A DNA stretch of 34,517 nt from Alphaproteobacteria bacterium (GTDB lineage: Bacteria; Pseudomonadota; Alphaproteobacteria; UBA9655): assembly GCA_021731585.1 (NCBI GenBank), contig JAKFXB010000039.1, positions 1 through 34,517 on the forward strand. The letters run 5' to 3'. Below, piece after piece: positions 1-34,517 of this stretch; within the stretch, counting starts at the first letter, position 1; each line of letters begins with the position of its first letter. The notes under the pieces are model-generated. The model ran no database searches, was not told the DNA's origin, and worked only from the letters and a program-made list of their open reading frames with translations. The position numbers were made by a program, and so were the translations under genes.

Positions 1-63
1 AAAGTTATCGATAAATCCCGCATTCATGCTAGCAACCTAGCTTTGAAAGCAACTCTTGTATAA
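1..63 (+). CDS. Short peptide gene, copy 1 (5' end cut by window edge)
   Basis: The first base of the window begins a lysine codon that aligns with codon 3 of the complete copy at 141-209. Twenty sense codons and a TAA stop are visible, reading KVIDKSRI, HASNLA, LKATLV. Against the second copy there are four base differences over 63 positions. Three are silent third-position changes (AGC/AGT, AAC/AAT, ACT/ACC) and one is Val/Ala. That bias suggests a translated peptide rather than a non-coding repeat. The first two codons and the ribosome binding site lie outside the window. The function is unknown. A precursor-peptide role beside the HExxH protein at 223-1227 is inferred. Confidence 0.6.
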   Translation, partial: KVIDKSRIHASNLALKATLV

Positions 64-140
64 AATAGTGAATTTTTAAGTAATTTTTGAGTCATTTATG
101 TTTCGGGTCTTTGATAAATAAAATAAAAAAGGAGAGAACC

Positions 141-209
141 ATGATTAAAGCTATCGATAAATCCCGCATTCATGCTAGTAATCTAGCTTTGAAAGCAACC
201 CTTGTATAA
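141..209 (+). CDS. 22-residue peptide, candidate RiPP-like precursor (copy 2)
   Basis: The frame opens with ATG at 141 after a good ribosome binding site (AAAAAAGGAGAG, seven to ten bases upstream) and stops with TAA at 207-209. The peptide begins MIKAIDKS, continues RIHASN and ends LALKATLV. It is basic, has no cysteine, and carries one His, one Asn, one Asp, one Thr and two Ser residues that a modifying enzyme could use. It is not hydrophobic enough for a membrane segment and has no signal peptide. A near-identical copy lies at 1-63. The stop is 13 bases before the earliest start of the HExxH protein at 223, so the two could be co-translated. I do not recognise the peptide. Translation is well supported by the Shine-Dalgarno site and the silent-substitution pattern; the precursor role is inferred. 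Confidence 0.65.
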   Translation: MIKAIDKSRIHASNLALKATLV

Positions 210-222
210 ATAGTGAATTTAA

Positions 223-1227
223 GTGGTTTTTGAATCATTGGTGTCAGAAGCTCTTCCCATTTCTGGAAGGGCTTCATTTTTAAGAAAGGATTTTAACCTT
301 TCCCTTATTGAAAGCATTCAGTATCTCGTAGAAGCTTGCAGGGAGGTTCTTCCTGCGTCTCTTTTTATTCAAGTGCAGCAAAAAATGAATAATTTAAAAC
401 CTGATCATAAGCTTTCGGGTTTTTTGAGTTTATTGCATTATGAATTATTTAATGCAGCAGAGAAAAACGATATTAAACAAGTTAATTCTATTATCGATTG
501 CCTCAATGCCGAGGAGCTCTATGTTGAAAATCTCAAATTTTTAAACTTAGCAGATTTGGATGCGTGTTATTTAACTTCTGTAAAAACAATTTTTTCTCAA
601 GAGATTAAGCGTGAAGTTGAGTTTTTTTCTCTTTCCTCTTCAGATTTTAATGCCATGGAAATGGCCCTTCAAAAAGGTCTCAGTCTCTATAAGGACGCAT
701 TTCCAGATTTTTATGAGGAATTTGAACAACTTATTGGTGAAATACTTTTGTTAAAAGCCAAAGGACTCTACCAGGGATCTAGTACGGACCTTTATGGGAT
801 GGTTTATAAATCCTCTTTACATAATTGGGAAAAAATAACGGACGTGTTTGAGTTTTTTGTTCACGAGCAATCTCACCATTACCTTTTTTTAGTGAACACA
901 AAGGACTCCCTTCTTTTAAACCCTACGGATATTCATTTTTCTCCCATAAGAAAAGAAAGAAGACCCCTTATGGGAATTTATCATGCAAATTTTATTTTAT
1001 CTCGCGTATGTTATGTTTTAGATAAAGCACTTGCTAATGATGTTATTCCTATGGAGGAAAGGCCTTATTGTATTGAATTTTTAGAGAAGTATAAAGAGTG
1101 TTTTTATGAAGGGTTAAAAACACTTGAAACTCATGGCCAATTCACTCCTTTAGGAAAAGCGATTCTAGAATCGGCGACCAAATTGGTTAACTCAATACCT
1201 CTTAAATCCACAAAAAAGATAGCATAA
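223..1227 (+). CDS. HExxH-motif protein, probable alpha-KG/HExxH-type peptide-modifying enzyme
   Basis: This 334-residue soluble protein has no signal peptide or membrane segment. Residues 213-219 read VHEQSHH, an HExxH metal site. About 20 residues on come SPIRKERRPLMG (240-251) and IYHANF (252-257). That order, HExxH then a Ser-Pro-x-Arg and Arg-Pro stretch then a His-containing helix, matches my memory of the 'mod_HExxH' family, some members of which are Fe/alpha-ketoglutarate beta-hydroxylases of RiPPs. The N-terminal 200 residues are helical and unrecognised. The start is unsure: GTG at 223 directly follows an in-frame TAA, and TTG 238 or GTG 241 are alternatives, none with a clear ribosome binding site, so reinitiation from the upstream peptide is plausible. 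The gene is visibly more AT-rich than its neighbours. A zinc protease is the main alternative. Confidence 0.7.
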   Translation: MVFESLVSEALPISGRASFLRKDFNLSLIESIQYLVEACREVLPASLFIQVQQKMNNLKPDHKLSGFLSLLHYELFNAAEKNDIKQVNSIIDCLNAEELYVENLKFLNLADLDACYLTSVKTIFSQEIKREVEFFSLSSSDFNAMEMALQKGLSLYKDAFPDFYEEFEQLIGEILLLKAKGLYQGSSTDLYGMVYKSSLHNWEKITDVFEFFVHEQSHHYLFLVNTKDSLLLNPTDIHFSPIRKERRPLMGIYHANFILSRVCYVLDKALANDVIPMEERPYCIEFLEKYKECFYEGLKTLETHGQFTPLGKAILESATKLVNSIPLKSTKKIA

Positions 1228-1369
1228 GCACTAGAAAACCAATTCCTAAAAAAATCCATCCCCAATTAGATCCCTTGGAGGGAATATTATCGTTAGCAAC
1301 CTTACGGAGGAGGCGAGGAGTGAACCTTAGTTTTGCAGGTGATTTTCTCTCTGGAGGGCGCACGAGCAT
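1202..1369 (-). CDS. Small single-span membrane protein coupled to gltA
   Basis: The minus strand encodes 55 residues starting with an ATG that abuts the gltA stop (TAGATG), so translation can pass straight from gltA. The first 35 residues are basic (MLVRPPERKS, then PAKLRFTPRLLRKVANDN), and the last 20 form one hydrophobic segment (WGWIFLGIGFLVLMLSFLWI). The predicted topology is a cytoplasmic basic N-terminus with a C-terminal membrane anchor. VANDN-type text is common near the ends of alphaproteobacterial proteins. The gene's last 26 bases overlap the 3' end of the convergent HExxH gene. I do not recognise the family. The coupling and the sensible protein text make a real gene more likely than chance. 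Confidence 0.55.
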   Translation of the reverse strand: MLVRPPERKSPAKLRFTPRLLRKVANDNIPSKGSNWGWIFLGIGFLVLMLSFLWI

Positions 1370-2731
1370 CTAGTCTTTCCGTTGGGACATGGGAGAATAG
1401 TGGCGTAGGGTGTGACCCGTATAAAGCTGGCGAGGGCGTCCTATTTTTTGAGAAGGATCTGCTAGCATTTCCATCCATTGGGCGATCCAGCCCACGGTTC
1501 TAGCCACAGCAAAGAGCACAGTAAACATAGAGGTGGGAATTCCAATGGCTTTAAGGATAAGGCCCGAATAAAAATCAACGTTGGGATAAAGTTTCTTTTC
1601 AATAAAGTAGGGATCTTCAAGGGCGATTTGTTCAAGTGCTTTTGCAAGGTCTAAAAGGGGATCATTGTGATTTCCAAGCTCATCCAAGACTTCCTGGCAA
1701 ATATTTCTCAGAACAGCCGCTCTGGGATCATAGTGTTTATAAACCCGATGACCAAACCCCATAAGACGAAAAGGGTCATCTTTGTCTTTTGCTCGCTTAA
1801 TAAATTCAGGGATGCGTTCCTTATAGCCAATTTTTTGAAGCATGTTGATGACTGCCTCATTGGCACCTCCATGGGCAGGCCCCCAAAGACAAGCAATGCC
1901 AGCAGCGACACAAGCAAAAGGGTTTGCTCCACTTGATCCTGCTAAGCGAACTGTGGAGGTTGAGGCGTTTTGTTCATGGTCTGCATGAAGAATTAAAATT
2001 TTATCTAGAGCATTGGCAATGATGGGATTTACTTTATAAGGCGTTGCAGGCGTTGCAAACATCATATAAATCAGGTTTTCAGCATATCCCAAATTGTTTT
2101 GAGGATACATAAAAGGCTGGCCAATGGAATATTTATGAGCCATGGCAGCAATAGTGGGCATTTTGGCAATGAGGCGGTGAGAGGCAATGAGGCGCTGCCT
2201 AGGGTCACGAATATCAAGACTGTCATAATAAAATGCAGAGAGAGCCCCCACAACGCCAACCATGATGGCCATGGGATGGGCATCCCTGCGGAAACCACTA
2301 TAGAAATTTCGCAACTGTTCATGAACCATTGTGTGAAGCGTGATACTTTCAACGAAGGTTTCATATTCTTTTTTCTGGGGGAAGTCGCCCTCCATCAAAA
2401 GATAGGCGACTTCGAGAAAGTTGCTATTTTTAGCAAGCTCTTCAATGGGGTAACCGCGGTGGAGTAAAATTCCTTTTTCTCCATCAATATAAGTAATTTT
2501 GGATTCACAACTGGCAGTTGAGGTGTAGCCAGGATCATAAGTGAAACAATCAGTCTCTGAGTAAAGTTTACGAATATCTAAAACAGAAGGGCCTAAGGTG
2601 CCATGAAGGACAGGAAGATCAATATGTTGTGAGCCTCCTGGCTGACCAGGTGTCACGTCTAGATGGGCGTGTTCATAATCTTCATCGAAAAAACGTTCAG
2701 TCATTTGATATGGATTCCCTTTCTCTCCCAT
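1370..2731 (-). CDS. gltA: Citrate synthase
   Basis: GltA condenses oxaloacetate with acetyl-CoA to citrate at the entry of the TCA cycle. The sequence is a close match to the hexameric bacterial type. Numbered from an upstream TTG at 2758, the catalytic residues are His296 in GPAHGGAN, His337 in GFGHRVY and Asp395 in NVDFYSG. The [14 protein letters not shown] and SSGANPFAC blocks are intact. Three starts are possible: TTG 2758, overlapping the gltX stop as TTGA; ATG 2731, with a short AGG; and ATG 2704, with AAAGGG further away. ATG 2731 is chosen. Comparison with E. coli GltA would also allow 2704. The gene follows gltX directly and is probably co-transcribed with it. No frameshift is seen. 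Confidence 0.97.
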
Positions 2732-2754
2732 GGTACCTGCCCGTTTATTAAGAA

Positions 2755-4164
2755 TCAATTTATCTTTGAAGAAATATTTTGTCTAAGGCGCTCTAAACTT
2801 TTGTCTTTCCCGAGAACATGAAGGATCTCAAAAACGCTTGGAGATACCGTTTTTCCTGTAAGAGCAGCTCGCAAAGGCCCGGCAACTTTCCCTAACTTTA
2901 AATCCTTTTCTTCCGCAATTTCTCGGGCATAATCCTCAAGACCCTTTTCTGTCCATTGGATTTCGGGAAGAGAGGTGAGGTGACTTTCCATCAATTGTAG
3001 AATGTCTTGCCCTTCTGCTTCTAGAAGCTTTTGGGCTCCTTCCTCTAAAGAAAAAGGGGCGACGTAAAAGAGCGCATTTTCAGCTAATTCCGCCAATGTT
3101 TTGGCTCTTTGCTTTAATCCCGGCATACCGCGTTTTAAGATGTTGAGATCTTCCGTATTGAGTGAAATCCCCTTCGTCTCCATAAAGGGGATAAGGAGAT
3201 TTGTCAGACGGTCATTATTTGTTTCGCGAATATAGTGGCCATTGAGATTCGCCAATTTGATAAAATCAAAGCGTGCGGGAGACTTCCCTACGTGATCCAG
3301 GTCAAACCATTCAATGGCTTGCTCGGTTGAAATAATTTCCTCATCTCCATGGCTCCATCCCAAACGGAGAAGATAATTGCGAAGAGCTTCTGGGAGGTAT
3401 CCTATATCCCGATAAGCTTCAACGCCCAGGGCGCCATGGCGTTTTGAAAGTTTGGCCCCATCTGTCCCATGAATCAGAGGAATGTGCGCAAAGCGGGGGA
3501 TTTTCCAGTCCATGGCTTTGTAAATTTGAAATTGACGGAATGTATTGGTGAGGTGATCATCCCCACGGATGACATGGGTAATTCCCATATCGTGGTCATC
3601 CACAACCACAGAAAGGTTATAGGTTGGGGTCCCATCGGCTCTTAAAATGATTAGATCATCCAATTGGGTGTTTGAAACCTGAACTTCTCCTTGGACAAGA
3701 TCATGAATGACCGTGCTCCCCTCTTGAGGCGCCTTAAAACGAATCACAGGCTTTATGCCAAGAGGGGCTTCTTCAGGAGCTCTGTCTCGCCACCTTCCAT
3801 CATAGCGGGGAGGTAAATTTTTTGCTCGGGCAGTTTCTCGCATGGTCTCCAGCTCTTCTGGCGTGCAATAGCAGGGATAGGCTAAACCCTTTTTTAAGAG
3901 TTCTTGAGTCACCTCAACGTGACGTTCTATCCGATCGAACTGATGAACGGGCGTTTCATCCCAATCAATTCCCAGCCACTCGAGACCTTTATAAATGGCC
4001 TCCACGGCCTCTTGGGTTGAACGGGCCCGATCCGTGTCTTCCACGCGAAGAAGCATTTTTCCTTTATGATGACGGGCAAAAAGCCAATTGAAAAGGGCTG
4101 TCCGTGCACTTCCAATGTGCAAGTAACCTGTGGGTGATGGCGCAAAACGAACAATGACTGACAT
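2755..4164 (-). CDS. gltX: Glutamyl-tRNA synthetase
   Basis: This class I aminoacyl-tRNA synthetase charges tRNA-Glu. In many alphaproteobacteria it also charges tRNA-Gln for later amidation by GatCAB; which applies here cannot be read from this window. The HIGH motif appears as [10 protein letters not shown] (residues 11-20) and the KMSKS loop as KLSKR (238-242). VEDTD (41-45) and [20 protein letters not shown] are typical of the family. At 469 residues the protein is full length. The start ATG has a strong AAGGAAG site four bases upstream. The gene is the first of a gltX-gltA-small membrane gene unit and diverges from comEC across a 135-base AT-rich gap. Confidence 0.97.
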
Positions 4165-4299
4165 AAAACTTCCTTGAATGTGGACTCTTTTCTTCTTTGT
4201 ACCTTATTTCCCTACCCTTGATAAGGAAAATTGCATGTTCCGCTTGAAAAAAATCAAATAATGTTTTTTGATAAAAAGAAAAAAATAAATTCATTTTAA

Positions 4300-6300
4300 A
4301 TGAACAAAAAAAATTTTATCTTTTCCTCCTTTTATGGAGATTTACACAGGTGGCCCTTATGGATTCCTGTTTTCTTTGGCTGCGGGATTTCTCTTTATTT
4401 TTCCCTTTATGAAGAGCCATCCTTTTGGTGGGCCTATGGAGGCATTATTGTTTTTCTTCTCTCCCTCACTTTTGTTCGCCTTCAGTTCTTTAAAATCCTT
4501 TTTTTAGCTGTGGGTTTCCTGATTTTTGGCTTTTCGGTGGCTTTGTTCCGCACCCATCTTTTAGGGACAGAGATGCTTCATTATTCTTTGCCTCCTCTGA
4601 TTTTTGAAGGTGAGGTGGTGCACGTTGAATTAAAACCAACCAAAACCGGGAGCCTTTATCAGCGTATTCTATTGACAAACTTGAAGGCAGAGACAGCTGA
4701 AAAGATTCCTCAAAAAGTGCGGTTGAGCCTGAAAGGAAAGAGAGAGCGCGTGTGGCCGGGACAAATCATTCGCCTGCGAGCTAAACTTATGTCCATCTCT
4801 GATCCAGGTCTTCCCCAAGGATTTGATTTCCGCAGACAAGCCTATTTCAATGGTCTTGGGGCCACAGGCTTTGCTCTTTCGCCTCCTGAGGTGATCGAAG
4901 AGACTTCTAAATGGCAGAGCCATCTCGTGAAAAAACGGGAGGAAATTACAGCCTATTTTCTGAAGACGATGTCTCCTCCTTTAGGCGCCATTGCGGCGGC
5001 CTTAATCACGGGAGATAAGGCTGCCATCCCTGAAAAGACTAGGGAAGATTTTATAAATTCGGGCCTGGCCCACATCCTGGCTATATCGGGGCTACACCTA
5101 ACCATCATTGCCGGTGTTGTTTTTGCTGTATTTCGGCAGGGCGTTGCCCTGATCCCTCCCCTTTGCCTTGCTTTTAATAGTAAAAAGTTGGCCGCCGTTG
5201 CAACCATTTTTATGACTTTTTTATATTTGGTTCTCTCTGGTTTTGGGATTCCTGCCCAGCGTGCCTTCATTATGATTACAGTTGTCATGGGCTCGATTCT
5301 TTTAGACCGAACGGCTCTTTCGATGAGGACGGTTGCTTTGGCAGCGTTTGTCATTTTACTCTTCATGCCTGAATCCCTCTTGGGGCCCAGCTTTCAGCTT
5401 TCCTTTGCGGCTGTTGTAGCGCTGATTGCAGGGTATGAAACCTGGAGAAATCCTCTCAGTAGTTGGATGGTTCGAGGCGGGATGCTGCGCAAAAAAATTG
5501 CCTATTGTGGCGGTCTTATTTTTACATCCCTTCTGGCTACCCTTGCGACCCTTCCCTTTACTATCTATTTATTTCACCGTTTTAGTGTTCACGCCATTCT
5601 TGCAAATTTGGTTGCCGTTCCCCTGACGAGTCTTGTGATTATGCCCTCAGCTCTCCTGACGTGTCTTCTCACGCCTTTGGGCTTGGGAGATTTTCCCCTG
5701 TGGGTTTTTGAAAAATCACTTTCTCTTCTCATTCAAATTGCCGAGACGGTTTCTTCTTGGCCAGGAAGTCATATCTGGGTGCCCCATCCTCCTCTATCCG
5801 CCTTTATTCTGACCGTATTTGGCGGTCTTTGGCTTTGCCTGTGGCAGCAACCCTGGAGAAGGCTGGGGCTGATTCCTATGACTTTGGGATGTGCCATGGG
5901 CTTTCAAGGGGATCTTCCTCAGGTTCTTATCGATGGACAAGGAAAGTTGGTGGGGATGTATGACGGAAATAATCTTTATGTCAGTTCAAGCCGAAAGGGA
6001 AAATTTACGGCCGAAACTTGGCAGAAATATTTGGCGGCCAAAGAGATCAAACCCATGGCCTGTGATGAAGGGGTTTGCCAAGCAGTCCTTCAAGGCATCC
6101 CTTTGATAGTCTCCTCTGAAAAGGAGAGGCAGCCTTGCCCTGAAGCGCGCCTTGTGATCGATTGGTATGATATTTGGAAGGCGGGAGGCTATGCGCTCTG
6201 GCTGACAGAAAAAACCCTGCGCATTGAAAAAGTGCGTGAGAGCCAAGGTGTGCGCCCTTGGACGGGGAAAGCCATTCGCCGGCAGGATAGGCCCACTTAA
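4300..6300 (+). CDS. comEC: ComEC/Rec2-family DNA-uptake channel protein
   Basis: ComEC is an inner-membrane protein that passes single-stranded DNA during transformation; homologues persist in many alphaproteobacteria not known to be competent. The 666-residue protein starts with membrane segments and a soluble N-terminal DUF4131-like domain. The competence domain follows, with the hallmark HILAISGLHLTIIAG near residues 257-271 and many helices. The C-terminus has GQGKLVGMYDGNNLYVSS and ends around residue 666. That is shorter than Firmicutes or E. coli forms, and I see no complete metallo-beta-lactamase-like domain, as is common in this class. No clear ribosome binding site precedes ATG 4300, so the start is uncertain. 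Being divergent from gltX is a recurring alphaproteobacterial arrangement. Confidence 0.92.
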   Translation: MNKKNFIFSSFYGDLHRWPLWIPVFFGCGISLYFSLYEEPSFWWAYGGIIVFLLSLTFVRLQFFKILFLAVGFLIFGFSVALFRTHLLGTEMLHYSLPPLIFEGEVVHVELKPTKTGSLYQRILLTNLKAETAEKIPQKVRLSLKGKRERVWPGQIIRLRAKLMSISDPGLPQGFDFRRQAYFNGLGATGFALSPPEVIEETSKWQSHLVKKREEITAYFLKTMSPPLGAIAAALITGDKAAIPEKTREDFINSGLAHILAISGLHLTIIAGVVFAVFRQGVALIPPLCLAFNSKKLAAVATIFMTFLYLVLSGFGIPAQRAFIMITVVMGSILLDRTALSMRTVALAAFVILLFMPESLLGPSFQLSFAAVVALIAGYETWRNPLSSWMVRGGMLRKKIAYCGGLIFTSLLATLATLPFTIYLFHRFSVHAILANLVAVPLTSLVIMPSALLTCLLTPLGLGDFPLWVFEKSLSLLIQIAETVSSWPGSHIWVPHPPLSAFILTVFGGLWLCLWQQPWRRLGLIPMTLGCAMGFQGDLPQVLIDGQGKLVGMYDGNNLYVSSSRKGKFTAETWQKYLAAKEIKPMACDEGVCQAVLQGIPLIVSSEKERQPCPEARLVIDWYDIWKAGGYALWLTEKTLRIEKVRESQGVRPWTGKAIRRQDRPT

Positions 6301-6441
6301 CTGGATTGAATATTTAGGTAAAAATGTATCTTTTTTACAACTCCATAGAAATGTTTTTCAAACATCGTAAATTTTTTAGTACGAATTATTAATAACTTTA
6401 GCTATGCATAACTCAAACAATTTATAAGAAAAGAGGCAAAA

Positions 6442-7218
6442 ATGAAAAACTTTTTTTTACTTTCAGTGGCTATAGTACCGATGATGTGGGGAAATGCAGT
6501 TGCCCAAATGGAAGCAACGCCTGCTTGTAACCAGTGCCCAAAAGCTTTTGAAGGCTTTTATTTGGGCGGTAATATAGGATATGGCGTGGGAGGTGTTACA
6601 ACTAATGTTAAGAGAAATGCAGCGACGGTGATAGGGACGACGGATGTTACTCAGACTGCACGGGCAAATAGCCGAGATAATATAAGAGGAGTTGATGGCG
6701 GTCTTAGTGTTGGTTATCTCCATCGATTCTGTAATTTGGCAGCAGGGCTTGATTTTACAGCAAATTGGGTTGGATCAAGTGTGTCAGGCAAAGCAAGGTC
6801 AACAACATCAGCAGCTGGTCCCACTGCAAATGGATCAGTTACGGCCAATACCTCTTATAAAACGCGTTTAGAAAATTCACTTCAACTTGCTGCAAAATTA
6901 GGTTGGGTTATTGGTAACGCGCTTCCATTTATAAAGCTAGGGTGGGATAATTCTCAATGGAAAGTTAAGGGTATCGCAAGTTTTACGCCAAACGTTGGGC
7001 AAACTTTCGTAGTTCGTGGATCAAAAGACAAGCGGCTTAATGCTTTCCTTTGGGGAGCTGGTGTGGACTTTCTTGCAGTAAGGAATTTTGCTCTTGGTTT
7101 TGAATATACGGGAACAGCTGCAGGTAGTAAAAAGATTATAGGAAAAGAGAGAAATTCGATTTCTATTAAACCACAATATAATAAATTTGCTTTAACGGCT
7201 AAGTACATTTTTAACTAG
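6442..7218 (+). CDS. Outer-membrane beta-barrel protein (OMP_b-brl/porin-like)
   Basis: The 258-residue precursor has a signal peptide (MKNFFLLSVAIVPMMWGNAVA, cleavage before Gln22). A short cysteine-containing linker (CNQC) follows, then alternating polar/hydrophobic strands rich in Gly and aromatics: GFYLGGNIGYGVGG, GGLSVGYLHRF, LQLAAKLGWVIG, FIKLGWDNSQW, AFLWGAGVDF and ALGFEYTG. The protein ends KFALTAKYIFN, close to a BAM-recognised terminal strand. The pattern fits an eight-stranded barrel of the OmpW/Omp25/opacity family and predicts an outer-membrane location. The ligand or role is unknown. AAGAGGC precedes the ATG as ribosome binding site, and a stem-loop terminator follows at 7249-7280. 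The gene stands alone between comEC and a toxin-antitoxin pair. Confidence 0.85.
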   Translation: MKNFFLLSVAIVPMMWGNAVAQMEATPACNQCPKAFEGFYLGGNIGYGVGGVTTNVKRNAATVIGTTDVTQTARANSRDNIRGVDGGLSVGYLHRFCNLAAGLDFTANWVGSSVSGKARSTTSAAGPTANGSVTANTSYKTRLENSLQLAAKLGWVIGNALPFIKLGWDNSQWKVKGIASFTPNVGQTFVVRGSKDKRLNAFLWGAGVDFLAVRNFALGFEYTGTAAGSKKIIGKERNSISIKPQYNKFALTAKYIFN

Positions 7219-7248
7219 TTAGAGTTCTCCAATTTTCTTAAGAGCTCA

Positions 7249-7280
7249 ATACCCCGTCGGCTTGCCGCGGGGTATTTATT
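7249..7280 (+). terminator. Intrinsic terminator after the beta-barrel gene
   Basis: The stem is ATACCCCG-T-CGG pairing with CCG-C-GGGGTAT around a CTTG loop (7249-7275). It is GC-rich, with small internal mismatches, and is followed by TTATTGT. It lies 30 bases after the stop and insulates the toxin-antitoxin pair downstream. Confidence 0.8.
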
Positions 7281-7297
7281 GTCATTGCCAAAATTTT

Positions 7298-7344
7298 TTG
7301 ACATTAATGGATGATAATGGTATATTATACTTAGATATGTCTAA
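7298..7344 (+). promoter_or_regulatory. Sigma-70 promoter and inverted-repeat operator of the TA pair
   Basis: TTGACA (7298-7303) and TATATT (7321-7326) are separated by exactly 17 bases, which predicts a start near 7333. The inverted repeat TTAGA-TATG-TCTAA (7331-7344) sits on that start site, where an AbrB-type antitoxin would repress its own operon. GAGG lies eight bases before the antitoxin ATG. The sites are seen; autoregulation is inferred from how such modules normally work. Confidence 0.7.
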
Positions 7345-7362
7345 TACTACGAGGAATGGCAA

Positions 7363-7611
7363 ATGTTAGGAATACGTGCGAAAATTGGAGCAGGTGGTCG
7401 AGTCATTATCCCTTTTTCTATTCGTGAAAAAATGCACTTTTCAGTGGGAGATGAAATAGTCCTTCATGTGAAGGATGAAGGATTGTGTATTACAACAGTT
7501 GAGCAAGCTTTGCATCAACTACAACAGAAAGTGAAAGCGCGTAATAAAAATAAAATCTCTCTTGTTAATGAACTTTTAGAAACGCGCCGCAAAGAGGCTG
7601 CGGATGAGTGA
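7363..7611 (+). CDS. AbrB/SpoVT-family antitoxin (VapB-like)
   Basis: The 82-residue protein is the antitoxin of a type II pair. The N-terminal half is a swapped-hairpin DNA-binding domain: AKIGAGGRVIIPFSIREKM and FSVGDEIVLHVKDEGLCI (about residues 5-48) give the typical 'grRvtiP..iR..l.i..GD.v' text. The C-terminal half is a basic helix (LHQLQQKVKARNKNKISLVN) and an acidic end (LETRRKEAADE), where antitoxins usually bind toxin. The stop overlaps the toxin start by eight bases. Its predicted operator is 7331-7344. It could also be called MazE/VapB-like; the AbrB fold itself is clear. Confidence 0.88.
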   Translation: MLGIRAKIGAGGRVIIPFSIREKMHFSVGDEIVLHVKDEGLCITTVEQALHQLQQKVKARNKNKISLVNELLETRRKEAADE

Positions 7612-7990
7612 AAAAGCTATTCTTGATGCCTCGGCTCTTTTGGCACTTATACAAGAAGAGCCAGGGTCTGATGTTATAAAACCCCTATTAAAACATTCCG
7701 TTATGTCGACTGTAAATGTCGCCGAGACACTTACAGCTTTACAAAAGGTGAATATCCTTCCTGAGGAAGGAATAGAATCTATCTCTCTCCTGATTAATGA
7801 AATTGTGGATTTTGATGTGGATCAAGCTAAAGAGGCTGCTGATCTCTACCCTAAAGTAAAACATAAAGGACTCTCTTTAGGAGATCGCGCTTGCTTGGCT
7901 TTAGGGCTAAAATACAAAGCAGAAGTCTATACAGCTGATAAGGTATGGAAAGATATACATCCTGAGCTAGATATAAGGTTAATTCGTTAA
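7604..7990 (+). CDS. PIN-domain toxin ribonuclease (VapC-like)
   Basis: The 128-residue PIN-domain protein is a predicted Mg-dependent endoribonuclease. All four acidic positions are present: Asp8 in ILDASALLAL, Glu41 in NVAETL, Asp94 in SLGDRACLAL and Asp112 in VYTADKVW. The toxin therefore looks catalytically intact. It overlaps the antitoxin frame by eight bases, the usual translational coupling of type II modules. Known VapC toxins cut tRNAs or the sarcin-ricin loop; the target here cannot be read from sequence. The gene ends 11 bases before the convergent tyrS stop. Confidence 0.9.
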   Translation: MSEKAILDASALLALIQEEPGSDVIKPLLKHSVMSTVNVAETLTALQKVNILPEEGIESISLLINEIVDFDVDQAKEAADLYPKVKHKGLSLGDRACLALGLKYKAEVYTADKVWKDIHPELDIRLIR

Positions 7991-8001
7991 GAGAAGTTTC
8001 T

Positions 8002-9261
8002 CTACTTCTTCTTCAAAAGGCCATGTCTTTTTTTGCCGGCGGAAAATTTTAGAACGGATTCCTTTTCAAAGGTAGCTTCTTTTAGAACAAAGAGTTCATC
8101 GGAAATGGGAACATCATTCAGACGTGCGCCGCCTCCTTCAATCAGTCGGCGAGCCTCTCCCTTTGAGGCAGTTAGATTAAGGCGGCAGAAAAGCTCGAGA
8201 ATAGGAACGCCGGCCTTTAGCTCTTCTTCCGATAAAATCAAGGTAGGGAGAGAAGTGTCATCAAGGGACGCATTGGCAGTTTCAAAAAGTTTTTCAGCCG
8301 TTGCCCGAGCTTCTTTGACAGCCGATTCTCCATGAATAAAAGCCGTGGCGTGATCGGCTAAAATTTTCTTGGCTTCATTGATTTCTGCGCCCTCTAATTT
8401 TTCAAGGCGCTTGATTTCATCCAGAGGAAGGAGGGTGAAAAAGCGTAAGAAACGCCCCACATCCGCATCTTCCGTATTGCGCCAAAACTGCCAGTAATCA
8501 TAAGGGGAGAGAAGATCCCCATTGAGCCATATGGCGCCGCTGGCTGTCTTTCCCATCTTGCTGCCACTGGTGGTGGTAATAAGAGGCGTTGTTAAGCCAT
8601 AAACCGTTTTATGGGAAACTTTTCTTACCAACTCAACGCCATTGATAATATTGCCCCATTGGTCAGAGCCCCCAATTTCAAGGAGGCAATTGTATTTTTT
8701 GTTGAGTTCTAGAAAATCATAGGCTTGAAGAATCATGTAGTTAAATTCAAGGAAGGTCATAGGATGCTCACGATCAAGGCGCTGGCGTACGCTTTCAAAG
8801 GTGAGCATGCGATTGACCGTAAAATGGACTCCAAAATCCCGGAGAAAAGAAGGGTAATTTAAGGAATCAATCCAATCGGCATTATTTAAGAGGATGGCAT
8901 CCTTCGGGCCTTTTCCAAAGGAAAGGGTTCGCTTGAAGATGGTTGAGAGGCTTTCAATATTTTTTTGAATCTCTTGATCATCTAAAAGTTTTCGTGACTC
9001 ATCTTTTCCTGAAGGATCTCCAATTTTTGTTGTCCCCCCCCCCATCAAAACGAGCGGGCGGTGACCGGTTTGTTGAAGCCAATACAAAACCATAATTTGA
9101 ACAAGATTTCCCACATGAAAGCTGCGGGCTGTGGCATCAAAGCCAAGGTAGGCCGCGATAGATTCTTTGGCCATGAGGGCGTCAATGGCGTTTAAATCCG
9201 TGGATTGGTGAATAAAGCCGCGGTCTTCAAGAGTTTTTAAAAATTCAGATTTGAGAGGCAT
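8002..9261 (-). CDS. tyrS: Tyrosyl-tRNA synthetase
   Basis: TyrS activates tyrosine and loads it on tRNA-Tyr. The HIGH-like motif is HVGN (residues 49-52), the KMSKS-like loop is SKMGKT (234-239), and LEIGGSDQWGNI is the tyrosine/tRNA pocket text. The C-terminal 60 residues (ASKGEARRLIEGGGARLND) form an S4 RNA-binding domain. The 419-residue length is normal. The start overlaps phoU by 17 bases, making tyrS the last gene of the ispB-pst-phoU unit. A run of ten G (minus strand; C at 9034-9043) encodes the conserved Gly-Gly-Gly before TTKIGDPSGK, a slippage-prone tract in an essential gene. Confidence 0.97.
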   Translation of the reverse strand: MPLKSEFLKTLEDRGFIHQSTDLNAIDALMAKESIAAYLGFDATARSFHVGNLVQIMVLYWLQQTGHRPLVLMGGGTTKIGDPSGKDESRKLLDDQEIQKNIESLSTIFKRTLSFGKGPKDAILLNNADWIDSLNYPSFLRDFGVHFTVNRMLTFESVRQRLDREHPMTFLEFNYMILQAYDFLELNKKYNCLLEIGGSDQWGNIINGVELVRKVSHKTVYGLTTPLITTTSGSKMGKTASGAIWLNGDLLSPYDYWQFWRNTEDADVGRFLRFFTLLPLDEIKRLEKLEGAEINEAKKILADHATAFIHGESAVKEARATAEKLFETANASLDDTSLPTLILSEEELKAGVPILELFCRLNLTASKGEARRLIEGGGARLNDVPISDELFVLKEATFEKESVLKFSAGKKRHGLLKKK

Positions 9262-9934
9262 TTTTTAATACATCACTTTCTTGAAAAGGTTTTCCTGTGA
9301 TCATGGTATAGACCGCTTCCGCAATATTTTGGGACTGATCTCCAATGCGTTCAATGTTTTTTGCAGCGAATAACAGCTGGGTATAGGCACCTACATTTTT
9401 TGGATCGTCAATCATGGCCTCAAAAATCTTTTGAAGGTAAGCTTTATAATGCACATCGACTTCCTGATCCATATGCCAGACTGTAAGGGCAAGGTTAAGG
9501 TCAGAGGTTTCAAAAGCAATCAGCGCCGATTCAAACATTTGTTCTGGCATTTTGATTAGGGAGGGGAGCTCCTTAATTTCGGGAAAAGAGGGCATATCTT
9601 TTAAAGCTAAAGTAAATTTAGCAATGTTTGTGGCATAGTCAGCTATTCGTTCCACTTGGTTTGAAATTTTAAGAGAGGCTACAACGGTTCTTAAATCATA
9701 GGCTACTGGTTGACGAAGAGCTAGAATGCGAACGGCTAGTTCATCAACCTTGGTCTCAAGGAGATTAACTTCCCGATCGCGGGCAATCAGCTCTTGAGCG
9801 AGAGCCATATCAAACGCCATAACGGATTTAATAGCGTTATTGATTTGGGAAAGGGTCAGCTCACCCATATGCCCAATCAGGGCATGGAGGGCTTTAAGTT
9901 CATCATCATAGGCTTTAACAATGTGTTTGATCAT
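9245..9934 (-). CDS. phoU: Phosphate transport regulator PhoU
   Basis: PhoU binds metal clusters on a six-helix bundle and links the Pst transporter to PhoR/PhoB signalling and to limits on phosphate uptake. The 229-residue protein contains the two PhoU repeats. The first has [34 protein letters not shown] and then [16 protein letters not shown]; the second ends [22 protein letters not shown]. The E/D-x3-D metal-binding pattern is intact in both. It overlaps pstB by four bases (ATGA) and tyrS by 17. No phoB or phoR is in the window. The assignment is secure; its regulatory partner is not visible. Confidence 0.96.
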
Positions 9935-10689
9935 CCGTAACGTCCTGTAATATATCCTTGTGTACGTTCGTCCTTAGGCATTGTAAACAGCTCTCCCGTC
10001 TCTCCCGCTTCCACAATGTGCCCACTGTGAAAGAAGGCGGTTTTCTGAGAAACGCGGGCCGCTTGTTGAAGATTATGGGTGACAATAACAATTGTAAATT
10101 TTTCCCGCAATTCGTCAATTAATTCTTCTATTTTTGCGGTCGCAATGGGGTCAAGAGCCGAGCAAGGCTCATCCATTAAAATGACTTCTGGACTGACAGC
10201 AATGGCCCTTGCAATACAAAGACGCTGTTGCTGTCCTCCAGAAAGACGGGTTGCCGGTTGCTGAAGGCGATCCTTAATTTCTTCCCAAAGGCCAGCCCGT
10301 GTGAGGCTGGTTTCAACAATATCATCAAGAGCACTTTTATTTTTAAAAAGTTTATGGATGCGGGGGCCATAGGCCACGTTTTCGTAAATGGAGCGCGGAA
10401 AGGGATTAGGCTTTTGAAAAACCATGCCCACATGAGACCTTAATTCGACAACATCCACTGATGGGGCATAAATATCTTTTCCATCTAATAAGACTTTTCC
10501 GTCAATATGAATGTTGGGAACACTATCATTCATGCGATTAAGGCAGCGTAAGAAGGAGCTTTTCCCGCACCCTGAAGGGCCGATGAGAGCCGTTGTTTGT
10601 AATTTGGGCAATCCCAAGCTGACCTTAAAAAGGGCCTGCTTATCGCCATAAAAGAGACTTAAATTTTTTACATCGATCTTAAAGGACAT
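9931..10689 (-). CDS. pstB: Phosphate ABC transporter ATP-binding protein
   Basis: PstB powers phosphate import through PstC/PstA. From ATG 10689 the protein has 252 residues, with Walker [10 protein letters not shown] (37-45), Q-loop [17 protein letters not shown], signature LSGGQQQRL, Walker B VILMDEP and H-loop IVIVTHN. These are diagnostic of PstB within ABC ATPases, especially FQKPNPFP. An upstream in-frame TTG at 10725 would add 12 residues inside pstA; ATG 10689 is preferred because [16 protein letters not shown] matches the family start. It overlaps pstA by 11 bases and phoU by four. Confidence 0.96.
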
Positions 10690-11749
10690 TTTGCAACTCG
10701 AATTTTTTACGAATAGTGATAGCAATACTATTCAAGAGAACCAAGACAAAAAGCAACACAAGGATGGCGCCGGATGTGTTTTCAACAAAGCCCATCTCAG
10801 GACTTCGGGACCAATTAAAAATTTGAACAGGAAGAACGGTTGTAGGATCGAGAATTGACGAGGGGGGTGTTGCTATAAAGGCTACCATCCCAATCATCAA
10901 GAGAGGGGCTGTCTCTCCAAGGGCACGAGCAAGGCTTAAAATAATGCCCGTCACAATGCCGGGAAGGGCTGCAGGAATCACGTGGTGAAAAAGAACCTGA
11001 AGGGGCATGGCGCCGAGGCCCATGGCGGCTTCCTTAAGGGCATAGGGAACAGCCGCAAGAGACGCTCTGGTGGTCACAATAACCACTGGAAGGCTCATCA
11101 ATCCTAAGGTCAACCCGCCCACAAGGGCTGAAGGTCTTGGGAATCCCATAAAATGAATAAAAGCAACCAATCCCAAAAGACCAAAGAGGATGGAAGGCAC
11201 AGCCGCTAAATTATTAACGTTGGCTTCAATCAAGTGCACCAATCGATTTTTTGGGGCAAACTCTTCTAGATAAATGGCTGCTCCAATGCCTAGAGGAAAG
11301 GCAGTTAAAAAGGTGACGATAAGAGTTAACAGAGAGCCTAAGAGGCCTCCCCAAATGCCGGCAACCTCAGGCTCTCGTGAATCGGAATGGGTTAGAAAAG
11401 CGCCATTAAATGTAAGGCGAATTTGGTCATGGGCTTCAAGAGACTGGATGGTTTTTACCTGCTCTGGGGTCAGATTGCCGGTCTCATCGTTCTTATAATA
11501 CATATCCACTTCATCAGAGGCCGTCATCCATTTCTTCTCCTCATCTAGTGCATATTTGGCATGGGGATTTAAGAAATCTGAAGGGGCAGCCTTAGCCAAG
11601 ATCTCAGTTCTAAAAAACGCAGGGATGCCGGTGATAAGAATGTTACCGAAAATAGTGCCCAGGAAAAGAAGAGCAAGGCAGAGGCTGGCAAGCCCTAGGC
11701 TCTTAAAGTATTTCTCTCGGCGGTGGCGTTTTCTTAAGGTTTTTTTCAT
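10679..11749 (-). CDS. pstA: Phosphate ABC transporter permease PstA
   Basis: PstA forms half of the inner-membrane phosphate channel. The protein has 356 residues, longer than E. coli PstA (about 296). The extra length is a periplasmic segment of about 80 residues between helix 1 ([20 protein letters not shown]) and helix 2, which is usual in alphaproteobacterial PstA. The permease EAA-type loop is visible as [31 protein letters not shown], and [15 protein letters not shown] is a conserved PstA/PstC stretch. The start overlaps the stop of the small membrane gene at 11746-11982 by four bases, and the end overlaps pstB. Confidence 0.95.
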
Positions 11750-11982
11750 GTGAGCTTTCTAAAGATGAAATAAACCAGATTAAGTACGATCCCTATAATG
11801 AGGACAACGCCAGCTACCACGAGAAAGCCAAAGGCAAATAAAAGTCCAACTGCAATGAGAAGGGCAAGGATAAACCAGTGCTTCCAGGTGAAGCGTGGGG
11901 ATTTTTCTTCCCATTGCCAACTTTCCACCTCTATGTGGATATTTTCTTCCTCTTTCTTTTTGGGAACGGGTTTTTTAGCCAT
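11746..11982 (-). CDS. Small two-helix membrane protein inside the pst operon
   Basis: The 78-residue protein has a charged cytoplasmic start (MAKKPVPKKKEEENIH), a Trp-rich stretch (VESWQWEEKSPRFTWKHW), and about 40 hydrophobic residues with a central small-residue break, consistent with a membrane hairpin ending FRKLT. A perfect AGGAGG four bases before the ATG is embedded in the last codons of pstC (an Arg-Arg AGG AGG pair). The frame overlaps pstC by eight bases and pstA by four (ATGA), so translation of pstC, this gene and pstA is coupled. I do not recognise a family, and standard pst operons have no such gene. A role as an accessory subunit or assembly factor of PstCA is inference from position only. 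Confidence 0.8.
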   Translation of the reverse strand: MAKKPVPKKKEEENIHIEVESWQWEEKSPRFTWKHWFILALLIAVGLLFAFGFLVVAGVVLIIGIVLNLVYFIFRKLT

Positions 11983-12880
11983 AAATCCTCCTATGACGTT
12001 TGACGCCCTGTAGGGCCAGTATATTCAAGAAAAAGGTTAAAATAAACAAAACAAATCCCAGCCCAAAGGCGGCCAGGGTTTTGGCATTGTCAAATTCCTG
12101 ATCACCGGTCAAAAGACTAACTATTTGGACTGTCACGGTTGTGACTGCTTCCAAAGGATTAAACGTAAGATTGGCGGCAAGGCCTGCGGCCATGACCACA
12201 ATCATTGTCTCGCCAATGGCTCGGGAGAGGGAGAGAAGAAAAGCCGCCATAATGCTGGGGAAGGCAGCAGGAAGAAGAACGCGTATGATTGTCTCTGAGG
12301 CTGTGGCGCCAAGGCCGATTGAGCATTCCCGCAAGCTGTTCGGAAGGCGGTGAAGAGCATCCTCGCACAGAGACGACATATAGGGGAGAACCATAATCCC
12401 CATGACGATCCCTGCGCTGAGGGCGCTTTCCGTTGAAAGGGAAAGGTGAAATACTTCCCCGACACGGCGCAAAAAAGGGGCAAGGGTTGTGATGGCAAAA
12501 AAACCATAAACGAGGGTGGGAATCCCTGCTAAGGTTTCCAGAACTGGCTTGAAAATGTTGCGCATTCTGGGAGTGGCATACTCAGATAAATAGATTGCTA
12601 CCATAAGGCCGCACGGAAGGCCCACCGCCATGGCAATAAGGGTGATTAAAATGGTTCCCGTAAAAAGAGGCACAGCGCCAAAACCTACATCTTCTCCAGA
12701 AGGAAGGGTATGGGGCGCCCAGGTCAAGCCAAAGAGAAAATCAATGATGGAAACGCGGGCAAAAAAACGTAAAGCTTCTCCAAGAAGAGTGACGCCAATG
12801 CCAATGGAGATCACAACGGCGCTAAGGGCACAAAGGAAGAAGAAAAAGCGGACAGTTTTTTCAAGCCAAAGAGATCTCAT
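11975..12880 (-). CDS. pstC: Phosphate ABC transporter permease PstC
   Basis: PstC pairs with PstA in the inner membrane. The 301-residue protein has six predicted helices, beginning with FFFLCALSAVVISIGIGVTLLGEA. Family text includes FLFGLTWAP near residue 50, AIYLSEYATPRMRN, LETLAGIPTLVYGFFA, and the cytoplasmic coupling loop LRECSIGLGATASETIIRVLLPAAFPSIMAA followed by SRAIGETMIVVMAAG. The ATG overlaps the extended pstS stop (ATGA), with AAGGA upstream. The last codons carry the Shine-Dalgarno of the next small gene. It is full length without breaks. Confidence 0.96.
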   Translation of the reverse strand: MRSLWLEKTVRFFFFLCALSAVVISIGIGVTLLGEALRFFARVSIIDFLFGLTWAPHTLPSGEDVGFGAVPLFTGTILITLIAMAVGLPCGLMVAIYLSEYATPRMRNIFKPVLETLAGIPTLVYGFFAITTLAPFLRRVGEVFHLSLSTESALSAGIVMGIMVLPYMSSLCEDALHRLPNSLRECSIGLGATASETIIRVLLPAAFPSIMAAFLLSLSRAIGETMIVVMAAGLAANLTFNPLEAVTTVTVQIVSLLTGDQEFDNAKTLAAFGLGFVLFILTFFLNILALQGVKRHRRIYG

Positions 12881-13992
12881 ATAAGATTCCTTGTTTGGGA
12901 GGATGTTTTGTCCCAGATCCTGAGCTCGTCACTTCGTGACTCCTCAGGATGACAACTCTTTATATTTAAATATAAAAACGGTGTCATCCTGAGACCTTGA
13001 GCGTAGCGAAAGGGACTCAGGATCTCTTTTAAAAAAATGTTATTAGAACTTACCTGTAAAAGCCCGCGGGCGCGTTCATGAGTTTCCTTTTGTTCGGGAA
13101 GAGGGATCAACCCTTTTTTCTGAAGATAACCTGTCTCTCCCACCGCATCAGGAGAGGTAAATTCCATGACATAAAGAGCACGGTTGGCATGGTGAGAAAT
13201 GTCATTAAGTTTGATATACAAATAAAGGGGACGACTGAGGGGATAAACCCCGCCTTGAATACTGGAGAAGGACGGCGTTATTCCCTCAACAGGTAACGCT
13301 AAAAGGCGGTTTTTATTTTTTTCATAAAAGCTAAAGGTAATAATGCCAACCGTATCAGGTGCATTTAAAACTTTTTGAATGATTAAATTCTCATTGGCCG
13401 GGGCCTCGATGTACACGCCATCATGCCTCAAGGATAATCCACAAGGCCCCTTAATTTTTTCAGTGAGAACGTCATAAGTTCCAGAAGCGGGAGCTGGCCC
13501 AAAAATGTGGAGAGCAACTGCCGGGAAAAAGGGTTGAATTTGGTTCCAAGTTTGGTTGGGGTTTTTTTGACAGAGAGAATCCATAGGAAGATCTTCAGCA
13601 ATTGCTTTTCTCAAATCCCCAAGGGTTAGGGAAAAATCCTGCGATCCCTTGCGCTTAATGAGAACAAGGCCATCTTGTCCAATTTTAAATTCCTGAAACT
13701 GTACGCCTTGTTGGGCGCAATTTTTCTTTTCACCCTCCGTAAAAGGACGGGAGGTGATGGCACCATCAGGGCCTTTTTGACTTTCACAAAAAAGCTTAAT
13801 TCCAGCCCCTGTGCCAATACTTTCAATTATGGGCGCAGGTTCTTGGGTTTTATAGTGAAAATGCTCAGCAACGACTGTTGCAAAAGGAAAAACAGCGGAA
13901 GAGCCAACAATGCGTAATGGAGGTGCGGCTTGGGCAAAATGGCTTCCCATACAGAGAATAAAACACAGAAAGACTCCTCCCCTTTTACCCAT
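12877..13992 (-). CDS. pstS: Periplasmic phosphate-binding protein with repeat-derived tail
   Basis: PstS captures periplasmic phosphate for the PstCAB channel. ATG 13992 is chosen because AGGA precedes it, a signal peptide follows at once (MGKRGGVFLCFILCMGSHFAQA), and an earlier in-frame ATG at 14082 would lie inside ispB. Phosphate-pocket text includes RIVGSSAVFPFA, SIGTGAGIKLFC, DGAITSRPF and PASGTYDVL. Family homology ends near MEFTSPDAVGETGYLQKKGLIPL and ERARGLL, about 318 residues from this start. A further ~53 residues (IFLKEILSPF to the end, bases 12880-13038) are translated from a palindromic repeat and are not PstS-like. The frame still ends in an ATGA overlap with pstC. Confidence 0.93.
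   Translation of the reverse strand: MGKRGGVFLCFILCMGSHFAQAAPPLRIVGSSAVFPFATVVAEHFHYKTQEPAPIIESIGTGAGIKLFCESQKGPDGAITSRPFTEGEKKNCAQQGVQFQEFKIGQDGLVLIKRKGSQDFSLTLGDLRKAIAEDLPMDSLCQKNPNQTWNQIQPFFPAVALHIFGPAPASGTYDVLTEKIKGPCGLSLRHDGVYIEAPANENLIIQKVLNAPDTVGIITFSFYEKNKNRLLALPVEGITPSFSSIQGGVYPLSRPLYLYIKLNDISHHANRALYVMEFTSPDAVGETGYLQKKGLIPLPEQKETHERARGLLQVSSNNIFLKEILSPFRYAQGLRMTPFLYLNIKSCHPEESRSDELRIWDKTSSQTRNLI
12911..13027. repeat. Palindromic repeat element in the pstS 3' end
   Basis: Two hairpins share the same outer arms. The first is ATCCTGAG (12917-12924) with CTCAGGAT (12943-12950), enclosing GTCAC/GTGAC. The second is ATCCTGAG (12986-12993) with CTCAGGAT (13016-13023). The inner arms pair with each other as CTCAGGATGACA (12943-12954) and TGTCATCCTGAG (12982-12993), across a spacer holding the perfect palindrome TATATTTAAATATA (12961-12974). 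Translated on the minus strand it gives FRYAQGLRMT and CHPEESRSDEL, text I recall from dispersed palindromic repeats in several intracellular bacteria. It resembles the in-gene palindromic elements of Rickettsia in behaviour. No second copy is in this window. Confidence 0.8.
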
Positions 13993-14000
13993 AAACGTTC

Positions 14001-15005
14001 CTACATTTCCCGATGGAGAGAAAAATGGGCCAACTCTTCCAAAGCGGACTTCAGGGGAGAGGGAGGAAACTTGGTCAGACATGCAAGAGCCTCTTCCACG
14101 TAAATTGCAGCCTTTTGCTTGGACTCAATCAAGGCATTGGATTCATTTAAGAGAGAGAGCGCCTTTTGAAGGTCATTGTCATCTCGGGTTTCTTTTGCCA
14201 GTATATCTTCCCAAAAAGAGGCTTCACTCCCCTTTTGATAGGCAAGTATGAGAGGCAACGTGACTTTCCCTTCACGGAAATCATCTCCAATGGTCTTTCC
14301 CAGCTGCCCTTGGTTTGCTGTATAATCAAGGATGTCATCCATCAATTGAAAAGCAATGCCAAGAGCTCTACCAAATTGCGCAAGAGCCTTTCTCTGCTCA
14401 TCGGGCGCTTTTGCAACCACAGCGCCCACTTCTGTGGCTGCTGAGAAAAGACGGGCTGTTTTTGATTCAATTATTTTAAGATAAGTTTCTTGAGTCAGCT
14501 CTAGAGAATGACTCATGCTTAATTGTAAAACCTCGCCTTCAGCAATGGCTGAGGAAGCCTTGGATAAAATATCAAGGACTTCCAAGGATCCATCAGCTAC
14601 CATTAGCTCAAAAGCTCTGCTAAAAAGAAAATCACCTACCAGAACGCTAGCCTTATTATTCCATAAGGAATTCGCTGTTTGTCGGCCGCGTCTGAGAGTG
14701 CTTTCATCCACCACATCATCGTGAAGAAGAGTCGCCGTGTGGATAAATTCAACACATGCCGCAAGATGAATGTGGCGATCGCCTTTGTATCCGCAAAGCT
14801 CCGCCGAAGCGATGGTGAGAAGGGGCCGCAGACGCTTCCCCCCAAGAGAGATCAAATACCCTGCAATTTGAGGGATAAGCGCCACAGGGCTCTCCATTTT
14901 TTGAAGGAGGCAAGTATTCACTGCACTGAGTTGGTTTTGCAAAAAACAAAGTAGAGGCTCAAATCCAGAGGAGGGAGTCAGAGAAGGTTTGAGCGAGGGG
15001 TGCAT
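14001..15005 (-). CDS. ispB: Polyprenyl (octaprenyl-type) diphosphate synthase
   Basis: This trans-prenyltransferase extends farnesyl diphosphate with isopentenyl diphosphate to make the ubiquinone side chain. Both aspartate-rich Mg-binding motifs are intact: LLHDDVVDE (Asp96, Asp97, Asp100) and FQLMDDILDY (Asp223, Asp224, Asp227). GGKRLRP (55-61) and RRGRQTAN are substrate-binding text. The 334-residue length is typical of IspB/SdsA; the exact chain length cannot be read safely. The gene heads a minus-strand unit: its TAG stop overlaps the ribosome binding site of pstS, eight bases before the pstS ATG. It diverges by 56 bases from a UbiH-family hydroxylase, which fits a shared ubiquinone role. 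Confidence 0.93.
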   Translation of the reverse strand: MHPSLKPSLTPSSGFEPLLCFLQNQLSAVNTCLLQKMESPVALIPQIAGYLISLGGKRLRPLLTIASAELCGYKGDRHIHLAACVEFIHTATLLHDDVVDESTLRRGRQTANSLWNNKASVLVGDFLFSRAFELMVADGSLEVLDILSKASSAIAEGEVLQLSMSHSLELTQETYLKIIESKTARLFSAATEVGAVVAKAPDEQRKALAQFGRALGIAFQLMDDILDYTANQGQLGKTIGDDFREGKVTLPLILAYQKGSEASFWEDILAKETRDDNDLQKALSLLNESNALIESKQKAAIYVEEALACLTKFPPSPLKSALEELAHFSLHREM

Positions 15006-15061
15006 GTGGTTTTTTTCCTATCTTGCTTTTCAGCCCTAATCTACCCTAAATTGGGGTTAAG

Positions 15062-16267
15062 ATGCCAGTCTTAAAGAAAAGAAAACTTATGACAAATGTC
15101 ACCATTGTTGGAGGAGGCCTTACGGGCGGCACATTAGCTTATGCCCTAGCTCAAAAAGGGTTGAGGGTTGCCCTTATTGATCAAATTGACCCGAAGGCTC
15201 CGCTTATTTCCGATGGTCGGTCCTTTGCTCTTTCTCGCAGTTCTTACAATATTTTTTCTAAACTTGGTATGTGGCCTGAGGCGGCAACACCTATTATGTC
15301 CATTCATACTTCCGATGGAGTGCTGCCCCGGTGGGTGGATTATGAGGCTCAAGATGTTAAGGGACAGCCTTTGGGGTATGTTGTGGATAGCGCGCTTTTA
15401 AAGAAGAATATCTCTGAAAAAGTTCTCTCTTCCAAGAATATCAAGCTTTATGCTCCTCAGTGTGTTGTGTCCTTTAAGAGAGAAGGAGTTATGACATACG
15501 TGGAAACAGAGATGGGGGAGCGTATTGAAAGTCCTCTTTGCATTGCGGCCGATGGGAAATCTTCAGCCCTGCGAAAATGGGCGGATATCCCCCTGACCCG
15601 TTGGGCCTATGATCAGGTTGCCATTGTGTGCAATATGACCCATAGCCGACCTCATAATTATCGAGGGTTCGAACACTTTTTGCCCTCAGGCCCCTTAGCT
15701 TTTGTACCGCGTTCGGGTAATGAATCGGGCCTTGTGTGGTCCATTGAGGAAGACAAAGCAAAGGTTTTACTTTCACTGTCGGACGCTGCCTTTACAGAGG
15801 AAGTTCAAGCAGCTTTTGGGGGAGCTTTAGGAAAATTGAAGTTTTCAAGTCAGCGGTTCTCATATCCCTTGGGAGTCTGTTTGCCAAGGCGTCTGATTGA
15901 TACGCGCCTTGCTCTTGTGGGGGATGCAGCCCATACATTTCATCCTGTTGCAGGGCAAGGTTTAAATGTCGGCCTTCGTGATGTTGCGACCCTTGTGGAT
16001 GTCCTTACAGAGGCTTTTTCTTTAGGACTGGATCTGGGATCACAAACAATTTTGAAGCAATACCAAAAACAAAGGCGGCTTGATATTTACTTTATGGCTC
16101 TTTTGATGGATGGTTTTGTGCGCGTTTTTTCCACCAAAAGTCGCTCTATCGCACGTATCCGCTCTCTTGGTTTTGGAGTGGTTAAAAACATCCCTTCCTT
16201 GAAAAAATTTATGATTCGCCATGCCATGGGAAGCACGGGGCGTGTTCCCTATTTGGCTCGAGACTGA
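15062..16267 (+). CDS. ubiH: UbiH/UbiF/VisC-family FAD-dependent quinone-ring hydroxylase
   Basis: The 401-residue flavoprotein monooxygenase probably hydroxylates the ubiquinone precursor ring. The Rossmann FAD motif VTIVGGGLTGGTLAYALA is near residues 13-30, a DG-type motif is CIAADGKSSALRKWA, and the second FAD motif is RLALVGDAAHTFHPVAGQGLN (about 281-301). This last text, with HPVAGQGLNLG-like wording, marks the UbiH family. The start could be ATG 15062 or ATG 15089 (MTNVTIVGGG); the second brings the FAD motif nearer the N-terminus as usual. Which ring position it acts on (UbiH, UbiF, UbiI or UbiL) cannot be fixed. The gene ends 19 bases inside the convergent ccmF-ccmH frame. Confidence 0.85.
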   Translation: MPVLKKRKLMTNVTIVGGGLTGGTLAYALAQKGLRVALIDQIDPKAPLISDGRSFALSRSSYNIFSKLGMWPEAATPIMSIHTSDGVLPRWVDYEAQDVKGQPLGYVVDSALLKKNISEKVLSSKNIKLYAPQCVVSFKREGVMTYVETEMGERIESPLCIAADGKSSALRKWADIPLTRWAYDQVAIVCNMTHSRPHNYRGFEHFLPSGPLAFVPRSGNESGLVWSIEEDKAKVLLSLSDAAFTEEVQAAFGGALGKLKFSSQRFSYPLGVCLPRRLIDTRLALVGDAAHTFHPVAGQGLNVGLRDVATLVDVLTEAFSLGLDLGSQTILKQYQKQRRLDIYFMALLMDGFVRVFSTKSRSIARIRSLGFGVVKNIPSLKKFMIRHAMGSTGRVPYLARD

Positions 16268-18414
16268 AACCCTCTCCATAAAAATCCAAGGAGTACAAGG
16301 AGGAAGAGAGCAAAGGGAAACCCCCACAAGAAAATTGTTTTTTGATTGAAGGGGGGACGGAAGAGAATATCATCGCCAAACTTTTTGCGTAGTTCTTCCC
16401 TTATTTCTTCGTCGGATTTTCCTTTTTTGAGTTCTTCACTAATAAATTCTTTTAAGGCTTTCGCCTCTGGCATTTCAGAGTCAGCAATGGATTGTCCCGC
16501 ACAGACGGGGCAGCGGACTTCCTTATAAAGGTCAGGCATGGCGTTCAAGTCGTGGGGCATCAATAGGAGCGTGAGGAGTATGATAAGAACTTCTTTTCTC
16601 CTCAAAAGCGATACAAGCGCCCCCGCCGCCATCAAAAAACCACCAATCCAAATCCAAGGAGCAAGAGGAATAAGGGAGGCCCGGAAGAGCCAGCGCTTCT
16701 CCCCCTGATAGGGACCCAAAATGACATAGAGGTCAGATAGCCCATTGGTTAAAATGGCTGTTTCACTGAGGAGTGAATTTTGGGGCTGATAAAGCCGCTT
16801 TTCAGGTGTCAAAATATTTTTCCCTGAAACGAGTGTTGCCTTTTCATAAAGATAGGTGGGCGTTTTACCTTCGGTCACATTCTGAAGGGTGAGAGTTTTG
16901 CTGCCGATAGTAAGGCTTTCATTCAGTCCAAGAATTTTCGCCTCATCAATCCGAAGACCGCTCCCCACACTAATGCCCAGGAGGGAAAGGGCCACACCGA
17001 TATGAGCAAGGGTGGGACCTAGGCGAAGACGACCTTTAAAAAAAGCTTCTAGGGATCCTGTCAAAATCCAAAGGGCTAATCCACATCCTAGAATTGTTCC
17101 CAAAGGAAGGGGATAATAAATGTAGAGTAGGAAAACTATTGCTCCCAGGCCCGCCGTCAGGGGAAGAATGAGAAGTTGGAAAAGAGATGTGCTGCCTTCC
17201 CTTATAAGGGCACCCATTGGTATCAAAAGAAGGGACGGAAGGAGAAGGGGAACCAATGTTTGGTTGAAATAAGGAGTCCCAACAGCAACGGTTTCATTCC
17301 AGAGACCTTCGCTTAAAAGAGGATAAAGCGTTCCAAAACAAAGGGTGATCAGGCCCACAAAGAGAAGAAGCGAGTTCAAGAAAAGGAGTCCTTGGCGTGA
17401 GAAAGGATGTAGTGAAGGATTTTTAAAGTGTGGGGAGCGCCACACCCACAGGAAAAGGGAAAAGCCCATAATTCCCCCGATAAGGTAAAGAATAAACATG
17501 CCTCGCTCTGGGCTTTGAGCAAAAGAGTGGACGGATGCAATCAAGCCCGAACGCACAAGGAAGGTCCCTAAAAGGCTGAATCCAAAGGTAAGAAGACTTA
17601 AGAGCAGACTCCACCGATAAAAGGCGTTAGTTCTTAAAACATGAAGAAGAGCTGTTCCTGCAAGCCAGGGCATGAGGGAGGCATTTTCCACAGGATCCCA
17701 AAACCACCAACCGCCCCAGCCCAATTCATAATAGGCCCACCAACTGCCAAGGGTGATGCCTATCGTAAGAGCTGCCCAGGCAAATAAGGCCCACGGACGC
17801 GTGAGGATAGCCCAGGCCGCACCCTCGCTCTTTCCCCAAAGGGCGGCAAGAGCCAGAGAGAAGGGGGCTGAAAATCCGACATACCCGAGGTAAAGAAAGG
17901 GCGGATGAATCATCAAGCTTTTATCTTGAAGAAGAGGATTTAAGGATTGGCCTTCTGGAAGAGGAAAGGGAAGAGGGGTGAAAGGATTTGACGTCATCAA
18001 CAAAAAGACAAGAAAACAAAAGATCAAAAGGCCTTGAAAGATGAGGGTGCGGGCCCGAAAAAATGGATCTCTGATTGAGAAGGCCAAGGAGACACCCATC
18101 AAAGATAAAATTAAAACGAAAAGAAGAAGAGAGCCTTCGTGATTGCCCCAACTCGCTCCGAGGCGATAGTACCAAGGAAGCCCCGTATGATCATTAAGAG
18201 CAACCGTAAGAAGAGAAAAATCACAAAACAAGAAGGCAAGCATTAAGGTAAAAAAAGCCGCTAGAACCAGGATGCCTTGCAGGTAGGCAGCCGTTTTCCC
18301 TAGGACAAGGTAACGCTTGTTTTCTCGCTGAACGCCCCAAAAAGAAGCCCCTATTTGTGCCGTTGAGAATCCTAAAGCCAGGGCTAGGAAAAGGTTCCCG
18401 ATCTCACCGATCAT
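16249..18414 (-). CDS. ccmF: CcmF-CcmH fusion, haem lyase of cytochrome c maturation
   Basis: The 721-residue protein joins two Ccm subunits in one frame. Residues 1 to about 605 are CcmF: many helices, the WWD haem-handling segment GWGGWWFWDPVENASLMPW near residue 233, a periplasmic domain, and a final helix (LAPWIWIGGFLMAAGALVSL). Residues about 610-721 are CcmH (CcmL/CycL type): a leader-like helix VLIILLTLLLMPHDLNA, the redox motif RCPVCAGQS with Cys635 and Cys638, an acidic helical domain, and a C-terminal anchor. In E. coli these are separate proteins with CcmG between them; no ccmG is present here. No start codon with a ribosome binding site is seen at the junction. The frame overlaps ccmE by 11 bases. 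Confidence 0.93.
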   Translation of the reverse strand: MIGEIGNLFLALALGFSTAQIGASFWGVQRENKRYLVLGKTAAYLQGILVLAAFFTLMLAFLFCDFSLLTVALNDHTGLPWYYRLGASWGNHEGSLLLFVLILSLMGVSLAFSIRDPFFRARTLIFQGLLIFCFLVFLLMTSNPFTPLPFPLPEGQSLNPLLQDKSLMIHPPFLYLGYVGFSAPFSLALAALWGKSEGAAWAILTRPWALFAWAALTIGITLGSWWAYYELGWGGWWFWDPVENASLMPWLAGTALLHVLRTNAFYRWSLLLSLLTFGFSLLGTFLVRSGLIASVHSFAQSPERGMFILYLIGGIMGFSLFLWVWRSPHFKNPSLHPFSRQGLLFLNSLLLFVGLITLCFGTLYPLLSEGLWNETVAVGTPYFNQTLVPLLLPSLLLIPMGALIREGSTSLFQLLILPLTAGLGAIVFLLYIYYPLPLGTILGCGLALWILTGSLEAFFKGRLRLGPTLAHIGVALSLLGISVGSGLRIDEAKILGLNESLTIGSKTLTLQNVTEGKTPTYLYEKATLVSGKNILTPEKRLYQPQNSLLSETAILTNGLSDLYVILGPYQGEKRWLFRASLIPLAPWIWIGGFLMAAGALVSLLRRKEVLIILLTLLLMPHDLNAMPDLYKEVRCPVCAGQSIADSEMPEAKALKEFISEELKKGKSDEEIREELRKKFGDDILFRPPFNQKTIFLWGFPFALFLLVLLGFLWRGFQSRAK

Positions 18415-18838
18415 CGCGCCATAACCCTGTTTCTTTCAACCTGTCAGCGACTTCTTTTGGCATATAATTTTCGTCGTGCTTGGCGAGTACAGTTTCGGCT
18501 TGGAATGTGCCGGGCTCAGAAAGATGGCCTTCCACAACCACCCCTTGTCCTTCCCGAAAGAGATCAGGTAAAAGGCCCGTGTAATTAACTTTTAAAACTG
18601 TTGCATGATCCGTAATATGAAAAGTAACCTTTTGGTCGTGTTGCCTTAAGGAGTTTTTTTCAACCAGCCCTCCTACCCGAAGGCGCTGTTCAGGGTGAAT
18701 TTTTTTCTGGCTTAAATCAGTGGGAGTGTAAAAGAAAACAAGATTGTCCCGAAAAGCAATTGAAACAAGAAAAATAGCAGTTCCAAGGCCCACAAGTCCT
18801 AGAAAAATGATGAGAAAGCGCTGATGCTTTGGTTTCAT
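18404..18838 (-). CDS. ccmE: Haem chaperone CcmE
   Basis: CcmE carries haem covalently in the periplasm from CcmC to the CcmF/H lyase. The 144-residue protein has one N-terminal anchor (FLIIFLGLVGLGTAIFLVSIAF), an OB-fold domain (QRLRVGGLV, VTFHITD, LPDLFREGQGVVVEG), and the haem-binding AKHDENYMP with His121 and Tyr125. All key residues are intact. The ATG overlaps the ccmD stop (ATGA) and the end overlaps ccmF by 11 bases. Confidence 0.96.
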   Translation of the reverse strand: MKPKHQRFLIIFLGLVGLGTAIFLVSIAFRDNLVFFYTPTDLSQKKIHPEQRLRVGGLVEKNSLRQHDQKVTFHITDHATVLKVNYTGLLPDLFREGQGVVVEGHLSEPGTFQAETVLAKHDENYMPKEVADRLKETGLWRDDR

Positions 18839-18942
18839 TTTTTTGAATTCCTATAACTCCACCATAAAAATGCACTTAGGCTGAAAAGGGTAAATCCATA
18901 GGTGCTGAGGATATAAAAAAGATAGGGTGTGTCCCAGTTCAT
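18835..18942 (-). CDS. ccmD: Haem exporter subunit CcmD, very short
   Basis: A 35-residue frame fills the gap between ccmC and ccmE. It begins MNWDTPYLFYILSTYG, continues with a hydrophobic segment FTLFSLSAFLWWSY, and ends RNSKK. This is the CcmD layout: a Trp/Tyr-containing start, one helix and a basic cytoplasmic tail. CcmD helps release holo-CcmE from the CcmABC complex. The ATG overlaps the ccmC stop by four bases (ATGA) and the TGA overlaps the ccmE ATG by four, so it is tightly coupled to both. It is about half the size of E. coli CcmD (69 residues). Confidence 0.88.
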   Translation of the reverse strand: MNWDTPYLFYILSTYGFTLFSLSAFLWWSYRNSKK

Positions 18943-19652
18943 GAGAGACCCTTCTGAACAAGAAGCTTGCGTTTGTTAAGCTCGGTATGGGCCCGTATGA
19001 TGAAGAGCACGAGAAAGTAAAAACCGTATGCTGCGGTCATAAGACCAAGGGGAAGAAGCATGCTGGGATGGATAGACGGGCCTCCAAATTTTGTTATACT
19101 AGCCGGTTGATGAAGAGTGTTCCACCAATCAACAGACCCCTTAATGATGGGAAGATTAATCACACCAATGAGGGCTAAAAGAGAGGCCGCCCTTATGCCT
19201 TGGGCAGAATGGGCATAGGCTTTATAAAGGGCCCAATAGCCTGCATAAAGAAAAAGAAGAACAAGGACGGAGGTGAGGCGTGCGTCCCACACCCAGTAAG
19301 TTCCCCACATGGGCTTTCCCCAGAGAGAGCCAGTGACAAGGCTAAGTCCTGTAAAAAGAGCGCCGATGGGAGCCACACTGATGGCCAAAATTTCCGCAAA
19401 CGGATGGCGCCAGACTAAAACAAAAAGACTGAAAACTGCCAAAGCACCGTAACAAAAAAGCGCCATCCAAGAGGCCGGTACATGAATGTACATGATGCGC
19501 ATGGCGTCTCCCTGTTGATAGTCAGGGGGTGAGGTGATAAGTGCGGAATAAAGGCCTGCTGCAAAGCAAAACATGCACAGTACAAGAGCAATAGGGAATA
19601 GAAAATTTGTGACCTTAAGAAAGTAACGGGGTCTGGCCAAAGTGAATTTCAT
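18939..19652 (-). CDS. ccmC: Haem-handling membrane protein CcmC
   Basis: CcmC binds haem at the periplasmic face and loads it on CcmE. From ATG 19652 (one base after the ccmB stop, with GGAG upstream) the protein has 237 residues and six helices. The WWD-type segment WGKPMWGTYWVWDARLTS covers about 111-128. Likely axial histidines are His58 in YIHVPASW and the His in NTLHQPASI. An in-frame TTG at 19670 would add six residues inside ccmB and is less likely. The gene is coupled to ccmD through ATGA. Confidence 0.95.
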   Translation of the reverse strand: MKFTLARPRYFLKVTNFLFPIALVLCMFCFAAGLYSALITSPPDYQQGDAMRIMYIHVPASWMALFCYGALAVFSLFVLVWRHPFAEILAISVAPIGALFTGLSLVTGSLWGKPMWGTYWVWDARLTSVLVLLFLYAGYWALYKAYAHSAQGIRAASLLALIGVINLPIIKGSVDWWNTLHQPASITKFGGPSIHPSMLLPLGLMTAAYGFYFLVLFIIRAHTELNKRKLLVQKGLS

Positions 19653-19653
19653 C

Positions 19654-20304
19654 TTAACGCTCCGCTGCAAAGGGAAGGGCCCAACTTCCTGCTGTTATGC
19701 TAAGGATCAAGAGGAAGAGAGAACTTCCCATAAGGAGGCAGAAAGAAGGAAAAGAATCAAGCCCTAATCGCGTTATTTCCATCACCGAAAGTCCAAAAAT
19801 AAGAAGGGGCAGGGCCAAAGGCAGAATGATAAGAGAGAGAAGAAGGCCGCCGCCTTGGGTGTTGAGGGTCAGGAGACTTCCCAAAATTCCCAGAGCACTC
19901 AAAGCAGGAAATCCAATAAGAAGGGTTAAAAGGAGTGCAAGTGTTTCTCCTGACGAAAGAGTGAAAAGAGGGGAGAAGATGAAACTCATCAAGGCCAAAG
20001 GAAGGCCGATGAAAATGTATTCAGCTGTGACTTTAGACAAAAGATAAGTTGAAGTCAGAGAAGGATGCAGCAGGATTTCATCCAAAAGGCCGCATTGTGC
20101 TTCCTTTTTTAAAAGAAGGGGGGTGGAGAAAAAAATGGTGAGAATGGCCAAAATCCAAATCAATCCCGGCGCGGTTTGCCTTAAAAGAGTTTCATTGGGT
20201 CCCATGGTCAAGGAGACGCAAAAAAGGGCGAGGGCGAAAAAAGCAAAGGTGGATAAAAGGCTTCCCTTGTGAAGATAAGCATTATAGAGCTCTCTCAAAA
20301 TCAT
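19654..20304 (-). CDS. ccmB: Haem exporter permease CcmB
   Basis: CcmB is the membrane partner of the CcmA ATPase, which drives release of holo-CcmE. The 216-residue protein has about six helices. Family text includes LLRQTAPGLIWILAILTIFFS, EAQCGLLDEILLHP and TAEYIFIGLPLALMSF, plus a Gly-rich loop LTLNTQGGGLLLSLIILPLALPLLIFG. It overlaps ccmA by four bases (ATGA). Length and helix pattern match the family. Confidence 0.94.
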   Translation of the reverse strand: MILRELYNAYLHKGSLLSTFAFFALALFCVSLTMGPNETLLRQTAPGLIWILAILTIFFSTPLLLKKEAQCGLLDEILLHPSLTSTYLLSKVTAEYIFIGLPLALMSFIFSPLFTLSSGETLALLLTLLIGFPALSALGILGSLLTLNTQGGGLLLSLIILPLALPLLIFGLSVMEITRLGLDSFPSFCLLMGSSLFLLILSITAGSWALPFAAER

Positions 20305-20876
20305 AAGAAAACCTCTCGAATTCCTGAGAGTTTTTCATGGCTTGCGAGTATAGCTAGACCTTCATTTTTTAGGTGATGGGCGAGAGCGTCCTCAAAAATT
20401 TTCCGCCCCTCGGCATCGAGATTAGTGTGGGGTTCATCCAGTATCCATAAGGGGCGCGCAAGCCAGTGGAGACGACTTAAGCTGAGGCGTTTTTGCTGTC
20501 CTTGGGAGAGGTGCGCAGTTTTTTGATTGTCAAATGATGCAACCCCCCAGATATGGAGTGCTTTCTCTATGGCCTTTTTTTCAACCCGATAGTGATAGTG
20601 CCATAGGTTGACTTGATCCTTTAAAAGGGCTTCCGGATGAAGCCCCAGCGAGTGGCCACTGTAAAGAAGGTTCTGCTGATAGGTAGAAAGCTGGATCCTT
20701 TGGCCTTCCCAAAATAAAACTCCCGGCGGAGGGGGAATGAGCCCTGCTACCATGCGGAGAAGGGTTGATTTTCCTGCTCCATTTGTCCCGCGAACCAATA
20801 GCATCTCTTGTTTTGAAAGGGAAAACGAGAGATCTGAAAAGAGAGGGGGGAATGAAATATTTCGCACATCCAGCAT
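20301..20876 (-). CDS. ccmA: Haem exporter ATP-binding protein CcmA
   Basis: CcmA is the ATPase of the CcmABCD complex. From ATG 20876 it has 191 residues: Walker A GTNGAGKST (30-38), signature LSQGQQKRLSLSRL, Walker B LWILDEPHTNLD, and an H-loop LAILASHE. An upstream TTG at 20912 would add 12 residues; the ATG has AAGG upstream and MLDVRNISF matches the family start. It is the first gene of the ccm operon and diverges from fbaB over a 140-base gap that must hold both promoters, though I cannot fix either. Confidence 0.94.
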   Translation of the reverse strand: MLDVRNISFPPLFSDLSFSLSKQEMLLVRGTNGAGKSTLLRMVAGLIPPPPGVLFWEGQRIQLSTYQQNLLYSGHSLGLHPEALLKDQVNLWHYHYRVEKKAIEKALHIWGVASFDNQKTAHLSQGQQKRLSLSRLHWLARPLWILDEPHTNLDAEGRKIFEDALAHHLKNEGLAILASHEKLSGIREVFL

Positions 20877-21016
20877 AAACTGAACCTTAAACGTGACGCC
20901 TTTGGAAGTCAACGGAGGGGGGCTTTAGGATACCTCCTCTTCTTTAAAATTTTTCCTCCGCAACGGATTGCAAAAATGGCGAAATTCCTTTAAGGATAAG
21001 GAATATCTTTAGAGCG

Positions 21017-21955
21017 ATGGATCCATTCATGAAAATATCTCAAAAAGTCAAAAAAATTCTCGCAAATTATGAAAGCGATTGTCCAGGAACCAAAGCTAAT
21101 CTTGCCCGTATCTTAATGCAGGGTCGTTTGGCAGGGACGGGAAAAATGATTATTCTTCCCGTGGACCAAGGATTTGAGCATGGACCGGGGCGCAGTTTTT
21201 CTATTAATCCTGAAGCTTATGATCCCCTCTATCATTATAAAATGGCGGTGGATGCGGATCTTTCAGCTTATGCAGCCCCTTTGGGGATGCTGGAAGCTGG
21301 GGCGGATAGCTTTGCTGGTGCTATTCCCACTATTTTGAAAATCAACAGCTCCATCAGTCTTTTGCCGAGTGGAGATGAGGCGGGTCAAGCAGTGACCGGA
21401 TCCGTTCAAGACGCCCTGCGTTTGGGATGTTCGGCCATTGGGTTTACCATTTATCCTGGATCCAATACCATCCTGGAGATGCTTGAAGAATTAAGAGAAC
21501 TTTCTGAGGAAGCCAAAGCGTGTGGGCTGGCTGTGGTTGTGTGGTCCTATGCCCGCGGCAATATGTCAAAGGAGGGAGAAACCGCCCTTGATACCATTGC
21601 CTATGGTGCTCATATAGCCGCTCTCATGGGGGCTCATATCATTAAGGTGAAGCTTCCCACTGACTACCTGGAAAATGCTGAAGCCAAGAAAGAATATATT
21701 GCCCATAAAGTTGAGCGGGACACTCTGAAAGCCCGAGTCCATCACGTGGTGCAATCCTGTTTTAACGGGCGCCGTCTTGTGGTGTTTTCAGGAGGAATTG
21801 CTAAGGATCTGAAGGGTGTGTTTGACGATGCTCGCGCCATTCGTGAGGGGGGAGGAAATGGATCCATTATTGGACGCAATGCTTTCCGCCGGCCTTATAA
21901 AGAGGCTATGGAAATGCTCGATACGCTTGTAAAAATTTATCAAGGGAAACTTTAA
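21017..21955 (+). CDS. fbaB: Class I fructose-bisphosphate aldolase (FbaB/DhnA type)
   Basis: This Schiff-base aldolase interconverts fructose-1,6-bisphosphate with glyceraldehyde-3-phosphate and dihydroxyacetone phosphate. The 312-residue TIM barrel shows MIILPVDQGFEHGPGRSF near residues 44-61, SAIGFTIYPGS, VVVWSYARG, the lysine strand AHIIKVKLPTDY (Lys210 or Lys212 as the Schiff-base candidate), and the phosphate-binding end VVFSGGIAK plus GNGSIIGRNAFRRP. It is archaeal/DhnA-like and not homologous to class II FbaA. ATG 21017 or ATG 21029 could be the start; AAGGATAAGGA lies 15-25 bases upstream. It leads an fbaB-efp-suhB unit, with efp 12 bases downstream. Confidence 0.94.
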   Translation: MDPFMKISQKVKKILANYESDCPGTKANLARILMQGRLAGTGKMIILPVDQGFEHGPGRSFSINPEAYDPLYHYKMAVDADLSAYAAPLGMLEAGADSFAGAIPTILKINSSISLLPSGDEAGQAVTGSVQDALRLGCSAIGFTIYPGSNTILEMLEELRELSEEAKACGLAVVVWSYARGNMSKEGETALDTIAYGAHIAALMGAHIIKVKLPTDYLENAEAKKEYIAHKVERDTLKARVHHVVQSCFNGRRLVVFSGGIAKDLKGVFDDARAIREGGGNGSIIGRNAFRRPYKEAMEMLDTLVKIYQGKL

Positions 21956-21967
21956 GGATTAATATTT

Positions 21968-22534
21968 ATGAAAATTAATGGAAATGCCATCCGGCCAGGA
22001 AATATCATCCAACACAACAACCGTTTGTGGGTTGCTGTCAAAACCCAACACACTCAACCCGGCAAGGGCGGGGCATATCTTCAAGTGGAATTAAAGGATA
22101 TCCGTGATGGCACAAAATTGAATGAACGGTTTCGCTCCAGTGAATCCGTTGAAAGGGTTCGCCTGGATGAGAAAGAGTACCAATATCTTTATGAAGAGGG
22201 GGATGCGGTGGCTCTTATGGATCAGGAAACCTTTGAGCAAATCCATCTTTCTAAAGACTTACTCGGTGACTCCCTCCCGTTCTTGAAAGACGGCATGATC
22301 ATTACTGTAGTGTCCTATGAGGGAGATACTGTGGGAGCCGAGTTACCCGAGACAGTTGTAATGGAAATTGTTGAAGCGGAGCCCGTTGTGAAAGGACAAA
22401 CGGCGTCCTCTTCCTATAAACCTGCCATTTTAGAAAATGGTGTTCGTATTATGGTTCCTCCTCATATTGGGGCAGGGACAAAAGTTGTTGTTAACACTGC
22501 TGACGGCTCCTATATGGAGCGGGCAAAGGAATAA
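21968..22534 (+). CDS. efp: Translation elongation factor P
   Basis: EF-P binds ribosomes stalled on polyproline and stimulates peptide-bond formation. The 188-residue protein has the three-barrel layout: KOW-like N-terminus [15 protein letters not shown], the loop [13 protein letters not shown] with Lys33 at the tip that is lysylated in some bacteria, [18 protein letters not shown], and C-terminal [22 protein letters not shown]. Lys33 suggests an EpmA/EpmB-type modification if any; those genes are not in this window. It sits 12 bases after fbaB and five before suhB. Confidence 0.97.
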
Positions 22535-22539
22535 ATTTC

Positions 22540-23361
22540 ATGGCACATCAATTGCGGCTCATGTCGCGCTCTCCGCATTTAAATGTTATGTGTAATGCGG
22601 CCTTTAAAGCCGCAAGAGACCTTGTTCGCGATTTTGGCGAAGTTGAACATCTTCAAGTTTCTCGAAAAGGTCCCGGTGACTTTGTTTCAACAGCGGATAA
22701 AAAAGCAGAGGATACCCTTTATAAAGAACTTAAAAAAGCGCGCCCTTCCTATGGGTTTCTTATGGAAGAAAGCGGGAAAAAAGAAGGTGATGAACATACC
22801 TGGATCATTGATCCTCTGGATGGGACCACTAATTTCCTTCACGGTATTCCCCATTTTGCTATCTCCATTGGCCTTCAAAAGGGGGATGAGGTGATTGCGG
22901 GTGTAGTTTATGACCCCATCAAGGATGAAATGTTTTATGCGGAAAAGGGCGGTGGTGCCTTTCTCAATGACAGGCGCCTGCGTGTGTCGGGTCGCCATCA
23001 TCTGTCGGAAGCTCTTTTTGCGACAGCCATTCCTTTTGCTTTGCACGATGCCAAAACTAGAGTTGAATTTCAAAAATCCATAGAAAACATTATGCCTTTG
23101 GTTGCAGGTGTGCGTCGTTTCGGAGTCGCCTCTCTGGACCTTGCCTATGTAGCTGCAGGACGGTTCGATGGCTACTGGGAGCGTCCGCTTAAACCTTGGG
23201 ATATGGCCGCTGGCATTGTGTTGGTGCGGGAAGCAGGCGGCTATACTTGTGATCTTCAAGGGGGCGATGATATCTTGGGGACAGGCTCGGTTTTGGTGGC
23301 CAACCAAGCGTTCTACCAACCTTTGAAGGACCTTCTATTGCCGGTGTATAATTTAGGATAA
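22540..23361 (+). CDS. suhB: Inositol monophosphatase family protein (SuhB-like)
   Basis: The 273-residue Mg-dependent sugar-phosphate phosphatase acts on myo-inositol-1-phosphate in vitro; in bacteria SuhB can also act with RNA polymerase and NusA in rRNA synthesis. Metal-binding motifs are intact: EES (about 77-79), DPLDGTTNFLHG (Asp91, Asp94) and KPWDMAAGIVLVREAGG near residue 220. ATG 22540 has AAGGA nine bases upstream. ATG 22561 (MSRSPHLNVM) resembles the family start more closely and is possible. It is the last gene of the fbaB-efp-suhB unit, with a stem-loop at 23376-23401 after it. Confidence 0.93.
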   Translation: MAHQLRLMSRSPHLNVMCNAAFKAARDLVRDFGEVEHLQVSRKGPGDFVSTADKKAEDTLYKELKKARPSYGFLMEESGKKEGDEHTWIIDPLDGTTNFLHGIPHFAISIGLQKGDEVIAGVVYDPIKDEMFYAEKGGGAFLNDRRLRVSGRHHLSEALFATAIPFALHDAKTRVEFQKSIENIMPLVAGVRRFGVASLDLAYVAAGRFDGYWERPLKPWDMAAGIVLVREAGGYTCDLQGGDDILGTGSVLVANQAFYQPLKDLLLPVYNLG

Positions 23362-23375
23362 GTCCTATAAAAAGG

Positions 23376-23401
23376 TGGAGAGGGTGACTGAACCCTCTCC
23401 A
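23376..23401 (+). terminator. Stem-loop after suhB, probable terminator
   Basis: A perfect ten-base stem TGGAGAGGGT / ACCCTCTCCA encloses the loop GACTGA. It starts 14 bases after the suhB stop. There is no immediate U-tract; the first T-run (ATTTTT) follows about 15 bases later, so it may work poorly alone or serve to protect the RNA 3' end. Confidence 0.5.
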
Positions 23402-23502
23402 ATGGAGGCCTTAGATTTTTGAGAACCACTAAACTCTTAAAACTCAATTTTGGGCCACTTGTAGGATAGTGCTAGGGAACTATTTTGTCTATAAAAAAAT
23501 TT

Positions 23503-23516
23503 AGTTTTTGAAAACT
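23503..23516. promoter_or_regulatory. Inverted repeat upstream of the XRE-family gene
   Basis: AGTTTT-TG-AAAACT is a perfect palindrome ending 30 bases before the ATG of the XRE/S24-like gene. GAAAACTGGTTTC overlaps it as a second, imperfect one. TTGAAA (23508-23513) lies in this site and could act as a -35 element. Such placement is typical of an operator bound by the gene's own product; that use is inferred. Confidence 0.35.
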
Positions 23517-23546
23517 GGTTTCATTTTTTGAATTATTGAGAGTCTT

Positions 23547-24167
23547 ATGAACAGAGCAAATCGTTTGAAGCAATGTAGAAGTATGCTTAAAAAGACGTTG
23601 AAGGAGCTAGGAGATGCTCATAAAATAAGTATTGGATCTCTTTCAAATTGGGAATCGGGTACCTCTCCCATCTCAGAAAAAAATGTTCATAAGATTATAA
23701 GTCTACTGGCTGCAGAAGGCCTTATTTGTACAAAGGATTGGCTCTTAGAGGGAAGAGGAGATACTCCCTATCTTTTGACACCTTCATCATCATTTGATGA
23801 AAGAAAAGATGAGCCTTTTGATATAACCAATCAATTCCTTATTTATAAGGAAATTGAATCTTTTAAAAAAGCTCATCCGGAGATGCTTTTAACCTTGATG
23901 CGCGACGAGACAATGTCTCCTTTTTTACGCATTGGAGATTATGTAGGAGGGCCCATAATCTCTCCGGAATTCTATCTCAAAGAACACGGGAATATTTGCA
24001 TTGTGGAAACGGAGAAAAATCAATTTTTGGTGCGTCAACTTTTCTTGCAAAAGGATCTTATCCTTTTGCTTTCGATGAATCAAAGCACAGAAAACCACTT
24101 GCTTCTTCTGGAGCATGAGCCTTTAAGCGTTGCTCCGGTTACTTTTATGAGGCGGTTTAGAGAGTAA
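23547..24167 (+). CDS. XRE/S24-like transcriptional regulator with degenerate protease dyad
   Basis: The 206-residue protein combines an N-terminal helix-turn-helix (about 6-60: LGDAHKISIGSLSNWESGTSPISEKNVHKI) with a LexA/CI-like C-terminal region. MRDETMSPFLRIGDYV (118-133) aligns with the GDSMxPxxxxGDxV segment, but Thr122 stands where the catalytic Ser should be. LVRQLFLQKDLILLLSMN (161-178) aligns with the VKRL segment, but Arg163 stands in place of the general-base Lys. It is therefore probably a repressor that cannot cleave itself. The middle region is longer than in CI. It converges, with a six-base gap, on the gene at 24174-24689, and an inverted repeat lies upstream. Targets are unknown. 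Confidence 0.75.
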   Translation: MNRANRLKQCRSMLKKTLKELGDAHKISIGSLSNWESGTSPISEKNVHKIISLLAAEGLICTKDWLLEGRGDTPYLLTPSSSFDERKDEPFDITNQFLIYKEIESFKKAHPEMLLTLMRDETMSPFLRIGDYVGGPIISPEFYLKEHGNICIVETEKNQFLVRQLFLQKDLILLLSMNQSTENHLLLLEHEPLSVAPVTFMRRFRE

Positions 24168-24173
24168 AAAATC

Positions 24174-24689
24174 TTAACCATTATTAAGAACTTCCCAGTG
24201 GTGATCTCGAATAGGTTTGAGGAGAGAGGTTAACTGAAGAATATAATCTACGTCTAATTTATCTGTATTTAAGGTGTCCCAGCCGATAATAAAAGTTTCA
24301 AAAAAATTATCAGGTCTTTTAAAGGAAAAGAAAACGCCGTCTTTGACCTTTAATAGTTTCGCCCTTTCTTGCCCGCACTCACTTTGATTTTGACCAATTT
24401 CCCAGGAAACGACGGCAAAATTACTCTTTCTTAAAGTTTCATGAACGACTTTTTCCATGGGATCATGGTGTAGATATTTGTCCCAGTATAAATCATGCCA
24501 GGCCTCATGGTTACAGAAGGTGCTTATTTTGTGCCCTGGCTCGCGATAATTTTTGATGATATTATGACCGATATAGCTGACTTCTGTCTCTGATGTAATT
24601 TTTTTCAGCTGTTCAGCAAAGGTATCATAAAAATCCTTCCTCAAGGTAATTTCCATGCCTGAATTTTTAAAGGTTTTGGGATTGCTCAT
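24174..24689 (-). CDS. Stand-alone LuxR-type autoinducer-binding-like domain protein
   Basis: The 171-residue protein matches the ligand-binding half of LuxR regulators at their most conserved positions. Trp64 and Tyr68 occur in HEAWHDLYWDKY, Asp76-Pro77 in HHDPMEKVV, Trp96 in AVVSWE, and Gly118 in VKDGVFFSF. It then ends without a helix-turn-helix. LuxR proteins are about 240 residues, so the DNA-binding third is absent rather than frameshifted: the stop follows WEVLNNG and the next gene is convergent. It overlaps the transporter gene by four bases (ATGA), so the two are translated together. A sensor or antagonist partnering another regulator is inferred. No luxI-like synthase is in the window. 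The domain call rests on motif spacing only. Confidence 0.6.
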   Translation of the reverse strand: MSNPKTFKNSGMEITLRKDFYDTFAEQLKKITSETEVSYIGHNIIKNYREPGHKISTFCNHEAWHDLYWDKYLHHDPMEKVVHETLRKSNFAVVSWEIGQNQSECGQERAKLLKVKDGVFFSFKRPDNFFETFIIGWDTLNTDKLDVDYILQLTSLLKPIRDHHWEVLNNG

Positions 24690-26005
24690 TTTTGTGACTC
24701 CTTACCTATATAATCAAAACAAGTTAGTTTTTTTCCAAACGCTTGTAAAAACAAAAAATAAGTAGCTGCTAATAAGAATGTATAGATCGCTGGAGACCAT
24801 AACACATCAGTTACTTTGATCAAATAAATTGCAAGAAAAGGTTGGACACCTCCTAAGAAGGCTTGCGCTAAATTATTGCTAAAGGCAGATCCAGTATAGC
24901 GTTCCTGGGGAGGAAAGGAACTTGCGATTAGGTGGGGGATGCATCCGGCAAAGCCACCCGTAGGAAGAGCTAGAAGAAGGAGAGAAAGAAATATTCCTGC
25001 AGTACTTCCTGAAGCTAAAAGCCAATGAATCGGAAAAATAGTGACTAAGAGAATAAGCAGAGAAAGTTGGAGTACAGTATATAGGCCAAAACGATCACAA
25101 AGCCTTCCAGCAAAACAAACGGCAACCATCCCTATGATTGTTCCTGAAGCTGCACAGGAAAGAGAGAAGGTGGAGGAGAAATTTAAAAATTGGGTAAGGA
25201 AAAGATTTACAAATGTAAAGCCTGTATAGGTTAAACAAACAAGAACCCCTGTGCCCAAAAAAGCGTTCATAACGTTGAGCTTTCTGTTTTTCAAAACGCT
25301 GATAAGCGGAACGCTTTTCTCAACGGTTTTCTCAGAAGAATACTGAAGAAAAGCTGGGGATTCATTAATAAAAAATCGAAGATAGAGACCCACAATTCCC
25401 AAGCTTCCTCCGAAGAGATAGCAGAATCTCCAGCCTTCTTGTGAGGAAAGATAGGATGTTGCAATTAAACTTATAAAAAAGGCAACAAGGGCTGCCATGC
25501 CGTTTGATGTTGCTAGTAATGCTCCGCGCGTTCCAGGGCGGATACCTTTATAATGCTCGAGAGTAAAAATGCTTGCACCTTGCTTTTCTCCTCCAAGACA
25601 TAACCCTTGAATAAGTCTTAAAAATACAAAGAAAATGGGGGACAAAAAGAAAATGGCGTTATAGGTGGGGAGAAGCCCAATACTAACGGTTGCGAGAGTC
25701 ATTCCTGAAATGCTTATAAGAAGCGCGCGTTTGCGACCATATCTATCGCCGATATAACCAAAAAGGATGCCGCCAAGTGGCATCATAAGAAAGCCAACTA
25801 GAAAGGTCAGAGAGCCCGCCAAGAGGACAGAAATTTTATCCTCCAAGGGGAAAAATAACTGGGAAATATAAGGAAACATCATTCCTGTGATAAGAAAATC
25901 ATACATCTCTAGCATGTTGCAAATATAGGCAGATAAAAAAACTTTAGACGTTGGATCTTTTGAGATTGTACCTTGTAGGTTTTGATTAATGGCGATGGTT
26001 GTCAT
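24686..26005 (-). CDS. MFS transporter, metabolite:H+ symporter (ProP-like) type
   Basis: The 439-residue inner-membrane carrier has 12 predicted helices. MFS motif A is GYIGDRYGRKRAL (about 83-95), repeated in the second half as GRLCDRFGLYTVL. LRLIQGLCLGGEKQGASIFTLEH is the helix-4/5 text of the MHS (proline/betaine/alpha-ketoglutarate) subfamily. The substrate is unknown; related carriers in intracellular alphaproteobacteria import host metabolites. GGGAG lies eight bases before the ATG, and a strong promoter is seen at 26085-26113. The gene is followed, with a four-base overlap, by the autoinducer-binding-like gene. Confidence 0.88.
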   Translation of the reverse strand: MTTIAINQNLQGTISKDPTSKVFLSAYICNMLEMYDFLITGMMFPYISQLFFPLEDKISVLLAGSLTFLVGFLMMPLGGILFGYIGDRYGRKRALLISISGMTLATVSIGLLPTYNAIFFLSPIFFVFLRLIQGLCLGGEKQGASIFTLEHYKGIRPGTRGALLATSNGMAALVAFFISLIATSYLSSQEGWRFCYLFGGSLGIVGLYLRFFINESPAFLQYSSEKTVEKSVPLISVLKNRKLNVMNAFLGTGVLVCLTYTGFTFVNLFLTQFLNFSSTFSLSCAASGTIIGMVAVCFAGRLCDRFGLYTVLQLSLLILLVTIFPIHWLLASGSTAGIFLSLLLLALPTGGFAGCIPHLIASSFPPQERYTGSAFSNNLAQAFLGGVQPFLAIYLIKVTDVLWSPAIYTFLLAATYFLFLQAFGKKLTCFDYIGKESQK

Positions 26006-26084
26006 TGATTACGCTCCCAAAAAGAATAAGAACTAAGGTGCAATAAAGTCATTATTCTTCCATTGTATTATTCATTTATCTTAT

Positions 26085-26113
26085 TTATTAAAAGCAGTGG
26101 TGAAAAATGTCAA
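26085..26113 (-). promoter_or_regulatory. Sigma-70 promoter of the MFS/autoinducer-like operon
   Basis: On the minus strand TTGACA (26113-26108) is followed after exactly 17 bases by TAATAA (26090-26085). This predicts a transcript start near 26078 and a 5' leader of about 75 bases before the ATG at 26005. The leader is AT-rich and I see no strong hairpin in it. Confidence 0.7.
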
Positions 26114-26150
26114 TATGAGAGAATCAGTATAAAACAAGAAGATAAGACAT

Positions 26151-26834
26151 TTAGCTCTTTAAAAGAAGCCCTTCATGAAGAATAAGGGTGCGGTCCATGC
26201 GTTTAGCCAAGTCCATGTTATGGGTGGCAATGAGGGCTGTAAGGTTTTCTTTGCGCACCAGTTCAATCAGCTTTTCAAAGACAGCGTCTGCAGTCGTCTC
26301 ATCCAGGTTTCCTGTGGGCTCATCGGCGAGGAGTATTTTAGGCTGGTTGGCCAACGCCCTTACGATGGCAACGCGCTGCTGCTCACCGCCAGAAAGGCGC
26401 GCCGGGCGGTGAGAGGCTCGGTTCACAAGGCCCACTTCTTTCAGCAAGCCATGGGCGCGCTCCCGAGCGTTGGAAAAAGATTGGCCTGCAATCATTTGAG
26501 GGAGAATGATATTTTCCTCCGCACTGAATTCGGGCAAAAGATGATGGAATTGATAGACAAAGCCCAGCACATCTCGGCGGATTTGGGTGCGATCACGGTC
26601 ATTCAGGTGGGCACATTTTTTATCCTCAATAATGACATCGCCCTCATCCGCTTTTTCTAAAAGGCCGGCCGTTTGCAATAAAGTGGATTTTCCTGACCCG
26701 GAAGGGCCCACAAGGGCGACGATTTCTCCGGGATAAAGATCAAGATCAATGCCTTTTAGGATGTGCAAAGATTGAGTTCCTTGATGAAAGGTACGTTTGA
26801 GTGATTTCAGAGAGAGAAGGGGTGTTTTATTCAT
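26151..26834 (-). CDS. lolD: Lipoprotein-release ABC transporter ATP-binding protein
   Basis: LolD powers release of outer-membrane lipoproteins from the inner membrane to LolA. The 227-residue ATPase has Walker A GPSGSGKST (43-51), QFHHLLPEFSAEENI after the Q-loop, signature LSGGEQQRVAIVRAL, Walker B ILLADEPTGNLD and the H-loop ALIATHN. LPEFSA and the signature wording place it in the LolD/MacB group. It overlaps the lolC/E gene by eight bases. Confidence 0.95.
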   Translation of the reverse strand: MNKTPLLSLKSLKRTFHQGTQSLHILKGIDLDLYPGEIVALVGPSGSGKSTLLQTAGLLEKADEGDVIIEDKKCAHLNDRDRTQIRRDVLGFVYQFHHLLPEFSAEENIILPQMIAGQSFSNARERAHGLLKEVGLVNRASHRPARLSGGEQQRVAIVRALANQPKILLADEPTGNLDETTADAVFEKLIELVRKENLTALIATHNMDLAKRMDRTLILHEGLLLKS

Positions 26835-28080
26835 AGCGCAAAGCCTCCACAGGATCGAGGCGGGAGGCCCGCCATGCGGGATAGAGAGAAGCGAGGAAGG
26901 TTAAGAGCAGGGCAATAAAGAGAACCAAAAACACTTCCTTGGGATCAACTCGGGCCGGTAGTTTTGAAAGGAAATAAATTTCAGCGCGAAAAAGCTCCGT
27001 CCCTAAAAGGAATTCAACCCCCTTTTTAATGGTGTCTATATTCCAGGAAAAGAGAAGGCCCCCCACAGCTCCAATTAAGGCACCAACCGTGCCAATGGTG
27101 GACCCAGCAATAAAGAAAACACGCATGATCATGCCTTGAGTTGCGCCCATGGTGCGCAAAATTGCGATGTCGCGCCCCTTGTCTTTCACCAGCATAATCA
27201 AGGTGGAAATTACATTAAAGGAGGCCACAATGATGATAAGGGTCAGAATGATAAACATCACATTGCGTTCTACATTAATGGTGCTGAAAAACTCTTTGTT
27301 GGTTTGCTGCCAATCAAAAAGGCGAAGATTTTTCCCCATCATCAAAGGTTGGAGTTCTTGCTTATAATGGGCAATGTTTTCAGGGTTTTCTGTAAAGATT
27401 TCAATTCGAGTGACCCCATCACCAAGTTGATAAAATTTCTGTGCCGCTTCAAGGGGGATAAAAACAAAAGTTGAATCATATTGAATCATGCCCGCATCAA
27501 AAATGCCGGCAATTTCAAAAGTTCGGCTGCGCGGCATGGTACCAAAAGCAGTAGCATTGCCTTCGGGAGAGACAAGGGTGATTTTATCACCGAGAATAAG
27601 GCCTAACTTTTCAGCGAGACGTTTTCCAATAAGTGCACTGTTGGGACGATCAAAAAACCTGAACTGGCCGCGGATAAGGTTGTCAACAATGGCTTTGCGT
27701 GACTCTAAATCAGCGGTGGTTATACCATGAATCACAACTCCGGTAGCCTTTCCGTGGGCGGTGGCCAAGGCTTGCTCTTCCACGATGGGATTGGCACCTG
27801 TAATACCAGGGAGTAGCTTTATCTTTGCAGTCAAAGCCTCATAATCAGTCAAGGGGGGTGATTGGCTATGACTATAAATGGCCAAATGTCCATTCATGCC
27901 AATAATGCGGGTGAGGAGTTCATGGCGAAAGCCATTCATCACCGACATGACAATAATCAGGGCTGCAACCCCAAGAGCAATCCCCAGAAAGGAAAACCAG
28001 GCCGTTACTGAAATGAACCCTTCTTGACGGCGGGCTCTTAAATAGCGAAAGGCTACAAATCTTTCAAAGGCTGAAAACAC
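26827..28080 (-). CDS. lolC: Lipoprotein-release permease LolC/LolE
   Basis: This 417-residue permease works with LolD. It has one N-terminal helix (ISVTAWFSFLGIALGVAALIIVMSVMNGF), a long periplasmic domain beginning HELLTRIIGMNGHLAIYS, and three C-terminal helices of the FtsX type (ILTLIIIVASFNVISTLIMLVKDK, FFIAGSTIGTVGALIGAVGG, LVLFIALLLTFLASLYPAW). The end RASRLDPVEALRYE is a LolC/E hallmark. Only one such permease gene is present, as usual in alphaproteobacteria, so it likely forms a homodimer; lolC versus lolE naming is arbitrary. Confidence 0.94.
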   Translation of the reverse strand: MFSAFERFVAFRYLRARRQEGFISVTAWFSFLGIALGVAALIIVMSVMNGFRHELLTRIIGMNGHLAIYSHSQSPPLTDYEALTAKIKLLPGITGANPIVEEQALATAHGKATGVVIHGITTADLESRKAIVDNLIRGQFRFFDRPNSALIGKRLAEKLGLILGDKITLVSPEGNATAFGTMPRSRTFEIAGIFDAGMIQYDSTFVFIPLEAAQKFYQLGDGVTRIEIFTENPENIAHYKQELQPLMMGKNLRLFDWQQTNKEFFSTINVERNVMFIILTLIIIVASFNVISTLIMLVKDKGRDIAILRTMGATQGMIMRVFFIAGSTIGTVGALIGAVGGLLFSWNIDTIKKGVEFLLGTELFRAEIYFLSKLPARVDPKEVFLVLFIALLLTFLASLYPAWRASRLDPVEALRYE

Positions 28081-28207
28081 CTGAATATACTCTCCATTTC
28101 ATTTCGAGAAATCATAGTCTTTTGGTAAATTTATATCAACAGAAGGAATGAATATGATAACAAAAAATGAGCTCAAGGCATCACTATTTTTGAAAATGGG
28201 AGAAATG

Positions 28208-28251
28208 TAAGAAAAACTCATGGGCATGGGCTTTGTCGCTATACCCATGAG
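28208..28251 (-). terminator. Terminator after the secreted-protein gene
   Basis: On the minus strand CTCATGGG (28251-28244) pairs with CCCATGAG (28224-28217) and is followed at once by TTTTTC. The loop of 19 bases contains a further CCCATG that can pair alternatively. It starts about 17 bases after the stop of the gene at 28268-28810. Confidence 0.7.
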
Positions 28252-28267
28252 CTAACATATTAATGTA

Positions 28268-28810
28268 TTAAAATCCGCTTATTGAGACAGAGTGTGATGC
28301 GCTAATGTCGCCGCTCATCATCGGATTTTCGGTTACGTGAAGGTCGACTCTTAAAAATGAATACGTAGCGAAGTCATCTGGAGAAAAAACAGCGGGATCA
28401 TTGTAATATTTCATGGAATTAGACACTCCGTCAGGAGTATATAAAGTTTTTAAATCATTGTCTCCTTCAGGGTATAGCCTTACTTCCCAAGGTTTCTTCT
28501 GATTAAGAGAGAGAGAAGCTTTTGCCATTTCGCTTTCTCCGTGACTGTATGTGATAACCCCAGGAGAAACAGGAACTTCAGCGCCGACATTAAAAGCAAA
28601 GCGTCCCATTACTTCTTCTTTCTCTCCATCACTGCAGCTTAAAGTAAAGCTTACACCGTCAAATTTTTTCCTGTCAGAGAGGGTGTTATTATAATAACGA
28701 ACTTTAAAAGAAATTTCTTTTTCTTCTAAATCGTCTGTTTTCATAGAAAATGCTGAATTTATAGAAAATAAAGCCATAAAAAATGTAGATAATAAAATTT
28801 TCTTTTTCAT
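28268..28810 (-). CDS. Secreted protein of unknown function
   Basis: ATG 28810 is chosen because AAGGAG precedes it and a signal peptide follows at once (MKKKILLSTFFMALFSINSAFS). An upstream in-frame start at 28843 would put 11 extra residues before the signal. The mature part of about 158 residues is acidic, Ser/Asp-rich and beta-like (ISFKVRYYNN, VSFTLSCSDGEKEEV, WEVRLYPEGDNDLK, FLRVDLHVTEN), and ends ASHSVSISGF. It has one cysteine and no lipobox or membrane anchor. A periplasmic or exported location is predicted. I do not recognise the family. It stands alone, with AT-rich flanks on both sides and its own terminator. Confidence 0.8.
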   Translation of the reverse strand: MKKKILLSTFFMALFSINSAFSMKTDDLEEKEISFKVRYYNNTLSDRKKFDGVSFTLSCSDGEKEEVMGRFAFNVGAEVPVSPGVITYSHGESEMAKASLSLNQKKPWEVRLYPEGDNDLKTLYTPDGVSNSMKYYNDPAVFSPDDFATYSFLRVDLHVTENPMMSGDISASHSVSISGF

Positions 28811-29127
28811 AAAAATGCTCCTTAATAAAAATATTATTAACAATAATTACATTTTAAGATGATGCAAAAAATATAATTTGATATACATATAGTAATATAT
28901 TTTTTAAATCAATTTAAAAATTGCTTTTGGATTATAATCAAAGAATTTTTTCGAGAACTATCCTTCATTTTATAAAGCAATTATTTATAGAGAACGAGAA
29001 AAAAAGTGTGAGGTATGTACATTAAAAAGGGTTGTCCATTTTTCATTTTAGTTGCCTAACCTGAAAATAAGAGCTCTTTAAGAGCGAATTTAATCCATTT
29101 AAACCCTCGCAGTTGAAATTAGTAACT
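28811..29127. other. AT-rich gene-free gap
   Basis: These 317 bases separate the secreted-protein gene from radC. The half near 28811 must hold the promoter of the minus-strand secreted-protein gene, but no hexamer pair is convincing. The other end has a weak stem-loop at 29073-29085. A 14-codon frame at 29015-29059 with GAGG before its ATG has no coding support. I see no RNA gene or repeat. Confidence 0.6.
29063..29086 (-). terminator. Weak stem-loop after radC
   Basis: On the minus strand GCTCT-TAA-AGAGC is followed by TCTTATTTT about 40 bases after the radC stop. The five-base stem is short, so termination of the dapD-radC unit here is only possible. Confidence 0.35.
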
Positions 29128-29799
29128 TTAAATCAATCGCTTATCGCGCAAAGAGGTGTGGCCGAACTTGCCAATGATAATATGGTCTAAGACATTAATA
29201 TCCAGCTCTTTGGCAGCCTTCATGACCCGTTTGGTAATGTCGATGTCCGCTTTGGAAGGGGTGGGATCACCGCTGGGATGGTTATGTACCATGATTAGGC
29301 TGGAGGCGCCAAGCTCAAGGGTTCGTTTGACTACTTCGCGAGGAAACACAGGGGTTATATTAATGGTGCCTTGTTGCTGAACTTCATCGGCAATGATTTT
29401 ATTTTTTTGGTCAAGAAACAGCAAGCGAAATTGCTCTATAGTCAAGTGAGACATACGAGCCCGGCAATATTCAATGACGGTGTTCCATGTGTCAAAAATG
29501 GTGTTTTGGCTGGCTTCTTCCCGTACCAATCGGCAGCTAGCTTCATGAACGGCTTTAAGGGTTGCTATGGTGGCGTCCCCAACGCCGGGAATTGATTTTA
29601 ATTTTTGAGGATCCGCTTGAAGCAACCCTGAAAGGCTTCCGCATTCTTTCAAAAGAGTTTTGGCAAGAGGTTTGACATCTCCCCGTGGGATGACGCCGAA
29701 AAGAAGGAGTTCAATAATTTCATAATCAGGAGTCGCCTTTTCTCCCCCTTTTAGAAAGCGCTCTCGTAAGCGACTGCGGTGCCCGTTATGGTCTGTCAT
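29128..29799 (-). CDS. radC: RadC-family JAB-domain protein
   Basis: The 223-residue protein has an N-terminal helix-hairpin-helix region (LKSIPGVGDATIATLKAV, about 67-84) and a C-terminal JAB metal-binding domain. Glu139 in ADEVQQQG, His172 and His174 in MVHNHPSGDPTPSKADI, and Asp185 form the metal site. The biological role is unproven: the original DNA-repair link in E. coli was withdrawn, though the family is conserved and linked to DNA processing or mobile elements. It overlaps map by four bases (ATGA) and ends the seven-gene unit. Confidence 0.93.
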   Translation of the reverse strand: MTDHNGHRSRLRERFLKGGEKATPDYEIIELLLFGVIPRGDVKPLAKTLLKECGSLSGLLQADPQKLKSIPGVGDATIATLKAVHEASCRLVREEASQNTIFDTWNTVIEYCRARMSHLTIEQFRLLFLDQKNKIIADEVQQQGTINITPVFPREVVKRTLELGASSLIMVHNHPSGDPTPSKADIDITKRVMKAAKELDINVLDHIIIGKFGHTSLRDKRLI

Positions 29800-30566
29800 A
29801 AGGTAAAGATCTCGTAGCCCGTTGAGGTAACGCCAAGGCTGTGCTCAAATTGAGCAGAAAGGGACTTGTCTCGGGTGACGGCTGTCCAACCATCGCCTAA
29901 AATCTTGATATCATACTTACCTGCATTAATCATGGGTTCAACGGTGAAGAACATCCCTTCCTGGAGCTCAAGCCCCGTATGTGGTTTTCCATAGTGCAGA
30001 ACGTTGGGAGCGGTATGAAAGACCTTTCCTAATCCATGACCACAAAAATCCCTCACGATGGAAAAACCTTTTGATTCCGCAAAACTTTGAATGGCATGGC
30101 CAATATCCCCCAAATGAGCGCCCGGACGAATCACTTCAATGCCGCGCATCATGGCTTCATAAGTTGTATCGATAAGCTTTTGAGCGAGGACAGAGACTTT
30201 TCCGATGGCATACATCCGGCTTGTATCCCCATACCAGCCATCCAAAATGACCGTAATATCAATATTGAGAATATCTCCTTTTTCAAGTTTTTTAGGCCCA
30301 GGAATGCCGTGGCAGACCACATGATTAACAGAAGTACAAATTGATTTAGGAAAACCTTTGTAGTTCAAAGGAGCGGGGATAGCTTTGTGACTAATGATAA
30401 AGTCATGGCACAAGTCATTCAGCTCTTGGGTCGTGACCCCTTCCTTGATATGGGGTTCAATGAAATCAAGGGTTCGCGCTGCCAGATGACCTGCTTTTTG
30501 CATGCCTTCAAAATCGCCGGGGGAGTGAATTTTTATATTACTCAAATCATTGTACATGTTATTCAT
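29796..30566 (-). CDS. map: Type I methionine aminopeptidase
   Basis: Map removes the initiator methionine from new proteins. All five metal ligands are present at exactly the spacing of E. coli Map: Asp103, Asp114, His177, Glu210 and Glu241. FCGHGLGKVFHTAPNV and EGMFFTVEPM are typical. At 256 residues it is full length. The first ATG (30566) overlaps sfsA by eight bases; ATG 30557 is a second option. It is followed by radC with an ATGA overlap. Confidence 0.97.
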   Translation of the reverse strand: MNNMYNDLSNIKIHSPGDFEGMQKAGHLAARTLDFIEPHIKEGVTTQELNDLCHDFIISHKAIPAPLNYKGFPKSICTSVNHVVCHGIPGPKKLEKGDILNIDITVILDGWYGDTSRMYAIGKVSVLAQKLIDTTYEAMMRGIEVIRPGAHLGDIGHAIQSFAESKGFSIVRDFCGHGLGKVFHTAPNVLHYGKPHTGLELQEGMFFTVEPMINAGKYDIKILGDGWTAVTRDKSLSAQFEHSLGVTSTGYEIFTL

Positions 30567-31260
30567 AGTTAAAGATTAAGGAATGGGCCAGTGTAATCCC
30601 TTTAGGGGAAACTTCGCAAGCATAGACAAGAGGTTTTACTCCCTTTTCAAAGGCTTTTAGGGTCTCTTCTTGATAATGAGGGTCAATGTCCCCTGCAATT
30701 TCAAAGGCGTTGCAATCATTTCGCTGAACCACATAAACAATATAGGCTTGATGGCCGCCCGACACCATATCAACAAGCTCGCGCATATGCTTGGCGCCAC
30801 GCGCAGTGACAGAGCTGGGAAAGGCAGCCCTATTGTCTCTTTTGAGGTGGACATTTTTGACTTCGATGTAAGTTAGCTGGCCTGAAGAATGGGTCAGTAA
30901 AATATCAATCCGAGAATTCTTTCCATAGGAAACCTCTCGTTTTAACTCTTCAAAGTCTTGGAGTTCGGGAATAAACCCTGACTGAAGAGCTTCAGTGACA
31001 AGGAAATTAGGATGAGACGTATTAGCTCCCACATAGGTGGAATTCACTTCCGCCATTTCCCACGTGTAGGGAAGCTTTCGTGTTGGGTTTGGTGAGAGTG
31101 ATACCCAAACAGGCGTTCCAGGATCGCTGAGTCCCTGCATAGCGCCAGAGTTAGGGCAGTGGGCTGTGATAAGGGCACCCTCTTCAAGTTCAATATCCGC
31201 TAGAAACCGTTTGTAGCGTTTGACGAGATGGCCACGAATAAGAGGGGTTTTAAATTCCAT
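30559..31260 (-). CDS. sfsA: SfsA (sugar fermentation stimulation) family protein
   Basis: The 233-residue protein carries the SfsA text: RGHLVKRYKRFLADIELEEG at the start, an OB-like part with TAHCPNSGAMQGL, NSRIDILLTH and YIEVKNVHL resembling a nuclease-type core (Asp, Glu-x-Lys), and AVFPS-like AAFPSSVTARGAKHMRELV. The E. coli protein was linked to maltose gene expression and binds DNA; the true function is unsettled. The ATG directly follows the serC stop (TAG at 31263-31261). Confidence 0.94.
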   Translation of the reverse strand: MEFKTPLIRGHLVKRYKRFLADIELEEGALITAHCPNSGAMQGLSDPGTPVWVSLSPNPTRKLPYTWEMAEVNSTYVGANTSHPNFLVTEALQSGFIPELQDFEELKREVSYGKNSRIDILLTHSSGQLTYIEVKNVHLKRDNRAAFPSSVTARGAKHMRELVDMVSGGHQAYIVYVVQRNDCNAFEIAGDIDPHYQEETLKAFEKGVKPLVYACEVSPKGITLAHSLIFNYE

Positions 31261-32382
31261 CTAAGTCACTTCTTTGTGGGCCCATGTAATCCAGGGCAAA
31301 AGAGCTTTCATATCGGAAGGTTCAATGGTAGGGCCACCCCATAAGCGAAGATGAGGGACAGAACTTGTATGGCCTAGAATATCAAATGCAACGCCTTCTT
31401 TTTCTAAAAGAGCCGCAATAGCTTTAGGAAGCTCCCAATCGTCGGGAGCCTCAATAAAACGCAAACAGATGGAAGTTGAGGACCGTGTTCTGGGGTCATG
31501 TGCCAAAAACTCAATCCAGGGTGTTTCCGCGACCCATTCTTCAACAACCTGTAAATTATAGCGTGACCGAGCAATAAGGGTGGGAAGTCCTCCGAGGCTC
31601 ATCCCCCAAGAAAGGGCATCAATACAGTCTTCAATGCAGAGCATGGAAGGGGTGTTAATGGTATAACCTTGGAAGATATTTTGAGAAAATTTTCCCTCTT
31701 TTGTGAGGCGAAAAATGCGAGGTATTGGCCACGGCGGCGTATAGGTATTTAAGCGTTCAATGGCCTTTGGACTTAAAACAAGCATGCCATGGGCGGCTTC
31801 TCCTCCTAATCCTTTTTGCCAAGAGAAAGCCACGGCATCCATTTTTTCCCAAGGAAAGGACATGGCAAAAACAGCTGAAATGGCATCACAAAGGACAAGC
31901 CCTTCCCTATGAGGATGAAGCCAATCGGCGTGGGGAATGACAACGCCTGCCGCGGTGCCATTCCAAGTAAAGACCAGATCGTGGGCGGGGTGAACTTTAG
32001 AAAGATCAGGAAGGTGCCCGACGGGCGCTTCCAAGATATGGGTGTTTTGGAGTTTTAGCTCATGGAGTATGTCATAAGCCCAAAGATCTCCAAAGACATC
32101 GAAAGTAACGATGTCCACAGGCCGAGGGCCTAAAAAGGACCACAGTGCTGTTTCCATCGCAGCAGAACAGGATCCTGGAATAATGGCGATTTGATAATTT
32201 TCTGGAATTTCTAAAAGGTGACGCATCAGGCCCGTCAGATGGTGAATTCTCTCAAGGCAATAGGACGAACGGTGGGAGCGCCCTAAGGAGGCAATATTTA
32301 ACGATTGACTGGACCAGCCGGGCCTTTTTTTCGTGGGGCCCGATGAAAAGCGGGGATCTTTCGGTTTACCTGTAGGGCGCAT
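31261..32382 (-). CDS. serC: Phosphoserine aminotransferase (alphaproteobacterial type)
   Basis: SerC converts 3-phosphohydroxypyruvate and glutamate to phosphoserine for serine synthesis. The 373-residue PLP enzyme opens with KPKDPRFSSGPTKKRPGW, typical of the alphaproteobacterial SerC branch. It shows IIPGSCSAAMETALW for PLP phosphate, Asp166 in LCDAISAVFAM, and the Schiff-base Lys190 in AFSWQKGLGGEAAHG. In many relatives serC precedes serA; here sfsA follows instead and no serA is present. It starts nine bases after accD. Confidence 0.93.
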   Translation of the reverse strand: MRPTGKPKDPRFSSGPTKKRPGWSSQSLNIASLGRSHRSSYCLERIHHLTGLMRHLLEIPENYQIAIIPGSCSAAMETALWSFLGPRPVDIVTFDVFGDLWAYDILHELKLQNTHILEAPVGHLPDLSKVHPAHDLVFTWNGTAAGVVIPHADWLHPHREGLVLCDAISAVFAMSFPWEKMDAVAFSWQKGLGGEAAHGMLVLSPKAIERLNTYTPPWPIPRIFRLTKEGKFSQNIFQGYTINTPSMLCIEDCIDALSWGMSLGGLPTLIARSRYNLQVVEEWVAETPWIEFLAHDPRTRSSTSICLRFIEAPDDWELPKAIAALLEKEGVAFDILGHTSSVPHLRLWGGPTIEPSDMKALLPWITWAHKEVT

Positions 32383-32391
32383 TTTAACCTC

Positions 32392-33255
32392 TTAGAAGGA
32401 TTTTATCCCCTTGCTCATCACTATGCTCAAAATATCAATCAGCTTTTGACGCACTTCTTTTCGCGGCGTGACCATATCCACCATCCCATGCTCCAATTGA
32501 AATTCAGCACTTTGAAAGCCGGGAGGTAGTTCTTGACGAATGGTTTCTTGAAGAACGCGCGCCCCCGTAAATCCAATAACTGCATCGGGTTCAGCAATCG
32601 CAATATCCCCCAGCATGGCAAAGGAGGCCGCAACGCCGCCCGTTGTGGGATTGACCAAAAGGGGAATATAGGGAAGGCCGGCTTCTTTGACCCTTTCAAC
32701 AGCAATAACCGAACGAGGCATTTGCATGAGAGAGAGAATGCCTTCTTGCATCCGTGCGCCCCCTGAAGAGGGAATAGTGATGTAAGCTGCTTTTAACTCA
32801 ACTGCACGCTCGGCGCCTTTGACAAGGCCTTCTCCTACAGCCATTCCCATCGATCCTCCAATAAAGGAAAAGTTAAAGGCTGCAATAACGATGGGGTGCC
32901 CCCCAATGGTGCCTTCGGCAACAAGAATCGCATCCTCTTCACCTGTGGCCGTGCGGGCTGTTTTTAAGCGATCCGTATATTTCTTTGAATCTTTGAATTT
33001 AAGAGGATCAAGGGGGACGGAGGGAACAGAAACGTGCGTATACTCTCTCCCATCAAAAAGGCATTCAAGACGCATTTTTACAGGCATGCGCATATGATAG
33101 TTGCAATGATGGCAAACATATAAATTATTGATCAACTCCTTATGGAAGATCATTTGCTCACACTGGGTACATTTATCCCAAAGATTATCAGGGGTGTCCT
33201 TCTTTGGCATAAGAGCATTAATTTTTGGTCGTACGAAGGTTGTAAACCAACTCAT
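32392..33255 (-). CDS. accD: Acetyl-CoA carboxylase carboxyltransferase beta subunit
   Basis: AccD with AccA moves the carboxyl group from biotin to acetyl-CoA, the first step of fatty-acid synthesis. The 287-residue protein starts MSWFTTFVRPKI and has the four-cysteine zinc ribbon (Cys29, Cys32, Cys48, Cys51). The crotonase-like core follows, with FSFIGGSMGMAVGEGLVKG, PSSGGARMQEGILSLMQM and NPTTGGVAASFAMLGDI. Relatives often have folC next; here serC follows after nine bases. Confidence 0.97.
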   Translation of the reverse strand: MSWFTTFVRPKINALMPKKDTPDNLWDKCTQCEQMIFHKELINNLYVCHHCNYHMRMPVKMRLECLFDGREYTHVSVPSVPLDPLKFKDSKKYTDRLKTARTATGEEDAILVAEGTIGGHPIVIAAFNFSFIGGSMGMAVGEGLVKGAERAVELKAAYITIPSSGGARMQEGILSLMQMPRSVIAVERVKEAGLPYIPLLVNPTTGGVAASFAMLGDIAIAEPDAVIGFTGARVLQETIRQELPPGFQSAEFQLEHGMVDMVTPRKEVRQKLIDILSIVMSKGIKSF

Positions 33256-33266
33256 AGCGGCTCCTT

Positions 33267-34409
33267 TTAATCTGTTAAGTTCTCCCTACCAGAAGTTGAT
33301 GAATCTGGCAAGAAGTCACGAAGAATTGAGAGATAGATATCCTTCAATTGATGAATATCCTTAAGAGCAACATGTTCATCAACCTGATGCATGGTTTTTT
33401 CAAGGAGGCCGCACTCAATGACGGGGCAATATACACTTATGAAACGTCCATCAGTGGTGCCGCCCGTTGTGCTTATGGCAGGGAGGGTGCCGGTTACTTT
33501 TTCAATGGCCTTTTGAACGAGATGAATTTTCTCTTTGTCTTCTGTGAGATAAGCATTTCCGTGGATGGTGAGGCATAGATCGTGCTTCCCAGCTATTTTG
33601 TGACAAAGGGATTTAATAATATCACAAAGGTTTTCCGCCTTTTGAAGTGTGTTTATGCGAATGCCAAATCGTGCCTCCACTTTTTGAGGAATGATATTGG
33701 TGGCTAAATTTCCCACATCGATGGAAGTTGTTTCAAAGCGCGTAGGTTCAAATACCTCTGTCCCTTCATCAAAAGGATAAGCATAGAGTTCTTGCAGACA
33801 AGCCATGAGGCGTGGAATAGGGTTATCCGTATTTTGAGGGTAGGCAATATGACCTTGCTTGCCAAAGCATGTGAGTTGCCCCGTGATACTCCCTCGTCGC
33901 CCAATTTTGAGGGTGTCCCCAATCGTATTTAAGGCCGTTGGCTCTCCAATCAGGCAAAGGTCGGGGATAAGATTGCGCTCGGCTAACAGGGGAAGTAGGC
34001 GTTGTGTTCCATGGAGGGCCTCTCCTTCCTCATCACCTGTAATTAAAAGACTAAGGGGAACCTCTGTTTTAAAATCGGCGAGGGCGGACAGGAAAGCGGC
34101 GATGGCACACTTCATGTCGGTGGCGCCTCGGCCCCAGAGCTGCCCGTCCCTAATTGTTCCTGCAAAAGGGCTTTCGGTCCAAAGATTTTCAGCCCCCACA
34201 GGGACCACATCCGTGTGCCCTGCAAAGCAAAGGCGCGGACGCCCGGCGCATTTTTGAGCATAAAGATTCGCAATGCCTTCAAAGTCAAGACGCTCACAAG
34301 TAAAGCCAAGAGAGGTCAAGTGTTTTTCCACAATTTCAAGAGCGCCTGCATTGTGAGGAGTAATGCTGGGGCAACGAATAAGATCTTGGCTGAGTTTAAT
34401 AGGATCCAT
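33267..34409 (-). CDS. dapE: Succinyl-diaminopimelate desuccinylase
   Basis: DapE cleaves N-succinyl-LL-diaminopimelate on the route to meso-diaminopimelate and lysine. The 380-residue M20 metallohydrolase has His65 and Asp67 in FAGHTDVVP, Asp98 in RGATDMK, the catalytic Glu pair in TGDEEGEA (127-128), Glu in IGEPT, and a histidine near the C-terminus. KQGHIAYPQ is in the dimerisation domain. The ATG overlaps the dapD stop by one base (TAATG), fitting a dapD-dapE operon. It ends 11 bases before accD. Confidence 0.96.
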   Translation of the reverse strand: MDPIKLSQDLIRCPSITPHNAGALEIVEKHLTSLGFTCERLDFEGIANLYAQKCAGRPRLCFAGHTDVVPVGAENLWTESPFAGTIRDGQLWGRGATDMKCAIAAFLSALADFKTEVPLSLLITGDEEGEALHGTQRLLPLLAERNLIPDLCLIGEPTALNTIGDTLKIGRRGSITGQLTCFGKQGHIAYPQNTDNPIPRLMACLQELYAYPFDEGTEVFEPTRFETTSIDVGNLATNIIPQKVEARFGIRINTLQKAENLCDIIKSLCHKIAGKHDLCLTIHGNAYLTEDKEKIHLVQKAIEKVTGTLPAISTTGGTTDGRFISVYCPVIECGLLEKTMHQVDEHVALKDIHQLKDIYLSILRDFLPDSSTSGRENLTD

Positions 34410-34517
34410 TAGCGGAGTAACTCATTGATAGAGGTTTTTGAACGGGTTTTTTCATCCACATGTTTAAGTATCACCGCACATTGCAGGGAGGGCCTCACGC
34501 TGAGGCCCTCCCTGCAA
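34409..34517 (-). CDS. dapD: Tetrahydrodipicolinate N-succinyltransferase, C-terminal end only
   Basis: The last bases of the window, read on the minus strand, give [18 protein letters not shown] then KTSINELLR and a stop. This is the conserved DapD C-terminus. DapD makes N-succinyl-2-amino-6-ketopimelate just before DapE in the pathway. Only about 35 codons are visible. The outermost codons lie in a perfect palindrome (34481-34517), and the residues they encode (CREGLSV) may not be the true protein. Confidence 0.88.
34481..34517. repeat. Perfect 37-base palindrome at the window edge
   Basis: Seventeen-base arms (TTGCAGGGAGGGCCTCA and its exact complement) flank a CGC centre, ending on the last base of the window. 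It lies inside the dapD reading frame, which is unusual for a structured element, and may be a fold-back artefact of assembly. Confidence 0.8.

Follow-up and report, generated by a model that had tools for sequence, protein, structure and literature searches.

A candidate minimal RiPP cassette combining 22-residue precursor genes with a stand-alone aKG-HExxH enzyme in Alphaproteobacteria

Members of the aKG-HExxH family hydroxylate His, Asp, Phe, Gln and Pro residues in precursor peptides (PMC12636437, PMC13060819), and two of them, PflC and PosC, also cleave the peptide backbone oxidatively (PMC12636437). PflC and PosC, from the Pseudomonas pfl and pos clusters (PMC12636437), resemble the enzyme described here in being stand-alone proteins whose precursor is encoded in the same cluster, with no protease encoded beside them. 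However, their precursors are far longer (PosA is numbered to residue 94) and carry a nitrile-hydratase-type leader, whereas the peptide of the present locus has 22 residues. Their clusters also add an MNIO-nitroreductase and a GNAT protein, while here the HExxH protein is the only modifying enzyme. The HExxH domain of ChlB (8s5f) shares the fold of our enzyme (TM 0.72-0.77), with the HExxH motif and a third His aligned, but the two are only 16% identical and the locus in the window has no radical SAM gene. PesO of the nitrilobacillins (PMC13060819) is an aKG-HExxH beta-hydroxylase with two very similar precursor peptides, but it works together with an MNIO, a nitrile synthetase and M16 peptidases. 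The biarylitides (PMC13417212) are likewise built around a tiny precursor and a single oxidative enzyme; their precursor, however, has five residues and their enzyme is a cross-linking cytochrome P450 unrelated to the HExxH enzyme.

In the literature found, the characterised aKG-HExxH enzymes belonged to multi-enzyme clusters or acted on pre-modified precursors. Within this partial coverage of the literature, no account was found of an HExxH enzyme paired with a peptide this short, or with a LysR or EamA protein. The cassette analyzed here differs from the described clusters by its single modifying enzyme, a precursor of 19-28 aa, tandem precursor copies and a small-molecule-type pump. We consider it quite probable that it is a minimal RiPP cassette, in which one Fe/alpha-ketoglutarate-type HExxH enzyme modifies a tiny precursor.

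The peptide array and the HExxH enzyme

The window, meaning the whole stretch of 34,517 nucleotides that was analyzed, is contig C10 of a 2.0 Mb genome in 158 contigs, and it begins at the contig end. The following features were located in it:

1..63, + strand: 3' part of an upstream peptide-gene copy, KVIDKSRIHASNLALKATLV, truncated; exact 121-nt overlap with contig C125
129..136, + strand: Shine-Dalgarno site AAGGAGAG of the complete peptide gene, from the sequence
141..209, + strand: putative precursor-peptide gene, 22 aa, MIKAIDKSRIHASNLALKATLV, from pN/pS and recurrence in relatives
223..1227, + strand: predicted stand-alone aKG-HExxH-type peptide beta-hydroxylase, 334 aa, GTG start, from TIGR04267 and the fold match to 8s5f
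247..275, + strand: terminator-like hairpin, 11 bp stem, with a T-rich tail from 276 (to 281), from a fold scan and kept in relatives
862..876, + strand: VHEQSHH / HEQSH metal-binding motif with His214, Glu215 and His218, invariant in 17 homologues
940..987, + strand: SPIRKERRPLMGIYHA, a further conserved stretch with His254, from the 17-homologue alignment and the ChlH alignment

The copy at 1-63 has lost its start codon to the contig end at which the window begins. Contig C125 (L014) ends in 121 nt identical to the window start and carries a full-length peptide copy, MIKVIDKSRIHASNLALKATLV; because of this overlap, MIKVIDKSRIHASNLALKATLV and the truncated copy are probably one gene. A second complete copy lies further upstream on C125, so that the joined contigs give an array of at least three copies with a period of 146 nt. 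This count is a lower bound, as the assembly broke inside the array. The preliminary description had reported two near-identical mini-genes; the near-identity was confirmed, while the number was too low. We rejected the idea that the repeat arose by misassembly, since joining C10 to C125 gives the gene order found in two relatives (G009 and G011) and single-copy orthologues of the peptide exist. The two copies in the window differ at four positions, three of them silent and the fourth an A/V exchange, which had been taken as a sign of selection on the peptide, in agreement with pN/pS values well below 1 (see below). The Shine-Dalgarno site reported earlier for one mini-gene was found again at 129-136, and similar sites also precede each copy of the array and the peptides of relatives. 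The 22-aa peptide is cationic and had no Pfam match, a search that was equally empty for the enzyme.

The neighbors of the peptide genes on C125 encode LysR, EamA and MucR proteins and a 153-aa protein without a Pfam match. The reported absence of an exporter was thus an artefact of the contig edge, because the EamA and LysR genes lie on C125, which overlaps the window start. The reported lack of radical SAM and protease genes held: a radical SAM domain was neither fused to the enzyme nor present among the C125 neighbors, and by eye no radical SAM protein was recognised among the window ORFs. Elsewhere in the window, at 7363-7990, two small adjacent genes resemble by eye an AbrB-type antitoxin and a PIN-domain toxin.

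The enzyme gene starts with GTG at 223, 13 nt after the end of the peptide gene at 209, so the peptide directly precedes the gene with VHEQSHH as previously described. No clear Shine-Dalgarno site was found before this GTG, and the enzyme is probably translationally coupled to the peptide gene. The resemblance to the aKG-HExxH group noted from the motif was borne out by NCBIfam TIGR04267 (aKG-HExxH-type peptide beta-hydroxylase; IPR026337), which the 334-residue protein matched with 53 bits against a curated cut-off of 40. No Pfam family was matched up to E 10, peptidase models included, and neither this search nor the fold search, at E<=0.001, gave a match to an unrelated family. Invariant among 17 homologues were H214, E215, H218, R243, R247 and H254; the SPIRKERRPLMGIYHA stretch also contains invariant Pro241, Pro248, Gly251 and Ala255. 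In the PDB, a sequence-profile search picked up ChlH (8s5f) and one other protein, a chain annotated as radical SAM (22nu, with 22ob as a further entry). The AlphaFold2 model (pLDDT 90.3, pTM 0.88) had PDB matches at E<=0.001 only to the ChlB HExxH domain (8s5f, Foldseek E 9e-13) and SjiH (22ob). His254 aligned to a His of ChlH and is a candidate third metal ligand. The structure prediction proposed earlier thus gave a ChlB-like HExxH fold, with the third ligand taken from the ChlH alignment rather than from a metal-bound model. By profile and predicted fold, the enzyme is a member of the aKG-HExxH peptide beta-hydroxylase family, with peptide hydroxylation as its predicted activity. In a model of a fused peptide-enzyme protein (stop read through in L040), the peptide reached mean pLDDT values of 64 and 41 in its first two ten-residue blocks, and confident docking of the peptide was not obtained.

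Alternatively, the enzyme could act as a peptidase of the zinc type, with no hydroxylation involved, and either mature or degrade a small peptide that serves as a signal or an antimicrobial. The HExxH zincin-like fold would allow this, hydrolysis of leaderless substrates by PflC has been seen in vitro with several metals (PMC12636437), and a cationic peptide with a pump and LysR would suit a signal. However, the family assignment, the ChlB-like fold and the invariant residues R243, R247 and H254 all match the hydroxylase family, and no Pfam peptidase was matched. We therefore regard a peptidase as unlikely.

Inheritance of the cassette and selection on the peptide

Within the order, 17 genomes were compared. 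The peptide was present in all eight genomes with this enzyme type (G000, G002 on contig C18, G005, G007, G008, G009, G010 and G011) and in none of the nine others, and it always lay directly 5' of the enzyme gene. The check proposed earlier, whether the peptide always neighbors this gene in relatives, thus came out positive, with 8/8 against 0/9 genomes. The naive probability of this co-occurrence is 4e-5, a value uncorrected for shared ancestry among the genomes, which makes it overstate their independence.

The order of the cassette genes in relatives was EamA-LysR-peptide-HExxH. In G009 and G011 a single contig carries gltA, HExxH, peptide, LysR, EamA, a protein of ~150 aa and MucR, exactly the order obtained by joining C10 to C125. 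A LysR orthologue (65-100% identity; the next best LysR has 35%) was detected in seven of the eight carriers; in G010, the remaining one, the contig breaks off right before the peptide gene. EamA adjoined LysR in all seven LysR carriers and was in place at L014, L029-L033 and L120. In G003, gltA and MucR are ~310 bp apart and the four cassette genes are missing, which represents an empty site, and in G007 the cassette and gltA are located on different contigs. These two cases suggest that the cassette was probably gained, lost or moved as a unit. The spacer between LysR and the peptide (L014, L030-L033) contains a block, AAATTTTTCTT, kept in five of seven aligned spacers, which is a possible LysR or promoter site.

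The peptide in G000 and G010 was MIKAIDKSRIHASNLALKATLV and that in G002 was MKKINKAKIHGANIPLRSTIL; further variants in the order were MIKAIDKSRIHASSLALKATYV, MIKSIDKSRIHSTELAVKTTIF, MIKKIDKSQVHANEIALRTTVV, MIKKIDKSRIHGAKITLTSTTFR and MIKNIDKSRIHGVGPVLKTTVF. Pooled pN/pS was 0.19 for codons 2-11 and 0.66 for codons 12-22, indicating purifying selection on the peptide, whose N-terminal half is conserved and whose C-terminal half is freer to vary. The contrast between the halves is the pattern expected of a short leader followed by a variable core; the first ~11 residues look leader-like and the variable rest core-like. This departs from the preliminary description, which saw no obvious leader. 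His11 was invariant and Thr20 conserved.

The peptide and the enzyme could also be mere neighbors, the small ORF having a role of its own, for example as a membrane-active peptide. Their association is known from genomes only, which leaves room for this explanation. However, the perfect co-occurrence in the order, the probable joint gain or loss with EamA and LysR, and the recurrence of the pair in Gammaproteobacteria, where the peptides have the N-terminal motif in common (see below), make it most improbable.

Peptides beyond the order and the hairpin in the enzyme gene

Tiny ORFs were also detected near related stand-alone enzymes in Caedibacter 38-128 (MLKKIESPRVLADKNILLS), G123 (MKKINTKKILVIKNTHKTTVI), Morganella (MKKLDKSKLLKIKSPLSGWSFSK), Photorhabdus (MKNFDSSKVVKIKSPLSGWAVNDKNDD) and Xenorhabdus (MNNFNSENVVKVKSPLAHWTANDKKDD). 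The N-terminal motif of the order peptides also occurs in tiny ORFs before related enzymes of Photorhabdus, Morganella, Pantoea and Photobacterium. Photorhabdus and Morganella have an MFS protein as pump instead of EamA. More distant proteobacterial loci have longer precursors (43-69 aa) with a similar N-terminus (SKLDTGKLFGF, VKLDVSKLYGF). The motif, written from the genus peptides with conservative residue classes, matched three of ten outside peptides against 0.04 expected in shuffles. Looser forms, picked after the peptides were seen, matched six and nine of the ten. When the motif was applied after its definition to plasmid matches, a new tiny motif ORF was found in each of Pantoea, Photobacterium and Xenorhabdus TCT-1. 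The Pantoea peptide MKKVESSKLLKIKSPLSGWSFSK and the Photobacterium peptide MKKLDEKKVFSLRKKSTPCLKNVSN adjoin HExxH and MFS-type genes, the latter peptide lying 5' of the MFS gene and not of the enzyme, and the Xenorhabdus TCT-1 peptide MLKKFDTQKIIGLKNQSTCLTIMTIGTK adjoins an HExxH gene. The annotated Pantoea record did not list the peptide gene in its gene table, which is stated to be incomplete.

No peptide gene was recognised in Caedibacter 37-49 or G297. Nearly the same peptide as in TCT-1 is found in Xenorhabdus TH1 with ATA replacing ATG. Two Morganella peptide genes, those of M. psychrotolerans (L049) and M. morganii FAM24679 (L055), apparently contain frameshifts, and the one of X. bovienii (L056) is apparently broken. 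The Morganella and Xenorhabdus loci with frameshifted, broken or ATG-less peptide genes are L049, L055, L056 and L146. The change in L049 sits in a run of A, where phase variation or a sequencing error is possible. Decay of the peptide by frameshifts, raised in the preliminary description, was thus seen in none of the home-order peptides, but it did appear in three distant gammaproteobacterial loci, together with one lost start codon.

Other members of the family were encountered in different surroundings. A second TIGR04267 enzyme (88.7 bits) is encoded on contig C47 of G000 (L015, 6503-7576), preceded by a different small ORF at 6323-6436, MSKSKKMTSGQKGIVFTLEDEAVFDTALATIEYSMVP. On a Legionellales contig (L057), the peptide encoded ahead of a related enzyme, VIFELNDNAVFDTTLATLQLS, resembles MSKSKKMTSGQKGIVFTLEDEAVFDTALATIEYSMVP, and this likeness suggests a second precursor type. 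L036 (G015, contig C28) contains, by eye, two radical SAM-like proteins, HExxH proteins and an ABC transporter, and is apparently a cluster of the known radical SAM-HExxH type. In L077 (4362-6233) a gene for a YcaO-domain protein directly follows an HExxH-family gene, and a 41-aa peptide, MSQSQTTQAATQNSVKPAVFELDSDMLKATPATVQGYSKPQ, is encoded upstream of them. Putative precursors with internal repeats were found upstream of 4502 in L078 (PAGILDTTDARPQTGK, about three times) and upstream of the minus-strand gene 4598-5575 in L080 (LSLKEGKPxGPxRF).

The terminator-like hairpin overlaps the enzyme codons for EALPISGRAS. The scan as a whole gave two terminator-like sites against 1.2 expected, and so proves nothing by itself. 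However, the hairpin was found in all eight order members (-15.9 to -23.2 kcal/mol), and the codons present in the seven members tested give a stronger fold than randomly chosen synonymous ones (P 0.003-0.055 for each member). Three Caedibacter-type relatives gave no such codon-choice signal, with the amino acids largely kept, and Caedibacter 38-128 has the peptide and no such hairpin. Rfam detected no RNA family at 1-1400. The simplest reading of the hairpin is a partial terminator after the peptide gene.

The rival reading is attenuation, in which the short ORF would be a leader peptide whose translation controls the hairpin and hence HExxH expression, and not a substrate. A conserved terminator-like hairpin 3' of the ORF, overlapping the enzyme start, and a short ORF directly 5' of the enzyme gene are what attenuation would look like. 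However, no run of control codons or of any single residue was seen on inspection of the order peptides, amino acids are conserved in the N-terminal half (pN/pS 0.19), and there are at least three tandem copies. The motif recurs in very distant HExxH loci, including those with 43-69 aa precursors, the Photobacterium peptide precedes an MFS gene and not the enzyme, and Caedibacter 38-128 carries the peptide without the hairpin. An attenuation leader is therefore very unlikely.

The proposed cassette and its significance

The proposed cassette consists of an EamA exporter, a LysR regulator, one or more 22-aa precursor genes and a stand-alone HExxH hydroxylase. The minimal system suggested earlier thus keeps its stand-alone enzyme, while EamA and LysR also belong to the cassette. 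As in RiPP loci, a putative precursor gene lies next to a gene for a modifying enzyme and the two are kept together (8/8 vs 0/9 genomes), and the conserved N-terminus with its shared motif and the freer C-terminus might reflect, at the level of sequence, a leader-core arrangement. In this arrangement the N-terminal ~10-11 residues (MIKxIDKSRIH) would form a compact leader recognised by the enzyme, and the last ~11 residues the core. Using iron, alpha-ketoglutarate and oxygen, the enzyme would hydroxylate either His11 or a position in the C-terminal half. The leading candidate sites are the invariant His11 and the conserved Thr20, with Asp6 and Asn14 as further candidates. The enzyme might also cut the backbone oxidatively like PflC and PosC. 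From the gene order, we infer that the product would be exported by the EamA pump and the operon controlled by LysR. The hairpin and the missing ribosome site of the enzyme gene would result in much peptide and little enzyme.

Some observations count against a RiPP. No protease for leader removal lies nearby, as in the pfl cluster. The peptide gene was not recognised in Caedibacter 37-49 and G297, and several gammaproteobacterial copies are broken. EamA and MFS pumps are as a rule exporters of small molecules, and a 22-mer would therefore be an unusual cargo. A bolder version, to which we give a modest chance at best, is a one-enzyme RiPP in which the HExxH protein both modifies and oxidatively cleaves the 22-aa precursor with its 11-residue leader. 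The small product would be exported by EamA or MFS pumps and sensed by LysR. The cassette would then be a compact circuit for a signal or a metallophore, shared by Caedibacter-like Alphaproteobacteria and by Gammaproteobacteria that live with hosts, among them Photorhabdus and Xenorhabdus.

Genes of this size can readily escape annotation, as the Pantoea record illustrates, and the shared N-terminal motif provides a means to find more such peptides. Because the cassette comprises a single enzyme and a peptide within reach of chemical synthesis, substrate recognition and chemistry of the family are directly testable with it.
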